Source: a candidate division WOR-3 bacterium
Lineage (GTDB): Bacteria; Hydrothermota; Tepidihabitantia; Tepidihabitantales; Tepidihabitantaceae
Reading direction: 5' to 3'
NCBI GenBank assembly: GCA_013177935.1
Contig: JABLXZ010000002.1
Span: forward strand, 248,001-312,000
DNA: 64,000 nt
Positions 1 through 64,000 of the stretch are shown in pieces (the first letter of the stretch is position 1; every line of letters begins with the position of its first letter). The notes under the pieces are model-generated. The model was given only the letters and a program-made list of their open reading frames with translations, was not told the origin of the DNA and ran no database searches. The position numbers and the translations under genes were made by a program.

Positions 1-515
1 GAGACAACCTGCATTGCGGTTTCGCCGGTGAAGCGGGTGATGCGCGGCGCCTGGAGGAATAGAATCAGGGTGATAAGGAGGACAAGGAGAACGGCAATGG
101 CGGTCAGGAGTCTGCCATAGTCGTGGACGCTGATGATGATGGCGGTGATTGATGCCGGACCGGTCAAGAGCGGGGTGGCGATGATGGAGGCGATTGCCTT
201 TGCCGAGCGTTTGGTGCCCATCACCTTTTCTGAGTCGGACTGACCAAGCGACATCTTGATGCCGAGGATGCCGAGGATAACACCACCGGCGATTTTGAAG
301 TCCTGGATGTTGGTGTTGAAGAGGCGCAGGAGGCTGGCTCCGAAGATGAGGCAGAGAATGGAGATGGAAAGGGCAACGGTGACAGCAAGAAAGGCGGTCT
401 TCTTTTTCTCCTCTGGGCTCATATCCGCGGTGGCACCGAAGAAGACAACAAAACTCAAGAGCGGGTCAAAGATGACAAAGAAGAGGATGACGAGCTGAAG
501 GAGTGAGTAGAACAT
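1..515 (-). CDS. MarC family integral membrane protein (3' end beyond the left edge)
   Basis: About 171 codons are visible and the reading frame runs off the left edge, so the C-terminus is missing. It starts MFYSLLQLVILFFVIFDPLL, the usual first membrane helix of MarC/UPF0056 proteins. Further hydrophobic segments follow, and the family-typical TPLLTGPASITAII stretch lies near residues 117-130. MarC proteins are inner-membrane proteins with about six helices; their transported substrate, if any, is not established. The ATG at 515 is chosen because a sigma70-like promoter places the expected transcription start within a base or so of it and no Shine-Dalgarno is seen. It is divergent from the Bat operon. 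Confidence 0.85.
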   Translation of the reverse strand, partial: MFYSLLQLVILFFVIFDPLLSFVVFFGATADMSPEEKKKTAFLAVTVALSISILCLIFGASLLRLFNTNIQDFKIAGGVILGILGIKMSLGQSDSEKVMGTKRSAKAIASIIATPLLTGPASITAIIISVHDYGRLLTAIAVLLVLLITLILFLQAPRITRFTGETAMQVV

Positions 516-522
516 CAACGAT

Positions 523-551
523 AGAATACCGCGCGGGTCTTGATAAATCAA
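523..551 (-). promoter_or_regulatory. Promoter for the MarC-family gene (leaderless type)
   Basis: On the minus strand a TTGATT -35 (546-551) is followed after 17 bases by TATTCT (523-528). The ATG begins 7 bases after the -10, so the transcript should start at or next to the start codon. Confidence 0.5.
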
Positions 552-656
552 GTCAGGCGTACTGTTTTTCTTGCAACCAGGAGGCGATGGGTTTAGTCTA
601 TTTATATATAAGGTGGGAAATGGGGGTGGAACGGCATTTATAAAAAGGAGTAGGCG

Positions 657-1658
657 ATGACAGAGTTGCAGCAGGACGATATCAGACGGATTCATGAGGA
701 GATAGAAAGAGAGAGTGTGTTTGTTCAGGCGCTGACCGCTGAGGTCGGCAAGGTGATTGTCGGGCAAAAGTATTTGATTGAAAGGCTGCTGGTCGGGCTT
801 CTGGCAAACGGGCACATCTTAATTGAAGGTGTGCCCGGACTGGCAAAGACCTATGCAGTGAAGGCGCTTGCCGGTGCAATCAGCGCCCGGTTCCAGCGGA
901 TTCAGTTTACGCCCGACCTTTTGCCCGCCGACATCATCGGCACGCAGATTTACAATCAGCGGACCGGTGAATTCACCGCGCGCAAGGGTCCGATTTTTGC
1001 CAATTTTGTGCTGGCCGACGAAATTAACCGGGCACCACCCAAGGTGCAGAGTGCACTGCTCGAGGCGATGCAGGAACGGCAGGTGACGATTGGGGATGAG
1101 ACCTTCCGCCTCGAGGAGCCGTTTTTAGTGCTGGCGACACAGAACCCGATTGAACAGGAGGGTACCTATCCCCTACCTGAAGCACAGACCGACCGGTTTT
1201 TGCTGAAACTGCGGGTGAGTTATCCTTCAAAGGAGGAGGAAAAGCAGATTGTTGAGCGGATGACAAAAGGTGTGGAACCGAAGGTGGCACCGGTTGTGGA
1301 CACAGCAACGATTTTGCGCGGCCGGGAGTTGTGCACCCGCATCTATGTTGACGAGAAGTTGAAGGAGTACATTTTAAATCTGGTTTTTGCCACCCGATTT
1401 CCCAAGGAGCACAACTTAGCGGACCTGGTGCCGCTGATTCGCTATGGCGCTTCGCCCCGGGCATCAATCTATCTTCTGACTGCGAGCCGGGCGATGGCGT
1501 TCTTAAGGCGGCGTGGTTTTGTGATCCCGGAAGACATCAAAGAACTCGCCTATGATGTGCTGCGGCACCGGCTGATTTTGACCTACGAAGCCGAAGCGGA
1601 AGAGTTAACAACCGATGACATCATCCGGCGTGTGCTGGAAGGGGTGGAGGTGCCGTAA
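657..1658 (+). CDS. moxR: MoxR-type AAA+ ATPase, first gene of the Bat operon
   Basis: 333 aa, normal for MoxR ATPases. A variant Walker A, GVPGLAKT, is at residues 58-65 and Walker B with DEINR at 121-125; the lid domain fills the C-terminal third. MoxR proteins are chaperone-like ATPases that work with von Willebrand factor A (VWA) domain proteins, which fits the DUF58 and Bat VWA genes directly downstream. The start is supported by AAGGAG (645-650), six bases before the ATG. The stop lies five bases before the next gene, so this is clearly an operon. The true partner or substrate cannot be read from sequence. Confidence 0.95.
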   Translation: MTELQQDDIRRIHEEIERESVFVQALTAEVGKVIVGQKYLIERLLVGLLANGHILIEGVPGLAKTYAVKALAGAISARFQRIQFTPDLLPADIIGTQIYNQRTGEFTARKGPIFANFVLADEINRAPPKVQSALLEAMQERQVTIGDETFRLEEPFLVLATQNPIEQEGTYPLPEAQTDRFLLKLRVSYPSKEEEKQIVERMTKGVEPKVAPVVDTATILRGRELCTRIYVDEKLKEYILNLVFATRFPKEHNLADLVPLIRYGASPRASIYLLTASRAMAFLRRRGFVIPEDIKELAYDVLRHRLILTYEAEAEELTTDDIIRRVLEGVEVP

Positions 1659-1663
1659 GAAGG

Positions 1664-2566
1664 ATGCGGGCGGTAACAACGCGACTGGACCTCGCCAAAA
1701 TTCGGCAGATTGAGATTCGCACCCGGCGCCTGGTCAACACCGTGTTTGCCGGAGAGTACCGGTCGAGTTTTAAGGGCCGGGGCGTGGAGTTTGCCGATGT
1801 GCGGGAGTATCAAGTGGGCGACGATGTGCGGACGATTGACTGGCGTTTGACCGCAAGGTTCGGCAAGCCGTTTGTCAAGCAGTTTGCCGAGGAGCGGGAA
1901 CTGCTGGTGATGCTGGTGGTGGACGCTTCAGGTTCCAATCGGTTTGGCACGAAAGGGGCGCTGAAGATTGAGCAGGCAGCGCTGGTAAGTGCGACCCTGG
2001 CGTTTTCCGCAATTAAGAACAACGACAAGGTGGGGCTGGTGTTCTTTACCGACCGTATTGAGCACTTTGTGCCACCGGCAAAGGGGCGTACCCATGTGTT
2101 ACGCCTGGTGCGGGACATTTTGTTTTTTCAGCCGCAAGGGGTGGGAACCGCGCCAGGTGCAGCACTGGAGTTTGTTTTGCACATCCTCAAGCGCCGGGCG
2201 ATTGTGTTTCTGGTTTCGGATTTGCTCGGACCGGGTTTTGTCGGTGCTGAGTTTGAGAAGCCGCTCTCGATTATGAGCCGGCAGCACGATTTGGTGGTGT
2301 TGAGCATCAACGACCGGGCAGAACAGAGTCTGCCCGCACTGGGGTTGCAGGAGTTTGTTGATGCAGAAACGGGCAAACGGGTTCTGGTGAACACGAGTGC
2401 GCGGTGGGTGCAGGAGGTTTTTCGGCAAAGAAGAGAGAAGCGGCAGGAGATGCTCAGCCGGTTGTTTCAACGGCTTGGTGTGGACCACATTCCGCTTTTA
2501 ACCGACGAGCCGTTTACCCCAAAACTGCATCGGTTCTTTCAGGAGCGGGCACGGCGTTATCGGTGA
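1664..2566 (+). CDS. DUF58 domain protein (VWA-like)
   Basis: 300 aa. Residues 41-60 carry the DUF58 signature around DVREYQVGDDVRTIDW, and the DASGS at 87-91 resembles a VWA metal-ion-dependent adhesion (MIDAS) site. No signal peptide or membrane helix is apparent, so the protein is probably cytoplasmic. In Bat-type operons the DUF58 gene always follows moxR, as here, and the two products are thought to act together. The ATG follows AAGAAGG closely. The stop codon overlaps the ATG of the next gene (TGATG at 2564-2568), so translation is coupled. Confidence 0.93.
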   Translation: MRAVTTRLDLAKIRQIEIRTRRLVNTVFAGEYRSSFKGRGVEFADVREYQVGDDVRTIDWRLTARFGKPFVKQFAEERELLVMLVVDASGSNRFGTKGALKIEQAALVSATLAFSAIKNNDKVGLVFFTDRIEHFVPPAKGRTHVLRLVRDILFFQPQGVGTAPGAALEFVLHILKRRAIVFLVSDLLGPGFVGAEFEKPLSIMSRQHDLVVLSINDRAEQSLPALGLQEFVDAETGKRVLVNTSARWVQEVFRQRREKRQEMLSRLFQRLGVDHIPLLTDEPFTPKLHRFFQERARRYR

Positions 2567-3816
2567 TGGGAATGCGGAGAAAAGTAGAAGCGGGCACCCT
2601 CCCCTTTTTCCCCTTCCGTCAAGGGCGGGGAAGGAGTAGGTATTTCCTTCAAGAGATGGAAAGGAGTAGGAGTTTCTGGCAAGGGAGGGGTAGAGTAGGA
2701 AATAGTTGCAATCAATGGAGAGGTAGCGAAGTAGAGAGGTGCAGAAGAGCGGCAGGGATAATTCTGGTGATTGGGTTGCTTTTAGGGCTGGCGATGTCCA
2801 GAAATGCAGGAGCGGATACCCTCCCCTTTTTCCCCTCCCATCAAGGGCGGGGAAAAGAAAGCGAATGGGCGCAGGTGGACAGTTTGGCGGGTGATACGGT
2901 TGCCCGACCCTATCGCATAGTAGAAGGCGGACCGGTACGGGTGGTGGTGAAGGTGCAGGAGAAAAGGGGTAAGCCGTTGACAATTGGCGACCGGTTAAAA
3001 GTGGAACTTGTCGTTTCTCACCCAAGGAACTTGACCGTATCACCACCATTTGTGGAAAAGGCGGATGAGTTTACGGTAACGGAACAGAAACACCAGATTC
3101 GCTATCGGGGTGATACGGTGCTTGACATTTACAATCTGACGCTGGCATTGTGGACGACCGGAGAAAAGAAACTGCCGCCTTTTCTGGTGACCTATCAGGA
3201 TGCGAGCGGTTTGGTTGCTGCGGCAAGCGATTCGCTGCCGGTGAAGGTGGTGAGTTTAATCGACGAGCGGATGCAGGACATCAACGACATCAAGCGCCAG
3301 CGCGAGTTTCCCAACCTGATGCCGGTCTGGGTGTTACTCGCGGTGCTGGCGCTGGGTGGAGCCGGTTACTTTGGCTATCGGTGGTTAAGGCGTTACCGGC
3401 GAAAACGGGCAGAACCGGCACCTTTACTTTCACCCTGGGACGAGGCGTTCAGGGCGCTGGAACAGGTGCCGGTTGAAGAGTGGCTGAGCAGTGGTCAGGT
3501 GAAAAGGTATTACTACACCGTTTCCGAGATTGTCAAGCGGTATTTGACCCGGCGGTTTGAGTTTCCGGCAATTGACCAGACAACGAGCGAGATACTGCGG
3601 GAGTTGCGCCAGCGCCGGTTTAGCGAATTGGAGCGGTTCCGGAGCTTCTTCTGGGAAGCGGACCAGGTGAAGTATGCGAAACACATTCCAGATAAGCCGG
3701 AAGAGCTGGTGGTTCAGGCACGGCAACTGGTGGAACTGACGATACCAGCACCGGAACCGGCTGGAAGCAGTGGTGAAGGAGCAGTGGGCAATGCGGCGGT
3801 AAGGAGCGGAGGTTAA
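2566..3816 (+). CDS. DUF4381-like Bat-operon membrane protein with repeat-encoded N-terminus
   Basis: 416 aa from the ATG that overlaps the DUF58 stop. Residues about 10-58 are translated from a 30-bp tandem repeat array, giving 10-residue units that share Q, R and S positions (QGRGRSR, QEMERSR, QGRGRVG). A hydrophobic signal-like helix follows at about 62-78, then a second copy of the repeat core (TLPFFPSHQGRG, 85-96) right after it. Residues 100-245 form a periplasmic-type beta domain, a helix lies at 253-271, and a cytoplasmic domain with a YYYTVSEIVKRYLTRRFEF segment completes it. The layout matches the DUF4381-like protein found between DUF58 and BatA. The native start may once have been nearer residue 55; the repeat keeps the frame open. 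Confidence 0.75.
   Translation: MGMRRKVEAGTLPFFPFRQGRGRSRYFLQEMERSRSFWQGRGRVGNSCNQWRGSEVERCRRAAGIILVIGLLLGLAMSRNAGADTLPFFPSHQGRGKESEWAQVDSLAGDTVARPYRIVEGGPVRVVVKVQEKRGKPLTIGDRLKVELVVSHPRNLTVSPPFVEKADEFTVTEQKHQIRYRGDTVLDIYNLTLALWTTGEKKLPPFLVTYQDASGLVAAASDSLPVKVVSLIDERMQDINDIKRQREFPNLMPVWVLLAVLALGGAGYFGYRWLRRYRRKRAEPAPLLSPWDEAFRALEQVPVEEWLSSGQVKRYYYTVSEIVKRYLTRRFEFPAIDQTTSEILRELRQRRFSELERFRSFFWEADQVKYAKHIPDKPEELVVQARQLVELTIPAPEPAGSSGEGAVGNAAVRSGG
2587..2730 (+). repeat. Dyad-repeat array, 30-bp period, inside a coding sequence
   Basis: A full core (ACCCTCCCCTTTTTCCCC, then TTCCGTCAAGGGCGGGG) is followed by units with an exact 30-bp spacing (2611, 2641, 2671, 2701). Successive units decay but keep the linker AAGGAGTAGG. 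Because 30 is a multiple of three, each unit adds ten codons to the host gene. Confidence 0.8.
2808..2856 (+). repeat. Single copy of the dyad repeat just after a signal-like helix
   Basis: About 45 bases are nearly the same as the first core 221 bp upstream: AGCGG, ACCCTCCCCTTTTTCCCC, then CATCAAGGGCGGGGAA. It is read in the same frame and gives the same peptide, TLPFFP..QGRG. Confidence 0.8.
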
Positions 3817-3818
3817 CG

Positions 3819-4799
3819 ATGTGGCACTTTGCGCATCCCGGCTATCTGGCGCTACTCGGACTGGTGCCGCTTTTATGGTGGTGGGAAAGATGGCGCGGGC
3901 GCAGCGGTTTGCGTTTTAGTGATACAACACTGCTGCCTGCACCTACAGCATTGGAGCGGGTAGTCAAACACCTGCCACTTTCCCTTTTTTCCTTAGCGCT
4001 CGTTTTTTCTACGCTGGCGCTGGCACGGCCGCAAAAGGGGCGGATGTTTGAAGAACTGGAGACCAGAGGGATTGACATTATGCTCTGTCTGGACATTTCC
4101 GGCACGATGCAGGCGGCGGACTTTCTGCCCAAAGACCGGCTCACCGTTGCCAAGGAGCGGGCAAAGGAGTTTATTAACCGCCGCACCGGTGACCGCATCG
4201 GTCTGGTGATATTTGCTGCAACCAGTTTGACCCAGTGTCCATTGACCCTGGACCACAAGATTCTCAACGACATCCTGGACCGGGTGGACTTTGGCATTTT
4301 AGAGGATGGGACTGCAATCGGGATGGGCATCGCCAGTGCGGGGGCACGGCTCAAAGGCTCAAAGGCAAGGGAAAAGGTAATTATCCTGCTGACCGACGGC
4401 CGCAACAATACCGGTGACATCGACCCATTGACCGCAGCGCAGGCGGCAGCAGCACTCGGCATCAAGATTTACACGATTGGTGTGGGTAGTAAGGGACCGG
4501 TGCCGTTTCCGGTTGACGACCCGCTCTTTGGCCGGCGCTATGTCCAGATGGAGGTTGACCTTGATACCGAGACCTTGCAGAAGATTGCTGATATTACCGG
4601 TGGTAAGTTTTTCCTTGCTACGGACCCGGAGGCGCTGAAACGGGTTTATGAGGAGATTGACCGGCTCGAGCCGTCAACCTTTAAGGCGCGGCGCTACACC
4701 CTGTATCAGGAGCGGATGCAGACACCGTTACTTTTGGGTATACTATTTGCCCTTGCCGGGTTTTTCGCCGGGATGGCAATTAACCGGAGGCTGGCATGA
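3819..4799 (+). CDS. batA: BatA: membrane-anchored VWA protein
   Basis: 326 aa. Two N-terminal helices (about 7-22 and 52-69) precede a VWA domain with MIDAS motif DISGT at 92-96 and the later LLTDGRNNTGD segment; a C-terminal helix lies at about 303-320. This is the standard BatA layout with the VWA domain in the periplasm. GGAGG six bases before the ATG supports the start, only two bases after the preceding stop. Bat proteins were named for aerotolerance in Bacteroides; their molecular role is still unclear. The stop overlaps the start of a small repeat-encoded reading frame. Confidence 0.92.
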   Translation: MWHFAHPGYLALLGLVPLLWWWERWRGRSGLRFSDTTLLPAPTALERVVKHLPLSLFSLALVFSTLALARPQKGRMFEELETRGIDIMLCLDISGTMQAADFLPKDRLTVAKERAKEFINRRTGDRIGLVIFAATSLTQCPLTLDHKILNDILDRVDFGILEDGTAIGMGIASAGARLKGSKAREKVIILLTDGRNNTGDIDPLTAAQAAAALGIKIYTIGVGSKGPVPFPVDDPLFGRRYVQMEVDLDTETLQKIADITGGKFFLATDPEALKRVYEEIDRLEPSTFKARRYTLYQERMQTPLLLGILFALAGFFAGMAINRRLA

Positions 4800-5011
4800 T
4801 AAAGTGGGACGCGATGCCCTCACCCCAACCCTCTCCCATAAAGGGAGAGGGCAAGAGCAAGAGGAACTTGAGGGTGTCATTGCCTCCCATAAATGGTGAG
4901 AGCAAGAGGAATATGACTGGTTCACCGCTTCCCTTAAACGGCGAGGGCAGGAAGAACCGGACGGTGTCACCGCTTTTCATAACAGGAGTGATTATGAGGA
5001 GGTTTGGATGA
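4796..5011 (+). CDS. Repeat-encoded 71-residue reading frame between batA and batB
   Basis: It starts at an ATGA overlapping the batA stop and its stop overlaps the batB ATG, so ribosomes could pass from batA through it into batB. It encodes four degenerate units with the pattern S-P-x-P-x-N-G-E-x-K-R-N, two of them exactly 45 bp apart. Its first codons (ATGATAAAGTGGGACGCG) resemble the start of batB (ATGATAAACTGGGGTGCG), as though the array grew inside the batB start with duplication of its first bases. It probably has no function as a protein, but may keep translation coupled. Confidence 0.35.
   Translation: MIKWDAMPSPQPSPIKGEGKSKRNLRVSLPPINGESKRNMTGSPLPLNGEGRKNRTVSPLFITGVIMRRFG
4810..4990 (+). 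repeat. Dyad-repeat array, 45-51-bp spacing, between batA and batB
   Basis: The lead unit is CCCTCACCCCAACC, then CTCTCCCATAAAGGGAGAGG. Degenerate units follow, with anchor positions 4838, 4889, 4934 and 4979 (spacings 51, 45 and 45, all multiples of three). Confidence 0.8.
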
Positions 5012-6699
5012 TAAACTGGGGTGCGCCGCAGATGCTTTACCTTTTGTTTGTCCTGCCCGTGGTTGTCATGGTGTTTATTTTGGTTCGGGCTATTGACCGG
5101 CGCCGGGTCAGGCGTTTGATTGAGCCGCAGTTGCTTGCCCAAATCGAGCCGGACCGCTCTGCAGGCAGGGAAACGGCAAAACTGATCATTCTAATTTTAG
5201 GTCTGGGGCTGATGGTTGTTGCCCTGGCGCGGCCGCGCTGGGGAGAAAGGTTGCAGATGTTTAAGGGCCGGGGTGTTGCGGTGGTTATTGCGCTTGACGC
5301 GTCGAAGTCGATGCTCGCCGAAGATGTCAAGCCGAACCGGCTCGAGCGTGCTAAGACCGAGGTTGCTGCTTTGCTTGATGAACTTGCCGGTAATGCGGTG
5401 GGGATTGTTGCCTTTGCCGGTGATGCCTATATCCTTTGCCCGCTGACAACCGATGTTGAGGCGGCAAAGCTGTTTCTTGATATCATCAGCCCGGAGTTGA
5501 TGCCGGTGCCGGGTACCGATTTTGGCAAGGCGATTTTGAAGGCGAGTGAACTTTTTACCCAAACTGCACCGGGCAGTCGGGCGCTGATTTTGATTACCGA
5601 CGGCGAAGACCACGGCACTCAGACCGAACAGGCGGTGCAGGCGGCAAAGGAACTGGGGGTGCGGATTTATCCGGTGGCGTTTGCCAGTGCCGAGGGCGCA
5701 CCGATACCGGAAAAGGGTGAAGGGGGTTTGGTTTACAAGAAGGACCGTTCCGGTCAGGTGGTAATTTCAAGGATGGATGAGCGGGAGTTGATTCTCATTG
5801 CCCAGGCAACCGGAGGCCGGTTTTATCGGGTAGAGGGGTTTTCGGGTGCAAGGCTGGCAGGAGAACTGGACCGGCTGGAAAAGGAGGAGTTGAGTGGCGG
5901 TACTTTTTCCAACTATGTGGAGCGGTATCAACCCTTTCTGCTGGCGGGGATTGTTCTCTTGTTTTTAAGCCTTGCCCTGCCTTCGGTCCGGAGCGGCTTT
6001 GGAGCGCCATGGCGCAAAAAGGTCTGGTCTGGGCAGTTACTCCTATTGATGTTTTGCGTAGCGGGGTTTGTTCAGGAGGCAAAGGCAGATGTGCCGGCTT
6101 TGATGCGGGCAGGCAACGGTTACTTCCGCCGGGGTAAATATCAGGAGGCGTTGAGTTTTTATCAGCGGGCTGAGGTGCTGGAGCCGGATGCGCTCTCGAT
6201 TCACTACAACATCGGCAACACTTATTACCGCCTTGGTAAGTTTGAAGATGCGGTGAAGGAGCTTTCTCTGGCGACGGTGGAGAAAAACCCGCGCCGGCGC
6301 AGCGATGCCTTTTACAATCTGGGTAACAGTTTTTACCGGTTGGGTAAACTGGACGAGGCAATCAACTCGTATAAAATGGCGTTGCTTGCCAACCCGCAGG
6401 ACCGACAGGCAAAAGAGAATTTAGAGTTCTGCTTGAAGAAGAAGGCGGAGATGGAAGAGAAGAATAGAGGTGCTGAAGAGCAGAAGCGTGGAAGTGGCGA
6501 ACAGCAGAAGCCGGGCGGGGCAAATGAGGAGAATAAGGAGCGAGAGAACCAGATGAGTGCGCCGCAACCGCAGCCCAAATCGGGCATGGGTAAGGAAGAG
6601 GCGGAGCGGGTTTTGCAGGCGATTGAGAACAGGGAGCGCCAGACCCAGAAAGAGGTGCGCAGGCCCAGGGCAAGGCGTCAGGTGGAAAAGGACTGGTAG
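5008..6699 (+). CDS. batB: BatB-BatC fusion: VWA domain plus tetratricopeptide repeats
   Basis: 563 aa, longer than BatB alone. Helices at about 9-27 and 58-73 precede a VWA domain with DASKS at 97-101 and LITDGEDHG near 196-204; a helix at about 310-325 closes the BatB part. A second hydrophobic stretch at about 342-358, ending in AKA, looks like the signal peptide of an originally separate BatC and marks the fusion point. Two to three TPR units follow (about 363-475), then a charged tail. It is coupled to the short repeat ORF upstream, and one base separates it from batD. Whether the internal signal-like segment is cleaved or is a membrane helix cannot be told. Confidence 0.9.
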   Translation: MINWGAPQMLYLLFVLPVVVMVFILVRAIDRRRVRRLIEPQLLAQIEPDRSAGRETAKLIILILGLGLMVVALARPRWGERLQMFKGRGVAVVIALDASKSMLAEDVKPNRLERAKTEVAALLDELAGNAVGIVAFAGDAYILCPLTTDVEAAKLFLDIISPELMPVPGTDFGKAILKASELFTQTAPGSRALILITDGEDHGTQTEQAVQAAKELGVRIYPVAFASAEGAPIPEKGEGGLVYKKDRSGQVVISRMDERELILIAQATGGRFYRVEGFSGARLAGELDRLEKEELSGGTFSNYVERYQPFLLAGIVLLFLSLALPSVRSGFGAPWRKKVWSGQLLLLMFCVAGFVQEAKADVPALMRAGNGYFRRGKYQEALSFYQRAEVLEPDALSIHYNIGNTYYRLGKFEDAVKELSLATVEKNPRRRSDAFYNLGNSFYRLGKLDEAINSYKMALLANPQDRQAKENLEFCLKKKAEMEEKNRGAEEQKRGSGEQQKPGGANEENKERENQMSAPQPQPKSGMGKEEAERVLQAIENRERQTQKEVRRPRARRQVEKDW

Positions 6700-6700
6700 G

Positions 6701-8458
6701 ATGCGGTACTGGGTTGTTGCGGTTGGGTTGATTTTAATCGCGGCGTACGCCGGGGAGTTAGAGTTTACCGCGGAGGTGGACCGAACTACGGTTGGTCTGG
6801 GCGAACCGCTGCAGTTGACCGTTCAGGTAAGGGGGACAAACATCAGCCGGGTGCCACGACCGCAGTTGCCAGCGCTGGATGGATTTGACAACATCGGCAG
6901 CAGTCAGTCACAGTCAACAAGCATTTCCATTGTTCAGGGCAGGGTGACCCAGGAGCAGACAATCAGTTTCATTTACACCCTGATTCCGAAGAAGACCGGC
7001 GAACTGGTAATTGGACCCTGCCGGCTGGAGTACAACGGAGTGGAGTACAAGACCGAGCCGATAACGGTTAAGGTGACAAAAACCGGCACCGGCACAAAGC
7101 GGACACAGCCCCAGCGCAGCCCTTTTGACATCTTTGAGGAGCCGGCACCTGCTGGGGGTGAAGCCTTTCTTGAGGCAGGTGTGGACCGGAAAACTGTTTA
7201 TCAGGGGGAGCAGGTAACCGCAACCTGGACATTTTACACATCGGGTCAGGTGGCAAGTTTGAGCATCAAGGAACCACCGAGCCTGACCGGTTTCTGGGCT
7301 CAGGAGGTGTATCAACCGCAAAAACTGAATTATGAGAGGAGAAGTTATCGGGGCAAGCCGATGTACGGGGCGGTGGTACGAAAGACCGCACTCTTCCCAA
7401 CGCAGTCGGGTGAGTTGAAGATTGGCGCGATGAGCCTTGCCGGTGAGATGGTGGCACCAGGATTTATCTTCTCAACCACACAGCCTTTTGAGGCGGTTTC
7501 TGAACCAATCACAATTCAGGTAAAGCCGCTGCCAGAGGCGGGAAAACCGGCAAGTTTTACCGGCGGGGTGGGTTTGTTTCAGGTGAGTGCCCGGGTAGTA
7601 CCGGAAACGGCGCGCGGTGGCGAACCGGTAACTGTTTCGGTTGTGATTACCGGTACCGGCAACCTTGGTTTGATTGGCGCTCCGGCACTACCGCAACTGA
7701 CCGGTTTGAAAGTATTGAATCCGGAGACAAAGGACGAGTTCAACTACACCGGGGGCATGCTCAACGGCACAAGGAGGTTTGATTTTCCGGTTTTGCCGCT
7801 TGCCGATGGCAGGTTCCGGATTCCGGAGATTGAGATTGGGTTTTTTGACCCGAAAACGGGCAGTTACTACACAAGAAAGACACCGGCTCTGGAGTTTGTT
7901 GCTACCGGTGTACCAACAGGTGGTGGTGAGGTTGCTGCGGGAGCGGTGGGAATGAGGGTTTTAGGCACAGATATCAGGCACATTAAGACTGAGTTCCGGA
8001 TAGGCGGCAATTCGTGGACGGCTTTTGCATCCTGGTCCGGGGTGTTTTACATTCTTGGTCTGGTCGCGGTTGCGCTGGGAGCCGTTCTGGGAATGCGGCG
8101 GCGCAGGATGCTGCTTGACCCGGGTTATGCCCGGCGCAGTGGTGCCCGGAGTGTGGCACATCGGCGGCTGAAACAGGCGGAGAGGTTGCTGGCGGCAAAT
8201 CGCATTGCCGAATTTTACGGGCTGGTCTATCAGACGCTTCTTTCCTATGTGGGCGACCGGTTCAATATGGAGGTGGGCGGTTTGACCGCAACGGAGTTAC
8301 AAGAAGGGTTGATGCGTCAGGGTGTTGACACAGCGGTTGTAAAGGAGTTCCTTGACACGGTCCAGGTGTGCTCGCTTGCCCGTTTTTCACCCGGGATGGG
8401 TGAGTGCAACCCGAGAGAGGTTTTGCAAAAGGCGCGGGCGATTTTGAAGCAGATATGA
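6701..8458 (+). CDS. batD: BatD: oxygen-tolerance protein
   Basis: 585 aa from ATG 6701; in-frame codons further upstream lie inside batB and are not needed. A signal peptide (about residues 1-17, MRYWVVAVGLILIAAYAG) precedes several beta-rich domains with the family-typical VDRTTVGLGEPLQLTV opening, repeated at the second domain as VDRKTVYQGEQV. One membrane helix lies near 433-452, followed by a cytoplasmic helical domain. BatD is thought to be a periplasmic scaffold of the Bat complex. Its stop overlaps the batE ATG by two bases (ATGA). Confidence 0.9.
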   Translation: MRYWVVAVGLILIAAYAGELEFTAEVDRTTVGLGEPLQLTVQVRGTNISRVPRPQLPALDGFDNIGSSQSQSTSISIVQGRVTQEQTISFIYTLIPKKTGELVIGPCRLEYNGVEYKTEPITVKVTKTGTGTKRTQPQRSPFDIFEEPAPAGGEAFLEAGVDRKTVYQGEQVTATWTFYTSGQVASLSIKEPPSLTGFWAQEVYQPQKLNYERRSYRGKPMYGAVVRKTALFPTQSGELKIGAMSLAGEMVAPGFIFSTTQPFEAVSEPITIQVKPLPEAGKPASFTGGVGLFQVSARVVPETARGGEPVTVSVVITGTGNLGLIGAPALPQLTGLKVLNPETKDEFNYTGGMLNGTRRFDFPVLPLADGRFRIPEIEIGFFDPKTGSYYTRKTPALEFVATGVPTGGGEVAAGAVGMRVLGTDIRHIKTEFRIGGNSWTAFASWSGVFYILGLVAVALGAVLGMRRRRMLLDPGYARRSGARSVAHRRLKQAERLLAANRIAEFYGLVYQTLLSYVGDRFNMEVGGLTATELQEGLMRQGVDTAVVKEFLDTVQVCSLARFSPGMGECNPREVLQKARAILKQI

Positions 8459-9171
8459 GTCTGACACTTGTTCTTCTTCTGGTGACCACAACTCCGGTTG
8501 AGTTGTTTAACCGGGCAAACAGCCTTTACGAGGCGGGCAGGTTTGAAGAGGCGGTGGTGGTTTACGACTCAGCGGCGATGTTCATCACAGCACCAGAGGT
8601 TTATTACAACCGGGGCAACGCTCAGTTCAAGTTAGGCAAATTGGGCAGGGCGCTTGCCGACTATCTCCGTGCCTGGGCGCTCAAACCACACGACCCGGAC
8701 ATCACCAATAACATCGGTTTTGTCCGCAACTTCCGGCCCGACAAGAATCCCGGTTCTGAAAGCCCGCTGGTAACGCTGGCGCGTAACATTCTGACGCCGT
8801 TGGACCTATTGACAACCCGTTTTTTTGCCGGGGTTTCGTTTTTCCTGCTGGCGCTCGGTCTCGGGCTTTATCTGGGTACGGGCAAAAGGTTTTTCGGGTA
8901 CGGGGCGGTCGTTCTGGCAATTGGTTTTCTTTACTTTGGGGCGGCAACGCTCGTCTGGAATGGGATTGTGAGCCCGGCAAAGGCGGTTATTGTGGTACCG
9001 GAGGCGGTTTTGCGCTCTGGACCGGGTGAAGAGTACAAGGAGATTGCTGCAGTACACGACGGGCTGGAGGTCAAGATTGTTGAGCGCCGGCCCGGGTTTG
9101 TGCTAATCCAGATTCCGGGCGGTGTGGGCGGCTGGGTTGAAGATAAGGCGGTTGAACAGGTTTTTGAGTAG
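8455..9171 (+). CDS. batE: BatE-like protein: TPR, membrane helices and SH3-type domain
   Basis: 238 aa from the ATG that overlaps the batD stop. A hydrophobic N-terminus is followed by two TPR units (about 12-90), two membrane helices (about 119-138 and 145-168) and a C-terminal bacterial SH3-like domain (about 180-235) with the typical LRSGPGEEYKEI stretch. This is the BatE arrangement and it ends the operon. The SH3 domain points to a cell-wall or periplasmic contact; its orientation is inferred, not shown. Confidence 0.85.
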   Translation: MSLTLVLLLVTTTPVELFNRANSLYEAGRFEEAVVVYDSAAMFITAPEVYYNRGNAQFKLGKLGRALADYLRAWALKPHDPDITNNIGFVRNFRPDKNPGSESPLVTLARNILTPLDLLTTRFFAGVSFFLLALGLGLYLGTGKRFFGYGAVVLAIGFLYFGAATLVWNGIVSPAKAVIVVPEAVLRSGPGEEYKEIAAVHDGLEVKIVERRPGFVLIQIPGGVGGWVEDKAVEQVFE

Positions 9172-9186
9172 TTGGGCGGGCGTCAG

Positions 9187-9245
9187 GGATGAAGTAGAAG
9201 CGGTACCCCCCTTTTTTTCCCGCCATCAAAGGGTGGGCAGAAAAG
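9187..9245 (+). repeat. Single dyad repeat between convergent genes
   Basis: GAAGTAGAAGCGG, then CCCCCCTTTTTTTCCCGCC and ATCAAAGGGTGGG. The 5' flank AAGTAGAAGCGG is shared with the copy at 2583-2594, so the repeat unit extends beyond the dyad itself. It could act as a terminator for batE, but no T-run follows. Confidence 0.65.
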
Positions 9246-9283
9246 GAGAAAGAAGTAGCAGAGTGGTGGGAAAAGGTCTTTGC

Positions 9284-9805
9284 TTAGGGTGTTGGTGTTA
9301 ACCGCTGATATTTTTTGCCCAGCTGGTAGTAACCTTCGGCGACCTTTTTGAGCCAGTCGATTTCTGCCGGTTTGAGTTCCCGTTTGACCTGAGCCGGAAC
9401 TCCGGCAACAAGGGTGCCCGGTGGTACAACAAAATCTTCTTTGACCAGACTACCCGCGGCAACGATTGAGTTTTTGCCGATTTTTGCACGGTTGAGGATG
9501 ACCGCACCCATTCCAATCATCGCCTCGTCCTCAACTGTGCAGCCGTGAACAATTGCTCGATGGCCCACAGTTACCCGGGTGCCAAGCACAACCGGCGGTT
9601 CGGCTTCATCGCAGTGGATGACGGTTAAGTCCTGGATGTTGGTCATTGCGCCGATCACAACGCGGTTGACATCAGCCCGAATCAAAACGCCGAACCAAAT
9701 AGTCGCACCGGTCTGGATTTCGCAGTCGCCGATGATGACCGCATTGGGCGCCACAAACACATCCGGGGCAATTTGCGGCTGTTTGCCGTGAAAGTTGAAT
9801 AGCAT
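9284..9805 (-). CDS. Gamma-carbonic-anhydrase-like left-handed beta-helix protein
   Basis: 173 aa, the usual length of the YrdA/PaaY/CaiE branch. Hexapeptide repeats fill residues 10-130, including IWFGVLIRADVNRVVIG and the metal-site histidines in VIHCDE (about 70) and VGHRAIVHGC (about 87-95). The family binds a metal ion at subunit interfaces; some members are carbonic anhydrases and others transferases or of unknown role, so activity is not assured. A close-set promoter upstream makes ATG 9805 the likely start. Confidence 0.85.
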   Translation of the reverse strand: MLFNFHGKQPQIAPDVFVAPNAVIIGDCEIQTGATIWFGVLIRADVNRVVIGAMTNIQDLTVIHCDEAEPPVVLGTRVTVGHRAIVHGCTVEDEAMIGMGAVILNRAKIGKNSIVAAGSLVKEDFVVPPGTLVAGVPAQVKRELKPAEIDWLKKVAEGYYQLGKKYQRLTPTP

Positions 9806-9811
9806 ATTTTA

Positions 9812-9839
9812 ACGATAAAGACGATTTGCGGTCGGTCAA
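9812..9839 (-). promoter_or_regulatory. Promoter for the beta-helix protein gene (leaderless type)
   Basis: Minus strand TTGACC (9834-9839), 16-base spacer, TATCGT (9812-9817), then six bases to the ATG. No Shine-Dalgarno is present. Confidence 0.5.
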
Positions 9840-9853
9840 CTTTTTCGTCCGGT

Positions 9854-9883
9854 TTGACAGAGGGCGTAATTGGTGGATAAACT
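9854..9883 (+). promoter_or_regulatory. Promoter for the ribokinase-type gene (leaderless type)
   Basis: A perfect TTGACA (9854-9859) precedes GATAAA (9876-9881, spacer 16) or TAAACT (9878-9883, spacer 18). The ATG at 9891 lies 7-9 bases downstream. The -10 overlaps the upstream TTG/GTG codons, ruling them out as starts if this promoter is used. Confidence 0.55.
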
Positions 9884-9890
9884 TAACATT

Positions 9891-10826
9891 ATGAAAAATG
9901 AGCGGGCAAAGATTTGCGTCGTCGGCTCGTTTATGACCGATTTGGTTTTTCGGGTCAAGCGGTTGCCCAAGACCGGGGAGTCGATGGCAGGCGATGGGTT
10001 CGGACTTTTCCTTGGCGGCAAAGGGTTCAATCAGGCGCTTGCGGCACACCGGCTCGGTGCCGAGGTGGTGATGGTGGGCAAGGTGGGTAAGGACTACTTT
10101 GGCGAGTTGTTTCTGAAAAAGATGAAGGAGGAGGGGATGAGAACCGATTTTGTGGCGGTGGACCCGGAGGCGCATACCGGCGTTGCCTGCCCGATGGTTG
10201 ACAGCGCGGGGCAGAATGCGATTATCGGCGTTGCCGGTGCCAACCTCCGGCTGGAAGAGGAACAGGTGGCGATGGCAAAAGAGGAAATTGAGAGGGCAGA
10301 TGCGCTGATGCTGCAGTTTGAGATTCCCTATCGGGTTTCGTTTCAGGCGGCAACATTCGCCCGTAATTCCGGGGGGTTGGTATTTCTTGACCCGGCGCCG
10401 TTTCACAAGATTGAGCTGCCAATCCGGGAACCGGTGGATTACATCGTGCCCAACGAGATTGAAGCGGCAGAACTGGCGGGCGGAATGGCGATTGATGATT
10501 GGGCGGCGCTTGAACTGAAGTCCGGACGCCGCGCGGTAATTATTTCGGTTGGTGCGGATGGCGCGCTGGTTTACGATGAAAAGGGCAAGCGGCGGTTTGC
10601 GCCGTTTAAGGTTGATGTGGTGGATTCGACCGGCGCGGGTGATGCGTTTCGTGCCGGGCTGGTGGTGAGCCTTGCCGAAGGCCGGAGTCTGGATGAGGCG
10701 GTGCGGTTTGCCAATGCCTGCGGCGCGATTGCCTGCACGGTTCTTGGTGCCGAGCCTTCGATGCCAAGAAGGGAACAGGTGGAACTTTTGCTCAAGGAAC
10801 AGGAGGGTGGTTATGCTCTTGATTGA
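9891..10826 (+). CDS. rbsK: Ribokinase-type PfkB sugar kinase
   Basis: 311 aa. It has the PfkB family N-terminal glycine motif (GGKGFNQALAAHRLGAEV, about 43-60) and the C-terminal ATP/anion-hole motif DSTGAGDAF with its catalytic Asp (about 248-256). The layout is closest to ribokinase, which phosphorylates ribose at O5 before entry into the pentose phosphate pathway, but related adenosine, fructose and pseudouridine kinases share the fold. The overlap with a transaldolase gene fits pentose use. ATG 9891 is preferred over TTG 9870 because the promoter overlaps the latter. Confidence 0.8.
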   Translation: MKNERAKICVVGSFMTDLVFRVKRLPKTGESMAGDGFGLFLGGKGFNQALAAHRLGAEVVMVGKVGKDYFGELFLKKMKEEGMRTDFVAVDPEAHTGVACPMVDSAGQNAIIGVAGANLRLEEEQVAMAKEEIERADALMLQFEIPYRVSFQAATFARNSGGLVFLDPAPFHKIELPIREPVDYIVPNEIEAAELAGGMAIDDWAALELKSGRRAVIISVGADGALVYDEKGKRRFAPFKVDVVDSTGAGDAFRAGLVVSLAEGRSLDEAVRFANACGAIACTVLGAEPSMPRREQVELLLKEQEGGYALD

Positions 10827-11448
10827 CAGCGCAAATATCAGTGAGGTAGAACGGGCACTAAAACTGGGATTTGTGCGGGGGTGTACGACCAATCCAATTC
10901 TGCTGTCAAAGGTGCCAGATGCGCCTGAAGCGGTGATTGAGAGGCTGTGCCAGATTGTGCCCGGTCCGGTGTTTTATCAGTTGACCGGCAGAACCGAGGC
11001 GGAAAAGGAGCAGGAGGCAAGGAAATTTTACCAGATTGCACCGGACAAAATTGTGTTGAAGATTCCGGCGACAACCGAAAATCTGGCGCTGGTCACGCGG
11101 CTCACACCGGAAATCCCCTGTGCCGCGACCGCGGTGTTCAGCGGTTATCAGACGCTTCTGGCGATTGAAGCCGGTTGCAGTTATATCATCCCCTATGTCA
11201 ATCGGGCAACAAGGCTTTTGGGCGATGGGATAAAACTGGTTGCGGAGCTGGCAGCGGTGATTCAGGCGACCGGAAAACCGGTAGAGCTGGTTGCTGCCAG
11301 TGTCAAGTCACCAGAAGAGGCGGTGCGGGCTTTTATCGCGGGTGCACACCATCTGACCCTGCCCTTAGAGGTACTGCTGGCGCTGGGCAATCATCCCCTA
11401 TCTGATGAGGCGATAGCAGAGTTTCAAAAGGCAGTGGATAGCAGATAA
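10813..11448 (+). CDS. Small transaldolase family protein (copy 1)
   Basis: 211 aa, the size of the short transaldolase / fructose-6-phosphate aldolase (FSA) subfamily. The opening MLLIDSANISEVERAL and CTTNPILL are typical, and the Schiff-base lysine lies in VLKIPAT (about residue 82). The ATG sits inside the last codons of the kinase gene (14-base overlap) behind GGAGGG, so expression is coupled. It is only distantly similar to the second transaldolase at 34234. The family includes both true transaldolases and F6P aldolases, and sequence by eye does not decide between them. Confidence 0.85.
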   Translation: MLLIDSANISEVERALKLGFVRGCTTNPILLSKVPDAPEAVIERLCQIVPGPVFYQLTGRTEAEKEQEARKFYQIAPDKIVLKIPATTENLALVTRLTPEIPCAATAVFSGYQTLLAIEAGCSYIIPYVNRATRLLGDGIKLVAELAAVIQATGKPVELVAASVKSPEEAVRAFIAGAHHLTLPLEVLLALGNHPLSDEAIAEFQKAVDSR

Positions 11449-11477
11449 CCAATCACCGGGCGAGGATACGGCAGGAG

Positions 11478-11650
11478 TTTTACCCTCCCCTTTTTCCCCT
11501 CCCGTAAATGGAGGGGAAACGGTAGGAGCTCCCATTAAGGGATTGATAACAGTTCCTATCAAAGAAGTGGTAGTAGTTCCCGTTAAGGTAGTGGTAGGAT
11601 GTTCCGTTAAAGAAGTGGGAGGAGTTTCCATTAAAGAAGGGGAAGGCGGT
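11478..11650 (+). repeat. Dyad-repeat array with exact 24-bp period
   Basis: The core ACCCTCCCCTTTTTCCCC, then TCCCGTAAATGGAGGGGAAA is followed by units whose TTAA/TCAA loop recurs at 11535, 11559, 11583, 11607 and 11631, exactly 24 bp apart. Linkers read GTGGTAGTAG or GTGGTAGGAT. It lies downstream of the transaldolase. Confidence 0.8.
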
Positions 11651-11953
11651 ATTGAAGATTGGGAGATGTCAACCGGCAGGGCGGCAAAGTATGGATTATT
11701 AAGAAAATAAATACAGGTGGGTATCGAAGAACACCGGTACAGTTAGAGGTCAGGGTGTCAGAAACAGTCCCGGGAAGGGGTCAGGGGGCCGTCTCCTATA
11801 CGGTTAACCTGTGGACTGATAAAGAGTTAGAAGAAAGGGCGTTAATTTTTTCTCATACCGGGGTCTAATAGGTGATAGCGGTGGTCCGATGCAAAAATTG
11901 GGTGCCGGGTTTATTGTAACGCGGGCAGGCGTAGAGGGTTGGTGGTAAAGATG
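11651..11953. other. Intergenic stretch without a convincing gene
   Basis: A 69-codon frame (11659-11868, TTG start, + strand) is open but lacks a Shine-Dalgarno and resembles no family I know. It may be chance or a gene remnant. No terminator hairpin or RNA gene was recognised here. Confidence 0.4.
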
Positions 11954-11982
11954 TTGACATTCCGCAACAGAGTAAATAGAAT
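11954..11982 (+). promoter_or_regulatory. Strong sigma70-like promoter for the GT4/GH130 pair
   Basis: A perfect TTGACA (11954-11959), 17-base spacer and TAGAAT (11977-11982), giving a leader of about 37 bases before the ATG at 12026, with GAGG at 12013-12016. Unlike many promoters here it makes a normal leadered transcript. Confidence 0.75.
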
Positions 11983-12025
11983 GTATATTCAATGAGAGCA
12001 GGAAAAGGGTTTGAGGTTAACGGCG

Positions 12026-14287
12026 ATGCGCGGTCCATATCTGTTTAAGAAGATAGCGTTTATCGGCACCTATCTGCCGCGAAAGTGCGGTATTGCGACG
12101 TTTACTTCGGACCTTTACCATTCAATAATTCAGGAGGCGCCAGAGTTGAATGGGCTGGTCGTGGCGCTGAATGATACGCCGGAGGGCTACCCTTATCCTG
12201 AAGAGGTGAAGTTCGAGGTTGCCCAGAACAATCAGGACTATTACCGGCAATTGGCGGAATTTCTAAATATGACCCGGGTTGATTTGACCTGTCTGCAGCA
12301 TGAGTACGGGATATTTGGCGGACCCGCGGGTGGGCATATTTTGGTCACACTGCGCCGTTTGCGGATGCCGATTGTCACCACCCTGCACACGGTGCTTGCC
12401 GAGCCCAGTGAGCAGCAGCGCCAGGTTCTGGAGGAGATTTGCCGGGTTTCGGAACGGGTGGTGGTGATGAGTGAGCGGGCGGTGCGGTTTTTGAAAGAGA
12501 TTTACCAGGTGCCGGAGAAAAAGATTGATTTTATCCATCACGGGATTCCGGATATGCCGTTTGTTGACCCGAACTACTACAAGGATTTGTTCGGGGTTGA
12601 AGGCCGGCGCGTGATTCTCACCTTCGGGCTTCTGTCACCCAACAAGGGGATTGAGTATATGATTGACGCCCTGCCGGCGATTGCCGCCCGGTTTCCCGAT
12701 GTGGTGTACATTGTGCTTGGTGTTACCCATCCCCATGTGAAGCGGGAGCAGGGTGAGGAGTACCGGTTGCGGTTGCAACGCCGGGCGCGCGAGCAGGGGG
12801 TTGACCGAAATTTAATCTTTTACAATCAGTTTGTGACACTGGATGAGCTGTGCCAGTTTCTCGGTGCCGCCGACATCTATGTTACGCCCTATCTCAATCC
12901 GGCGCAGATAGTGTCCGGCACCCTTGCCTATTCAATGGGGGTTGGTAAGGCGGTGGTGTCAACCCCTTACTGGTATGCTGAGGAGATGTTAGCCGAAGGC
13001 AGGGGCAGGCTGGTGCCGTTTCGGGATGCCAGGGCGCTGGCAGACACGATTGTTGAGCTGTTTGAGAACGAGACCGAGCGCCATATGATGCGCAAGCGGG
13101 CTTACGCCTTTGGCCGGATGATGGTCTGGAAGGAGGTTGCCCGTGGCTATCTGAACTCATTTCAGCGAGCCGCAGAGGAACGGATGCGGGCGCCGCTGGC
13201 AGTGGTACCAGTACAGGGCAGTGCTGACCCGCTGGACATCGACCTGCCGGAGTTAAACCTGAATCACCTGTTAACCCTGACCGACGACACCGGCATCCTG
13301 CAGCACGCGCGGCGCACCGTGCCCAATCTTGCCGAAGGTTACACAACCGACGACAACGCCCGGGCGCTTTTGATGGTGCTAAGGGCGCAGGAGGTCGATA
13401 CGGACAAGCCCTTTCTCAATCGACTGGTCCGGCGCTATCTGGCGTTTATCGATTTTGCATTTAACCGGGACAATGGGAGGTTTCGGAATTTTCTGACCTA
13501 TGAGCGGCGCTGGGCAGAAGAGGCGGGTTCAGAAGACAGTCAGGGCCGGGCGCTCTGGGCACTGGGTTATGCGGTAAGTTCGGCAACTGAGGATGGTGTT
13601 GTGGCACTGGCGATGAATCTGTTCGCCTCAGGCTTACCCGCGGTTGAGCTTTTTACCAGCCCCCGTGCCTGGGCTTACACCCTGCTCGGGCTGTGTGCCT
13701 ATAGCCGGCGTTTCCCCGGGGACAGTAATGCGCGGCGGTTTCGGGAGTTTCTTGCCGAACGGCTGCTCGACTTATACAAGAGAAATGCGACCGAGGATTG
13801 GCGCTGGTTTGAGTCGGGCCTTGCCTATGCGAACGCCCGGTTGAGCGAAGCGCTGATTGTGGCGGGCCGGGAACTGGGGAAAAAGGAGATGGTTGATGCC
13901 GGGCTGGACTCTTTGCGCTGGTTGATGGCGGTACAGACTGCAGAGCAGGGGCACTTTGTCCCGGTTGCCCATACCGGCTGGCATCGGGGAACAGCGCGGC
14001 TGCGGTTTGACCAGCAGCCGATTGAGGCGGAGTGCACGGTGGAGGCGTGCTATCAGGCGTTTTTAAGCACCCGGGATGCAAAGTGGCGGGAGGAGATGCG
14101 TCGGGCGTTTGAGTGGTATCTGGGGCGTAACGACCTCGGCTTACCGGTTTACGATTACACGACCGGCGGCTGCCACGATGGGCTGCATCCTGATGGGGTC
14201 AATGGTAATGAAGGTGCCGAGGCGACGCTGTCGTTTATCGGTGCCCTGTTGACAATGCGGCAGGCACAGGCGACGGAGGAGAGTTGA
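12026..14287 (+). CDS. GT4 glycosyltransferase with large C-terminal alpha-helical domain
   Basis: 753 aa from ATG 12026, which has GAGG nine bases upstream; an in-frame TTG lies five codons earlier. Residues about 10-380 form a GT-B fold, family 4 glycosyltransferase: RKCGIATFTSDLY near the N-terminus, LTFGLLSPNKGIEYMIDAL for the donor domain start, and a DIYVTPYLNP...SGTLAYSMG donor site. Residues about 400-750 look like an (alpha/alpha) toroid (DDTGILQHA, TTDDNARALL, WFESGLAYANARLSEAL), a fold seen in glycoside hydrolases. The stop overlaps the GH130 start. Such GT4-toroid/GH130 pairs suggest synthesis and turnover of a mannose-containing glycan; substrate unknown. Confidence 0.8.
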   Translation: MRGPYLFKKIAFIGTYLPRKCGIATFTSDLYHSIIQEAPELNGLVVALNDTPEGYPYPEEVKFEVAQNNQDYYRQLAEFLNMTRVDLTCLQHEYGIFGGPAGGHILVTLRRLRMPIVTTLHTVLAEPSEQQRQVLEEICRVSERVVVMSERAVRFLKEIYQVPEKKIDFIHHGIPDMPFVDPNYYKDLFGVEGRRVILTFGLLSPNKGIEYMIDALPAIAARFPDVVYIVLGVTHPHVKREQGEEYRLRLQRRAREQGVDRNLIFYNQFVTLDELCQFLGAADIYVTPYLNPAQIVSGTLAYSMGVGKAVVSTPYWYAEEMLAEGRGRLVPFRDARALADTIVELFENETERHMMRKRAYAFGRMMVWKEVARGYLNSFQRAAEERMRAPLAVVPVQGSADPLDIDLPELNLNHLLTLTDDTGILQHARRTVPNLAEGYTTDDNARALLMVLRAQEVDTDKPFLNRLVRRYLAFIDFAFNRDNGRFRNFLTYERRWAEEAGSEDSQGRALWALGYAVSSATEDGVVALAMNLFASGLPAVELFTSPRAWAYTLLGLCAYSRRFPGDSNARRFREFLAERLLDLYKRNATEDWRWFESGLAYANARLSEALIVAGRELGKKEMVDAGLDSLRWLMAVQTAEQGHFVPVAHTGWHRGTARLRFDQQPIEAECTVEACYQAFLSTRDAKWREEMRRAFEWYLGRNDLGLPVYDYTTGGCHDGLHPDGVNGNEGAEATLSFIGALLTMRQAQATEES

Positions 14288-15273
14288 GGCACATTGAGCA
14301 GGACCGGCAGTTGTTACTCCGGCGCTGGGAGAAGAATCCAATACTGACCGCCGCGGACTGGCCCTATACGGTGAACACCGTGTTCAATCCGGGCGCAGTG
14401 CTGCTGCCCGATGGCACAACCCTGCTTCTGTGCCGGGTTGAGGACCGGCGCGGGATTTCGCACTTATGTGTTGCCCGTTCCGCCAACGGTATTGACAACT
14501 GGGAGATTGAACCGGAGCCCAGTTTTGCGCCCGACCCGAGCCGATTTCCAGAGGAGTTGTGGGGAGTTGAAGACCCGCGCATCACCTATGTCGAGGAACT
14601 GGGAAAGTATGCCATTACCTATACCGCCTACTCGCGAGCCGGTCCAGCGGTGGCGCTGGCGCTGACCCGGGACTTCAAGGAGTACGAGCGGCTGGGTGTG
14701 GTGATGCCACCAGCGGACAAAGATGCGGCACTATTGCCCCGGCGGTTCAATGGCTACTGGTTGATGGTGCACCGACCAACAACATCGCTCGGTGCCCACA
14801 TTTACATCTCCCAGTCGCCCGATTTGATTCACTGGGGCCGACATCATCTGGTGATTCCGGCGCGGCAGGGTGCCTGGTGGGATGCCAGTCGAGTTGGGCT
14901 GGCAACACCACCGATGGAAACACCGCAGGGCTGGCTGATTTTTTACCACGGGGTCAAAGATACACCGAGCGGTTCAATTTACCGGGTTGGTCTGGCGCTA
15001 CTGGACTTAGAGCAACCCTGGCGCTGTGTGCGGCGGGGCAGTGAATGGATATTCGGTCCGGTGAAGCCTTACGAACGGATGGGCGATGTGTCAAGTGTTG
15101 TCTTTCCCTGTGGCGCGGTACTGGAGCCGGATGGTGATACCCTGCGGGTTTACTATGGCGCCGCGGACACCTCAATCTGTCTTGCCACGGCGAGTCTCAA
15201 AGAGTTACTGGACTGGCTGGAGGCGCACACCTCAGAAACCTGTGAGATGCCGGGCGAGCGGATGATTACTTAA
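14284..15273 (+). CDS. GH130 family glycoside phosphorylase/hydrolase
   Basis: 329 aa with a TTG start in a TTGA overlap with the preceding stop; no closer ATG fits. The five-bladed propeller features of GH130 are visible: NPGAVLLPDG near 37, GVEDPRITYVEE near 97-108, and late WIFGPVKPYER and VFPCGAVLEPDG segments. Known GH130 enzymes phosphorolyse beta-mannosides such as mannosyl-glucose or beta-1,4-mannobiose, and some hydrolyse them. There is no signal peptide, so a cytoplasmic enzyme is expected. Coupling to the GT4 gene links it to the same glycan. Its end overlaps the convergent next gene by eight bases. Confidence 0.88.
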   Translation: MRHIEQDRQLLLRRWEKNPILTAADWPYTVNTVFNPGAVLLPDGTTLLLCRVEDRRGISHLCVARSANGIDNWEIEPEPSFAPDPSRFPEELWGVEDPRITYVEELGKYAITYTAYSRAGPAVALALTRDFKEYERLGVVMPPADKDAALLPRRFNGYWLMVHRPTTSLGAHIYISQSPDLIHWGRHHLVIPARQGAWWDASRVGLATPPMETPQGWLIFYHGVKDTPSGSIYRVGLALLDLEQPWRCVRRGSEWIFGPVKPYERMGDVSSVVFPCGAVLEPDGDTLRVYYGAADTSICLATASLKELLDWLEAHTSETCEMPGERMIT

Positions 15274-16258
15274 TAATTTTGGCAAGAGTGCTTTTCCGCC
15301 GGCAGAGGTAGATGTCGGCTTCAATCATATGCGAGGATTCGCCGCCCGAGTAAAAATGGTGGACAAAGTAGAGATTACCCTCGTCGTCAAGGGTAGGTTC
15401 ACCGGCAAATTGGCCCACAATTATCTCAGCCCGCTGCCATTGTCCGGCGGTGTCTTTTCGGCAGCGATAGACGCACGGTCCGACCAAACTGTCATTCCAG
15501 CCGGTGAACCACAACTCGCTGCCATCGGATGACAGAAAGGGCTGGCTTTCATCCCGAGCGCTGTTGACCAGCGGTCCCAGGTTAACTGGTTCGGTCCAGC
15601 CCGAAGAGGTGCGTTCGGAACGGCAGATGTCAAGACCACCGTGAACCTCAGTTTTGCCATAGTACATTGTGCGATGGTCGGCGCTGATGTGGAGTTCACC
15701 GGGCTTGAGTTCTTCATTAATCTGTCGGCCGGCGTTGCGCCAGTTGCCCCATTTGCCATTGCGGCGTGTCGCGAGATACCAGTCAATTTCACCATAATTG
15801 CCGGCCCGGACTGAGGCAAACCACATCGTATCGCCCATTACAAACTGCGCGCCATCAAGCGAAATGTCGTTGTTCAAAACCACGCGCTCCGGCTCGGTCC
15901 AAAGACCATTTTCCAGCCGGCAGTACCACATACCGGTAACGCCGTCCACGATTTGTTTTTCCGCCGGGACCGAGACATCGGGCGTGAAAAAGAAGTAGAA
16001 CTCAGAGCCGTCCGGGGTGATAAAAGGTGAGTCCTCAGCGCCGGCGGTGTTCACCGGTCCGGGCATTGGCACCGGTGGTTCCCATTCGTTAGAGAATAGT
16101 ATTGGAGGAAACGAATCCAGCTCCGGCCGCATCTTTACTGCGCCCGGCGGGATTGTTTCTGCTCGGTCTTTAAGTAATAAGGGTTTTTTGCAAAAGTTTA
16201 TTGTGAGCAGTCCGGAATTGACTACAGCCAGAAGTAGTGTCCAAAGTTTTTTGTTCAC
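15266..16258 (-). CDS. Exported PD40-type beta-propeller protein
   Basis: 330 aa with a GTG start set by a close promoter. The N-terminal MNKKLWTLLLAVVNSGLL is a signal-like helix; a cysteine at about 23 (INFCKK) could be lipidated, though the lipobox is poor. The rest holds several WD40-like/PD40 blades: DSPFITPDGSEFYFFFT, ISADHRTMYYG and SQPFLSSDGSELWFTG. The family is typical of periplasmic or outer-membrane-linked proteins, often of unknown ligand. It is convergent with the GH130 gene. Confidence 0.75.
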   Translation of the reverse strand: MNKKLWTLLLAVVNSGLLTINFCKKPLLLKDRAETIPPGAVKMRPELDSFPPILFSNEWEPPVPMPGPVNTAGAEDSPFITPDGSEFYFFFTPDVSVPAEKQIVDGVTGMWYCRLENGLWTEPERVVLNNDISLDGAQFVMGDTMWFASVRAGNYGEIDWYLATRRNGKWGNWRNAGRQINEELKPGELHISADHRTMYYGKTEVHGGLDICRSERTSSGWTEPVNLGPLVNSARDESQPFLSSDGSELWFTGWNDSLVGPCVYRCRKDTAGQWQRAEIIVGQFAGEPTLDDEGNLYFVHHFYSGGESSHMIEADIYLCRRKSTLAKIIK

Positions 16259-16264
16259 CAGTTG

Positions 16265-16292
16265 ATACTAACCACGCAAACGGTGGTGTCAA
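16265..16292 (-). promoter_or_regulatory. Promoter for the PD40 gene (leaderless, GTG start)
   Basis: Minus strand TTGACA (16287-16292), 16-base spacer, TAGTAT (16265-16270), then six bases to the GTG start codon. No Shine-Dalgarno is present. Confidence 0.55.
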
Positions 16293-16309
16293 ATTGCCGT
16301 TTTAAATAA

Positions 16310-17062
16310 TTAGCGAGAAGGGTCTTCGGGTGGCGGGCCCTTTTTCAGGGCGGCGAGTTTTGCTGACTGATGGGCGGACTGTTCTGCCTGGCGCCGGGTG
16401 AGTTCAAAGAATACTACCCAGACAAGGACCGAGAATACAATGAGGCTGCCGATAAGGAGCGGGCGCTGGGCAAGGGTGACAACAACAAAGTCGTAGATGC
16501 CGTGGGCACAGATTGCCAAAAAGAGCCCGAAGAGACCAAGGAGATTCGCTCTAGTCTCGGTTGGGGCAAACTTTGCCTCACCAAGGAAGTAACCCATTAA
16601 GACGCCGTAGAAGGCGTGGCTGGGAACCGCCAGTAGGGCGCGCATTACGCCGGTGCGAATGGGCCCGGTAGCGGTGGTGCCGAATATGTAAAGGATGTTT
16701 TCAAGGGTGGCAAAACCGAGCGCCACCGCCGTGGAATAGAGGATACCATCATAGGGTTCGTCAAACTCGGGCCGGTGATAGCAGTAGAAACGGACAACAA
16801 AGAACTTCCAGAACTCCTCTACCAGCCCGGCAATGAGAAAGGCGCCGAGAAAGATTTTGGTAATGGTTAAAGGCGGAGTAAACCAACCGGTGAGACGCTG
16901 AATAAGGGAAGATGTGGCGGATGCCGGCAGGGTTACAATTGCGCCGAGCAGGAAGGCGATAAAGATGGGGCCAAAGGGCTCTTTTTTGTATTTGTCCCGG
17001 AAATAGAAAAATAGCATCAGGGCGATACCGGGGAGAATCGCCAGAATCAGCAGCCAGACCAT
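16310..17062 (-). CDS. PrsW-type intramembrane metalloprotease
   Basis: 250 aa with about eight hydrophobic segments. The family motifs are visible: GLVEEFWKF (about 78-86, the paired glutamates), the PSHAFYG histidine (about 147-153) and CAHGIYDF (about 184-191), likely metal ligands and active-site residues. PrsW cleaves an anti-sigma factor in Bacillus; other members of this CPBP-related group have unknown substrates. No anti-sigma factor gene is nearby. The tail (about 225-250) is polar and probably cytoplasmic. Confidence 0.85.
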   Translation of the reverse strand: MVWLLILAILPGIALMLFFYFRDKYKKEPFGPIFIAFLLGAIVTLPASATSSLIQRLTGWFTPPLTITKIFLGAFLIAGLVEEFWKFFVVRFYCYHRPEFDEPYDGILYSTAVALGFATLENILYIFGTTATGPIRTGVMRALLAVPSHAFYGVLMGYFLGEAKFAPTETRANLLGLFGLFLAICAHGIYDFVVVTLAQRPLLIGSLIVFSVLVWVVFFELTRRQAEQSAHQSAKLAALKKGPPPEDPSR

Positions 17063-17094
17063 TGAAAGTTATTTTCTCCGGGGTGATTGGTAAG

Positions 17095-17460
17095 TCAATG
17101 CTGGTAGAGCCAGAACGGTTTGAGGATTCGGCGCAGGACTAATATCAGAATGAGGAGGCTGTATCCGGCGCTGATAAGACCGTTGATGAGCCACTGGCGC
17201 CGGGTCAAGCGTTTGACACCAGCAAGACGCAGCGAGGCAAGATGGATGAGGAGTAACCCGGTGATGTTAGTGAGCCAGTAACCGGCGATGATACCCGGCG
17301 TGAAAAGCCGGGGCGAGAAAAGAGAGAAAAGGCAGGCAAAAAGATAGGCAAGGGGAAGGTTGATAAACAGGTCGTTCCACCAGGACAAAGGCGAAAGGAG
17401 ATAACCGATGCTGATAAGCAGCCAGTTCAGGAAGTGGTTTTTGGTCCGGTTGAGTCGCAT
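17095..17460 (-). CDS. Small integral membrane protein of unknown function
   Basis: 121 aa with three or four hydrophobic helices (about 12-20, 33-49, 55-77 and 93-112) and a basic N-terminus. I recognise no family. The arrangement recalls small lipid- or cofactor-associated membrane proteins, but that is not evidence of function. It may be co-transcribed with the PrsW gene, which starts 33 bases downstream of its stop. The ATG at 17460 directly follows a perfect -10 box. Confidence 0.6.
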   Translation of the reverse strand: MRLNRTKNHFLNWLLISIGYLLSPLSWWNDLFINLPLAYLFACLFSLFSPRLFTPGIIAGYWLTNITGLLLIHLASLRLAGVKRLTRRQWLINGLISAGYSLLILILVLRRILKPFWLYQH

Positions 17461-17466
17461 TCAGGT

Positions 17467-17495
17467 ATTATAATGCTTGGTATTAGTTCGGGCAA
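17467..17495 (-). promoter_or_regulatory. Leaderless promoter with perfect -10 box
   Basis: Minus strand TTGCCC (17490-17495), 17-base spacer, TATAAT (17467-17472), six bases, ATG. The expected +1 is the A of the start codon. Confidence 0.65.
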
Positions 17496-17504
17496 GGTAT
17501 TGGC

Positions 17505-17533
17505 TTGACCGAAACAGGTAATCGGTTTAAGAT
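17505..17533 (+). promoter_or_regulatory. Promoter for the GT4-ABC operon, divergent (near-leaderless)
   Basis: TTGACC (17505-17510), 17-base spacer, TAAGAT (17528-17533); the ATG at 17542 begins after eight bases. It is back-to-back with the minus-strand promoter at 17467. Confidence 0.5.
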
Positions 17534-17541
17534 AAGAGCCG

Positions 17542-18663
17542 ATGCGGATACTTGTTGTCAACTGGCGGTGTATTCGGAATCCGGAGGCGGGTGGCGCCGA
17601 GGTCTATTTTCAGGAGGTTTTTCGGCGGCTGGTGGCGCGCGGGCACAGCGTGACCCTGTTGTGTGAACGGTTCAAAGGTGCAGCGGCAGAAGAGGAGATT
17701 GATGGGATAAGGATTTTGCGCCGGGGTGGAAAGTGGACTTTTAATTTCACCGTTTACCGGCAGTTGAGCCGAATCGTGGCTGAGGGCGATTACGATGTTG
17801 TGGTGGACGATTTGAATAAGATTCCGTTTTATTCGCCCTGGTTTGTGAAGAAGCCGGTGGCGGTGCTTTTGATGCACCTTTTCCGGGGGAGTATTTTTAA
17901 GGAGGTTTTCGCACCGCTTGCCGGTTATGTTTACCTGACCGAGAGTATGATTCCGCTGGCGTACAAGGGGTGCCGTTTTGCGGTGTTGTCAGAGAGCTCA
18001 AAGCGGGATGTGGTGCGACTGGGCATTAACCCGGAAATGGTTACCGTGGTGCCGCCGGGCACCGATTTTGAGAAGTTTAAGCCCGACCCCGCGGTACAGC
18101 GGGAACCGGTGGTGCTTCATGTCGGCAGGTTAAAGAAGTACAAGTCAACCGACCATCTGCTTTATGCGGCGCGGATTTTGCAGGAGCGGGGCCGGCAGTT
18201 CAGGGTGGTAATTGTCGGTACGGGTGACGATTTACCCCGTCTGAAGGAACTGAGCAGGAAACTGGGCATCCAGGATACGGTGGTCTTTACCGGTTTTGTT
18301 CCGGAAGAGGAGAAGGTCAAATGGTATCAACGCAGTGCGGTGTTGGTTGAGAGTTCAATCAAAGAGGGGTGGGGGTTGATTGTGATGGAGGCGAACGGTT
18401 GCGGCACGCCGGTGGTTGTTGCCCGCTCACCCGGTCTGGTGGACTCTTCGCGCGATGGGGTCAACGGACTTTTTTACACTTATGGTAATGTTAAAGAGCT
18501 GGCGGATAAGATTGACCGGCTTTTACAGGATGAGGAGTTGCGGTCCCGGCTGGGTGCGCAGGCGATTGATTGGGCGCGGCAGTGGACCTGGGACGGTGCC
18601 GCGGATAAAATTGAAAAGATGCTTTTGCAAACAGTAGAGGAGAGAAAAGATGGGTGCGGATAG
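17542..18663 (+). CDS. GT4 family glycosyltransferase
   Basis: 373 aa, normal length. It opens with MRILVVNWRCIRNPEAGGAE, the acceptor-side glycine-rich start. The donor domain has VLHVGRLKKYKSTDHLL (about 190-206) and the EGWGLIVMEANGCGTPVV motif (about 275-292) with the E-x7-E nucleotide-sugar contact. It shares a transcript with an ABC exporter whose ATPase start overlaps its end by 14 bases. A role in making a glycolipid or polysaccharide that the exporter moves is plausible but inferred. Confidence 0.88.
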   Translation: MRILVVNWRCIRNPEAGGAEVYFQEVFRRLVARGHSVTLLCERFKGAAAEEEIDGIRILRRGGKWTFNFTVYRQLSRIVAEGDYDVVVDDLNKIPFYSPWFVKKPVAVLLMHLFRGSIFKEVFAPLAGYVYLTESMIPLAYKGCRFAVLSESSKRDVVRLGINPEMVTVVPPGTDFEKFKPDPAVQREPVVLHVGRLKKYKSTDHLLYAARILQERGRQFRVVIVGTGDDLPRLKELSRKLGIQDTVVFTGFVPEEEKVKWYQRSAVLVESSIKEGWGLIVMEANGCGTPVVVARSPGLVDSSRDGVNGLFYTYGNVKELADKIDRLLQDEELRSRLGAQAIDWARQWTWDGAADKIEKMLLQTVEERKDGCG

Positions 18664-19654
18664 TATGCCGATGGCACTCGAGTGCCAGAATGTGGTCAAG
18701 AAGTTCCGCCGGGGTAAGGGTTTGAAGCGGCGGATATTAAGGGCGCTGGATGGCGCAACTTTGTCCCTGCGCTCGGGTGAGCTTTTTGGACTTTTGGGAC
18801 CGAACGGTGCCGGCAAGACGACCCTGGTGCGCTGTATCGCCACGCTTTTGATACCCGATGAGGGGACAATTCGGCTTTTCGGGCACGATGTTTTCAAGGA
18901 TACGCTTTTCTGCCGGCAGCAAATCGGGCTCTTGACTTCGGGTGAGCGGACGCTCTACTGGAAACTTTCCGCCCGGGACAATCTGAAGTTCTTTGCCGCG
19001 CTGTACGGGCTTTCGGGTAAGGAGCGCGACCGGCGGATTGAGTACCTCTTAGAGCTGCTGGGACTGAAGGAGGTGGCAAACGAGCGACTGGAGCGTTACT
19101 CCTCGGGAATGAAACAGAAGGTAAGTCTGGCACGGGCGATGCTGCACGACCCCAAACTTTTACTTCTGGACGAGCCAACGCTTGGACTGGACCCGCAGTT
19201 TGGCAGATTTATCCGCCAGTTTATCAAGGAGGAGTTGAACCAAAAGCAGGGCAAGACGATTCTTTTAACCACCCATTATATGGATGAGGCGGATGAGTTG
19301 TGTGAGCGGATCGCCTTTATCAACCGCGGTAAGATTGTTGGCATCAAGTCGCCGGAGGAGTTCAAGCGGGACATCCCTCACAAAGAGGTTCTTTCGGTGC
19401 GCTGTCAGGGCGTCGTGGATATCAGCCGATTGCAGGCGCTGCCCGGGGTGGAGAGGTTGAGCACTGAGAGCCGGGATGGTGTGACAACGGTGAAGATTCT
19501 TGCCCCACGGGCGGAGGGGATTTTGAGCGATGTGATTGAGGCGGTGCGGACTAATGCGAAGATTCTGACGATTGATGTCCAGGAGCCGACCTTGGAGGAT
19601 GTTTTTATCTATATGACCGGCACCTCACTGGCGGCGGACACAACCGAGGAGTGA
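18650..19654 (+). CDS. ABC-2 type transporter ATP-binding protein
   Basis: 334 aa. Walker A GPNGAGKTT (about 47-55), a signature region reading YSSGMKQK rather than LSGGQ (about 148-155), Walker B LLLLDEPT (about 169-176) and the switch histidine in TTHYMDEAD. The extra about 90 residues at the C-terminus are typical of DrrA-like drug, polysaccharide or lipid exporters. It starts inside the end of the glycosyltransferase gene. A second in-frame ATG at 18665 is possible. It works with the two permeases directly downstream. Confidence 0.92.
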   Translation: MGADSMPMALECQNVVKKFRRGKGLKRRILRALDGATLSLRSGELFGLLGPNGAGKTTLVRCIATLLIPDEGTIRLFGHDVFKDTLFCRQQIGLLTSGERTLYWKLSARDNLKFFAALYGLSGKERDRRIEYLLELLGLKEVANERLERYSSGMKQKVSLARAMLHDPKLLLLDEPTLGLDPQFGRFIRQFIKEELNQKQGKTILLTTHYMDEADELCERIAFINRGKIVGIKSPEEFKRDIPHKEVLSVRCQGVVDISRLQALPGVERLSTESRDGVTTVKILAPRAEGILSDVIEAVRTNAKILTIDVQEPTLEDVFIYMTGTSLAADTTEE

Positions 19655-19658
19655 AGCG

Positions 19659-20489
19659 ATGCGGGCGCTGGGTGTGGAACTACGGGCACTGGGTGCCGAG
19701 TTTGGCAAGACGATTCGCATCTGGCTGTCCTACCCGATAATGATTTTCTTCTGGGCGGTTTTTCCGCTCATCTGGGTGATGCCTTATGTATTTCAGGGAA
19801 AGGCGCTGGTGGGTGGCGCAACAAGCGAATCTTTTCGGCAGTTAACCGGTTCCGGGAATTATCTGGCGTTTGTGTTGATTGGTGCGATGATTTCGACCTT
19901 TGTGTTTTCGGCGCTCTGGGGGGTGGGAAACTCGTTGCGCGAAGAGACCTACTGGGGTACAATGGAATACATCATTGCTTCGCCCACGCATCCGCTGGTG
20001 ATTTTAATTGGCAAGACCCTGGCTGAGTGGGCATGGTCAACAGTGATGGCGGTGTTTCAAGCGGCAATCATCGGCATCTTCTTTGGAGTTCGGTTTACCA
20101 TTGACAAAGTTCTGCCGATTATTCTTCTGGTCGGGCTTTTGATGATTGGATTTTACGGGTTTGCCATCGCCTTTGCCGGTTTCACGCTGTTGATTAAAGA
20201 GGTCCACGGCTGGGTTCATACACTGGAATGGATATTCTTTCTGTTTTCACCGATTCGTTATCCGGTGCAGGTGAATCCGATTACCGCGGTGGTGAGTACT
20301 TTGATTCCTTTGACCTGGGCGCTGGTTGCGATTCGAGGGATTATTCTGTTGAATAAGTCGGAGGTTAACTTCTGGCAGACGGTTTTGATTTTAGTGATAA
20401 TGGATGCGGTTCTGCTGACCGCCGGCTACTTTCTTTTTGTCTACTTAGAGAAGAAAACACGGCGCGACGGCACGGTGGGGATGCATTGA
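19659..20489 (+). CDS. ABC-2 type transporter permease (first)
   Basis: 276 aa with about six membrane helices and the ABC-2 signature around YWGTMEYIIASPTHPLVIL. GGAGTGAAGCG precedes the ATG, four bases after the ATPase stop. It should form the membrane channel as a heterodimer with the next gene product. The cargo is unknown; an upstream glycosyltransferase makes a glycan or glycolipid possible. Confidence 0.9.
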   Translation: MRALGVELRALGAEFGKTIRIWLSYPIMIFFWAVFPLIWVMPYVFQGKALVGGATSESFRQLTGSGNYLAFVLIGAMISTFVFSALWGVGNSLREETYWGTMEYIIASPTHPLVILIGKTLAEWAWSTVMAVFQAAIIGIFFGVRFTIDKVLPIILLVGLLMIGFYGFAIAFAGFTLLIKEVHGWVHTLEWIFFLFSPIRYPVQVNPITAVVSTLIPLTWALVAIRGIILLNKSEVNFWQTVLILVIMDAVLLTAGYFLFVYLEKKTRRDGTVGMH

Positions 20490-21373
20490 AAATGAAGAGC
20501 GGTGAAACAGTTTCTACTGGAACAGGGATTCGTAAGGTGCTTAAGGTGTTGCGCCATTATGGGGCGGCAGTCTGGGCGGAGAATATCAAGGAGTGGAAAC
20601 TGGAGTTGACCTACAAGGCGGACTTTGCCCGGGGTTTAATCGACCCGGTGGTGTATCTGCTGCCCTATCTTCTGTACGGGATTGCGCTGGTTGGCGGCAG
20701 GGAGTCGGCAAGTTTGCAAAACCTCGTGGGCACATCGGACATTGTTACTTTTATCACCCTGGGCTATCTTTTTATCGGGTTTCTCAATATGGCGCTGTGG
20801 GCGATGGGGTTCAGTTTGAGAAAGGAGCAGTTTTACGGAACATTAGAGTCGGTCTTTGCCGCACCGGTGCCGCGCTGGGTTTTCAGTATGGGGATGGCGC
20901 TGCACTCAATCTTACACCAGTTGTTGATGATTGCGGTGCAGATTGTTTTTATCCTGTTGGTATTCAGCATCAAAATCAACCCCTTAGGACTGTTGCCAAC
21001 ACTTTTGGTGATTGGCTTGATGCTCGTGGCACTTTACGGTATCGGGATGTTTATGGCAAGTTTTACCCTGCTTTTTAAGCAGGGGTGGCTGGTGAGCGAG
21101 GCGCTTTCCAGCATATTGATGATTCTTACCCCGATTGCCTATCCGCTGGCGGTGCTTCCGGTCTTTTTAAAGAAACTTGCACTGTTCGTACCCACAACCT
21201 ATGGGATATTGACCGCGCGCCACTTTCTGATGGGCGAGAAGATTGACTTCACTTTAACCGATGCGTTTGTCCGGCTCGGGCTTTTGTCTTTGTTGTGGGT
21301 TGGTTTTGGCTTGTTTGTGTTTATGCTGATTGACCATCGGACCCGGCGTTCTGGAACATTGAGCCACTACTGA
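20486..21373 (+). CDS. ABC-2 type transporter permease (second)
   Basis: 295 aa from a TTG in a TTGA overlap with the preceding stop, with GGTGGGG five bases before it; ATG 20492 is the alternative. An amphipathic N-terminal region is followed by about six helices and the conserved LRKEQFYGTLESVFAAPVPR segment. Homologous in layout to the first permease, so a heterodimeric exporter is expected. TTGA coupling is also used by the GH130 and DUF4416 genes in this window, which favours the TTG. Confidence 0.88.
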   Translation: MKMKSGETVSTGTGIRKVLKVLRHYGAAVWAENIKEWKLELTYKADFARGLIDPVVYLLPYLLYGIALVGGRESASLQNLVGTSDIVTFITLGYLFIGFLNMALWAMGFSLRKEQFYGTLESVFAAPVPRWVFSMGMALHSILHQLLMIAVQIVFILLVFSIKINPLGLLPTLLVIGLMLVALYGIGMFMASFTLLFKQGWLVSEALSSILMILTPIAYPLAVLPVFLKKLALFVPTTYGILTARHFLMGEKIDFTLTDAFVRLGLLSLLWVGFGLFVFMLIDHRTRRSGTLSHY

Positions 21374-21374
21374 A

Positions 21375-22295
21375 ATGAAGATTGGTATTACGCTTGGCGA
21401 CCCGGCAGGAGTTGGTCCGGAAACGGTACTGCGGGCGCTGCAGGAAACAACGCGCTGGGATGTTTTGCTCATCGGTGCCGAGGAGGTTTTGGTGCGGGAG
21501 TCAAGACGACTGAAAGTTGATTATGATGGTGCCGAGGTGATTGACACAGGACCAGTTGGTAAGTATGAGTACGGCAGGGTGCAAAAAAATTGTGGTGAGG
21601 CGGCGTTGCGAGCGCTGGAAAAAGGGGTGGAGTTGTTGAAAAATGGCACGATTGGTGCACTTGTTACCGCACCGGTTTCCAAGGAGGCGTTAAGGCTTGC
21701 CGGTTTTCCGTTTCCGGGGCAGACCGAGTTTATTGCCCAACGGTTAGGCGCCCGGCGCTATGCGATGCTTGCCTGGTCAAGACGGTTCAAGGTAATTTTT
21801 GTGACAATCCATCTGCCAGTCAGGCAGGTTGCCTCCCTGATTACCGCCCGCGCGGTGCGGGAGAAGATATTACTCCTTGACGACTTTTTAAGGCGAGAAA
21901 GCCGAAAGCGATTTAATAGAAGAAGGCAACCAAAGATTGGGGTATTTGCCTTCAACCCGCATGGTAAGGAGTTCTCTCTGGGTGAGGAACGGCGAATTGA
22001 AAGCGCGATCAAAGCGGCACAGAGAAAAGGGATAGCGGCGGCAGGACCGATTCCGGCCGATGCCATTTTTGCCCATCTGGATGATTTTGATGGGTTCGTC
22101 GCGATGTACCACGACCAGGCGATGATTCCGGCAAAGATTCTATCCCGAGGGAGGGGGGTTAATGTAACCTTGGGGCTAAAAAAGTTTCGGACCTCTCCGC
22201 TGCACGGCGTTGCTTTTGATATTGCGGGCAAAGGTCTGGCATCACACCACTCAACGCTTGCCGCAATTCAACTTGCCCGGAAACTTGCCCGATAA
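21375..22295 (+). CDS. pdxA: 4-hydroxythreonine-4-phosphate dehydrogenase (PdxA)
   Basis: 306 aa, slightly shorter than the usual 325-330. It opens MKIGITLGDPAGVGPETVLR, and ALVTAPVSKEA and GQTEFIAQRLG lie mid-protein. Metal-binding histidines are visible in TIHLPVRQV and MYHDQAMIP, and the end has the GKGLASHHSTLAAIQLA stretch. PdxA oxidises 4-phosphohydroxy-L-threonine in DXP-dependent pyridoxal phosphate synthesis; PdxA2-type paralogues act in sugar-acid breakdown. No other pdx gene is in the window. It follows the ABC operon by one base. Confidence 0.9.
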   Translation: MKIGITLGDPAGVGPETVLRALQETTRWDVLLIGAEEVLVRESRRLKVDYDGAEVIDTGPVGKYEYGRVQKNCGEAALRALEKGVELLKNGTIGALVTAPVSKEALRLAGFPFPGQTEFIAQRLGARRYAMLAWSRRFKVIFVTIHLPVRQVASLITARAVREKILLLDDFLRRESRKRFNRRRQPKIGVFAFNPHGKEFSLGEERRIESAIKAAQRKGIAAAGPIPADAIFAHLDDFDGFVAMYHDQAMIPAKILSRGRGVNVTLGLKKFRTSPLHGVAFDIAGKGLASHHSTLAAIQLARKLAR

Positions 22296-22366
22296 AGCAT
22301 TTTAACCAAGTGCGCCCGATTGTTTAACACATTGATAATCAGTCAGTTATAACCGCAAAATAAAAT

Positions 22367-22500
22367 GTGAGGTGGATGCGGCCAGGGCCGGTTTCAGGCG
22401 AGGCTTTTTTGGTGGGATTGGAATGCGAGGGCATTCCTTTGGGCTTTTTGAGGAGTTTGAGATGCCGTTCCGTCGCCTGAAACAACCGCCTCCACCTCAC
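22367..22500. repeat. 134-bp nested inverted-repeat element
   Basis: The outer arms GTGAGGTGGATGCGG (22367-22381) and CCGCCTCCACCTCAC (22486-22500) pair at 14 of 15 positions. Inner arms GTTTCAGGCGA (22391-22401) and TCGCCTGAAAC (22473-22483) pair perfectly over 11. A central hairpin GGAATGC-gagg-GCATTCC spans 22420-22437. Two similar GGCTTTTT tracts flank the central hairpin. It lies between pdxA and asnA and holds no reading frame. It could be a small non-autonomous mobile element or a structured RNA. Confidence 0.75.
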
Positions 22501-22610
22501 CAAATTGTGGTTAATTTTAACACCCCCTAAACCTTTTGTCAACAAAAATCTTTAATTAAATTTTCGGCGGGCAAATTAACCCGGGCGGGAGTTTTTGGTA
22601 TTACTAATCC

Positions 22611-22639
22611 TTGACAGATTGATTTGCCATTGTTATCCT
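22611..22639 (+). promoter_or_regulatory. Promoter for asnA
   Basis: TTGACA (22611-22616), 17-base spacer, TATCCT (22634-22639). It gives a leader of about 58 bases ending in AAAAAGGAG and the ATG at 22704. The rest of the 22296-22703 gap holds the inverted-repeat element and an A/T-rich stretch at 22510-22570 with no gene. Confidence 0.6.
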
Positions 22640-22703
22640 TTTAAAGCCGGTATTCCTTAAAACATAAAGTAAAAAGTCAATTAACAAAAAGGAGTGTGTA
22701 AGG

Positions 22704-23960
22704 ATGAAGAAAAAACAGAAAAAAGCGGTAAAGAAAACCGCACGCAAGACGGTTAAAAAAGTTCCCAAGAAAAAAGTAACCAAGAAGACACCGAAGAAAG
22801 CACAGCTGAAGAGTGCGGCACCGACGCTTCTTGACCGGAAGCGAGCGGACCTGGCTGGTCCTGGTGTCGGCACCTATGAAGAGGTAGAAAAGGTTTTGCC
22901 GACCGATTATCAGCCGATTCTGCCGCCCTTGAAGCGGATGGATGCGCTCTTTATGGTCAAGGAGTACATTGAGAAGAACCTGTGCCGGGAATTAAACCTG
23001 CATATGGTTCAGGTACCCTTGATTGTGGAGCGGGAGTCCGGTGTTAACGACTATCTTGACCGGGATGGTTCAAGGACGCCGGTCGAATTTCCCTGCGGTT
23101 TAGGGATTTCTCCCCGAATCAACGCCCAGATTGTGCAGGCAGCGACGAAGTGGAAGCGGATGGCGCTGGCGCAGTTCGGATGCAAGGTAGGCGAGGGGAT
23201 TTGCACCGATATGCGAGCGGTAAGGAAGGATTACTTCCTCGACCACGACCACTCTTCTTATGTTGACCAGTGGGACTGGGAGAAGGTTATTACCGCGGAG
23301 GACCGAAACCTTGATTTTCTCAAAGATGTCGTACGGAAAATCTGGAAGGTGATTGTTGGAGCGTCTCACCTTGTTCAGGAGCAGTTCCCGGAGTTGCGCA
23401 CGACAAAGTATCCACCGATTCCTGAAGAGTTGACCTTCATCCATGCCGAGGAGATTCTCGAAATGTATCCGGACCTACCACGCAAGCAGCGCGAGACCAA
23501 ACTGCTTCAGGAGTATGCACCGGCGGTATTCATCATCGGGATTGGCTATCCTCTGGCAGATGGGTTACCCCATGAGATGCGAGCGGCAGACTATGACGAT
23601 TGGATTACCGATACTTCGCACTGGACCGGTAAGCCGACGCACGGGTTGAACGGCGACATCCTGGTCTGGAATCCAGTGACCAGAAGGCGGCACGAGTTGA
23701 CTTCAATGGGTATCCGTGTGACGAAGGAGACCCTGGTTCAGCAGTTGAAGATGGCGAAACAGGAGCATTTCCTTGAGTTGCCCTATCATCAGGCGATTAT
23801 GAATGACCGGGTTCCTCTATCAATCGGTGGCGGCATCGGGCAGTCGCGAACCTATATGTATCTGTTGCGCACCGCGAGCCTGGGTGAGGTTTCGGTTACG
23901 GTCTGGCCCAAAGTGCTAAAAGAGATTTGTGCGAAACGGAACATCATCTTTCTTGAGTAG
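22704..23960 (+). CDS. asnA: Aspartate-ammonia ligase (AsnA) with lysine-rich N-terminal tail
   Basis: 418 aa against about 330 for E. coli AsnA. The core (about 70-418) carries YVDQWDWEKVI, DYDDWITDTSHW, HGLNGDILVWNP and IGGGIGQSR, which form the ATP and aspartate sites of this class II synthetase-like fold. It makes asparagine from aspartate and ammonia. Residues 1-38 are mostly Lys with Ala, Thr and Val (KKxxKK, TARKTVKK), like the tails of histone H1-type bacterial proteins. An AAAAAGGAG site precedes ATG 22704, so the tail is translated. The tail may bind nucleic acid, but that is inference. Confidence 0.93.
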   Translation: MKKKQKKAVKKTARKTVKKVPKKKVTKKTPKKAQLKSAAPTLLDRKRADLAGPGVGTYEEVEKVLPTDYQPILPPLKRMDALFMVKEYIEKNLCRELNLHMVQVPLIVERESGVNDYLDRDGSRTPVEFPCGLGISPRINAQIVQAATKWKRMALAQFGCKVGEGICTDMRAVRKDYFLDHDHSSYVDQWDWEKVITAEDRNLDFLKDVVRKIWKVIVGASHLVQEQFPELRTTKYPPIPEELTFIHAEEILEMYPDLPRKQRETKLLQEYAPAVFIIGIGYPLADGLPHEMRAADYDDWITDTSHWTGKPTHGLNGDILVWNPVTRRRHELTSMGIRVTKETLVQQLKMAKQEHFLELPYHQAIMNDRVPLSIGGGIGQSRTYMYLLRTASLGEVSVTVWPKVLKEICAKRNIIFLE

Positions 23961-24117
23961 GTGGTGCCGGACGATTAAAAAATGGTGAGGGTCACGGAAA
24001 GCCCAGTTACGCGGCAATTTTGTTGACCGAGCCGTTTGTAGTGTACCGGGCCTTCGTGCCCTCAATATTTAGACTACCGGAAAATCTTTAAGGATTCAAG
24101 TCCGGCGTGCACGAATA
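23961..24117. other. Intergenic region between asnA and the flavoprotein gene
   Basis: No gene recognised. GATTCAAGTCC near 24093 resembles a tRNA T-loop, but no acceptor or T-stem pairs around it. GGCAATT...GTTGACCG (24023-24040) resembles a segment at 42262-42281. Confidence 0.3.
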
Positions 24118-24145
24118 TTATCATCGTCCATTATTATCATAACAT
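24118..24145 (+). promoter_or_regulatory. Possible weak promoter for the flavoprotein gene
   Basis: TTATCA (24118-24123), 16-base spacer, TAACAT (24140-24145), then six bases to the ATG. Each box matches consensus at four positions. No Shine-Dalgarno precedes the ATG. Confidence 0.3.
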
Positions 24146-24151
24146 TATGAT

Positions 24152-25483
24152 ATGTCTGATGTTATTGACCTGGCAGTGATTGGCGGTGGGGCTGCTGGTC
24201 TTGCCTGTGCACTTGAGGGGGGTAGGTTGGGGTTGAGGGTTCTGGTGCTGGAGAAGACGGCTCGGTGTGGTAATAAGGTTGCATTAACCGGAGGCAAAAG
24301 GTGTAATTTTACCCATTTAGAGGCACCAAATTTGATGGCTAAAAGGTTTGATTGCCCAAGAGAGAAAATTTTGCCTTTACTGCGGCGGTTTCCTCCGCAA
24401 GAGGCGATTAAATTCTTTCAAGCCCTCGGAATAGAACCGCAGGTTGATGAAGATGGATGCGTCTGGGTTAGCAGAAAGAGTTCGCCACTATCAATCAAGG
24501 CAAGAGATAGGACATTGGGGCGTGACAACCGACTATCAGACAGCAGGGAACAGGGAAAAACGCAAACTGGTGCAGGGGTATTGCGGGAACGGTTAGTTGG
24601 TGCAGTGCTGCGGGTTAATGGCGAGATAAGGACGATGGCATATGTTAGCGAGATACTGCCCGGTTGGTGGGTAGTTCTTAAAAGCGGTGAGAAGATAAAG
24701 GCGAGGAGTGTGGTTGTGGCGACCGGTGGCGCCAGTTATCCCCAAACCGGTTCAACCGGTGATGGTAATCGGCTGGTTCAGGCATTAGGTATCAAAACAA
24801 CGCCATTTTTCCCGGCGCTTGCCGCTTTGATGCCAGCAGAGGCGATTGAAGATTTTGCGGGAATCAGCCATCCTGCGGTTGAGGTCAGGCTGAATTTACC
24901 CAATGTTGCCCCGAGACAGGGGAATTTCATTTTTGCCCACAAGTACATTTCTGGTTCCGCGGTGATGAATATGTCCGGTTTTGCTGCCCGGGCGTTGATG
25001 GGAGGCGAGAAGGTAAGGCTCAGTGTTGACTGGGTGCCGGATAAGAGTTACGAGGAGTTAAAAGCCTATTTTAATCGACTGCGGCAGGAACGCCCTCTGA
25101 TTCAGGCAAAGACCGCTTTGACCGGGTTTGTTGCCCGGAAGATAGCAACTTTTATATGTTATCGGGCAGATGTGGTGCCCGATAGCAAATTGAGTAATTT
25201 GAGCAAGGTAGCGGTTAGCCGACTGATTGAACAACTCAAAGGGACATCGTTTGAGATTATCGGTACTGAGCCGATCGAACGGGCGACCGTGACCGGTGGT
25301 GGAGTTAGTCTGGATGAGGTGGATATGAGGACGATGGAGGCGGTTCGGTTTCCCGGACTTTTTATTATCGGCGAGGCGCTGGATATCTGGGCGGAAACCG
25401 GTGGTTACAATTTGCATTTTGCCTGGGCTTCCGGAGTCACCGCAGCGCGGGCGATGGCATCGTCAGCAGGGACAGGAGGATAG
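24152..25483 (+). CDS. YhiN/HI0933 family FAD-dependent oxidoreductase
   Basis: 443 aa. The N-terminal dinucleotide-binding motif is VIGGGAAGLACALEGGRLG (about 9-27), followed by the family mark GNKVALTGGKRCNFTH (about 40-55). VVVATGGASYPQTGSTGDG (about 189-207) and the C-terminal GEALDIWAETGGYNLHFAWA stretch also match. These flavoproteins are widespread and mostly unassigned; BaiN-type members act on bile acid intermediates, but that role should not be assumed. Residues about 108-145, where relatives usually read VFP and a helix, are replaced by a polar, poorly conserved stretch, possibly an insertion. Confidence 0.88.
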   Translation: MSDVIDLAVIGGGAAGLACALEGGRLGLRVLVLEKTARCGNKVALTGGKRCNFTHLEAPNLMAKRFDCPREKILPLLRRFPPQEAIKFFQALGIEPQVDEDGCVWVSRKSSPLSIKARDRTLGRDNRLSDSREQGKTQTGAGVLRERLVGAVLRVNGEIRTMAYVSEILPGWWVVLKSGEKIKARSVVVATGGASYPQTGSTGDGNRLVQALGIKTTPFFPALAALMPAEAIEDFAGISHPAVEVRLNLPNVAPRQGNFIFAHKYISGSAVMNMSGFAARALMGGEKVRLSVDWVPDKSYEELKAYFNRLRQERPLIQAKTALTGFVARKIATFICYRADVVPDSKLSNLSKVAVSRLIEQLKGTSFEIIGTEPIERATVTGGGVSLDEVDMRTMEAVRFPGLFIIGEALDIWAETGGYNLHFAWASGVTAARAMASSAGTGG

Positions 25484-25503
25484 GCAGGGATAAGTGTCTG
25501 ACC

Positions 25504-26832
25504 CTAACGGATTACGGTTAGTTTTGTCTGGTAAGTCTGGTTCAAGCCAATAGTCAGATTGACAAAATAGATACCAGCCGCGGGGGGATGGAAGGAGAAG
25601 CGGTGAGTGCCCGGTGGTAGATTAGAGTTGGTAAGAAGTGCGGTCTGTCTGCCTGCCGGGTCAAAGACCGTCAAGCGCGCCGGCGTGGTTCGAGAGATGC
25701 CAAAGTCAATTTGCCAGGAGCCATTTACTGGTGTTGCTTGCAACGGAACGGTGAGCAGGGTTGAGTTTTGTTCGGCGATGGCAACACCATTAGCGGTGTG
25801 GACGAGCATCGAGTCAACAGTAGTGTTGCCGGCAACATCGGAGGCGCGGACGAGCACCCAGTAGTCACCATCACCAATCTGGCCAGTTGCCCATTTACCG
25901 GTGGTGTCGTTTGCTTCAATAATACTGTCGCCATCGGTGTTGGTGACGATATAATAGTAGTCGCGGTTTTCGTAGTCGCCGCGGGAGCGGCAGGTGTTGT
26001 CGCTCTTGTAAACCACCGAGACAAGAGCGTCTTCCAAGGGGCCGGAAAATATGACGCCGATGGTCCAGGGAACAACAACCGAACCACCGGCACTTTTAAT
26101 TGAGTACTCAATCAAAAAAGGGGCAAGTTTATCCCAAACGGGGTTACCGGTAGAGAAGCCGGTCCGGTCGTAGATTTTGGCGATGATGTCAATATCACCG
26201 GTGAGGTTGTTAGGGTTTAGGTAAGTTGAGGTGTTGTTGCGGCAGAAGGCGAAGCGGGCGTTGGTACGGGCATTTTCAAATACCGGTGGTTGAAGGTCGG
26301 TGTTGGGTTGAATGATTGTCAGGGGGTTTTTGATAAACCACCAGGTGGGTTGAGGAAAGCGCTGCCAGGTGGCACCGGTGTCGGAAATACGGGCAAAGTG
26401 TAAATGGTCAAAGGTTGCATCAATTGGCCAGGGGACAAGGTAGCCAATTACTTCACCTTCTTGTACCTCATCACCGAGGTTTTTGTGCCAGCGGTCCGGG
26501 TCAATGTGGGCATAGAGCCAGCCTTCAGCCCGACCGGTGTAGGTTAAAGGGGAGTCGCAAACCGCGAGACGATAGTGCAGTTCCGCCTGAATCGTGCCCC
26601 AGGCTTTGACCCAGCCATGGGCAACCGCCCGGACCTCAACGCCGCTGGTGTCCGGTGTGATGACATCGATTCCTGGATGAAAGTAGGGGGAGGAGCCGTA
26701 GTTCTGATAGTTACCCCAGTTGTTACCTAAGGGGTGGACCTGATTTACCGGTGGAATGGGCCAGTAGGTGGCAGGTACCGGCAGGGCGGTAAATACGGTG
26801 AGGATAAAAGCACGGATAGGGAGGGGGCGCAT
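25504..26832 (-). CDS. Secreted M23 (LytM-type) peptidase with sorting-like C-terminal domain
   Basis: 442 aa. A signal peptide covers about residues 1-20. The LytM zinc ligands are visible as HPGID (HxxxD, about 52-56) and HLHF (HxH, about 142-145). A long beta-rich middle section follows. The last about 80 residues (FDPAGRQTALL, GTHRFSF, AGIYFVNL) look like the type A sorting domain used for type IX secretion or a related anchor. It would cut peptide cross-links in peptidoglycan or another Gly-rich protein. No type IX machinery is in the window. The ATG is placed by a close-set promoter. Confidence 0.82.
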   Translation of the reverse strand: MRPLPIRAFILTVFTALPVPATYWPIPPVNQVHPLGNNWGNYQNYGSSPYFHPGIDVITPDTSGVEVRAVAHGWVKAWGTIQAELHYRLAVCDSPLTYTGRAEGWLYAHIDPDRWHKNLGDEVQEGEVIGYLVPWPIDATFDHLHFARISDTGATWQRFPQPTWWFIKNPLTIIQPNTDLQPPVFENARTNARFAFCRNNTSTYLNPNNLTGDIDIIAKIYDRTGFSTGNPVWDKLAPFLIEYSIKSAGGSVVVPWTIGVIFSGPLEDALVSVVYKSDNTCRSRGDYENRDYYYIVTNTDGDSIIEANDTTGKWATGQIGDGDYWVLVRASDVAGNTTVDSMLVHTANGVAIAEQNSTLLTVPLQATPVNGSWQIDFGISRTTPARLTVFDPAGRQTALLTNSNLPPGTHRFSFHPPAAGIYFVNLTIGLNQTYQTKLTVIR

Positions 26833-26838
26833 TAATAC

Positions 26839-26866
26839 ATTTTAGCCGGGGATTAACAGATGTCAA
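26839..26866 (-). promoter_or_regulatory. Promoter for the M23 peptidase gene (leaderless type)
   Basis: Minus strand TTGACA (26861-26866), 16-base spacer, TAAAAT (26839-26844), six bases to the ATG. Five of six positions of the -10 match. Confidence 0.65.
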
Positions 26867-26919
26867 AATAAGAAGTCAGTGAGAGCAGAAGCAAGAAAGA
26901 CCGGAGGAGTAATTAAGCG

Positions 26920-26947
26920 TTGACAGGGAAAAGGAAGTTTTTATATT
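26920..26947 (+). promoter_or_regulatory. Promoter for the methyltransferase gene (leaderless type)
   Basis: TTGACA (26920-26925), 16-base spacer, TATATT (26942-26947), seven bases to ATG 26955. The -10 overlaps the in-frame TTG at 26946, so that codon cannot be the start from this promoter. Confidence 0.65.
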
Positions 26948-26954
26948 GAGTGAG

Positions 26955-27713
26955 ATGGTGGCACCGTTTACGCGGTTTGCCCGGTATTACGACCGGTTTA
27001 TGATGAAGTTCGTGGACTATCAGGGCTGGATTAACTATATATTGAAAATTTTCCAGCGGTTTAAAGTTATGCCCAGGACAATTCTTGATGTCGCGTGCGG
27101 GAGCGGTATCCCCACCGTGCTGCTGGCGCAGAAGGGTTATCGGATGATTGGTGTTGACCGGTCAAAGGAGATGCTTGAAGTACTCGAGAGTAAACGGGGC
27201 GATTTGCCGATTGAGGTGGTGTGCGCCGACATCAGAGATTTCAAGATTAAGGAAACGGTTGACGCCGCGATTTCACTATATGACAGCATCAATTATCTGT
27301 TGACCGAAGAAGACCTCGAGCGATGCTTCAGTTGTGTGTTTGAGAGTTTAAATAAGCAGGGGATATTTGTATTTGATATGAACACCCTGTATGGACTTTC
27401 TGAAGCCTGGGGGACAAGAACACTCACCCGCGAGACTGAAGAGGTCGTCTCAATATGGCAAAACAGTTATAACCCGGAAACAAGAATTTCCACTCTCCAT
27501 TTGACCTTCTGGGAAAAAATGCCGGACGGTACTCTGGGTGAGAAGTTCGAGGAGATACACCAGGAGCGCGCTTATACTATAAAAGAGGTTAAGAGGGCGT
27601 TGAAGACGGTGGGGTTTTCCCAATCACATTTTTTCCACCACGGCGGTTTTTTCCCGGTTGGTCCTTTAACAGGACGGATGATGGTGGTGGCGCAAAAGGT
27701 AGGGCAGATTTGA
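26955..27713 (+). CDS. SAM-dependent class I methyltransferase
   Basis: 252 aa from ATG 26955. Motif I reads ILDVACGSGIPTVLLA (about 41-56), followed by GVDRSKEML and VCADIRDF, the usual SAM-binding strand order. The YDRFMM segment at the N-terminus and the helical insert after ISLYDSINYLL resemble small-molecule methyltransferases. The substrate is unknown. It stands alone, and the next gene's promoter overlaps its stop codon. Confidence 0.85.
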   Translation: MVAPFTRFARYYDRFMMKFVDYQGWINYILKIFQRFKVMPRTILDVACGSGIPTVLLAQKGYRMIGVDRSKEMLEVLESKRGDLPIEVVCADIRDFKIKETVDAAISLYDSINYLLTEEDLERCFSCVFESLNKQGIFVFDMNTLYGLSEAWGTRTLTRETEEVVSIWQNSYNPETRISTLHLTFWEKMPDGTLGEKFEEIHQERAYTIKEVKRALKTVGFSQSHFFHHGGFFPVGPLTGRMMVVAQKVGQI

Positions 27714-27737
27714 AATCTAATTTAAGAAAGGTAAAAT
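27710..27737 (+). promoter_or_regulatory. Promoter for the EndoQ gene (leaderless type)
   Basis: TTGAAA (27710-27715), overlapping the upstream stop codon, 16-base spacer, TAAAAT (27732-27737), then six bases to the ATG at 27744. Confidence 0.6.
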
Positions 27738-27743
27738 AGGGCG

Positions 27744-29003
27744 ATGCGATTTATTGCGGACTTACATATTCATTCAAGATATTCCCGGGCAACGAGTCAG
27801 GAGATGAACATTCCGGCAATCGCCCGGGCGGCAAAGATTAAAGGGATTAAACTGGTTGCCACGGGAGACTTCACTCATCCGGAATATTTTGTTTCGTTGC
27901 GCGAGCATTTGAAGGATGGAGAAAACGGGTTATATCTTTATGGTGATACCTATTTCATTCTTTCGACCGAGGTCAACAATATCTACTCCGCTGGTGGTAG
28001 GTTGCGCCGGATTCACAACCTGATTTACTGCCCGAGTCTGGAGAGCGCCCAGAAGATTAATAATATGCTGACCCGTTACGGCAGGTTGGAGGTTGATGGC
28101 AGACCGACGGTGAGTATTTCGAGTTATGACCTTGTGGCGCGAGTGATTGAGATTGACCCCCGAGCGTTTGTTGTCCCCGCCCACATCTGGACGCCATGGT
28201 TCTCGCTTTTTGGCTCGAACTCAGGGTTCGACTCATTTGAGGAATGTTTTGGTGACCTTTCCGACGAGGTGTTTGCGGTTGAGACCGGTCTTTCTTCGGA
28301 CCCGCCGATGAACTGGCGGTTGTCGGCGCTGGATAAGAAGACCTTGGTATCTAATTCCGATGCGCACTCGCCCAGCCGACTGGGACGAGAAGCGAATGTG
28401 TTCAACTGTGAGATGGATTACGATACACTGCGCGCTGTGTTGAAGACGAAAGATAAAAGTCGGTTTCTGTTTACGATTGAGTTCTTTCCCGAGGAAGGGA
28501 AGTATCATTACGATGGGCATCGCAATTGCGGAGTGCGGATGAACCCAACCGATGCGATGCTTTCAGGTAATGTGTGTCCGATGTGCCGGAAACCGCTGAC
28601 AGTCGGGGTATTGCATCGAGTCGAGGAACTTGCCGACCGAAAGCCGGGCACCCAACCTGAAGATGTGATACCATTTAAGCACCTGGTGCCGCTGGAGGAA
28701 ATTATTGCTGAAGCACTGGAGATGGGTCGGGACACCGCTGGTGTTGCTCGACGCTACGAAGAGCTGATTAATGCGCTCGGGAGTGAGTTTGAGATTTTGA
28801 TGGATGTACCGATTGAGGATATCAAGCGCGTGGATGCAAGAGTTGGTGAAGGGGTGGAAATGATGCGTCAGGGTCGGGTAACAGTCGAGCCCGGTTACGA
28901 CGGTGTGTTCGGGGTGGTTCAAGTCCTACCAGGAGACCGACGGCGGGCGGTTGAGATAGGACAAGATGTTAAAGGTGATGATAAGCAGTTGAGGCTGTTT
29001 TAG
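27744..29003 (+). CDS. Endonuclease Q-like PHP-domain DNA repair nuclease
   Basis: 419 aa. A PHP domain opens with DLHIHSRYS (about 5-13), continues with ATGDFTHPEYF and later has SNSDAHSPSRLGREAN, all metal-site segments. A four-cysteine zinc element follows (NCGVRMNP...CPMCRKPL, about 260-288). This order matches EndoQ, which cuts 5' of deaminated bases (hypoxanthine, uracil, xanthine) and abasic sites. The protein ends in QLRLF, a match to the bacterial sliding-clamp binding motif. EndoQ is common in Thermococcales and rare in bacteria. The activity is inferred from family resemblance. Confidence 0.85.
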   Translation: MRFIADLHIHSRYSRATSQEMNIPAIARAAKIKGIKLVATGDFTHPEYFVSLREHLKDGENGLYLYGDTYFILSTEVNNIYSAGGRLRRIHNLIYCPSLESAQKINNMLTRYGRLEVDGRPTVSISSYDLVARVIEIDPRAFVVPAHIWTPWFSLFGSNSGFDSFEECFGDLSDEVFAVETGLSSDPPMNWRLSALDKKTLVSNSDAHSPSRLGREANVFNCEMDYDTLRAVLKTKDKSRFLFTIEFFPEEGKYHYDGHRNCGVRMNPTDAMLSGNVCPMCRKPLTVGVLHRVEELADRKPGTQPEDVIPFKHLVPLEEIIAEALEMGRDTAGVARRYEELINALGSEFEILMDVPIEDIKRVDARVGEGVEMMRQGRVTVEPGYDGVFGVVQVLPGDRRRAVEIGQDVKGDDKQLRLF

Positions 29004-29049
29004 GGATGAAGAGGAGAAGTGCCGAACAGGAGCATGGGAGAGGATGGTA

Positions 29050-29547
29050 ATGAAACGGCTCTGGGCACCGTGGCGCGCGGAGTATATTAGCAGCATTACA
29101 CCGGAGTGTCGTGACTGTCTTTTCTGTTATTTAAAGAAGATGAAGGACGACAAAAAGAGTTTGATTCTTTACCGGGGGAAGAAGGCGTTTGTTGTGATGA
29201 ATCGCTATCCTTACAACAGCGGGCATTTGATGGTGGCACCATTGCGCCACTTTGCCAGTTTTGAAGAGTTAAAACCTACCGAGGGGTCAGAAATTCTGAG
29301 ACTGGTAAAGTTGAGTGTAAAGGCTCTACGACAGGAGTTTAAACCCCAGGGGTTCAATGTTGGGGCGAATCTGGGTGCGGTAGCGGGGGCGGGTGTTACG
29401 GGCCATCTCCATCTGCATATCGTCCCCCGCTGGCAGGGAGATACGAATTTTATGCCCATCTTTGCCGAAACCAAGGTGGTGAGTGAACACCTCGAAAGAA
29501 CTTATGAACGGCTGGCGCGGCGGTTTGCCAAATTTGAACGGAGATAA
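29050..29547 (+). CDS. HIT family nucleotide hydrolase/transferase
   Basis: 165 aa from ATG 29050, chosen over ATG 29044 because GGGAGAGG then has a normal spacing. The histidine triad reads HLHLHIVPRW (about 122-131). An N-terminal RLWAPWRAEYI and CRDCLFC pair is typical of the branch related to AP4A phosphorylase and HIT proteins with a bound zinc. These enzymes act on dinucleoside polyphosphates or nucleoside phosphoramidates. It is probably co-transcribed with the HAD hydrolase five bases downstream. Confidence 0.88.
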   Translation: MKRLWAPWRAEYISSITPECRDCLFCYLKKMKDDKKSLILYRGKKAFVVMNRYPYNSGHLMVAPLRHFASFEELKPTEGSEILRLVKLSVKALRQEFKPQGFNVGANLGAVAGAGVTGHLHLHIVPRWQGDTNFMPIFAETKVVSEHLERTYERLARRFAKFERR

Positions 29548-29552
29548 GTAGT

Positions 29553-30239
29553 ATGGTTAAAGCGGTTGTTTTTGATGTTGACAATACTTTGGTTGATTTT
29601 GATAAATGGAAAAAGGCGGCGGTGGATGCGGCGGTAATGGCAATGATCGATGCCGGTCTGGATTTAACCCCGGAAGCAGCAAAAAAGAAGATTTACAAAA
29701 TTTACGAGGAGAAGGGGATTGAGTATCAGGAGGTGTTTAACGACTTTTTGAATGAGGTTCTGGGTTATATCGATTACCGGATTCTGGCGAGTGGGATTAT
29801 CGCTTATCGTCGGGCACGGGAGGGAGCACTTGTTCCATATCCTCATGTAAATCTGGCACTCTTGAAACTTTTTCGGTTGGGCTTGAAATTGGCGGTGGTT
29901 TCCGATGCACCGCGATTGCCAGTCTGGATGCGACTGGTGTCTTTGGGCGTTGACCGATTTTTTGATGTCGTTGTTACCTTCGACGACACCGGTAAGCGTA
30001 AGCCAGCGCGAGAGCCGTTTGAAAAGGTCTTAGAGCTTTTACAGGTTAAACCCGCGGAGGCGATAATGGTAGGAGATTGGGCGGAAAGGGACATTGTTGG
30101 GGCAAAGGAGCTGGGGATGATTACGGTGTTTGCCCGTTATGGTGATAGTTTTGGAACCCAAAACTCCGGTGCCGATTATGAGGTCAACGACATCTTAGAG
30201 TTGATTCCGATTGTTGAGCGGTTGAATCAGAAAGAATAG
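29553..30239 (+). CDS. HAD superfamily hydrolase
   Basis: 228 aa. Motif I is DVDNTLVDF (about 8-16, first Asp the nucleophile), motif II VVSDAPR, motif III lysine in GKRKPAREPF and motif IV VGDWAERDIVGA. The cap domain type and length suit a small-molecule phosphatase such as phosphoglycolate or haloacid dehalogenase-like enzymes; the substrate is not apparent. It is tightly spaced with the HIT gene and acpS. Confidence 0.88.
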   Translation: MVKAVVFDVDNTLVDFDKWKKAAVDAAVMAMIDAGLDLTPEAAKKKIYKIYEEKGIEYQEVFNDFLNEVLGYIDYRILASGIIAYRRAREGALVPYPHVNLALLKLFRLGLKLAVVSDAPRLPVWMRLVSLGVDRFFDVVVTFDDTGKRKPAREPFEKVLELLQVKPAEAIMVGDWAERDIVGAKELGMITVFARYGDSFGTQNSGADYEVNDILELIPIVERLNQKE

Positions 30240-30241
30240 TT

Positions 30242-30628
30242 GTGTCTTTAGACCGGCCGGCAGTATTTGGGGTTGGAATTGACCTGATGAGTGTGAAAAG
30301 AATTCGGCGGGCGATTGAATGTTATGGAGGGCGATTTCTTGAGCGGATTTTTTCGCCAGCAGAAGTTGATTTCTGTCAAAAACTTTCTAATCCGTACCCT
30401 TCTTATGCCGCCCGTTTTGCGGCAAAAGAGGCTTTTTCCAAAGCACTGGGTACCGGGTTGCGCGGGTTAGTGTCGTGGCGAGAAATAGAGGTGTGTGACA
30501 ACGAACGAACTAGACCCACGCTCAAAGTTACAGGTCGGGCAAAGGAACTGTTGGCGGGACGTCGCGTGCATTTAAGCCTAACTCATTTAGAGGATTATGC
30601 GGCGGCAGTAGTGGTAATCGAGGGTTGA
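30242..30628 (+). CDS. acpS: Holo-[acyl-carrier-protein] synthase
   Basis: 128 aa with a GTG start two bases after the HAD stop. The AcpS motifs are complete: GVGIDLMSVKRI (about 10-21, Mg-binding Asp) and FAAKEAFSKALGTGL (about 58-72), plus HLSLTHLEDYAAAVVV at the end. It transfers 4'-phosphopantetheine from coenzyme A to acyl carrier protein. No fatty acid synthesis gene is adjacent. Confidence 0.93.
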   Translation: MSLDRPAVFGVGIDLMSVKRIRRAIECYGGRFLERIFSPAEVDFCQKLSNPYPSYAARFAAKEAFSKALGTGLRGLVSWREIEVCDNERTRPTLKVTGRAKELLAGRRVHLSLTHLEDYAAAVVVIEG

Positions 30629-30652
30629 CTTTTAAATCGGATAGGTTATTCT
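30625..30652 (+). promoter_or_regulatory. Promoter for topA (near-leaderless)
   Basis: TTGACT (30625-30630), 16-base spacer, TATTCT (30647-30652), nine bases to ATG 30662. The -10 is the same TATTCT used before the MarC gene. No Shine-Dalgarno precedes the ATG. Confidence 0.5.
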
Positions 30653-30661
30653 TGACCCCCA

Positions 30662-32782
30662 ATGGCGAAAAAAGATTTATTGATTGTTGAGTCGCCAACC
30701 AAGGCGCATACGATTAGCCGGCTCTTAAAAGGCAAGATAAAGGTGCTTTCGTCCCGGGGACACATTGCGGATTTGCCGAAATCCCGGCTCGGGGTTGATA
30801 TTGAGAACGGGTTTGAACCAGAGTACATTAAAATCCGGGGTAAGGCGGCTATAATCAATGAGTTAAAAACGGCGGCAAAGCAGGCAAAGACGGTTTATTT
30901 GGGTTGTGACCCGGACCGTGAAGGTGAGGCGATTGCCTATTCCGTGGCACAGGAGTTGAAGAACGGTGCACCGATAAAACGGGTGTTGTTTTACGAAATA
31001 ACACCGAGGGGGATTGAAACCGCGTTCCGTTCTCCCGGCGAGATTGACCTCCGTAAGGTTGATGCTCATCGGGCACGCCGCGTACTTGACCGGCTGGTAG
31101 GGTATCTTGTTTCACCCTTACTATGGCGTACAGTGCGGGCGGGAAAGTCGGCAGGACGGGTGCAAACCGTTGCCCTGCGGATTTTAGTTGAGCGGGAGCG
31201 GGAGATTGCGAATTTCCAATCTGAAGAGTTCTGGGTGGTACGGGCGATTTTTATGCGCGCGAGCGGCGAGAGATTTGAAGCGCAACTGGTAAAAATCGCC
31301 AATCAATCGTTCCAATTAAAAGACCGGTCTGCAGTGGAAGTGGTGCGTCAGGGGTGCGAGAAGGCACAGTTCAGGGTTAGCGCGGTGAAATGCCGCGAGC
31401 GGCGCAAAAGACCACTCGCCCCATTTGTGACCGCAACGCTATTAAAGGAAGCGGGGCAGTTGTTTAAGTTCAGTTCGGCGCGCACGATGCGCATCGCGCA
31501 GCGGTTGTTTGAAGGGGTAGATTTGAAGGAAGAGACGGTCGGTTTGATTACCTATCCCAGGACCGACTCATTTCGAGTAGCGGAGGATGTTATCGACGGG
31601 GTGCGGGATATGATTGTTAAGGTCTATGGCAGGCAATTTCTTCCAGACAAGCCCCGTGTCTATCCAGACCGCAAAGGTGCTCAGGGTGCGCATGAGGCGA
31701 TTAGGCCAACGCGCTTGGATTTGACCCCAGAGCAGGTTAAGCCATATTTGACACCGGATGAGTTTAAGGTTTATGAGTTAATTTTTCGCCGTTTTGTCGC
31801 CAGCCAGATGGCGGATGCTCTGTACAGTCTCACCGAGGTTCTGGTCGAAGGTGGCGATTACACCTTCCGGACCGAGGCGGTGAGAAGGGTGTTTGAAGGA
31901 TTTGAACGGGTTTACGGTGAACCGGATAAGGAAAGCGCATTGCCGGAACTCCAGGAAGGCGAACTGGTTAAGATGGCGGAATTCACACCAGAACAGAAGT
32001 TTACTCAGCCGCCACCCCGCTACACAGAGGCAAGTTTAATCAAACGGTTGGAAGTGAATGGCATCGGCAGACCATCGACCTATGCGACGATTGTCCCAAC
32101 TTTGATTGAGCGTCGGTATGTTGAGAGAAAACAGGGAAAGTTGGTTCCAACGGAACTGGGGATGGTGGTGAACGACATTTTAATTCCCCGTTTTGCTAAC
32201 ATATTTGAGATTGGTTTTACCCGCGAGATGGAAAAGGAGCTTGACCAGGTTGAGGAAGGGGAAGAAAACTGGCGTGAGGTGGTGGCACGGTTTTATCAAC
32301 CTTTTAAGGAGGATTTAGACCGGGCAGAGGCGGAGATGAGCGAAATCAAAGATGGTTTAATCCGGGAGCTTAACGAACATTGTCCGAAGTGCGGCTCGGT
32401 TCTGGTAGAGCGCTGGGGTAGGTTTGGCAAATTTATATCGTGTGCAAAATATCCGGAGTGCGATTATGTGAAAAAGAACGAAGAGAAACCGTTGGCGGAT
32501 AGCTGTCCGAAGTGCGGCAAGCCGTTGGTTGAGCGACAGAGTAGGTTTGGTAAATTCGTCTCGTGCTCCGGTTATCCGGAATGTGACTTTATAAAACGGC
32601 CACCTAAAGAACCGCCTAAACTCCTTGAACAGACCTGTCCGAAGTGCGGCAAGCCGTTGGTTGAGCGACAGAGTAGGTTTGGTAAATTCATCGCGTGCTC
32701 CGGGTATCCGAAATGCCGGTTCGTCCAGAAAAACAGAAAGAGAGAGAAAAAAGAGGGGAAGAATGAGATGGACCAAAAATAA
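30662..32782 (+). CDS. topA: DNA topoisomerase I
   Basis: 706 aa. The TOPRIM domain opens with LLIVESPTKAHTI and has CDPDREGEAIAY. The catalytic tyrosine is Tyr298 in ITYPRTDSF. Three C-terminal C4 zinc ribbons follow, each of the form CPKCG..L.ER..RFGKF..C..YP.C; the second and third share 55 identical bases. The tail is lysine-rich. It relaxes negatively supercoiled DNA. A short PPC-domain gene starts inside its last 20 bases. Confidence 0.96.
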   Translation: MAKKDLLIVESPTKAHTISRLLKGKIKVLSSRGHIADLPKSRLGVDIENGFEPEYIKIRGKAAIINELKTAAKQAKTVYLGCDPDREGEAIAYSVAQELKNGAPIKRVLFYEITPRGIETAFRSPGEIDLRKVDAHRARRVLDRLVGYLVSPLLWRTVRAGKSAGRVQTVALRILVEREREIANFQSEEFWVVRAIFMRASGERFEAQLVKIANQSFQLKDRSAVEVVRQGCEKAQFRVSAVKCRERRKRPLAPFVTATLLKEAGQLFKFSSARTMRIAQRLFEGVDLKEETVGLITYPRTDSFRVAEDVIDGVRDMIVKVYGRQFLPDKPRVYPDRKGAQGAHEAIRPTRLDLTPEQVKPYLTPDEFKVYELIFRRFVASQMADALYSLTEVLVEGGDYTFRTEAVRRVFEGFERVYGEPDKESALPELQEGELVKMAEFTPEQKFTQPPPRYTEASLIKRLEVNGIGRPSTYATIVPTLIERRYVERKQGKLVPTELGMVVNDILIPRFANIFEIGFTREMEKELDQVEEGEENWREVVARFYQPFKEDLDRAEAEMSEIKDGLIRELNEHCPKCGSVLVERWGRFGKFISCAKYPECDYVKKNEEKPLADSCPKCGKPLVERQSRFGKFVSCSGYPECDFIKRPPKEPPKLLEQTCPKCGKPLVERQSRFGKFIACSGYPKCRFVQKNRKREKKEGKNEMDQK
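32503..32689 (+). repeat. Duplicated zinc-ribbon coding segment in topA
   Basis: Bases 32503-32557 and 32635-32689 are identical over 55 positions, 132 bp (44 codons) apart, encoding the second and third zinc ribbons. Flanking codons differ, suggesting recent duplication or gene conversion. Confidence 0.85.
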
Positions 32783-33182
32783 CCGGTTCTATCAGTTAAG
32801 GCTTTGGCCGGGTGAGGAGATAATAACAAGCCTTGTAGAATTTTCCCGGCGAGTAAAGATAAAATCCGGGGTTGTCCTGGGAATTGGGGCGGGTACCAAT
32901 TTTGAGTTGGGTTATTACCATTTTGATAAACAGACCTACCACCGGCGCCGGTTAAAAGGTGAATATGAGATTGTTTCCCTTGTAGGCAACATCGCCTGGG
33001 AGGATAAACAGCCAATTTGCCACTGTCATATAGTTCTTAGCGACCAGCGAATGGCGACCTATGGAGGACACCTGTTTGCCGGTTTAGTATCTGCCACCTG
33101 CGAGATTACCGTTTTGCCAGGTGATAAGAAGTTACACCGGGAACTTGAAAGGGAGACTGGCTTAAAGCTCCTCAAGTTGTAA
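32763..33182 (+). CDS. PPC/DUF296 domain protein
   Basis: 139 aa from ATG 32763, behind GAGGGGAAG and overlapping the topA end. The PPC (DUF296) fold is visible through GVVLGIGAGTNFELGYY, the two-histidine HCHIVLSDQ and GGHLFAG, which together make the zinc site in bacterial members. Bacterial single-domain PPC proteins form trimers; some have been called DNA-binding by analogy to plant AT-hook proteins, without proof here. Coupling to topA is suggestive of a DNA-related role. Confidence 0.85.
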   Translation: MRWTKNNRFYQLRLWPGEEIITSLVEFSRRVKIKSGVVLGIGAGTNFELGYYHFDKQTYHRRRLKGEYEIVSLVGNIAWEDKQPICHCHIVLSDQRMATYGGHLFAGLVSATCEITVLPGDKKLHRELERETGLKLLKL

Positions 33183-33507
33183 GGGTCCTGGAGCAATTAA
33201 ATAGAAAATACGGAGCCGGTAGATAAGCACCTTCTCCTTATCTAACTATTGGCTGTGCCGTAACTCTGTCGGAAAGTCTGGCCTTTCTTCCACAGGTGCG
33301 ACAATTGTTTTAAAATTGGTCACCCGGTACATGTTATTGTGATTTAATGCAATATGATTGTGTCTCCACTAAAACCCAATAGAACAGCAGATTGATAGCG
33401 AATTGGTGTTATAGTTGTTAGTCTCTGATTTTCTATATGTTATGACAAAATAAGGATAGCGAAGCGGTGGCACAGAGTATGCTGTGATTTTAACCGAGGG
33501 GTTTCAA
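33183..33507. other. 325-bp intergenic region with one dyad
   Basis: A perfect 8-bp stem TAGATAAG / CTTATCTA (33220-33227 and 33237-33244, nine-base loop) lies about 40 bases after the PPC stop. It lacks a following T-run, so it is a poor terminator. GGAAAGTCTGGCC near 33271 resembles part of RNase P RNA, but no other RNase P feature is found. The last 90 bases are A/T-rich and may hold the cvpA promoter. Confidence 0.4.
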
Positions 33508-34101
33508 ATGGCGGTGGATGTTATTATCATTTTGTTCATCCTTGGGTTTATGGTCAGTGGTTACTATTCGGGTCTGATAAGGAGGTTCTGCTCATTGCTT
33601 TTCCCTTCGCTTGGGCTCCTCATCGGGTTGAGGAATCAAACGGTCGTCTCCCCCGCATTCGACCGATTCCTTCACAACTATCCCGCATCCGCTTTTTTCG
33701 CCTTCCTTGTTCTTGTCGCCGCCACCTGGCTGGGACTTCGTTTTGTCCGACGGGTGCTTTTGAAACTGCTGGACTGGAGCCGCCTTGAGTATCTCGACAT
33801 CTTTCTTGGGGGTATCTTCGGACTGGCAAAGGGCCTGGCGGTGGTTTGGCTTGGTCTCGCTTTTACCCTCGTTGTGTTTCCGCCCAGTGTGCGCGTGTTC
33901 AGCCGTTCCAGTGCCGCAATGCGAGTTCTGGCGCTGGCGGATAAAGTTCTTGACACGCGGTCGCTCCTGAGTTGCGGGGTGGAAAGGTTAATGAGCAGGA
34001 CAGCGGGGCAGATTGAGGAGGTGGGCTCGGTTTTGCGAACCGGTTCGCAGCTGGGTCGCTCACTCAATCTGCTCCGCACCGGTGCCGCACCTTATAGGTA
34101 G
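33508..34101 (+). CDS. CvpA family membrane protein
   Basis: 197 aa from ATG 33508, which has GAGGG seven bases upstream; GTG 33484 is an in-frame alternative. Four hydrophobic segments (about 3-22, 30-40, 56-78 and 96-118) and the central RLEYLDIFLGGIFGLAKGL match CvpA/colicin V production proteins. The C-terminal third is polar and helical. The molecular function of the family is not settled; links to envelope maintenance have been reported. A rho-independent terminator follows. Confidence 0.8.
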   Translation: MAVDVIIILFILGFMVSGYYSGLIRRFCSLLFPSLGLLIGLRNQTVVSPAFDRFLHNYPASAFFAFLVLVAATWLGLRFVRRVLLKLLDWSRLEYLDIFLGGIFGLAKGLAVVWLGLAFTLVVFPPSVRVFSRSSAAMRVLALADKVLDTRSLLSCGVERLMSRTAGQIEEVGSVLRTGSQLGRSLNLLRTGAAPYR

Positions 34102-34133
34102 CGCAAATTTCATCAAGCGGGCAAAAAGACAGG

Positions 34134-34172
34134 AGTACGGGAACTTGCCCGTACTTGCCTTTTTTGTTTTTC
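34134..34172 (+). terminator. Rho-independent terminator after the cvpA-like gene
   Basis: Perfect 8-bp stem AGTACGGG / CCCGTACT (34134-34141 and 34148-34155) with a six-base loop, followed by TGCCTTTTTTGTTTTTC. Confidence 0.85.
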
Positions 34173-34233
34173 TTGTTATACTAAAGTTCCTTGACAAGTA
34201 CTATTCCATTTTTAATCCAGGAGGCAAGGTATC

Positions 34234-34884
34234 ATGAAGATATTTATTGATTCTGCCGATATCAAAGAGATTAAAGATGTAGCAAGCTGGGGTATCCTTG
34301 AAGGGGTAACCACTAACCCAACGCTGGTAAAGAAAACCGGCAAGCCGTTTAAGGAGTGTGTGACGGAAATTCTCGATGTGGTGGATGGACCGGTTTCGGT
34401 TGAGGCGATTTCACCGGATGCGGATGGTATGGTGCGGGAGGCGGAAGAGTGGGCAAAACTGGACCCGAAAAAGGTTACGGTAAAAATCCCGATGGGGATT
34501 GAGGGCCTAAAGGCGGTTTGCCGGCTGGCAAAGAAGGGCATAATGACCAATGTCACCCTGATTTTTTCACCCAACCAGGCGCTTTTAGCCTGCCGTGCTG
34601 GCGCGACTTTTATTTCACCTTTTGTCGGTCGGTTGGACGACATTTCGCACGAAGGGATGGATTTGGTGCGGGATATTGCGGCGATGATTGACTATTACGA
34701 CTTCCCGACCCAGGTGATTGCCGCCAGTATCCGGCATCCGTTGCATGTGGTCGAGTCGATGCGGGCGGGCGCGCATATCGCAACTATTCCTTATGATGTC
34801 CTCTTAAAGATGGTGCGGCACCCTTTGACCGATGCCGGTGTTAAGAAGTTTTATGAAGACTATCAGGGAATTCCCAAAGGATAG
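34234..34884 (+). CDS. tal: Small transaldolase family protein (copy 2)
   Basis: 216 aa. It opens [15 protein letters not shown] and has GVTTNPTLV (about 23-31), the Schiff-base lysine in VKIPMG (about 85) and MTNVTLIFS. This branch is the one usually annotated as transaldolase. A strong AGGAGG (34219-34224) precedes the ATG. Transketolase begins eight bases after its stop, so the two make a non-oxidative pentose phosphate unit. Confidence 0.93.
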
Positions 34885-34892
34885 GAGAATTT

Positions 34893-37016
34893 ATGCCGAT
34901 AGTTGACTCAAAGACGAAGGCGGTGCGGAAAAGTTATTCGGTAGCGGAGTTGATTCAGGCGGCTAATCTGATGCGCGGTTACAACCTGATTGCACTGTGT
35001 GCCGCGGGTTCGGGACATGCGGGCGGCACGCTTTCCATTATGGATGTGACCGCTGCACTATATCTCCATGTTGCCCGACACGATCCTGAGAACCCTTTCT
35101 GGGAGGACCGGGATAGGATTATCTGGTCAACCGGTCACAAGGCGCCAGCACTCTATTTAGGTCTGGCGATGGCCGGTTTTTTTCCGGTTGAGGATGTGGT
35201 GCGGCTGAGGAAGCTTTATGCTCCTTATCAGGGGCATCCGCACTGGCTGAAGCTACCCGGAGTGGAGATTTCTTCAGGTTCGTTAGGCCAGGGGCTTTCG
35301 GTGGCGGTGGGGATTTGTCTTGCGGCCCGGCTGGATAAGAAGGATTATCGGGTTTACTGTATTACGGGTGACGGTGAACATCAGGAGGGGCAAATCTGGG
35401 AAGCGATAATGGAGGCGGGTGCGTATAAACTGGATAACCTTTGTTGTATTCTCGATAAGAATCGGTTACAGATCGATGGCTGGGTGAAGGATGTGATGCC
35501 GATTGACCCGATTGCCGAAAAGTACCGGTCCTTTGGTTGGAATGTGATTGAGATAGATGGTCACAATATGCACCAGATTCTGGCGGCTTTTGATAAAGCG
35601 GCGAAGCACAAGGGTCAGCCAACGGTGATTATCTGCCACACGACCAAAGGTAAAGGCGTTTCGTTTATGGAAAATGTTGCGGGCTGGCATGGTAAGGCGC
35701 CGAACAAAGCGGAGATGGTTAAGGGGTTGGAGGAGCTGGGACTTCATTTCCGGATTGATTACGAGAAGTTGCTGAAAAAGGCAGCCGATTATCAGGCGGA
35801 GGCGACGGCAAAGTTGATGGCGAAGGTGCCGAAGTTTTCCCGGGACTACTTCTGGAACCAGCAGGAGAAGATGAAGGTGGAGATGAAGGCGACCCGTTTT
35901 GGGTTTGGTGAGGCGCTCGAGGCACTGGGTGATGACAAAAGGGTGTGCTGTATCGGTGCGGACATCTCAGGGTCAATTACCATTTCAAAGTTTTACGAGA
36001 AGTATCCGGAGCGAATGGAGCGGTGGATTTCGGTTGGGATTGCTGAGCAGTCCGGCACGAATGTGGCGGCAGGGCTGGCAAAGGAGGGTAAGTTACCAGT
36101 TTTCGGTACTTATGGTGTTTTTGCCGCAGGACGGAATCTGGACCAGTTGCGCACCACGGTTTGCTACGGGAATTTCAATGTTTTGATTGCCGGGGCGCAC
36201 GGTGGGGTTTCGGTTGGTCCTGATGGTGCAACCCATCAGGCGCTGGAGGATTTGTTCCAGATATGTGGTTTGCCGAATATGCATGTGGCGGTGCCGGCTG
36301 ATGCGCTTGAAACAAAACGGGTAACCGAGCATTTGCTTATGAATATCAATGGTCCGAAGTATGTTCGGTTCGCGCGCGAGGCGACGCCAGTTGTTACCAC
36401 ACCCGAGACACCTTTTGTCTGGGGAATGCCCAATGTGTATCGGTACCGTGGGGAAAAAGATAAGTTTATTGAGGCGTTTGAGGTCAAGACCGCGGACAGT
36501 TATGAAGGAGAAGGGGAGGATTTGACAATTGTAGCGTGTGGACCGATGGTGCCCGAGGCGTTGCGGGCGGCGTGGATTTTGAAAGAGGATTTTGGGATTG
36601 AGACTAGGGTTATCAATCTGCACACATTAAAGTCGCCCAGCACCCATCCCGGCGAGACAATTCCCAACCAGAGGTTTTTGATTCAGGCGGCGCTGGAAAC
36701 TGGTGTGGTTTTGACCGCAGAGGAGCATCAGATTGGCGGGCTGGCAAACCGGGTCTCTTATGTCCTGCATACGGCACCGGAACTTTACGGTCACGCACTG
36801 GCGTTTGGTGCGATTGGGGTAAAAGACCGTTTTGGCGAGTCGGGTCAACCCTGGGAGTTGATGTGGGAGTTTGAGGTTTCGGCTGAGCACATCGCAGCCA
36901 AGGCAAAAGAGTTGTACGATATGGCGAAGGGAAAATCAGGCGGCGGAACGGCGCCGATAACAGAGAAAAAACGGCGTAGTGCGAGCCCGAAACGGAAGGC
37001 AGGAGGCAAAAAATGA
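34893..37016 (+). CDS. tkt: Transketolase
   Basis: 707 aa, full length with both thiamine diphosphate domains in one chain. Visible marks are SGHAGGTLSIMDVTAALYL, the diphosphate-binding GDGEHQEGQIWEA motif, HTTKGKG and the second-domain VGIAEQSGTNVAAG with its catalytic Glu. The last about 30 residues (EKKRRSASPKRKAGGKK end) are a basic, low-complexity tail that E. coli TktA lacks. It exchanges two-carbon ketol units between sugar phosphates. It overlaps the next gene by four bases. Confidence 0.95.
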   Translation: MPIVDSKTKAVRKSYSVAELIQAANLMRGYNLIALCAAGSGHAGGTLSIMDVTAALYLHVARHDPENPFWEDRDRIIWSTGHKAPALYLGLAMAGFFPVEDVVRLRKLYAPYQGHPHWLKLPGVEISSGSLGQGLSVAVGICLAARLDKKDYRVYCITGDGEHQEGQIWEAIMEAGAYKLDNLCCILDKNRLQIDGWVKDVMPIDPIAEKYRSFGWNVIEIDGHNMHQILAAFDKAAKHKGQPTVIICHTTKGKGVSFMENVAGWHGKAPNKAEMVKGLEELGLHFRIDYEKLLKKAADYQAEATAKLMAKVPKFSRDYFWNQQEKMKVEMKATRFGFGEALEALGDDKRVCCIGADISGSITISKFYEKYPERMERWISVGIAEQSGTNVAAGLAKEGKLPVFGTYGVFAAGRNLDQLRTTVCYGNFNVLIAGAHGGVSVGPDGATHQALEDLFQICGLPNMHVAVPADALETKRVTEHLLMNINGPKYVRFAREATPVVTTPETPFVWGMPNVYRYRGEKDKFIEAFEVKTADSYEGEGEDLTIVACGPMVPEALRAAWILKEDFGIETRVINLHTLKSPSTHPGETIPNQRFLIQAALETGVVLTAEEHQIGGLANRVSYVLHTAPELYGHALAFGAIGVKDRFGESGQPWELMWEFEVSAEHIAAKAKELYDMAKGKSGGGTAPITEKKRRSASPKRKAGGKK

Positions 37017-38173
37017 GACTGGCAGAGAGGATGGAACGGTTGGGAACAGAAACCGCTTTCGACTGTTTGTGCCGGGCAAAGGAACTGGAGTGCAAAATGG
37101 ATGTGGTTCATCTGGAGATTGGCGAACCGGATTTTCCGACACCCCGACATATTGTTGAGGCGGCAAAGCAGGCGCTGGATGAGGGCTGGACTCATTACGG
37201 TCCTTCAGCAGGTTTGCCTGAGTTACGGGAGGCAATCGCCCAGTATGCGGGTCGGCTGCGCGGGGTGAAGTTTTTCCCGGAGCAGGTTGTTGTCACGCCC
37301 GGTGGAAAGCCGGTGATGTCGTTTGCGATAATGGCGCTGGTTGAGAACGGTGATGAGGTGATTTATCCCAATCCGGGGTTCCCGATTTACGAATCGATGA
37401 TTGAGTATATGGGCGGACGACCGGTTCCGATTCGACTCCGGGAGGAACGGGGGTTTCGACTGGATGTGGAGGAGTTGGTTTCACTGGTAAATCCTCGAAC
37501 GAAACTGATTGTGATTAATTCGCCGGCAAACCCCACGGGTGGGGTTTTAACCCGGGAGGATTTGCGTTTGATTGGCGAAGTTGCCCTGAAGTACAATATC
37601 TGGATTCTCGCTGATGAGATTTACTCGGAGATTGTGTATGAAGGGCAGTTTGAGTCAATTGCGCAGTTTCCCGAAGTTCAGCGCCGTTTGATAATCCTCG
37701 ACGGGTTTTCCAAGACCTTTGCGATGACCGGCTGGCGCATTGGCTACGGAATAATGCCGGCGGAACTTGCCGAGAAGATGGCACGGATTGAGACCAACAT
37801 CAACTCCTGCACCGCGACTTTTATCCAGCGTGCCTGCCTTGCGGCGCTCAATGGTCCGCATGATGAGGTGGACCGGATGGTGGCAGAGTTCAAGCGGCGC
37901 CGGGACTTTATTGTCGAGGGTTTGAATCGGCTTCCGGGTTTTCGGTGCAACAAGCCGCAGGGCGCCTTCTATGCGTTTCCCAATATTGAAGGGACCGGGA
38001 TTGATTGTAAGGTCCTGGCGCACCGTCTTCTTGAAGAGGAGGGTGTTGCCTGTCTTGCGGGAACCTGTTTTGGCAAATTCGGGGACGGGTTTTTGCGTTT
38101 CAGTTATGCGAATTCAATTGAGAATATCCAGCGGGCGCTGGAACGAATAGAGCGGTTCTTAGCCCGAAGATGA
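37013..38173 (+). CDS. Class I/II PLP-dependent aminotransferase (AspC-like)
   Basis: 386 aa, coupled to transketolase by an ATGA overlap. The PLP lysine lies in DGFSKTFAMTGWRIGYG (about 221-237), and NSPANPTGG and the substrate-carboxylate FLRFSYA are present. The overall pattern is that of AspC/DapC-like enzymes of the Ia-gamma group, used for aspartate, alanine or aromatic amino acids. A second aminotransferase and aspartokinase follow, so aspartate-family supply is likely. Confidence 0.9.
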   Translation: MRLAERMERLGTETAFDCLCRAKELECKMDVVHLEIGEPDFPTPRHIVEAAKQALDEGWTHYGPSAGLPELREAIAQYAGRLRGVKFFPEQVVVTPGGKPVMSFAIMALVENGDEVIYPNPGFPIYESMIEYMGGRPVPIRLREERGFRLDVEELVSLVNPRTKLIVINSPANPTGGVLTREDLRLIGEVALKYNIWILADEIYSEIVYEGQFESIAQFPEVQRRLIILDGFSKTFAMTGWRIGYGIMPAELAEKMARIETNINSCTATFIQRACLAALNGPHDEVDRMVAEFKRRRDFIVEGLNRLPGFRCNKPQGAFYAFPNIEGTGIDCKVLAHRLLEEEGVACLAGTCFGKFGDGFLRFSYANSIENIQRALERIERFLARR

Positions 38174-38345
38174 AACAGGGCACTTTCCTTCCTTGCGGAA
38201 AGGGAGAGTGTACCCTCCCCTTTTCCCCCTCCCATAATAGGGAGGGGAGTTGCAGGAGGGATTCCCATAAATCTCGGGGAGTCGTGAGACGGGTTTTCAT
38301 CTGTGGAGGAGAATGGTGGCAGGAGCCTCTGTAAAGGAAGGTGAG
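38174..38345 (+). repeat. Dyad-repeat array, 32-33-bp spacing, between aminotransferase genes
   Basis: A short CTTTCC-TTCCTTGCGG-AAAG unit is followed by TACCCTCCCCTTTTCCCC, then CTCCCATAATAGGGAGGGG, and degenerate units anchored at 38234, 38267, 38299 and 38331. Linkers end in GGCAGGA or GGGA. The last unit runs into the next gene's ribosome-binding region. Confidence 0.75.
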
Positions 38346-38347
38346 TA

Positions 38348-39538
38348 GTGGCAGGTGGTCCTTTTGCGCAAAGGCTGTCGCTGCTTCCCCCTTATCTTTT
38401 TTCTGAACTGAATCGGTTTAAGGCGCGGGTCCGACGCGGGTTGATTGACCTGGGGGAAGGCAACCCTGATTTGGCACCAGAACCAGCGCTCGTTAGGATG
38501 CTTGTCCGAGCCTTAAAAAATCAGGAGAACCATCGTTACCCTGGATATTCAGGAAAACTGAGTTTACGGCGTGCCTTTGCCCGATGGTATCAGCGGCGGT
38601 TTGGGGTCACACTGGACCCGGAAAATGAGGTAGTGGTGCTATTGGGTTCAAAAGAGGGTGCGGCTCATCTGCTCTGGGCTTGCTGTGACCGGGGTGATAC
38701 GGTTGCGGTCTGCGACCCGGGCTATCCAGTTTATCTTAATCAAAGCAGGTTGTGCGGGGCGTCGCTTGTGCTTGTACCCCTCGAAGAAAAAAACGATTTT
38801 CTTCCGGACCTTGATTTCATCAGCCGGCTTGCCCCCCGGCTGAAACTCCTCTGCCTGAACTTTCCCAATAACCCCACGACCGCAATTGCTTCGCTCAGTT
38901 TTTACCGGGAAGTTGTTGCCCTGGCATTGAAATATGGATTCTATATTGTCAATGACAATGTCTATTCGGAAATCTACTTTTCCCAGCGACCGCCTTCCAT
39001 CCTTCAAGTCCCGGACAGCAAAGGCTGTGTGCTTGAGTTGCACTCACTATCCAAGACCTTTTCCATACCAGGCTGGCGGCTCGGGGTTGCGGTTGGTAAT
39101 AGAGATATGCTCAATGCGCTGTTAAAGATAAAGGAGAATGTTGACTCCGGACCGTTTGGGGCGATTCAGGACGCTGCGGTCTTTGCCCTGAGTAAGGGCA
39201 ATAAAATAGCGGCGAATGTACGCCGAATATACCAGCGGCGCCGGGATGTTTTTGTAAGCGAATTAACCCGCGGGGGGTGGAGTGTTAATTTACCAGAGTG
39301 CACATTTTATGTCTGGGCAAAACTGCCCGAATGGTGGCAGGAGATGCACAACGGTTCCCGTTCCTACGCATTTTGCCTGAAGTTGATTGAGCAGTGCCGG
39401 GTTGTTGCTGCCCCGGGTCGGGGTTTTGGCCAACAGGGCGAAGGGTTTGTCCGATTTGCGCTGGTTGCGCCGGAAAACCGGCTTAAGATTGCGGGTACCC
39501 GGATTCGGCGCTGGCTCGCTAAGACGAACCAACGGTGA
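38348..39538 (+). CDS. Class I/II aminotransferase, possible LL-diaminopimelate aminotransferase
   Basis: 396 aa with a GTG start behind GGAAGGTGAG, part of which belongs to the repeat array. NFPNNPTT and the PLP lysine in ELHSLSKTFSIPGWRLG (about 229-245) are clear. The GLIDLGEGNPDL start and YPGYSGKLSLRRAFARWY recall DapL and related enzymes. An aspartokinase gene 22 bases downstream supports a role in diaminopimelate/lysine synthesis, which remains an inference from context. Confidence 0.82.
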   Translation: MAGGPFAQRLSLLPPYLFSELNRFKARVRRGLIDLGEGNPDLAPEPALVRMLVRALKNQENHRYPGYSGKLSLRRAFARWYQRRFGVTLDPENEVVVLLGSKEGAAHLLWACCDRGDTVAVCDPGYPVYLNQSRLCGASLVLVPLEEKNDFLPDLDFISRLAPRLKLLCLNFPNNPTTAIASLSFYREVVALALKYGFYIVNDNVYSEIYFSQRPPSILQVPDSKGCVLELHSLSKTFSIPGWRLGVAVGNRDMLNALLKIKENVDSGPFGAIQDAAVFALSKGNKIAANVRRIYQRRRDVFVSELTRGGWSVNLPECTFYVWAKLPEWWQEMHNGSRSYAFCLKLIEQCRVVAAPGRGFGQQGEGFVRFALVAPENRLKIAGTRIRRWLAKTNQR

Positions 39539-39560
39539 AGGTGGGAAAGAGTCAAGCGGT

Positions 39561-40775
39561 ATGGCGCTGATAGTTCAAAAATTCGGTGGCAGTTCGCTTG
39601 CCAGCATCAGACAGCTGGAGCAGGTGGCAAAGCAGATTGCCCGGCGCCGGCGTGCTGGCGACCGGCTGGTGATAGTGGTTTCGGCAATGGGCGACACGAC
39701 TGATGCACTGTACCGTCGGGCGTTGATGGTTAACCCGGCGCCACCGCCCCGGGAACTGGATATGCTGCTGACCACCGGTGAGCGGCAGGCGATGGCGCTA
39801 CTCTCGCTGGCGCTGTTCAACCAGGGGCAGGAGGCGGCATCCTTTACCGGTTCACAGGTTGGCATCATCACCGACCGATTTCACTCTGATGCCCGAATTC
39901 AGGAGGTACGGCTTTACCGGGTTAATGATGCTTTACGGCGGGGAAAGGTACCGATTGTTGCCGGTTTTCAGGGGATGAGTGAAGAGCGGGAGATAACAAC
40001 TCTGGGCCGGGGTGGTTCTGATGTTACCGCGGTGGCGCTTGCCGCGGCACTTAAAGCGGACCGGTGCGAATTCTACAAGGATGTTGACGGCATCTTTACG
40101 GAAAATCCCCATGAGTTTCCCAATCTGAAACAGGTGCCGGAAATCACCTTTGAGGAACTGACCGAACTGGCGCAAGCCGGTGCCGGTGTGATTCATCCCC
40201 GTGCCTGTGCCTTAGCCGAAAAGTACCGGGTGCCACTGGTTATCCGTTCAACTTTTAACAACAAGCGAGGAACTATGGTAAAAGCACAATCACCGATGGA
40301 AAAACCATTTGTCCGGGCAATAACGCATGAATCGGCGGTTGCCCGGGTTGCGCTGGTTGATGTTGTCAAAAAGAAACGGTGTCTGCATCAGGTCGTTACC
40401 AGTTTAAGTACCGCCCGGGTGCCGGTGTTGCTGTTTAATCACGGTATCCCCCATCGCGACCGATTTGACCTGCTCTTTTACATCCCGGCGACACATTTAA
40501 CAAAGGCGACCGGCCTTTTGCAGCCACTTACCCAAAAATTGGGGGCACGGCGGCTGGAGGTTGACGACAACCTCAGTGCGGTTTCGCTTGTCGGTCCTGG
40601 GGTAGGAACCGATGCGGACATAATTGGTGAGACCTTTGCGACATTACATCAGGCACAGGTTCACATTGAGGCGTTTGCGATTTCGGCACTCCGGCTCACC
40701 TGTTTCATCCGCGCACCAGAACTGCGTCTCGCTGTTACCGCACTTTTAACCCGATTCCGGCTGACAAAGAAGTGA
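39561..40775 (+). CDS. lysC: Aspartokinase
   Basis: 404 aa from ATG 39561; in-frame codons upstream lie inside the preceding gene. The kinase domain has MALIVQKFGGSSLASI, TTGERQAMALLSLAL, TTLGRGGSDVTAVALAAAL and KDVDGIFTENP. Two ACT-type regulatory domains fill the C-terminal 130 residues, where feedback inhibitors bind. It phosphorylates aspartate as the first step to lysine, methionine and threonine. Its stop overlaps the scpB ATG. Confidence 0.95.
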   Translation: MALIVQKFGGSSLASIRQLEQVAKQIARRRRAGDRLVIVVSAMGDTTDALYRRALMVNPAPPPRELDMLLTTGERQAMALLSLALFNQGQEAASFTGSQVGIITDRFHSDARIQEVRLYRVNDALRRGKVPIVAGFQGMSEEREITTLGRGGSDVTAVALAAALKADRCEFYKDVDGIFTENPHEFPNLKQVPEITFEELTELAQAGAGVIHPRACALAEKYRVPLVIRSTFNNKRGTMVKAQSPMEKPFVRAITHESAVARVALVDVVKKKRCLHQVVTSLSTARVPVLLFNHGIPHRDRFDLLFYIPATHLTKATGLLQPLTQKLGARRLEVDDNLSAVSLVGPGVGTDADIIGETFATLHQAQVHIEAFAISALRLTCFIRAPELRLAVTALLTRFRLTKK

Positions 40776-41404
40776 TGGAAAACAGCAATCAGGAAGAACA
40801 GAAGTTAGCAAATCCGGCTACCGCTGCGCCTCAGTACTCGACTGATGACCTTGCCGGGATTGTTGAAGCGCTGCTTTTTGCCTGTGACCAGCCGGTGCCT
40901 TTAAGTCGACTTGCGGAAATTACCGGCGCGGATGAGGAACAGATTCGTACGGTAATTACCACTCTGAACCAAACTTATGCCGATACAGGCCGGGCGTTTC
41001 GCATCACGCGGGTTGCCCACGGTTACCAGCTTTACACCCTGCCCGAATATGCCGACTGGATAAGAAAACTGTACCAGCACCAGCGGGTCCAGCGCCTATC
41101 GCCCGCGGCGCTTGAGGTTCTTGCTATCATCGCCTATCAACAGCCGGTTACCAAGCCGGAGATTGAGAAACTGCGCGGGGTTGACTGCTCGGCGCCGCTG
41201 TTAACACTCTTGGAACGCGGACTGATTGTGACCGCGGGGCGGGCGCATCGACCAGGAAACCCGTTTCTCTATCGCACAACCCGGGAGTTCCTCCGTTACT
41301 TTGGTCTGGAGTCGCTCGATGAGCTGCCCAACCTTGAAGAACTGAGCACCTTCCTTGCGGAACGGGAAACACCGGATTCGGACTCAACCCAATCGACCTC
41401 TTGA
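40775..41404 (+). CDS. scpB: Segregation and condensation protein B
   Basis: 209 aa from the ATG overlapping the lysC stop (GTG 40772 also possible). The two winged-helix domains are recognisable from IVEALLFACDQPVPLSRLAEI (split around residues 29-49), RLSPAALEVLAIIAYQQPVT and FLYRTTREFLRYFGL. ScpB is the kleisin-associated subunit of the SMC-ScpAB condensin. No scpA or smc lies in the window, which is unusual because scpA is often adjacent. Confidence 0.93.
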   Translation: MENSNQEEQKLANPATAAPQYSTDDLAGIVEALLFACDQPVPLSRLAEITGADEEQIRTVITTLNQTYADTGRAFRITRVAHGYQLYTLPEYADWIRKLYQHQRVQRLSPAALEVLAIIAYQQPVTKPEIEKLRGVDCSAPLLTLLERGLIVTAGRAHRPGNPFLYRTTREFLRYFGLESLDELPNLEELSTFLAERETPDSDSTQSTS

Positions 41405-41931
41405 AGCCGGTTAAACTCATCGTTGGGATTATCGCCCGTAATCCGGACATGCTGGAACAGGGCGTTAAACTTCTTGAGCAAACATTTGGTCCGGTTGAGT
41501 TAAAAAGCCCGGTTATACCCTGGGACTTTTCTAATTACTATCAAGAGGAGCTGGGAAAAGACCTGTTGCGTTCCTGGGTGGCGCATCAAGGAGTTTTTGA
41601 ACCGGACCGGCTAATTTCATATAAGAAAACCGCTATTGCACTTGAAGGGCAACTCAAAGATGCGCTGGGCAGGCGGCAAGTGAACCTCGACCCGGGAATC
41701 CTTTCCCTGCACAACTTAATCCTTGCCACAACTAAAGACTATTCGCACCGCATCTATCTGGGCGACGGCATCTATGCGGAAGTGACCCTCATCTATCAAA
41801 AGGGTGGGTTTCAGCCTCTTGCCTGGACCTATCCTGACTATCGCACCGCCATTTGTCTGGAATTCCTCCGTGCTTGCCGTAATCGGCTACTCGAAGAAGA
41901 GGCGTTACGGCGTAGAACCGAAATCACATAA
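41401..41931 (+). CDS. DUF4416 family protein
   Basis: 176 aa, TTG start in a TTGA overlap with the scpB stop; no closer ATG exists. The sequence is a good match in my memory to DUF4416: KLIVGIIARNPDML, FDFSNYY-like WDFSNYYQEE, NLDPGILSLHNLILAT and AWTYPDYRT. No function is known. The family occurs in thermophiles and uncultured bacteria; coupling to scpB here is noted without implying a shared role. Confidence 0.82.
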   Translation: MKPVKLIVGIIARNPDMLEQGVKLLEQTFGPVELKSPVIPWDFSNYYQEELGKDLLRSWVAHQGVFEPDRLISYKKTAIALEGQLKDALGRRQVNLDPGILSLHNLILATTKDYSHRIYLGDGIYAEVTLIYQKGGFQPLAWTYPDYRTAICLEFLRACRNRLLEEEALRRRTEIT

Positions 41932-41948
41932 CCCTAAATCGGGCAAGG

Positions 41949-42113
41949 TTACTCTGGTTCGGGTGTGGAGAACCGTTCAATCACCTCGCCGATTTTGTTT
42001 TGAAACTCTTCAGCGGTGAAAACTCCCTTGTCAATCAACACCTCGACGAGCGCTGCAATCTCAATCAGCGCTTCCACGACCGCTTCGTTATGGCTATTGT
42101 GCTCTTCCGCCAT
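41949..42113 (-). CDS. 54-residue acidic SHOCT-like protein
   Basis: A complete small gene: GGAGG (four bases before), ATG at 42113, TAA at 41949-41951. It is acidic, and the central VLIDKGVFTAEEFQNKI looks like the SHOCT helix pattern (DKG.IT..EF..K). SHOCT segments are short and usually found at protein C-termini; here one stands nearly alone. Its function is unknown. It is convergent with DUF4416 and has its own promoter about 195 bases upstream, leaving an unusually long leader. Confidence 0.7.
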   Translation of the reverse strand: MAEEHNSHNEAVVEALIEIAALVEVLIDKGVFTAEEFQNKIGEVIERFSTPEPE

Positions 42114-42343
42114 GCTGCCTCCTTTAACAGGTAAATTTTAACGGACCTTGCCGGCTACGAGGTCACAAAGAAATTTGTGCTGCCACGAAAACCGACCTTG
42201 GCACGGGGAATAGAGCATTCGTCCGCGTTTTTGATGAAAGAGAGCGGCCATCGGGGCAAACGGCAATTACATAGTTGACCGCTTTGCGGGCGAACGATTT
42301 TCACCCTACCGCTGATAGTAGTTTACCAGCAAATTTTTGTCAA
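42114..42343 (-). promoter_or_regulatory. Promoter and about 195-base leader of the SHOCT-like gene
   Basis: Minus strand TTGACA (42338-42343), 17-base spacer, TACTAT (42315-42320). The leader that follows can form TGCCA...TGGCA and CACAAA-TTTC-TTTGTG hairpins (42160-42190). A structured regulatory leader is possible; I recognise no known riboswitch. Confidence 0.45.
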
Positions 42344-42370
42344 TCAAGTTAAGGCGAGCGGGATTCTGTA

Positions 42371-42399
42371 TTGACAGATATCAATGGGGTCTTTACAAT
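42371..42399 (+). promoter_or_regulatory. Promoter for the acyltransferase gene
   Basis: TTGACA (42371-42376), 17-base spacer, TACAAT (42394-42399). Transcription should begin near 42406, after an in-frame upstream start at 42337, which supports ATG 42424 as the real start. Confidence 0.7.
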
Positions 42400-42423
42400 A
42401 AAACAGGAGTTGTGGGTGTTAAA

Positions 42424-43188
42424 ATGAGTGCTAATTTCGCGCCGGAGAATAAAAGGGCACAGCCGGTTGTGCTTGAGCAGGAGAAGTTTGCCCGCAGAGT
42501 GTGGGCGGGCGTGAAGGCGGTGCTGCTCACCCTTTACGGGCTGCTAATCCGGATTCGGGTGGTTGGTAAGGAACGGGTTGGACTACCAATCAAAAGCGGG
42601 TTTGTGGTTGCGGCAAATCATCTGACCGGAGCGGATTCGATTGTGATTCAACTGGCGTTGCGGACCCGGGTATTTTTTCTGGCAGCGGCAAGGTGGTTCC
42701 ATTCGCGGTTTGTCGGTTTCTGGATGAAGAATCTGTGTGACACGATGCCGGTGGCGATTGGCAAGGGTAATGAAAACATCCCGACTTTGCGGCGCAGTGT
42801 CCAGATGTTGAAGCAGGGCGCGGTGTTGGGGGTCTATCCTGAAGGTGAGTTGAACCGCCGGGGTGGTGTTGACCATCTCTACGATGGTACCGCGTGGCTG
42901 GCGGTGCGGGCTCAGGTACCGGTGGTACCGGTGTATGTTGCCGGGTTGAAACTGGGACCGGAACCCAATTCCAAAGCCGGTCTGGACGAAGCCTGGGAGG
43001 GGTTCTTTTCGGTTTTGGGGAATTTGCTGAATCGCAATATCGTGGTGGCGATTGGTGAGCCAATTGAACCGCCCGCGGTACCGCCTTCTTCTGCAGAAGA
43101 GTTGCGGCGGGAGCTGGCGCGCATCAATCAGCGGCTCCAGGAGGAGTTTTCCCGATTACGGGTGAGCGTTGACCCAAGGAGAAATTGA
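42424..43188 (+). CDS. plsC: PlsC-type 1-acyl-glycerol-3-phosphate acyltransferase
   Basis: 254 aa from ATG 42424. The acyltransferase motifs are present: ANHLTGADS (HX4D variant, about 66-74), GNENIPTLRRSVQML, and the YPEGELNRRG motif (about 141-150) in place of EGTRSR. A hydrophobic stretch at about 28-43 probably associates it with the membrane. It would add the second acyl chain to make phosphatidic acid; acylation of another lipid is possible. AGGAG lies 13 bases upstream of the ATG. Confidence 0.85.
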   Translation: MSANFAPENKRAQPVVLEQEKFARRVWAGVKAVLLTLYGLLIRIRVVGKERVGLPIKSGFVVAANHLTGADSIVIQLALRTRVFFLAAARWFHSRFVGFWMKNLCDTMPVAIGKGNENIPTLRRSVQMLKQGAVLGVYPEGELNRRGGVDHLYDGTAWLAVRAQVPVVPVYVAGLKLGPEPNSKAGLDEAWEGFFSVLGNLLNRNIVVAIGEPIEPPAVPPSSAEELRRELARINQRLQEEFSRLRVSVDPRRN

Positions 43189-43196
43189 GGTAAAAT
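43169..43196 (+). promoter_or_regulatory. Promoter for holA (near-leaderless)
   Basis: TTGACC (43169-43174), inside the end of the acyltransferase gene, 16-base spacer, TAAAAT (43191-43196), ten bases to ATG 43207. No Shine-Dalgarno is seen. Confidence 0.5.
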
Positions 43197-43206
43197 CGTT
43201 TTCGGT

Positions 43207-44211
43207 ATGCGTCAGAAGGAGTATCAGGCGCCCGAGGATGTTTTTGCTGATGTAGCGTCCAAACGGCTCCGTTCGGTTTATCTGTTTTACGACAGTGAAC
43301 CGCTTTTTGTTGAGGAGTTTGTCCGGCTTTTAAAGGCAAAGTTGCTAATCCCCGGGCTGGAAGTTTTTGATTTTGAAAAGATTGATGCACACGAGGTTCG
43401 GGGTGATGTTGTCGGAACGATTGAGGCGGCGGCACGGCAGTTGCCGGTCGCAGCACCGCGGCGGCTGGTGGTGGTTGAGCACTTAGAGGAGTTGCGCAAG
43501 GAGGCGCTGGAAAAGTTGTGCGGGGTGTTTGTTAGTTTGCCAGATTCGGTGACGGTGGTGGCAAGTTGTGAGTATGAAAAAGGGTTGAAGGAGGTTTTTA
43601 AGAAAGCCGGTGTGGAACGGTTTGTGGTGCAGTTGCGGGCGCCCGAGGGTGATGGGCTGGTGCGGTTGTTGAAAAGCTGGGGTGAGGCGGCAGGGCTGAA
43701 GATTGACGATGGGGCGGCACAGTGTTTGGTGGAGGTGTGCGGGAGTGATTTGCGGTTTCTTAAAGGGGAGATGGATAAATTGGAGACGGTGCTGGATGCA
43801 GGAGAAAAGGTTACCGAGGATGTGGTAAAGCGGTATGTCAGTTCAACGCGGGTGTTTGAGTTGCAGGAGTTTATTCGTATGGTGCGGGAGCGCAATGCCG
43901 CAGCGGCGCTGCGTTTGCTGCGACGGCTTGAGGAGAAGGGCGAGGAGCCGTTGCGGATTGTGGTCAATTTAGGTTATGCGCTCTTGAACTGGTTGCGCAA
44001 ACCGGACTATTATACGAAAGAGATGCCGTGGGGTGAAGGTGCGGTCCGGACCCGGCGCCTGTATAAGGCGATTGACGCACTTTACGAAATCAACCGGCGG
44101 ATTGTTTCCGGCCATCCGGAACCATTTGCTTTACTTGATATGTGGCTGGTCTGGGCGCTGGGACCCGGGAGAACAAGAGAAGCGGTGAAAGGAAGGTCGA
44201 GTTATGAGTGA
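43207..44211 (+). CDS. holA: DNA polymerase III subunit delta
   Basis: 334 aa, normal for HolA. The family layout is visible: VYLFYDSEPLFVEEFVR near the N-terminus, a middle LPDSVTVVASCEYEKGLKE segment and a C-terminal helical collar region (SSTRVFELQEFIRMVRERN). The delta subunit opens the sliding clamp and loads it with the other clamp loader subunits. It overlaps leuS by eight bases, the common leuS-holA neighbourhood but in reverse order to E. coli. Confidence 0.9.
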   Translation: MRQKEYQAPEDVFADVASKRLRSVYLFYDSEPLFVEEFVRLLKAKLLIPGLEVFDFEKIDAHEVRGDVVGTIEAAARQLPVAAPRRLVVVEHLEELRKEALEKLCGVFVSLPDSVTVVASCEYEKGLKEVFKKAGVERFVVQLRAPEGDGLVRLLKSWGEAAGLKIDDGAAQCLVEVCGSDLRFLKGEMDKLETVLDAGEKVTEDVVKRYVSSTRVFELQEFIRMVRERNAAAALRLLRRLEEKGEEPLRIVVNLGYALLNWLRKPDYYTKEMPWGEGAVRTRRLYKAIDALYEINRRIVSGHPEPFALLDMWLVWALGPGRTREAVKGRSSYE

Positions 44212-46666
44212 TTACTCAATAAGAGAAATAGAGTTGAAATGGCAACGGTTCTGGGATGAAAAAGGGGTTTTTAAGACGAATCCCAACCCGAAGAAAAAGT
44301 ACTATGTCTTAGAGATGTTTCTCTACCCTTCGGGCGATATGCATCTAGGTCACGCCCGCAATTACTGTATCGGTGACTGCGTGGCACGGCTCAAGATGAT
44401 GCAGGGGTTTGATGTTTTGCATCCGTTTGGCTGGGATGCGTTCGGTCTGCCCGCGGAAAATGCGGCGATTGAGCACAACATCCCACCCTGGGTCTGGACC
44501 TTTGATTCGATTGACCTGTGCAAGAGAAATCTCAAACTGTTAGGCATCGGCTATGACTGGGACCGGGAGGTTACGACCTGTCGGCCCGAGTATTACCGCT
44601 GGAATCAGTGGTTGTTTTTGAAGTTTTATGAACGGGGGCTGGTATACCGCAAGGAGGCTTATGTCAACTGGTGTCCGCGCTGCCAGACGGTGCTGGCGAA
44701 TGAGCAGGTGGTAGAAGGCAGGTGTTACCGTTCGAGTTGTGCGGCGCCGGTGGAGAAGAAGAAATTGACCCAGTGGTTTTTCAAAATCACCGATTATGCC
44801 CAGGACTTGCTGGACGGAATTGAGGAGTTGACGGGCTGGCCCGAGAGTGTACGGGTGATGCAGCGCAACTGGATTGGCCGGTCCGAAGGGATTGAGGTCG
44901 ATTTTCAACTGGACGACGGCACGAAAATTCCGGTGTGGACCACCCGGCCTGATACGCTTTACGGAGTAACCTTTCTGGCGCTGGCACCGGATGCGCCGCT
45001 GGCAGAAACAATTGCCCGGGGCACACCGCAGGAACAGGCGGTCGCAGAGTTCTGTCACCGGGTTTTGATTCAGCCTGAGATTGAGCGGACCGCTGCGGGT
45101 AGAGAAAAACAGGGGATTTTCACGGGCAAGTTTGCCCAAAATCCCTTGACCGGCGAACGGGTACCAATTTACATTGCGGACTTTGTGCTTGCCAGTTATG
45201 GAACCGGAATGGTGATGGGTGTGCCCGGACACGACCAGCGGGACTTTGAGTTTGCCCGGAAGTATCAAATTCCGATTAAAGTGGTAATTGTGCCTGAAGG
45301 CAAAACGCTTTTGCCCGAAGAAATGACCGCTGCCTACACCGAACCAGGGGTGATGGTCAACTCCGGTCCGTTTGACGGCACACCTTCGGAAAAGGGGATT
45401 CAACTGGTGATTGAGGAACTGGAAAGGCGCGGAATTGGCCGGCGCAAGGTACAGTACCGGCTGAAAGACTGGCTTATCTCCCGGCAGCGCTACTGGGGCA
45501 CACCGATTCCGATGATTCACTGCCCGCACTGCGGCATTGTTCCGGTTCCCTATGAGCAGTTGCCGGTCCTTTTGCCGCCCGAGGTCAAAGATTACAAACC
45601 CAAAGGCAAGTCGGTCCTTGCCGGAGTGGAGTCGTTTATCAACACCACCTGTCCGAAGTGCGGTGGTCCGGCGCAGCGCGACCCGGATACGATGGACACC
45701 TTTGTTGACTCTTCCTGGTACCATCTGCGCTACACCGACCCGCACAACGACCAACTGCCCTTTACCCGGGAGAATGCGGACAAGTGGTTGCCGATTGATG
45801 AGTACATCGGCGGTATTGAGCACGCCTGTGGCCATCTGATTTTCTTCCGATTTTTTACCCGGGTTCTGCATGACCTCGGGATGGTTTCGGTAAAAGAACC
45901 CTGCCGGGTTTTGCACACCCAGGGGATGGTTTCGCTGGAAGGTAAGACGATGTCTTCGTCCCGGCGCCATGGGGTGTGGGTTGGACCGTTTGTTGAGGAG
46001 CACGGTGCGGACTGTGCCCGGCTCGGGGTACTCTTTGCCGCACCGCCCGAGAAGCCGCTGGAGTGGTCAAATGAACTGGTTACCGGTGTCAAGCGTTTTA
46101 TCGCTCGAATCTGGCGGCTGTTTGAAGATGCGGGTTATCAACCGCCGCCGGAAAAACTGGCGGTGGACAAATTGAGCGCCGAGGAGAAAACACTTTACAT
46201 CCGACTGAATCAGACCCATAAGAAGGTGATAACCGATGCCGAGAACTTCCAGTTTAACACCGCAATCAGCGCGCTGATGGAGTTCCTGAATGAGCTGTAT
46301 CTGTTCCCGGACCGGAATTCAGCGGTGTTTAAGTTTGCGCTGGTGCGGTTTGTTAAACTTTTGGCGCCGTTTGCGCCCCATCTGAGCGAAGAGTTGTGGC
46401 ATCGTTACTACCCAGAAAAAGGCTCGATATTTACCGAACCAATGCCGGAATGGGATGAGCGGTTTGTGCACTTTGACACGATTGAGATACCAATCCAGGT
46501 CAACGGCAAACTGCGGGGTAAGGTGGTTGTGAGCCGGACAAGCGGTGAGGAGGAGGTGAAAAAGGCGGCACTGGAAAGCAAAGATGTCGCACCCCATATT
46601 GAGGGGAAAGAGGTGGTGCGGGTGGTTTTAATACCGGGCCGGGTGGTAAACATCGTGGTCCGTTAA
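44204..46666 (+). CDS. leuS: Leucyl-tRNA synthetase
   Basis: 820 aa. The HIGH motif is HLGH (47-50) in YPSGDMHLGHARNY. A zinc-type insertion (NWCPRCQTVL, CYRSSC), an editing domain with TTRPDTLYG and DQRDFEFARKY, and a KMSKS-region variant KTMSSSR are visible, followed by the anticodon-binding domain. In the variant the second lysine of KMSKS is Ser, as in several class I synthetases. It charges tRNA-Leu. It is coupled to holA. Confidence 0.95.
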   Translation: MSDYSIREIELKWQRFWDEKGVFKTNPNPKKKYYVLEMFLYPSGDMHLGHARNYCIGDCVARLKMMQGFDVLHPFGWDAFGLPAENAAIEHNIPPWVWTFDSIDLCKRNLKLLGIGYDWDREVTTCRPEYYRWNQWLFLKFYERGLVYRKEAYVNWCPRCQTVLANEQVVEGRCYRSSCAAPVEKKKLTQWFFKITDYAQDLLDGIEELTGWPESVRVMQRNWIGRSEGIEVDFQLDDGTKIPVWTTRPDTLYGVTFLALAPDAPLAETIARGTPQEQAVAEFCHRVLIQPEIERTAAGREKQGIFTGKFAQNPLTGERVPIYIADFVLASYGTGMVMGVPGHDQRDFEFARKYQIPIKVVIVPEGKTLLPEEMTAAYTEPGVMVNSGPFDGTPSEKGIQLVIEELERRGIGRRKVQYRLKDWLISRQRYWGTPIPMIHCPHCGIVPVPYEQLPVLLPPEVKDYKPKGKSVLAGVESFINTTCPKCGGPAQRDPDTMDTFVDSSWYHLRYTDPHNDQLPFTRENADKWLPIDEYIGGIEHACGHLIFFRFFTRVLHDLGMVSVKEPCRVLHTQGMVSLEGKTMSSSRRHGVWVGPFVEEHGADCARLGVLFAAPPEKPLEWSNELVTGVKRFIARIWRLFEDAGYQPPPEKLAVDKLSAEEKTLYIRLNQTHKKVITDAENFQFNTAISALMEFLNELYLFPDRNSAVFKFALVRFVKLLAPFAPHLSEELWHRYYPEKGSIFTEPMPEWDERFVHFDTIEIPIQVNGKLRGKVVVSRTSGEEEVKKAALESKDVAPHIEGKEVVRVVLIPGRVVNIVVR

Positions 46667-46676
46667 GGAGGTTATG

Positions 46677-47093
46677 ATGAAGGGAGTTTTCTGGTTTCTC
46701 CTGATAGTATTGGCGTTTTTGTTCGGGCTGTTGATATTTAACTTCACCCGGCAGCGGGTGAAACAGGCAGGGCTGGTGGTTTTTGAGGTGACCGCAGAGT
46801 CTATTCAGGCGTTTGAGCGCCGGGTTGCAGAACTGGAAAGCAGTGCGGTGGTGCTGCGCAACCGGCTGAGTTCATCGGCGTTGATTGAGCGGATTTTCCT
46901 CAACCGCCGGCTTGACTATCTTGAAGGGCAGATTCGGGACCTGAAGACGGCACTGGCGCAGTGGCGCGCCTCTAAGGATGTCAAGTCAGCAGCCGATATC
47001 TATCGCCAGTGTCTTTTGCTTTATGGCAAGGCGTCCGGCGTTTGTGACCTGCTGGCAACCGATACCCTGCTACCAGCAGAAAAGGTGAGGTAA
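46677..47093 (+). CDS. Single-pass membrane protein with coiled coil
   Basis: 138 aa from ATG 46677 (ATG 46674 also possible), behind AAGGAGG. One N-terminal helix (about 5-22) is followed by a heptad-rich segment (about 38-95) likely to form a coiled coil and a short C-terminal region with two cysteines. I do not recognise a family. It lies between leuS and guaA, and its stop is directly followed, in the same frame, by guaA. Confidence 0.65.
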   Translation: MKGVFWFLLIVLAFLFGLLIFNFTRQRVKQAGLVVFEVTAESIQAFERRVAELESSAVVLRNRLSSSALIERIFLNRRLDYLEGQIRDLKTALAQWRASKDVKSAADIYRQCLLLYGKASGVCDLLATDTLLPAEKVR

Positions 47094-47096
47094 GAA

Positions 47097-48626
47097 CTGG
47101 AAAAGGTTTTAGTCTTAGATTTCGGCTCCCAGTACACCCAGTTAATTGCTCGGCGCATTCGGGAGTTGCGGGTTTTCTCCGAGATTGTGCCTTTTAACAT
47201 CGCGGCTGAAGAGATATTGAGCCGTCAGGCGCGGGCGCTCATCCTTTCCGGTGGTCCGGCAAGCGTGTTTGAGAAGAAGGCACCTTTACCGGACCCGGCG
47301 ATTTTCAGTCTGGGTATCCCGATTCTCGGGATTTGCTACGGGATGCAACTTACCGCCTATCTTTTAGGGGGAAAGGTGACGCGCGGGGGTGCGCGGGAGT
47401 ACGGCGGCGCGCAGTTTGAGAAGGTTGGGTCGAGCCCGCTTTTTGCCGGGTTACCAGCGCGGTTTTCGGTGTGGATGAGCCATGGCGATTCGGTGACCAG
47501 AGTGCCTGCCGGGTTTGAGAAGTTGGGCAGGACCGGGCATCTTGCCATCGCGGCAATGGCACAGGAGTCACGGCGCATTTACGGGGTGCAGTTTCATCCG
47601 GAGGTGGAGCACACGCCACTGGGAAAGAAGATTCTGGCGAACTTTCTTTTCCGCATCGCCCGGTGCCGGCCGGAATGGACAATGCAGGAGTTTATTGCCG
47701 AAAAGACCGCGGAAATCAGAAACACGGTGGGGAAAAAGCGGGTGTTGTGTGCGGTATCGGGCGGGGTTGACTCAACAGTTCTCGCCACATTGCTTTACCG
47801 GGCAATTGGCCGGCAACTGGTAGCGGTTTTTGTTGACAATGGACTTTTGCGCGCCAGGGAACCGGAGACGGTGTTAAGGACGCTGCGGCGCCGGTTACCG
47901 GTGCGGTTTGTGCCAGCAGCAGAACGGTTTTTAACCCGGCTCAAGGGTGTTACCGACCCGGAAAAGAAGCGGAAAATTATCGGCAATGAGTTTATCCGGG
48001 TGTTTGAAGATGTGGCAGGGGACCTGGGTGGAATTGAGTTTCTGGCGCAGGGCACGCTGTATCCGGACCTGATTGAGTCGCGCTCGGCGTTTGGCGGCCC
48101 TTCGGCAACAATTAAGACCCATCACAATGTGGGCGGTTTGCCCCGGGATTTGAAGTTTAAACTGATTGAGCCGCTAAAGGAACTGTTCAAAGATGAGGTC
48201 CGGCGTTTAGGACGGGCGCTGCACATCCCGAAGGCGATTCTTGAGCGGCACCCGTTTCCGGGACCCGGGTTGGCGGTACGCATCCTGGGTGCGGTGACAC
48301 CGGAGCGGCTGAAACTGGTGCGTGCCGCCGACGAAATTTTCATCACCGAGTTGCACCGTTCAGGTTACTACCACAAGGTCTGGCAGGCGCTGTGTGTGCT
48401 TTTGCCGGTGCGTTCGGTTGGGGTGATGGGTGATGAGCGGACCTATGAGAATGTTGTTGCCCTGCGCGCGGTCACATCAACCGATGCGATGACCGCAGAT
48501 TGGGCACGACTGCCAGAAGATTTGCTTGCCCGCATCGCCGCCCGTATCACCAATGAGGTGCCGGGAATCAATCGGGTGGTTTACGACATCTCCTCCAAAC
48601 CGCCGGCAACGATTGAGTGGGAGTAG
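47097..48626 (+). CDS. guaA: GMP synthase (glutamine-hydrolysing), CTG start
   Basis: 509 aa if begun at CTG 47097. The amidotransferase N-terminus VLVLDFGSQYTQLIARR lies before the first TTG (47166), so the start must be earlier. Between the upstream in-frame TAA (47091) and this motif, CTG is the only NTG codon. GGTGAGG (47084-47090) sits six bases before the CTG. Other marks: the catalytic Cys in GICYGMQ (about 80), VQFHPEVEHT, the ATP loop SGGVDST and ATIEWE at the end. It converts XMP to GMP with glutamine nitrogen. Confidence 0.93.
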   Translation: MEKVLVLDFGSQYTQLIARRIRELRVFSEIVPFNIAAEEILSRQARALILSGGPASVFEKKAPLPDPAIFSLGIPILGICYGMQLTAYLLGGKVTRGGAREYGGAQFEKVGSSPLFAGLPARFSVWMSHGDSVTRVPAGFEKLGRTGHLAIAAMAQESRRIYGVQFHPEVEHTPLGKKILANFLFRIARCRPEWTMQEFIAEKTAEIRNTVGKKRVLCAVSGGVDSTVLATLLYRAIGRQLVAVFVDNGLLRAREPETVLRTLRRRLPVRFVPAAERFLTRLKGVTDPEKKRKIIGNEFIRVFEDVAGDLGGIEFLAQGTLYPDLIESRSAFGGPSATIKTHHNVGGLPRDLKFKLIEPLKELFKDEVRRLGRALHIPKAILERHPFPGPGLAVRILGAVTPERLKLVRAADEIFITELHRSGYYHKVWQALCVLLPVRSVGVMGDERTYENVVALRAVTSTDAMTADWARLPEDLLARIAARITNEVPGINRVVYDISSKPPATIEWE

Positions 48627-48912
48627 TTAGAAAGCATACCGTGCCTGATACCGTTTAGCAGTTTACCATCGGCTAAATAGTTGTAGGTGTTAAAGGATGT
48701 AAAAGGGGCTTCTTACCATTTTTCCCTTCGATAAAAAGAGCGGAGTGAGTGGAGATGTTTTTTCCTTGTTGTCAGGGCAAGGGAGAACGGCGGGGTAATG
48801 GATACTGCCCCGGAAACGGTCCAGTGGGCGGTGGGTGGTGCCGGGTAAGTTTATGATATATTGTAAGTTATCAGAAAGGCGGTGAATTTTTTGTCCGGGC
48901 GGGGTCTAAACT
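48627..48912. other. 286-bp intergenic region between convergent genes
   Basis: No gene recognised. ATTTTTCCCTTCGATAAAAAG (48719-48739 region) and a following TTTCC...GGGCAAGGG unit may be a worn copy of the dyad repeat. No clear terminator was found. Confidence 0.3.
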
Positions 48913-50025
48913 TTATATGGGCTTTTCAACCACCCGGTACTTTTTGTACACTTCACCACCCAGTTCCCGGTCAAATTCGTTGATGAGCCAGTTGTCTTCA
49001 AGGTTCCAGGACAGTTCGCACCATTGATAGCCATTTTGCCGCATATACCTTTCGGTTTCGTAGAAGAGAAGAACCGGTAAGCCAAGCCGGCGGTACTCGG
49101 CTTTGAACCCGAATACAATCGCCCGGGCGCCGGTTATTTTCCGGCGGTAGTAGAGGAATTTTAACATTCCGATAAGTCCCAGCTTACCGTTTAGATGCTT
49201 TAAAACCTGATTCATATCGGGCAAAGTGATGGCGAGTCCAGCCGGTTTGCCCTGATAAAAGGCGAAAAGGACCATATTGGGGTCGGCAAAGGTTTTCAGG
49301 TTCTGGGCAAGGAGGTTCATCTCCTTTTCGGTCATCGGTGAAAATCCCCAGTTCTTTTCCCAGGACGCGTTGTACAGTTCCTTAATGATTGCCATCTCCG
49401 CGGGCAGGTTTTTCATATTGATGGGTCGCACCGTGATATTGGGATTGGCGCGCAGCCGTTCGGCAAGCGCGACGAGTCTTTCCGGCATCGGGGTTGAGGC
49501 GTATTTAATAAAGGCGAGGAGGTCTTTAGCCTTGACGAATCCGTAATTTTCAGCGAGGCGCAGGTAATAAGGCGGGTTGTAGGGCATCATCAAAGCGGGT
49601 GGCTTGTCGTAACCTTCCAAAAGGAAGCCCCACTCATCGTTGGAAGAAGGACTCATTGGTCCGCGCAGCCGGTTCATCCCGCGCGTCTTGACCCATTGCG
49701 CGGCGGCGTCAAACAGCCCGTTTGCCACATCCTGGTCGTCCACACATTCAAAAAAGCCAAACGAACCAAGTTTTTCGTCCCAGAGGTTGTTGTAGTTGTG
49801 GTCAATTTGCGCCGAAATTCTGCCCACCACTTTACCGGCATTTTCGGCGAGGAACAGGGTGCCGATGGCGTGCTCCCAGAACGGGTGGTGCTGGAAGTCA
49901 AGGAGTGCGGCGACCTCTTTCTTAAGCGGCGGTACCCAGTACGGGTTTCCCCGGTACAGGACAAAGGGCAGGTCGATAAACTGCCGCAACTGTTGTGAGG
50001 TTTTAACCTCAGTGACGGTGACCAT
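48913..50025 (-). CDS. GNAT-fold acyltransferase-like protein (YghO-like)
   Basis: 370 aa. The order LPFVLYRGNPYWVPPL (N-terminal), FLAENAGKVVGRISA, and the later DEWGFLLEGYDKPP and MPYNPPYY segments match a widespread group of double-GNAT-like proteins, sometimes called YghO. There is no experimentally known substrate to my knowledge. It is the last of three genes on this transcript, after two lipoproteins, and overlaps the preceding gene by 17 bases. A role in modifying an envelope component is possible but only from context. Confidence 0.78.
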   Translation of the reverse strand: MVTVTEVKTSQQLRQFIDLPFVLYRGNPYWVPPLKKEVAALLDFQHHPFWEHAIGTLFLAENAGKVVGRISAQIDHNYNNLWDEKLGSFGFFECVDDQDVANGLFDAAAQWVKTRGMNRLRGPMSPSSNDEWGFLLEGYDKPPALMMPYNPPYYLRLAENYGFVKAKDLLAFIKYASTPMPERLVALAERLRANPNITVRPINMKNLPAEMAIIKELYNASWEKNWGFSPMTEKEMNLLAQNLKTFADPNMVLFAFYQGKPAGLAITLPDMNQVLKHLNGKLGLIGMLKFLYYRRKITGARAIVFGFKAEYRRLGLPVLLFYETERYMRQNGYQWCELSWNLEDNWLINEFDRELGGEVYKKYRVVEKPI

Positions 50026-50605
50026 CAGTTTCCGGCGGTAAAGCGTTGATTGAGTCGATATACGCCTGAGGCAAGCCGGTGGAATCGGTAATTGTCCAGA
50101 CCGCGCGTTGTACCATGCCGAGATGCTGGGAGATGTCCTTGTTTTTAACCAGTTGCGCCAGTTGCTGGAGGTCAGGGTTGTCAGTTAAAGGTCCAAGAAG
50201 AAAGGTGTCGGCTTCGGTTGGTATCTGACGGTAGCGGTTACAGCAGAACACACCGACGACAACGCTGGTCCGGGAAGGGTTGGCGGTGATAAAATGGTCT
50301 TTAAGAACAATTACATGCTGGGTGCTGTTTTTTCTGGAGGTGAAGAGTAAGCCACCAGGCAGGGTGTCGTAAAGGGTATTGGTACCGGTTGCCTCACAGA
50401 TAAGTTCCAGGGTATAAAGCCCCTGGTCGCTGAACAGGCGGCGGTTGCCTATGATGGTGATGGTGTTGATGCCCGGGTTGAGGGAAAAAGGGGTGCCGGT
50501 GGGTTCAAAATCGGTGGGTGGGAAGAGGTTGTCGCAGGCGGCGAGGAGCAGAAGTGCGGTAGCGCCGAGGCGCAGAAGAGCGGAGGTAATTTTGAGTTTG
50601 CTCAC
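50009..50605 (-). CDS. Lipoprotein, paralogue of the next upstream gene
   Basis: 198 aa. The signal peptide ends in LLLLAAC (lipobox, Cys about 24), so lipidation is likely. The mature part shares a pattern with the neighbouring lipoprotein: LPGGLLF against MPAGLVF, then a polar loop, and VQRAVWTITDSTGL against VQDAVYEITDGDGL at the end. I recognise no family. It overlaps the acyltransferase-like gene downstream and the lipoprotein gene upstream, so all three are coupled. Confidence 0.7.
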   Translation of the reverse strand: MSKLKITSALLRLGATALLLLAACDNLFPPTDFEPTGTPFSLNPGINTITIIGNRRLFSDQGLYTLELICEATGTNTLYDTLPGGLLFTSRKNSTQHVIVLKDHFITANPSRTSVVVGVFCCNRYRQIPTEADTFLLGPLTDNPDLQQLAQLVKNKDISQHLGMVQRAVWTITDSTGLPQAYIDSINALPPETDGHRH

Positions 50606-51186
50606 GGCAGTTGTTTCAAAAGCGTTCGGGTGGTGTCGGTAAGTCCGTCGCCATCGGTGATTTCGTAAACCGCATCCTGGACCAGTTCCACAGCATCAAT
50701 GTTGTTCAGGTTTTTGGGTTTGAGGATGGTGAAAAGTTCGTTGAACTCCCGCTCCCAGACCTGAATGTCAATTTCGTAGGTCATATCTTCATCCGGTTCG
50801 TCTAAATCTTCGTTGCAACCATAGGTGGGCAGAAGGATTGTTGTATCCTGGTCAGGGGGCACCGAAAAAGAAAACTCCTGGACCAGCATCATATACTGAT
50901 ACTCGTGGTCCAGAGGCGAAAATACCAATCCGGCTGGCATCTTGACGGCGATACGGTTGGAGGTGGTGTTAAGCAAGGCAGCCTGGAGCGGCATCAGCGA
51001 GAATGTTGTCTCCTCACCCAAGCCTCTGATTTCCCGCACGGTAATGCCTTCGGGTAACTGGTATGGTTTGCCGGGGATGGGCTCGAATGCGCCCCGTTCC
51101 CACTGGCGCTCGGGCAGTTTTTCGCAAAGGGTCGCGATGCTAAACAGCCCGGCAAGGAGAAGTACATAAATTTTAATGCGTTTCAT
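50602..51186 (-). CDS. Probable lipoprotein, first gene of a three-gene transcript
   Basis: 194 aa from ATG 51186 (ATG 51189 is directly upstream). The signal stretch MKRIKIYVLLLAGLFSIATLC ends in a plausible but imperfect lipobox. It is homologous in layout to the next lipoprotein; both have a beta-like middle (MPAGLVFSPLDHEYQ) and a C-terminal YEITDGDGL. The promoter places transcription start at the second ATG. Function unknown. Confidence 0.7.
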   Translation of the reverse strand: MKRIKIYVLLLAGLFSIATLCEKLPERQWERGAFEPIPGKPYQLPEGITVREIRGLGEETTFSLMPLQAALLNTTSNRIAVKMPAGLVFSPLDHEYQYMMLVQEFSFSVPPDQDTTILLPTYGCNEDLDEPDEDMTYEIDIQVWEREFNELFTILKPKNLNNIDAVELVQDAVYEITDGDGLTDTTRTLLKQLP

Positions 51187-51192
51187 CATTAC

Positions 51193-51221
51193 AGGTTAGA
51201 CAGAAATGAGCCTTTTGTCAA
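51193..51221 (-). promoter_or_regulatory. Promoter for the lipoprotein operon (leaderless type)
   Basis: Minus strand TTGACA (51216-51221), 17-base spacer, TAACCT (51193-51198). The expected +1 is near 51186, the A of the second of two adjacent ATG codons. The -35 abuts the dyad-repeat array. Confidence 0.45.
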
Positions 51222-51456
51222 ACCCTCTCCTTTTCCCCTCCCATAAAGGGAGGGGAATGATGCAGGTTGTGATTCTTCCATAAAGGGAGGAGAATGATAG
51301 AGATTGTGGTTCTTCCAGAAAAGGGGGAGGATGCAGGTTGTGGTCCTTCCATAAAGTTAGGGGAATAATGCAGATTGTGACTCCTCCCGTAAAGGGAAGC
51401 GGTAACGATTCTTTCCCTCTCCCGTTGTGGGAGAGGGTAGGGTGAGGGCGTAAGAA
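51222..51456 (+). repeat. Dyad-repeat array, about 37-bp spacing, between lipoprotein and kinase genes
   Basis: The lead unit CCCTCTCCTTTTCCCC, then TCCCATAAAGGGAGGGG is followed by units anchored at 51278, 51315, 51349 and 51387, with linkers such as ATGCAGGTTGTG. The array closes with CCCTCTCCC-GTTGTG-GGGAGAGGG (51415-51436) and GGGTGAGGGCG, the reverse complement of the CCCTCACCC form seen at 4817. It may separate the lipoprotein and kinase transcripts. Confidence 0.8.
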
Positions 51457-51464
51457 GGCGCGAG

Positions 51465-53576
51465 CTACGGTAGCCGGACCGTCTTTACACCTGCTCCTTT
51501 TGGGGCACTGGTTGCATAGCGGTAATGGTAGTAGCGGTATTTGTACCGGTAGTAGCCGTAGCGGTGCTTGAGGTTGATGCCGTTTGCCACGACACCGAGG
51601 ATACGGGCTTGTGCCTGGTTGATGAGTTTGCGGGCTTCGGTTAGGGCACGGATGTCGGTTTGGTTCATCCGGGTGACGAGCAGGATGCCATCCGATTTTG
51701 CGGCAAGCGCAACCGCATCGGCAGACACCAGAACCGGTGGTGTGTCAATAACGATGTACTCATACATCTCGGCAAGGCGGTTGAGGAAAGTGGCAAACGC
51801 ACTGGAGGTGAAGAAGTCAACGGGTGAAGGTGGTGTTGTGCCGGCGCAGATGACCGCGGGCGCATCAGGTGCCGGTTTGTACAGGGCTTGCTCCAGCGGC
51901 GTGCCGAGAAGCACTACATCGGTGATACCCGGTTTGCGGTGCCGGCCGAAGTGTTTATGGATTACCGGTTTGCGTAAATCGCAATCAAGAAGGATGGTAT
52001 TTTTGCCGCTACGGGCAAGCGCCAGGGCGAGGTTGGTTGCGACGGTGGACTTGCCTTCGGATGGGCTGGGTGAACTGACGACGATTTTCTGAATTTTCTT
52101 TTCGGCGCCTAAGAACTGGAGGTTGGTGCGGAGGATGCGGAACTGTTCACACACATTTTCGGGCAGTTCGAGGGGCGAAGTTGTGTTGAGCCGGGGGATG
52201 GAACCGATAATCGTCCAGGAACGGCGTTCAAGGTCTTCCGGATGCCGCACAAGCGTGTCAAGTTTGTCAACTACGGTTGTTGTGCCCAGGGCAAAGAGGA
52301 CGCTGAGCATGAGAGCGGTGACCGCATTTCTCAATGGGCTGGGTCGAATTTTTTTACCCGGACCTGGTGCGTCAATCAGTGCTACCGGTGAAAGTCGGCC
52401 CGCTTCCTGGATGCGCGCCTCTTCAAACTTTAACTCAAGAAGGGAATGGACCTGCCGGGCAACTTCAACATCACGGGTAAGGCGGGCGAGTTGACGTTCT
52501 TCTGACGGTAACCGGGCGAGTTCAAAGTCGTAATGGGTGATTGTTTGCGCGAGGGCGTTTGCCTGGGCTTCGAGGCGGGTGATTTCGGTGGTGATGGCGG
52601 CAATCCGGGTTGTAACTTCGGGCAGGGATTGCAGGGCGGTAGGGTTCTGACTGATGCGCAGGGCGGTAAGCTGGCTTTTAAGGTCATCAATCCGCTTGTT
52701 CAGTTCCCGGAGCCGTGGACTGATTGTATCATAACCCTGGACGAGGAGATTGGTTCGTTCGGTTTCCAGGTTGGTAAGCTGGGCAGTGAGCGATGCGAGT
52801 AGGGGCAGTTCGGTGCCTGGGGTGCGGTCGTTGGTTGAGGTTGAGTCAAGATTCTGGAGCAGAGCGAGTTCCTGTCTCAAGCCGGCGAGTTCGGTAGCAT
52901 TTCGCTCATAAAGGGAAAGAACCGCACTCTGCCGCTCAATCAGCGCCTTTGCCTGAGCGGAGAGGTCGGTGTTGCCCGCAGTGCGTTTGTAAATTTCCAG
53001 TGCCTTTTCGGCCGAGTCGAGCCGGGTGCTGATGCCCGCCAGCTGGGTGGCAACGAACTCCCGCACGGCACGGATGTCAGCGCGATTGCGCTCCAAAGTC
53101 CATGCTTGATAGGCGGCAACATAGGCGTTTGCGATGGCGCGTGCCAGTTCCCGGGTGGGCGCGTTGACCGACAGTTTGAGGATGTCGGCGTCGCGAACGG
53201 CACGGACCGAAAGATTGTTGACCAGTTCCAGAACCGGGTCGGTATGAGCATAGCGCTCAAGCTCGGCGCGCTGTTCATCAGGCAGCGTGTCGAGGACGAG
53301 CTGGGCAAGGGTGCGGCTCTTGATGATTTCGATATGGTTGGCAAGGTTGGGACGAGCCGAGAAACTGCCGGCGGCAGGGTTGAAGATAAACTCGGCACCG
53401 GTAGTGCTGGTGGTACGGTTGACAAGGATTGTGGCACTGGACTGGTATATGGGGCGTGCGGTCTGGGTGGTGATGAAAATCAACGCGGCGCTGGCGGTAA
53501 GGAGCAGAAGGAAAAAGCCAAACCGCCGGTTGATGATGTCAAGGTAATAACTGAAACCATGTTCTTCTTTTGCCAT
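51465..53576 (-). CDS. Wzc-type polysaccharide copolymerase and tyrosine autokinase
   Basis: 703 aa. An N-terminal helix (about 20-38), a long periplasmic coiled-coil region and a second helix before the kinase domain give the Wzz/Wzc layout. The kinase has Walker A SPSEGKST (about 505-511), A' ILLDCD (about 528) and B IVIDTPP (about 607). The C-terminal tail has nine tyrosines within residues 673-687, the autophosphorylation cluster. Wzc controls chain length and export of capsule or exopolysaccharide. It is the last gene of the polysaccharide operon. Confidence 0.92.
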   Translation of the reverse strand: MAKEEHGFSYYLDIINRRFGFFLLLLTASAALIFITTQTARPIYQSSATILVNRTTSTTGAEFIFNPAAGSFSARPNLANHIEIIKSRTLAQLVLDTLPDEQRAELERYAHTDPVLELVNNLSVRAVRDADILKLSVNAPTRELARAIANAYVAAYQAWTLERNRADIRAVREFVATQLAGISTRLDSAEKALEIYKRTAGNTDLSAQAKALIERQSAVLSLYERNATELAGLRQELALLQNLDSTSTNDRTPGTELPLLASLTAQLTNLETERTNLLVQGYDTISPRLRELNKRIDDLKSQLTALRISQNPTALQSLPEVTTRIAAITTEITRLEAQANALAQTITHYDFELARLPSEERQLARLTRDVEVARQVHSLLELKFEEARIQEAGRLSPVALIDAPGPGKKIRPSPLRNAVTALMLSVLFALGTTTVVDKLDTLVRHPEDLERRSWTIIGSIPRLNTTSPLELPENVCEQFRILRTNLQFLGAEKKIQKIVVSSPSPSEGKSTVATNLALALARSGKNTILLDCDLRKPVIHKHFGRHRKPGITDVVLLGTPLEQALYKPAPDAPAVICAGTTPPSPVDFFTSSAFATFLNRLAEMYEYIVIDTPPVLVSADAVALAAKSDGILLVTRMNQTDIRALTEARKLINQAQARILGVVANGINLKHRYGYYRYKYRYYHYRYATSAPKGAGVKTVRLP

Positions 53577-53579
53577 TGT

Positions 53580-54710
53580 TTAGACCTCCTGATGTTTTAA
53601 CGCCTTTTGCAGACAATCAACGATAAAATAAATTTGTTCCTTTTTTAATTTACTGTAAAAGGGCAACGCGAGCGTCTGACGGGCAATTTGTTCGGTTACG
53701 GGAAAGGCACCGGGCTTATAGCCGAACCGGCTGCGGTAAAAAGGCAAAAGATGAATGGGCGGAAAATAGGGGGCGCAGCCAATTCCCTGTTCTTCGAGCC
53801 GGGCGATGATTTTCTTACGGTTGAGGTTCGGGTCAAGACGAATGCAGTAAACGAACCAGTGGACAAAAGCACCCGGAGCTACGGTTGGGGTTTTAATCCG
53901 AGGTATTGAGGCGAGGAGCTGGGTGTAAAGGCGGGCAACGCGCTGGCGCCGGTTGAGGATGGTACGAAGACGGCGCAGTTGTGCCCAGCCCAGCGCAGCG
54001 CTCATTTCATCGAGGCGGTAGTTGTAGCCGAGTCGGATGTGGTGAAGCCATTTGCCGTTAAGGGCGTTTCTGCCCTGGTTGGTCATACTGCGACAGAGTT
54101 GACTGAGGCGGCGGTTGTCGGTCAGGAGCATACCACCTTCACCGGTAGTAATCTGTTTGTTGGGATAGAAGGCAAAGGTCGCGATGGTACCGAAGGCGCC
54201 ACACCGTTTTAGACCCTGCGGGGTGCGCAGGGCGCTACCCAGTGCTTCGCAAGCATCTTCAATCAGGAGCAAATTGTGGCGGCAGGCAAGGTCGGTAATG
54301 CGATTCCAGTCGGCGGGATGACCAAAGATGTCAACGGCAAGGATGGCGCGGGTGCGCGGGGTGATGGCTGATTCAATTTGCGCTGGATCGATACAGAGGG
54401 TTTCCGGGTCGATATCGACAAATACCGGTTTCACACCTTCATAGAGCAGGCAGTTGGCTGAGGCGCAGAAGGAAAATGGTGTGGTGATGACTTCGTCGCC
54501 CGGTTTGAGACCAAGGGCGCGAACCGCAAGGTGTAAGGCGGTGGTGCCAGAGCTGGTGGCGACGGCATAGCGGCGTTGGACAAGGCGGGCGAGGCGGTTT
54601 TCGAATCGGGTCGCATAAGGACCGAGTGCCAGCCTGCCGGTTTTGAGAACGGCTTGAACAGTGCGGCGTTCGAGAGAACTGATGTCCGGGGCAGCAAGGG
54701 GGATTTTCAT
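53580..54710 (-). CDS. DegT/DnrJ/EryC1 family sugar aminotransferase
   Basis: 376 aa. The PLP lysine lies in FYPNKQITTGEGG (about 188-200), and the TSSGTTALHLAVRALGL and LIEDACEALG segments are typical. It adds an amino group to a nucleotide-linked keto sugar, such as UDP-4-keto or dTDP-keto forms. Which sugar is unknown; no 4,6-dehydratase lies in the visible operon. The preceding gene overlaps its start by one base and three bases separate it from the kinase gene. Confidence 0.9.
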   Translation of the reverse strand: MKIPLAAPDISSLERRTVQAVLKTGRLALGPYATRFENRLARLVQRRYAVATSSGTTALHLAVRALGLKPGDEVITTPFSFCASANCLLYEGVKPVFVDIDPETLCIDPAQIESAITPRTRAILAVDIFGHPADWNRITDLACRHNLLLIEDACEALGSALRTPQGLKRCGAFGTIATFAFYPNKQITTGEGGMLLTDNRRLSQLCRSMTNQGRNALNGKWLHHIRLGYNYRLDEMSAALGWAQLRRLRTILNRRQRVARLYTQLLASIPRIKTPTVAPGAFVHWFVYCIRLDPNLNRKKIIARLEEQGIGCAPYFPPIHLLPFYRSRFGYKPGAFPVTEQIARQTLALPFYSKLKKEQIYFIVDCLQKALKHQEV

Positions 54711-55660
54711 CAGACCTCCAGAAGAAGCATTGTGACGCCAGTGAGAACAAGTAGCGCATGCCCGAACCAGAAGACAAGCACGGTGCGGCGCGGACCAAGG
54801 GAGGTGGCGGCGAGCAGGTCATAGAGATGGTTGCGGTCGGCGTGGAAAAGCGGCTGGCGCAAATAGAGGCGGCGCAGCGTGACCCAAATAAGGTCAACCA
54901 GCGGTGCACCAAGGAGAAGCAGGAGGGCAAGGGCGGTCCAGATGTCGATAGAGGAGAAGAACCGAGGCGCCGAAGGCGGATTGAACGATAAAAGGGCAAA
55001 TGTAGCAAAGGTCGCACCGAGAAGATGACTACCACCGTCACCGAGGAAAAGGCGGGAGGGCCGCTGAAGGTTAAGAACAAGAAAACCGGTTAGAGTGGCG
55101 GTGAGAAGAAGAAGGGGGAGGAAAATTTCAGCCCGACCCAGAACGCCGTAAATTGTTGCTAACCCCAAAAATGAGATAAGCGCCTCTCCGCCCGCAAGCC
55201 CGTCTAAGCCATCGGCAAGGTTAAAGGCATTAAGCGCCAGAAGGATGTAGGCTATGTTGAAGAAAATAGTGAAAAGCGAGGCGGGTAAGGAGAGTTGGTT
55301 GTGGGTGATGAACAGGAAGGAGATAAACAGGGCAAGAACGATTTGGAGGAGGAATTTGATCCCGGGAACAGTGCGCTGTTTCCAGTAGAAGTCATCACAG
55401 GTGCCGACAAGCAAAGCGATAGTCGCGGGGATGAGAAGCCGTAAAACAGGAACGGTTGGAAAGAAAATTGAGAGGATGAGCAGAGTGCCAGCCCAGGTTA
55501 AGAGTATGCCGATGCCACCGGTGAAGGGTACAGGCTGGCGGTGAATTTTGGCATTTCCCGGATGGTCGCACCAGTTGTGCTGGAGGGCAAAACGCGCAAG
55601 GACCGTATTCAGTAGCAGAGATGCGAAGATAGTAAACAATATGAATAAAACAGGTGTCAT
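54710..55660 (-). CDS. WecA/MraY family undecaprenyl-phosphate sugar-1-phosphate transferase
   Basis: 316 aa with about ten hydrophobic segments. Family motifs are CDDFYWKQRT (DD pair, about 109), FNLADGLDGLAGG (about 144-156), LFLGDGGS (about 204-211) and HADRNHLYD (about 272-280, the HIHH-like loop). It transfers a sugar phosphate from a UDP-sugar to the lipid carrier, starting the repeat unit. The donor is probably UDP-GlcNAc or a related N-acetyl sugar. It starts four bases inside the preceding gene. Confidence 0.92.
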   Translation of the reverse strand: MTPVLFILFTIFASLLLNTVLARFALQHNWCDHPGNAKIHRQPVPFTGGIGILLTWAGTLLILSIFFPTVPVLRLLIPATIALLVGTCDDFYWKQRTVPGIKFLLQIVLALFISFLFITHNQLSLPASLFTIFFNIAYILLALNAFNLADGLDGLAGGEALISFLGLATIYGVLGRAEIFLPLLLLTATLTGFLVLNLQRPSRLFLGDGGSHLLGATFATFALLSFNPPSAPRFFSSIDIWTALALLLLLGAPLVDLIWVTLRRLYLRQPLFHADRNHLYDLLAATSLGPRRTVLVFWFGHALLVLTGVTMLLLEV

Positions 55661-56820
55661 ATTAACTCCCGGGTTGTTTTTAGTGCAGCAGCGAGATAGT
55701 CATTCTCATTCCCGGTTTTTTGTTTTCCGCCTTCTGTATCTGCTGGTCTACTGGTTGAAGAATGGGGTAATTCGCCTGGGGAACGCCAGTAGGTAAGGAG
55801 TGCCCAGAGCGAGCCGAGACCGTAGCCAATGTGGAGGACAGGGTAAGTGATAAGGTATAAAGGAAGTTGAAGGGGAGATGGGGTAGTAAGGGCAGAGAAC
55901 AGAATTAGTAGCAGAAGGTAGCTACCGGCGGTGCTAAGCAGCGGGAGGTGCGCGATGAGGTGGGGAGAGGGTAAATTAAATTTTGAAAGGAATAAGGTAA
56001 GTGGCTTCGGGCAACCGGTGGCGAGGAGCAGGGTTGTGATGAAGATGGCGGGTATGAGATGGCGCAAGGAGAATGGTTTTGAAGCAAATCGAGTGCTGCG
56101 GATGACCCAGTAGCCGTTGGCAAAACTGTTCCGGAACAGGTCAATGAGGCGGGCACGGGCGTAATAGTAGGTTTTTATTGAGGGGACGAGAAGAATTTGT
56201 TCGCCGGCACGGCGCAAGCGGAGGTTAAATTCAATGTCGTGGTTGCGGACAAGGCGGGTGTTGAAGGTGCCGTAGCAGGTAAATACCTCTCGTCGATAAC
56301 CGGGACAGGAGGCTGTGTCAGCGGTGCGGATGGTGCGGAGGTTGCGGCCGATGCGCATCAAAGAGTTGCCGACGCCGAATGGGGAGGCGAGGACACGAGC
56401 GATGGCACGGGCAATTGGGGTGCGGTCTGAAGGCAAAGTGATTGCGACTGAACCAACCGCCGCCCCATTTGTGTTATTGAGAACTCGAACCGCTTCGGAG
56501 ATGTAGTTGGGCGAGTAACGGTTGTGAGCACCAAAGGTAAAGATGATTGCGCCACGGGCGTGGGCGATGCCGATGTTTAGGGCGTAAGGGGTGGTGCGAA
56601 AGGGATTGGAGATAATACGAATGTTGTGCTCCGGATTATTGCGGGCAAACTGCTGGACTAAGGAGATGGTGCCGTCATCAGAAAAGCCATCGACTACTAT
56701 GGTTTCGACGAGATGCGCCGGATAGTCCTGTTCGATGATGGAACGGAGTGTTCTGATGATGGACTTTTTCTCGTTGCGGCAGGGGATGATGATGCTGACC
56801 AGAGGAAGGGGCTTGTTCAT
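55657..56820 (-). CDS. GT2 family glycosyltransferase with membrane helices
   Basis: 387 aa. The GT-A domain opens VSIIIPCRNEKKSIIRTLRS (about 8-27), with VVDGFSDDGT for the first Asp motif. Two to four C-terminal helices (about 245-340) anchor it, as in succinoglycan ExoA-like enzymes. It likely adds one sugar to the lipid-linked repeat unit. The last 40 residues are polar and variable. Confidence 0.88.
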   Translation of the reverse strand: MNKPLPLVSIIIPCRNEKKSIIRTLRSIIEQDYPAHLVETIVVDGFSDDGTISLVQQFARNNPEHNIRIISNPFRTTPYALNIGIAHARGAIIFTFGAHNRYSPNYISEAVRVLNNTNGAAVGSVAITLPSDRTPIARAIARVLASPFGVGNSLMRIGRNLRTIRTADTASCPGYRREVFTCYGTFNTRLVRNHDIEFNLRLRRAGEQILLVPSIKTYYYARARLIDLFRNSFANGYWVIRSTRFASKPFSLRHLIPAIFITTLLLATGCPKPLTLFLSKFNLPSPHLIAHLPLLSTAGSYLLLLILFSALTTPSPLQLPLYLITYPVLHIGYGLGSLWALLTYWRSPGELPHSSTSRPADTEGGKQKTGNENDYLAAALKTTRELI

Positions 56821-57870
56821 TTACTCCTCCCAGGGTTGGTAATTTCCATTAACTGGTTCGCTCTTGAAGCGGATGCCGTAGCGACGGAGAAGGTCACGCA
56901 GTTTTTCGGTTAGGGGTGTGACAGTACCCTGGACTTGGCGTGCCTGGAGGTGGAAGATGGTGGTTTGTGTTCGGTCGGTGAATACGGTGATGGTGTTGTC
57001 ATAATAGGTGATGGCGGTAGTGCCGATTTTGATTGTGAGGGTTTCGGGCTCAAAACGGGATTCCTGTTTGGTGTAGTGGGCAAGGATTTCAGCGGCAACA
57101 GGAAGAAAGTCGCGGAAAAACGCCCGGCGTTCCTCTTCACTTAAGGGGCGGGGAAAAACACTTTCTTTCAGCACGCGACAGGGAACACCAGCAGCAAGAG
57201 CACCGGCAGGAATACTTCTTGTTACGACGGAACCAACGCCAATGACCGTATTGGCGCCGATTGTTACCCCGGGGTTAACTATTGCTCCGGGCAGCCAGCA
57301 GTTGTCGCCAATTGTTACCGGGGCAAAAGCGACCGGAAATCCCTGCAGAACCGACTGGTAAGCACCGTGGGTGTAGATAGCGCTGTTGGTGCCGATTCCG
57401 ACCTCATTGCCAATTGTTACGGGCCGGGCGGTGTTGATAAATGTTCGCATACCGAGGTGGAGCCAGTAGCCGGCGGTCAACTGGGATTGAGGTTCAAAGC
57501 AGGAGCCGCCGCCAATTCTCACATAAGGCCCACACCACAATTCGCGGCCGATTTTTATTCGCCTGCCTTCGATGAGACAGTCCGAACCGATAACACTGTT
57601 TTTCCCGAGTTCCAGTGATTCCTGGACCCGGATGATTACACCGGAAGAGATACGGCAACCCGGGGCAAATTTGATTGAACCGCCGATGATAACAACACCA
57701 GGCTGAATGACGCAACCCATACCAAGTTCCAGTCGGGAACAGCGGATTAAGACTTTTGAAGAGTGGTTAAGGTCTTCTTGTACCGGGATGCCAATCGAGC
57801 ATTTTTCACTGAGGATTAACTCCGGGCAGTCAATCTGGACATCAGAACCGATTTTTACTTCCATATCCAT
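56821..57870 (-). CDS. Left-handed beta-helix acyltransferase with C-terminal extension
   Basis: 349 aa. Hexapeptide repeats run over about 1-235, including a WbbJ/LacA-like end (GDNCWLPGAIVNPGVTIG, GVGSVVTRSIPAGALAAGVP). Residues about 250-349 form an extra alpha/beta domain I cannot place. It follows and overlaps the PIG-L deacetylase by 16 bases, so deacetylation and re-acylation of an amino sugar is plausible. Acetyl, or another acyl, donor is not known. Confidence 0.82.
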   Translation of the reverse strand: MDMEVKIGSDVQIDCPELILSEKCSIGIPVQEDLNHSSKVLIRCSRLELGMGCVIQPGVVIIGGSIKFAPGCRISSGVIIRVQESLELGKNSVIGSDCLIEGRRIKIGRELWCGPYVRIGGGSCFEPQSQLTAGYWLHLGMRTFINTARPVTIGNEVGIGTNSAIYTHGAYQSVLQGFPVAFAPVTIGDNCWLPGAIVNPGVTIGANTVIGVGSVVTRSIPAGALAAGVPCRVLKESVFPRPLSEEERRAFFRDFLPVAAEILAHYTKQESRFEPETLTIKIGTTAITYYDNTITVFTDRTQTTIFHLQARQVQGTVTPLTEKLRDLLRRYGIRFKSEPVNGNYQPWEE

Positions 57871-58490
57871 CGCACCACCTCAAAGGCTTCGGCAAACTGG
57901 ACACCGGCTTGAACGCCCCGAACTCGGGCAAGGCTACGGATAAAATCTTCACTGGTATAGGAGCGGAAGCGTTGCGATTGATAAGAGGCAAGGCTTTCGA
58001 TTTTGCGCTGGATATGACGCTCTTCGAGCGGGACAAAACAGACATGACGAAATGTAAGAGTGTTCATCGGTAGTTCGTAGCCGAGGATAGATGTGTATTT
58101 GAATGCGCGCAAACCTTCTTCAAAAATCACCCGGTGGTCTTGATGAATGTCCGAGGATGCGGGAAGAAACACAAGGTCGGGGTTGAGTTGTTGCCGGCAG
58201 CGGACCAGTTCCTCAAGGATTTCCTGGCGAAATTCCGGGAAGCGGCGAACCCGAAAGTCAAGGAGGCGCCAGTTTTCCGGTCGCACCCCAAGTTTTGTTA
58301 CGGCGGTAAAGCACTCTTTCTTCAATATGTCGGGCGGGAATCCTTTAGGCACCGACTCTTCGCAGGGAGAAAATGCCATATAGTAAACTTCCTTTCCTTC
58401 TTCGATCAGACGGACGATGGTGCCAGAACAACCGAACTCATCGTCGGTGTGGGCACCTAAAACTAAAACACGGTTAAATAATCCATTCAT
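57855..58490 (-). CDS. PIG-L family N-acetylglucosamine deacetylase-like protein
   Basis: 211 aa. The metal site motif AHTDDE (about 13-18) and the distal HQDH (about 116-119) are intact. The family removes acetyl from GlcNAc in GPI, mycothiol or polysaccharide precursors. Context points to a sugar of the polysaccharide or its nucleotide precursor. It overlaps the upstream glycosyltransferase by 17 bases. Confidence 0.9.
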   Translation of the reverse strand: MNGLFNRVLVLGAHTDDEFGCSGTIVRLIEEGKEVYYMAFSPCEESVPKGFPPDILKKECFTAVTKLGVRPENWRLLDFRVRRFPEFRQEILEELVRCRQQLNPDLVFLPASSDIHQDHRVIFEEGLRAFKYTSILGYELPMNTLTFRHVCFVPLEERHIQRKIESLASYQSQRFRSYTSEDFIRSLARVRGVQAGVQFAEAFEVVRWIWK

Positions 58491-59652
58491 AAAGTTTTAA
58501 AAGTTTTTTTTCTTCATTTTGCCAGTTGTAGATTTTATTGACGGCATCTCTGCCGTTTTTCCCCATCTTGCGCGCCTGGTCGGGCTGGGATTTCAGGGTT
58601 GCAAGTACGCGGGCTAACGAGGTGGCGTCGCCCGGTGAAAAGGTTAAACCGCAGGCGCACTCCTGGACAATGGCACGCAAGGGGGGGAAGTCAGGAACGA
58701 CCACAGGTAATCCGGCGCTCATAAACTCAAACATTTTGACCGGTAAGGCAGATTCGTAGCCGAGGACCGGTAAGGAAGGGACAACACCCACATCGCTCTC
58801 TGTGTACCACCTGAAGCAGTCGGGATGGGGCAGAGTGCCAAGGTGTCGGACGCGGGGATATGCGGGATGGGCTTTGATTTTTGCCTCGTAGTCAGGAGAA
58901 ACAAATTTGCCGGCGAGGAGAAGTTCACAATCGGGCAGCTGGATGAGTGCCTCCAGGAGGAGCGTGATACCTCGTTCTGGTGTGAGGACCCGGGCGAGAT
59001 GGACGATACGAAAAGGTCGAGTTGATGGCGTCTTACCTCCATTCTGCGGTTCAGACCGAGAAACCGCGAGCGGTTCCGGATAGTTTTTTACTGTGACGAG
59101 GCGGCGGGCCGAGGTGCGCAGGCGGGATGCGATTGTATCAGTGGCGGTGATGACGGCATCAATGTGGCGAGCGACAAGTTTTTGGTAGGCATTGAATAGT
59201 GAGGCAAGAGGTTGACGACAGAGTTTGGGTAGGTAGGGCTTGTCCAGAAGTTGGCGGTAGTAGTCTTCGTGGATGTCGCATACCACCCTGCGGTTGAGCG
59301 CTTTAAGGAGCAGGGCAAGGGGAAGTAGTTCTGGGTCGTGAAGGTGGTAAAGGTCGGCTTTTGCCTTGAGTGCAAAGAGCAGCAGGCGGAGAGGGGTGAG
59401 GGTAAATCGAGTGAGTCGGGAGCGAGATGGAGGTAGGGTGTAGATGGTAAGAGGAGGATGATGGTGCCGCAGATGGGTAGCAGAATTGGAGGAGAAAGTT
59501 GGTTCGTAGCCGGGCAGGTGCGCTGAACCGTCTTTGATGCCGGCAAGGAGTACCTGATAGCCAGCGCGGAGAAGAGTTCGGGCTTGCCGATGGAAAATTC
59601 TGGTGTCGGTTACCTGATGGCCCGAGGTCAGGATGCAGATGCGGGTTGCCAT
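58474..59652 (-). CDS. GT4 family glycosyltransferase
   Basis: 392 aa. It opens RICILTSGHQVTDTRIFHRQ, and the donor domain has VHLARVLTPERGITLLLEAL and DVGVVPSLPVLGYESALPVKMFEFMSAGLPVV (the E-x7-E region, split). It adds a sugar to the growing repeat unit. The layout resembles WbpY/WbnH-type enzymes, but the linkage cannot be told. It overlaps the polymerase gene's end by 25 bases. Confidence 0.88.
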   Translation of the reverse strand: MATRICILTSGHQVTDTRIFHRQARTLLRAGYQVLLAGIKDGSAHLPGYEPTFSSNSATHLRHHHPPLTIYTLPPSRSRLTRFTLTPLRLLLFALKAKADLYHLHDPELLPLALLLKALNRRVVCDIHEDYYRQLLDKPYLPKLCRQPLASLFNAYQKLVARHIDAVITATDTIASRLRTSARRLVTVKNYPEPLAVSRSEPQNGGKTPSTRPFRIVHLARVLTPERGITLLLEALIQLPDCELLLAGKFVSPDYEAKIKAHPAYPRVRHLGTLPHPDCFRWYTESDVGVVPSLPVLGYESALPVKMFEFMSAGLPVVVPDFPPLRAIVQECACGLTFSPGDATSLARVLATLKSQPDQARKMGKNGRDAVNKIYNWQNEEKKLLKLYEWII

Positions 59653-60962
59653 TTTAATTCACCTGTGGTTGTTTTTGGGGCTACGAGGACCGGTAGGGCA
59701 AGACACAAGCCCAGAGCGGTGAAGAGCAAACGGTTGTCGTTGAGGTCGCCTGAGAACAGGGCGTTGACGAGGAAGTAAACGGTAAGGGCGAAAATTAAGA
59801 GCGTTATCGGCCGGTTGCCGTGCGCAAGACCGGTGATGAGATGACGAATTGGAATAAACAGGAGGAGAGTTATGAGGAGTAAACCGAGGAGTCCCAGTTC
59901 TGCTGCTACTTCTAAAAACAGGTTGTGGGGATAGTCACCCCGCTCGCTTTCGTATAGGTTGAACTCCTGGTCAAAGCCGCCGATGCCGACGCCGGTAAAG
60001 GGGTGTTCGCGGAACATCGCAATTGCCGCTTCGGCGCGAATGACGCGGGTGTGGGCGGTCTGGTCAATTGGTCCGGAAACGGTGTTGCGGATGCGTTTGT
60101 TCATCGTCAAAGCGGCATCCGGGGCAAAGATGGAAGTGATGATGATGATGGCGATAACGGTTGCAGCACCGGTGAGGATAAGTTTTCTGCCTTTTCGAAA
60201 GGAGAAGGCGATTAGGCCGGCGGCGCCAAGGGCGCAGAGTAAGGCGACCAATACCCCGCGTGAGCCCGAGTAAAAGACCCCGTAACCAAGGATGATGTTG
60301 ACAATAAGCATAACGATGCGGACAACAGTGGTTTTCAGGGTGCGCGGCTGGGAACGGAGGGTGAAGTAAAGAGCACCGAGAAAACCAATGCCGATGGTTC
60401 TGCCGGTGGCGATGTGATTGGCGCCAAACGCGGTTAATCCTTCGGACGTGGTTTGGCCGAGCGCAACCATCAGAAGAGCAACGGCGATAAAGGTACTGAG
60501 GAGGCGCAAGAGGTTTTTCTCAGATTGGACTGTTACTATTGGGGCAAACAGGGCGAGGCCGGTCAGGGTCGCGAACCGAATTGTTTTCTCCAGACCATAG
60601 GAGTTGTCACTATCGGCAAAGGCGGAGAGGGTCATTACAACAACGAGACTGAAGAAGGCTAAAAGGAATGGCGCAATAGGGGCACGTGGCAACGTGCCCG
60701 TACCATCATTTGCCTCACGCAATGTGCCCGTACCGTCATTGGGCTCACGGACATTGCGCCAATAGGCGGGAAACGAAAGCGCTGTTCCGGTAATGAGGAT
60801 AACCGCCAGGATAATGGTGATGTCCGGTGCGTGGGGAAACATCGCGGTGAACTGTGATTTGAAGATACCGGAGAGAAGGAACAACGCCAGGCCGATTTCG
60901 GGATAGCGGAGGAGTAAACCGAGTGCAAACAGAGCGAGGATGATGAGGATGAAGGTGTTCAT
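59628..60962 (-). CDS. O-antigen ligase/polymerase (Wzy-like) membrane protein
   Basis: 444 aa from ATG 60962, which makes an ATGA overlap with the flippase stop; a longer in-frame form starts at 60986. About 11 hydrophobic segments are seen, with a GSRG motif after the middle and the periplasmic-loop ERGDYPHNLFLEVAAELG near the C-terminus, the Wzy_C pattern. It polymerises or ligates lipid-linked repeat units at the outer face of the membrane. Residues about 79-100 are a 10-residue tandem repeat (NDGTGTL), encoded by a 30-bp DNA repeat in a loop between helices. Confidence 0.85.
   Translation of the reverse strand: MNTFILIILALFALGLLLRYPEIGLALFLLSGIFKSQFTAMFPHAPDITIILAVILITGTALSFPAYWRNVREPNDGTGTLREANDGTGTLPRAPIAPFLLAFFSLVVVMTLSAFADSDNSYGLEKTIRFATLTGLALFAPIVTVQSEKNLLRLLSTFIAVALLMVALGQTTSEGLTAFGANHIATGRTIGIGFLGALYFTLRSQPRTLKTTVVRIVMLIVNIILGYGVFYSGSRGVLVALLCALGAAGLIAFSFRKGRKLILTGAATVIAIIIITSIFAPDAALTMNKRIRNTVSGPIDQTAHTRVIRAEAAIAMFREHPFTGVGIGGFDQEFNLYESERGDYPHNLFLEVAAELGLLGLLLITLLLFIPIRHLITGLAHGNRPITLLIFALTVYFLVNALFSGDLNDNRLLFTALGLCLALPVLVAPKTTTGELKWQPASAS
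60681..60750. repeat. 30-bp in-frame tandem repeat in the Wzy-like gene
   Basis: Units 60691-60720 and 60721-60750 agree at 25 of 30 positions (GTGCCCGTACC, TCATT, CTCACG). A hairpin GGCACGT-ggca-ACGTGCC (60681-60698) opens it. It is not the C-rich repeat family, but shares the 30-bp, frame-preserving period. Confidence 0.7.
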
Positions 60963-62380
60963 AGTGCTACTTTGGGCACATCGCAACTTGCTCTGTTGGT
61001 GTTGTTCATTCCAGTTTTATTGTTTTTTAGTAAAGCGAACCAGAGATACCCCATATTGATTGTAAGACCAATGGTTGAGCCCAGCGCTAATCCGGGAATG
61101 CCAAGGGGTCGAACAAGAGCAAGGTCAAAAATTGCGGTGGCAGCGGCGCCAAGGAGGGCAGCGAAGACCGGTGTTCGGGTGTCTTTTTTACCCCGGAAGT
61201 AGGCGGTAAGGATAGCGGATGCGGTGAAGGGCAATAGACCAAAACCGAGTATGGCAAGGGCGATTGCGGTGGTTGAACCTGCCTCGCTGGTGAAGGCACC
61301 ATGTTCGTAAAGAAGCCGGACAAGCAAACGAGCAACGAAGGAAAGAAGGATGCTGGCGGGGATAAGGATGATGGTCGATAATTTGAGAAGGCGTTCGGTT
61401 TCGCGCCGGAGACGCACGGTGTTACCGGTTGCGGCAAGTTCACTTGCCCGGGTAAAGAAAACCGTGCCGATTGATGCGGCGATGAGGTTGCAGGGAAAGG
61501 CAAATAGCCGGTCGGCATAACCGAGGATGGCGATGCTGCCCGAGGGTAAAAAGGAGGAAAAGAGCCGACCAAGCGCGAGGTTGACCGGTCGGATGAAAAG
61601 GAAAGCAAGGAGCGGGGTGGCGAGATAAAGAAATTCTCGAACGCCAGGGTCGCGGATTGTCTGGAAAAGACGATGCCCGGTAAAGATTAGTGGTGCGAGC
61701 GTTACTGCCAGACCAATGAGATGTCCAGTACTCCAGCCGGCAGCCAGGGCAAATGTGCCACTTTTTTTTGCCCAGAAGATTATAAACAGGATTGCGACGG
61801 AATTGATAATCGGGTCGATGAGACGGGGAATGGCAAATTTGCGCCGGGAGTTGTGATAGGCACCGGTGGCAGAGATAAGGATTAACGCTGCGGGTACAAT
61901 CGCCATAAAACGGGTGATGGTGAGCGCGAGAGTGCGGGTTTGGGGGCTGATTTTGGGGGCAAAGATGGCGACGAGGAGCGGTGCCGCGAAAAAAGTGAAG
62001 AGGAGGATGACAATTGAAAAGAGAAAGCCGAGGGTCCAGAGTGAGGCGAAGAGTTGGCGGAAACTAACTTGATTTTTGCACATCTTGCGTTCGACAAGAA
62101 GGGGTAGGGCACAAACATCAAAGGTGCTGGAGATAAAACCACCACCAACGGTGGTGATGGTTTCGCCCACGCGGTAGGCGTCAACAATCGGCATGGTACC
62201 AAAAATATGAGCAAGAAGCAGTTCGCGCACAAATCCCAGGACTTTGGAAAGGGCGGTTAACAGGGTGACGGTAAGGGCGCGAGAGATGGTTGAGTGCGAA
62301 ATGCCCAAAGTAGCATGTGAAGTATTGGCAACGATGTGCGGTAAGGAGTCTTCCGGGAGCGCAGGGCGGGAAAATGCCAT
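60959..62380 (-). CDS. MurJ/Wzx-type lipid-linked oligosaccharide flippase
   Basis: 473 aa with 14 or so hydrophobic segments. The sequence reads as MurJ/MviN: ALSKVLGFVRELLLAHIFG (about 44-62), and a long alternating helix pattern with FFTRASELAA near the middle. MurJ flips lipid II; MurJ-like proteins also serve as the Wzx flippase in polysaccharide loci. Its place between a sugar aminotransferase and a polymerase favours the latter, without proof. Confidence 0.85.
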   Translation of the reverse strand: MAFSRPALPEDSLPHIVANTSHATLGISHSTISRALTVTLLTALSKVLGFVRELLLAHIFGTMPIVDAYRVGETITTVGGGFISSTFDVCALPLLVERKMCKNQVSFRQLFASLWTLGFLFSIVILLFTFFAAPLLVAIFAPKISPQTRTLALTITRFMAIVPAALILISATGAYHNSRRKFAIPRLIDPIINSVAILFIIFWAKKSGTFALAAGWSTGHLIGLAVTLAPLIFTGHRLFQTIRDPGVREFLYLATPLLAFLFIRPVNLALGRLFSSFLPSGSIAILGYADRLFAFPCNLIAASIGTVFFTRASELAATGNTVRLRRETERLLKLSTIILIPASILLSFVARLLVRLLYEHGAFTSEAGSTTAIALAILGFGLLPFTASAILTAYFRGKKDTRTPVFAALLGAAATAIFDLALVRPLGIPGLALGSTIGLTINMGYLWFALLKNNKTGMNNTNRASCDVPKVAL

Positions 62381-62383
62381 TGG

Positions 62384-63532
62384 TTAGACCGCTACCGTTT
62401 CTCGGGAACAAAGACACTCTTCAACACGCTGGACGACAAATGCAATCTCTTCGGGTTCCAGAAGCGGTTCAATGGGCAGGGAGAGGACTTCACGCGCTGC
62501 TCTTTCTGCTTCTTTCAGATCACCGGCGATGCGGCAGCGAGAAGCAAACAGTTTCATCTTATGCAGGGGTATGGGGTAATAGACCATCGTCGCCACTTTT
62601 GCCTGGTCAAGGTGCTGTTTCAATCGGTCCCGTTCCGGGTGGCGAATGGTGTACTGGTGAAACACATGTTCTCCGTTTACCGGAAGCTGGGGAACGGTGA
62701 GCGCCGGAATCGTGCTGAGTGCGGCATTGTAGGCGGTGGCGATTTTGACCCGTCGGGTATTGAACTCTTCCAGTGCGGAGAAGCGGGCAAGCAGGATTGC
62801 CGCCTGCAGGGTGTCAAGCCGGCTGTTGTAACCGAGATAGTCAACATTGTATTTGTCTTTGCCGCCGTGGCGGCGCAGGATGTCAACGAACTCGGCGATG
62901 GTTTGGTCGTCAGTTGTTACGATACCGCCGTCACCAAATCCGCCCAGATTTTTGCTCGGGAAAAAGCTGAAGGCACCGGCGTCACCCCAGGCACCACATT
63001 TTCTGCCCTGATAAGAGGCACCGAACGCCTGGGCGACATCTTCAAGGATAAAGAGGTTGTGTTTTTGAGCGAGCTCTTTCAGTTGCGCCATCGGGCAAGT
63101 CTGACCATAGAGGTGAACCGGGATGATGCCGACGGTGTTTTTTGTCAGCGCCCTTTCAACCAGTGCGGGGTTGATGTTAAAAGTTAGCGGGTCGATGTCG
63201 ACAAACACCGGTGTTGCACCGGCGCGAAGGATGGCGTCAGCGGTCGCGGCAAAAGTGAAAGGGGTTGTGATTACCTCAGCATCAGGGGTCCAGAAATCAT
63301 TGCCGGTGCGTTTGTACGCCAGGGCGCGCAGGGCGAGGACAAGGGCGTCGGTTCCTGAAGCGACACCGATGGCATATCGGGTTCCAATGTACTGAGCGAC
63401 TTTCTGCTCCAGGTCTCGAACCTCCGGACCCATAATCCACTGCTGATGATTAAGTGCCGTTTCCAGCCGCTGGTCAATGGCAGCTTTGAGATAACGATAC
63501 TGACGTTTCAGGTCAAGGATTGGGACTTCCAT
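62384..63532 (-). CDS. DegT/DnrJ/EryC1 aminotransferase, WbpE-like
   Basis: 382 aa. The PLP lysine lies in FFPSKNLGGFGDGG (about 193-206), with ASGTDALVLALRAL and FILEDVAQAFGASY as family marks. The direct upstream neighbour is a WbpD-like acetyltransferase, the pair that makes UDP-2,3-diacetamido sugars from UDP-3-keto-GlcNAcA. On that basis it is probably the 3-aminotransferase. It is only about as similar to the other DegT gene in this operon as family members usually are. Confidence 0.88.
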   Translation of the reverse strand: MEVPILDLKRQYRYLKAAIDQRLETALNHQQWIMGPEVRDLEQKVAQYIGTRYAIGVASGTDALVLALRALAYKRTGNDFWTPDAEVITTPFTFAATADAILRAGATPVFVDIDPLTFNINPALVERALTKNTVGIIPVHLYGQTCPMAQLKELAQKHNLFILEDVAQAFGASYQGRKCGAWGDAGAFSFFPSKNLGGFGDGGIVTTDDQTIAEFVDILRRHGGKDKYNVDYLGYNSRLDTLQAAILLARFSALEEFNTRRVKIATAYNAALSTIPALTVPQLPVNGEHVFHQYTIRHPERDRLKQHLDQAKVATMVYYPIPLHKMKLFASRCRIAGDLKEAERAAREVLSLPIEPLLEPEEIAFVVQRVEECLCSRETVAV

Positions 63533-64000
63533 TTACTTCTCCTTTAGCGGTTTTAAACCACCTTCATCATCGGGTTGATACTCATTGCCACAGTGCGGGC
63601 AGCGGGCACGGTGGTCATCGACCACCAGTTTGGTGCCACATTTGCACACCCAGCCAATAGGCCGCGCCGGAACACCGGCGACCAGGGCGTAATCAGGAAC
63701 ATCTCTGGTGACAACCGCGCCGGCGCCGATGAGGGCGTAACGGCCAATAGTGTTACCGCACACAATCGTTGCATTGGCACCAATTGAGGCGCCCTTTTTC
63801 ACCAGGGTGGGTTTGAATTCGGCTTTGCGCTCAATAAAGGCGCGCGGGTTGATGACATTGGTAAAGACACAGGAAGGACCACAAAACACCCCTTCTTCAA
63901 GGCAGACCCCTTTGTAGAGTGATACATTGTTCTGAACTTTGCAATTGTCACCGACGGTTACCCCTTCGGCGACAAACACATTCTGCCCGAATACGCAGTT
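63533..64000 (-). CDS. WbpD-like N-acetyltransferase with C-terminal zinc ribbon (5' end beyond the right edge)
   Basis: 155 codons are visible; the frame is still open at the window end, where it reads [13 protein letters not shown], so the start lies outside. Hexapeptide repeats with [16 protein letters not shown] and [20 protein letters not shown] match WbpD/WlbB UDP-2-acetamido-3-amino sugar acetyltransferases. After them comes CKCGTKL..RCPHCGN, a four-cysteine ribbon that classic WbpD lacks. A GTG at 63979 is inside the helix, not the true start. It acetylates the product of the aminotransferase downstream. Confidence 0.88.

Follow-up and report, generated by a model that had tools for sequence, protein, structure and literature searches.

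A nested inverted repeat beside pdxA almost certainly encodes a previously undescribed structured noncoding RNA of one WOR-3 order

A nested inverted repeat in the genome of a candidate division WOR-3 bacterium is almost certainly the gene of a previously undescribed family of structured noncoding RNA (ncRNA) belonging to one WOR-3 order. The window, i.e., the whole stretch of 64,000 nucleotides analysed here, corresponds to G000:C2:248001-312000 (G000 being the genome of the window), and positions below refer to it unless another genome or contig is named. The gene, its strand, its structure, and the conservation of the RNA were established by computation, and expression of the RNA is predicted. 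The first-pass annotation had described a 134-bp repeat at 22367-22500 with three stems nested around one axis and no coding frame. The repeat is present at these positions, with an outer stem of 15 nt (22367-22381/22486-22500, 14/15 complementary), a middle stem (22391-22401/22473-22483, 11/11 complementary), and an inner stem (22420-22426/22431-22437, 7/7 complementary); the stems are nested as described but do not share a single axis, their midpoints lying a few bases apart. Folding of the 134-nt repeat gave -61.4 kcal/mol on the plus strand (z -3.76) and -58.6 kcal/mol on the minus strand (z -6.47), and 0/200 shuffles matched the fold on either strand. The absence of a coding frame was right in substance, although the minus strand does contain a 68-aa open frame. 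This frame is shifted by loop indels among the near relatives and is unconserved in the distant homologues, and a coding frame on the RNA strand was rejected on these grounds.

No strand had previously been named for the repeat, and the minus strand is very likely the transcribed one. On this strand, the ncRNA gene extends over 22357-22507 with a predicted transcript of about 140-150 nt, as evidenced by the covariance models R1 and R2, the alignments, and the z score of the minus-strand fold. The covariance model match in the window covers 22362-22501, and the transcript ends are estimates, with the 3' end placed in a T-rich tail. A predicted sigma-70 promoter on the minus strand (22514-22542), consisting of TTGACA (22542-22537), a 17-nt spacer, and TAAAAT (22519-22514), has 11/12 consensus matches, and none of 200 shuffles equalled it. 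Among the 20 homologues, promoters with at least 10/12 matches were found for the RNA strand in 16 and for the other strand in three; in L084, one of the 16, the promoter overlaps the start of the RNA, and a recognisable promoter is mostly absent from family f4. Past the closing stem lies the T-rich, terminator-like tail (ATTTTATTTT, 22357-22366, minus strand). The 12 bases past the stem contained on average 7.9 T on the RNA strand vs 4.45 on the other strand of the 20 homologues, and at least seven T were counted in 16/20 vs 5/20, respectively. Moreover, an excess of G-U over A-C in the helices would be expected of an RNA read from the minus strand, and the helix cells contained 47 G-U vs 8 A-C combinations (28 vs 6 without the two U-G pairs topping P1, the closing helix). 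Mean MFE failed to separate the strands (-56.5 vs -57.7, with the RNA strand lower in 10/20). It is very improbable that the plus strand is instead the functional one, folding into a hairpin in which AGGAGGTTRAGATG supplies the ribosome-binding site (RBS) and the initiation codon of a very short leader peptide. On this strand, 20/20 homologues do have an ATG preceded by an RBS-like site, but the resulting peptides range from 2 to 77 aa and share no common sequence, and the evidence from promoters, T tails, and G-U pairs points uniformly to the minus strand; the leader peptide was therefore rejected.

Along the minus-strand RNA, the order of elements is P1, a C-rich bulge on the 3' side, P2 (11 to 13 pairs), and a large loop, within which an apical hairpin (P3) is found in most members. 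P1 comprises 17 pairs (5' strand 22484-22500, 3' strand 22367-22383) and connects the 5' and 3' ends of the RNA, and P2 is formed by GUUUCAGGCGA (22473-22483) and UCGCCUGAAAC (22391-22401), both helices being drawn from stem complementarity and alignments. The bulge between the 3' strands of P2 and P1 reads CGGCCCU (22384-22390), and the alignment revealed a C-rich bulge here in nearly all homologues. In the large loop, the alignment of 20 copies uncovered a near-invariant unpaired motif, represented in the window by CAUCUCAAACUCC (22452-22464), and a second C-rich unpaired stretch on the 3' side (AAUCCCACC, 22411-22419), for which CCUCC-type stretches are present in family f4 and absent in genus g3. 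Between the two lies P3 (GGAAUGC-CCUC-GCAUUCC, 22420-22437, from the fold and stem complementarity), which is variable in sequence and length in the distant homologues, with none visible in L058.

Both main helices are marked by compensatory changes. In the R2-fitted alignment of 20 sequences, which is biased towards the structure because it was fitted to the model, pairing cells reached 93.1 percent vs a shuffled mean of 72.7, and changes on both sides were seen in 25/30 pairs of P1 and P2. Compensatory cells in this alignment numbered 130 vs 40.2 in shuffles, a value attained by 0/500 of them, and fell to at most 26 when the partner was slid by 1-3 columns. When the six near sequences were simply aligned with MAFFT, three pairs showed both-side changes; P3 is invariant in this near group and so offers no test of covariation there.

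A DNA search of 41 genomes recovered clear homologues in five relatives (88-97 percent identity), two belonging to the genus of the window and three to genus g5; the BLAST scraps L014-L027 were not counted as homologues. Model R1, built from the window copy and these five near relatives (six sequences), detected divergent homologues across the order and reported 18/28 genomes, 17 of them true, since L061 (G007), a plain GC hairpin matched by R1, was excluded as a false positive. Model R2, built from 17 sequences, found the RNA in 20/28 order genomes with one copy each (E 2.5e-26 to 6.3e-10), including G025, G026, and G027, which lay outside its training sequences; the order genomes with no R2 match were G005, G007, G011, G012, G018, G019, G022, and G024. 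Carriers amounted to 20/65 genomes of the class and 20/147 of the phylum. As the same 20 genomes were recovered throughout, the RNA was found in none of the other 119 phylum genomes, all outside the order, in a covariance search whose stricter filters may lose weak matches. Thus, the covariance search in relatives that had been proposed as a check revealed both the RNA and its pairing to be conserved across the order, and of the outcome that had been named as speaking against the feature, a lone copy whose pairing is not conserved in relatives, the first half is true and the second is not, pairing being strongly conserved.

The genes flanking the RNA differ between lineages. In the window, pdxA (21375-22295, plus strand, PF04166) is the convergent neighbour directly downstream of the RNA, and asnA (22704-23960, plus strand, PF03590) is the divergent one. 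By tblastn, pdxA adjoins the RNA in 13/14 loci of family f1 and in 0/6 loci of families f4 and f5, and asnA stands beside it in 3/20 loci, all in the genus of the window; neighbours elsewhere include a TPR protein and, in f4, Mut7-C and M23 proteins. The RNA 3'-terminal phosphate cyclase RtcA adjoins the RNA in 3/20 loci, from two distant lineages and on differing sides, upstream in two genomes of genus g5 (L046 and L047) and downstream in one of family f5 (L058), as called by Pfam for L046 and L058 and by likeness to L046 for L047. This change of neighbours argues that the RNA is a gene of its own, not a leader or terminator of one operon. A bidirectional pdxA terminator was also disfavoured, as the plus-strand hairpin is not followed by a run of T.

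Copy number and position likewise bear on the earlier suggestion of a small non-autonomous element. A MITE-like mobile element would account for a non-coding centre flanked by long terminal inverted repeats, and yet this reading is scarcely credible, given a single copy in each of the 20 carriers, an orthologous site beside pdxA in the 13 f1 loci, compensatory evolution, and phage and plasmid collections with no match. A genome-wide search likewise returned one full copy, the other blastn matches being scraps of 14-21 nt, and inspection by eye agreed with the first-pass annotation in revealing no evident target-site duplication. The mobile element was accordingly rejected on its single copy, orthologous position, and lack of a plasmid or phage match. 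The other suggestion made for the repeat, a stable RNA, is upheld by the promoter, the T-rich tail, the compensatory changes, the order-wide conservation, and the pdxA synteny in one family.

The loop carries the near-invariant motif CAUCUYAACCUCC, which is identical in 19/20 copies and predicted to be unpaired with a mean probability of 0.67-0.92. The sole exception is the copy of the window itself (CAUCUCAAACUCC), where a C-to-A change in the motif core weakens Shine-Dalgarno (SD) pairing. The reverse complement of the motif (AGGAGGTTRAGATG) consists of a GGAGG SD sequence, a 5-nt spacer, and AUG, and the usual SD-to-AUG spacing in the genome of the window is 4-6. The RNA therefore presents an accessible loop complementary to SD regions, with one change in the window copy. 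An exact 14-mer complement of the loop was detected in 16/28 genomes, mostly at the RNA gene itself, and in G000 there was none. Seven further sites (L069, L070, L078, and L080-L083) are not RNA copies and resemble ordinary gene starts, two in G003, one in G015, two in G019, and two in G022; the RNA was not found in G019 or G022.

Pairing of the loop with mRNA starts is plausible but unproven, and the tests of it gave mixed results. A set of 368 gene starts came from the window together with 400 kb of contig C1, in all roughly one fifth of the genome. Against these starts, which were picked partly by SD score and hence favour an anti-SD loop, the consensus 5' loop formed duplexes with a mean of -14.97 kcal/mol, vs -12.19 (sd 0.79) for shuffled loops and -13.59 (sd 0.73) for controls keeping CCTCCTC, and the consensus value was reached by 0/60 controls of either kind. 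The loop variant of the window gave -14.18, and the 3' C-rich loop showed no clear preference for starts (-7.02 vs -6.60). A stricter test, the longest complementary run at 259 ATG starts, was null, with controls as good in 24/100 cases when AACCTCCTC was kept and in 10/100 full shuffles. Near-complement sites in the six near genomes exceeded a reversed-pattern control (e.g., 74 vs 45 in G000), and in the 13 loci inspected, 12 among the sites listed and one from the blastn search, they lay mostly within coding sequence. One inspected site, in G006, resembles a true start, and no orthologous start site recurred among the inspected loci of the six near genomes. Neither the exact 14-mer complements nor the near-complement sites inspected yielded a conserved mRNA target.

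As a loop complementary to both the SD site and the start codon favours a translation-repressing small RNA (sRNA), pairing against ribosome-binding sites without Hfq is offered tentatively as the best single guess at the mechanism. According to this model, the RNA would be transcribed independently from the minus strand through its own promoter and terminating T tail, and would act in trans as an Hfq-independent regulator, with the exposed CAUCUYAACCUCC loop pairing with SD and start-codon regions and thereby lowering translation of the bound mRNAs. The long stem would supply stability to the RNA. An Hfq-dependent trans-acting sRNA presupposes Hfq in the genome, and Hfq (PF17209) was detected in 0/28 order genomes (the control matched in 5/14 known genomes). 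A broader proposal, which is rather unlikely, is that the RNA is an order-specific global regulator of translation, which, as one RNA per genome with a frozen complement of an ideal RBS and its start codon, would repress or store numerous mRNAs independently of Hfq, the change in the window copy marking a lineage with a shifting target set.

Ranking close behind mRNA pairing is the possibility, held with still less confidence, that the partner of the conserved loop is a protein or the ribosome instead of mRNAs, so that the RNA would be a scaffold, a decoy, or the RNA of a ribonucleoprotein, and the anti-SD likeness would have arisen by chance or because the loop mimics the 3' end of 16S rRNA. 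This reading accommodates the null result of the run-based pairing test and a 13-nt motif with almost no sequence change alongside target sites that are not conserved, and RtcA is a neighbour in the two g5 genomes and one of f5. Set against it, no partner protein has been identified, and RtcA is adjacent in only three of the 20 loci and on different sides.

A diverged form of a known housekeeping RNA (6S, SRP, or Y RNA) is even less probable than the plus-strand leader peptide. 6S RNA is a long, hairpin-like molecule whose ends pair and whose interior opens into a large bubble, and in Y RNAs, including YrlA, the 5' and 3' ends form a bulged stem and the loop is pyrimidine-rich. The WOR-3 RNA resembles the former in being an independent gene with paired ends and a large internal loop, and the latter in its bulged end stem, in its pyrimidine-rich loop, and in having RtcA next door in three loci. 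The 6S reading was first kept open because the Rfam 6S search matched 18/21 genomes but missed all three from the genus of the window. However, the 6S model (RF00013) left the element unmatched at E up to 10, and a conserved WOR-3 6S motif (GTCTTGAGCYAACRCC) located the 6S gene that the Rfam search had missed in this genus, at G000:C4:118522-118537 (L140) and G001:C1:906792-906807 (L139). In G002, 6S was not found, the sole motif match having two mismatches and being unlike 6S. The 6S identity was rejected owing to the separate loci in G000 and G001, and the carriers G006, G008, and G010 also have 6S at its own locus. SRP RNA (RF00169) was rejected as well, since it has its own locus (G000:C4:32472-32570). 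The Y RNA identity, which the RtcA neighbours had suggested, was rejected because the TROVE/Ro60 protein (PF05731) was found in 0/28 genomes of the order (the control matched in 1/14 known genomes). Furthermore, Rfam 15 gave no match at or above the gathering score in the window, and none within the RNA in the seven divergent loci searched out of 11.

Among regulatory RNAs, anti-Shine-Dalgarno sRNAs such as AbcR1 expose an anti-SD stretch that can mask ribosome-binding sites. The WOR-3 RNA shares such a stretch and differs in that its motif lies inside a large internal loop closed by the helix of the 5' and 3' ends, is near-invariant across the order, and occurs where no Hfq was found. An account of PmaR of Agrobacterium tumefaciens, which mentions AbcR1 in passing, describes PmaR as a small RNA with a long stem and a 'spoon-like' single-stranded loop containing several C-rich regions, through which it is proposed to act (PMC6234868). 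PmaR has the closest architecture encountered, and it is an analogue by shape from a different phylum, with no homology claimed; the WOR-3 RNA differs in its anti-SD-like loop and in an order with no detectable Hfq. In the literature library searched by full text, no paper combined WOR-3 with noncoding or small RNA. The present results add a well-supported structured RNA family that is absent from Rfam 15 and comes from an uncultured phylum, and its near-invariant anti-RBS loop, together with no detectable Hfq, offers a well-defined case in which translation control independent of a chaperone can be tested.

Two other repeats were observed in the window. A C-rich dispersed repeat of 48 nt (TACCCTCCCCTTTTTCCCCTCCC...) occurs in five copies (2595-2642, 2817-2864, 11481-11528, 38211-38258, and 51220-51267) with no evident link to the RNA gene. 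In addition, an 81-nt stretch is present in three close copies at 32380-32715 and by eye resembles a coding repeat of the CPKCG-type zinc ribbon.
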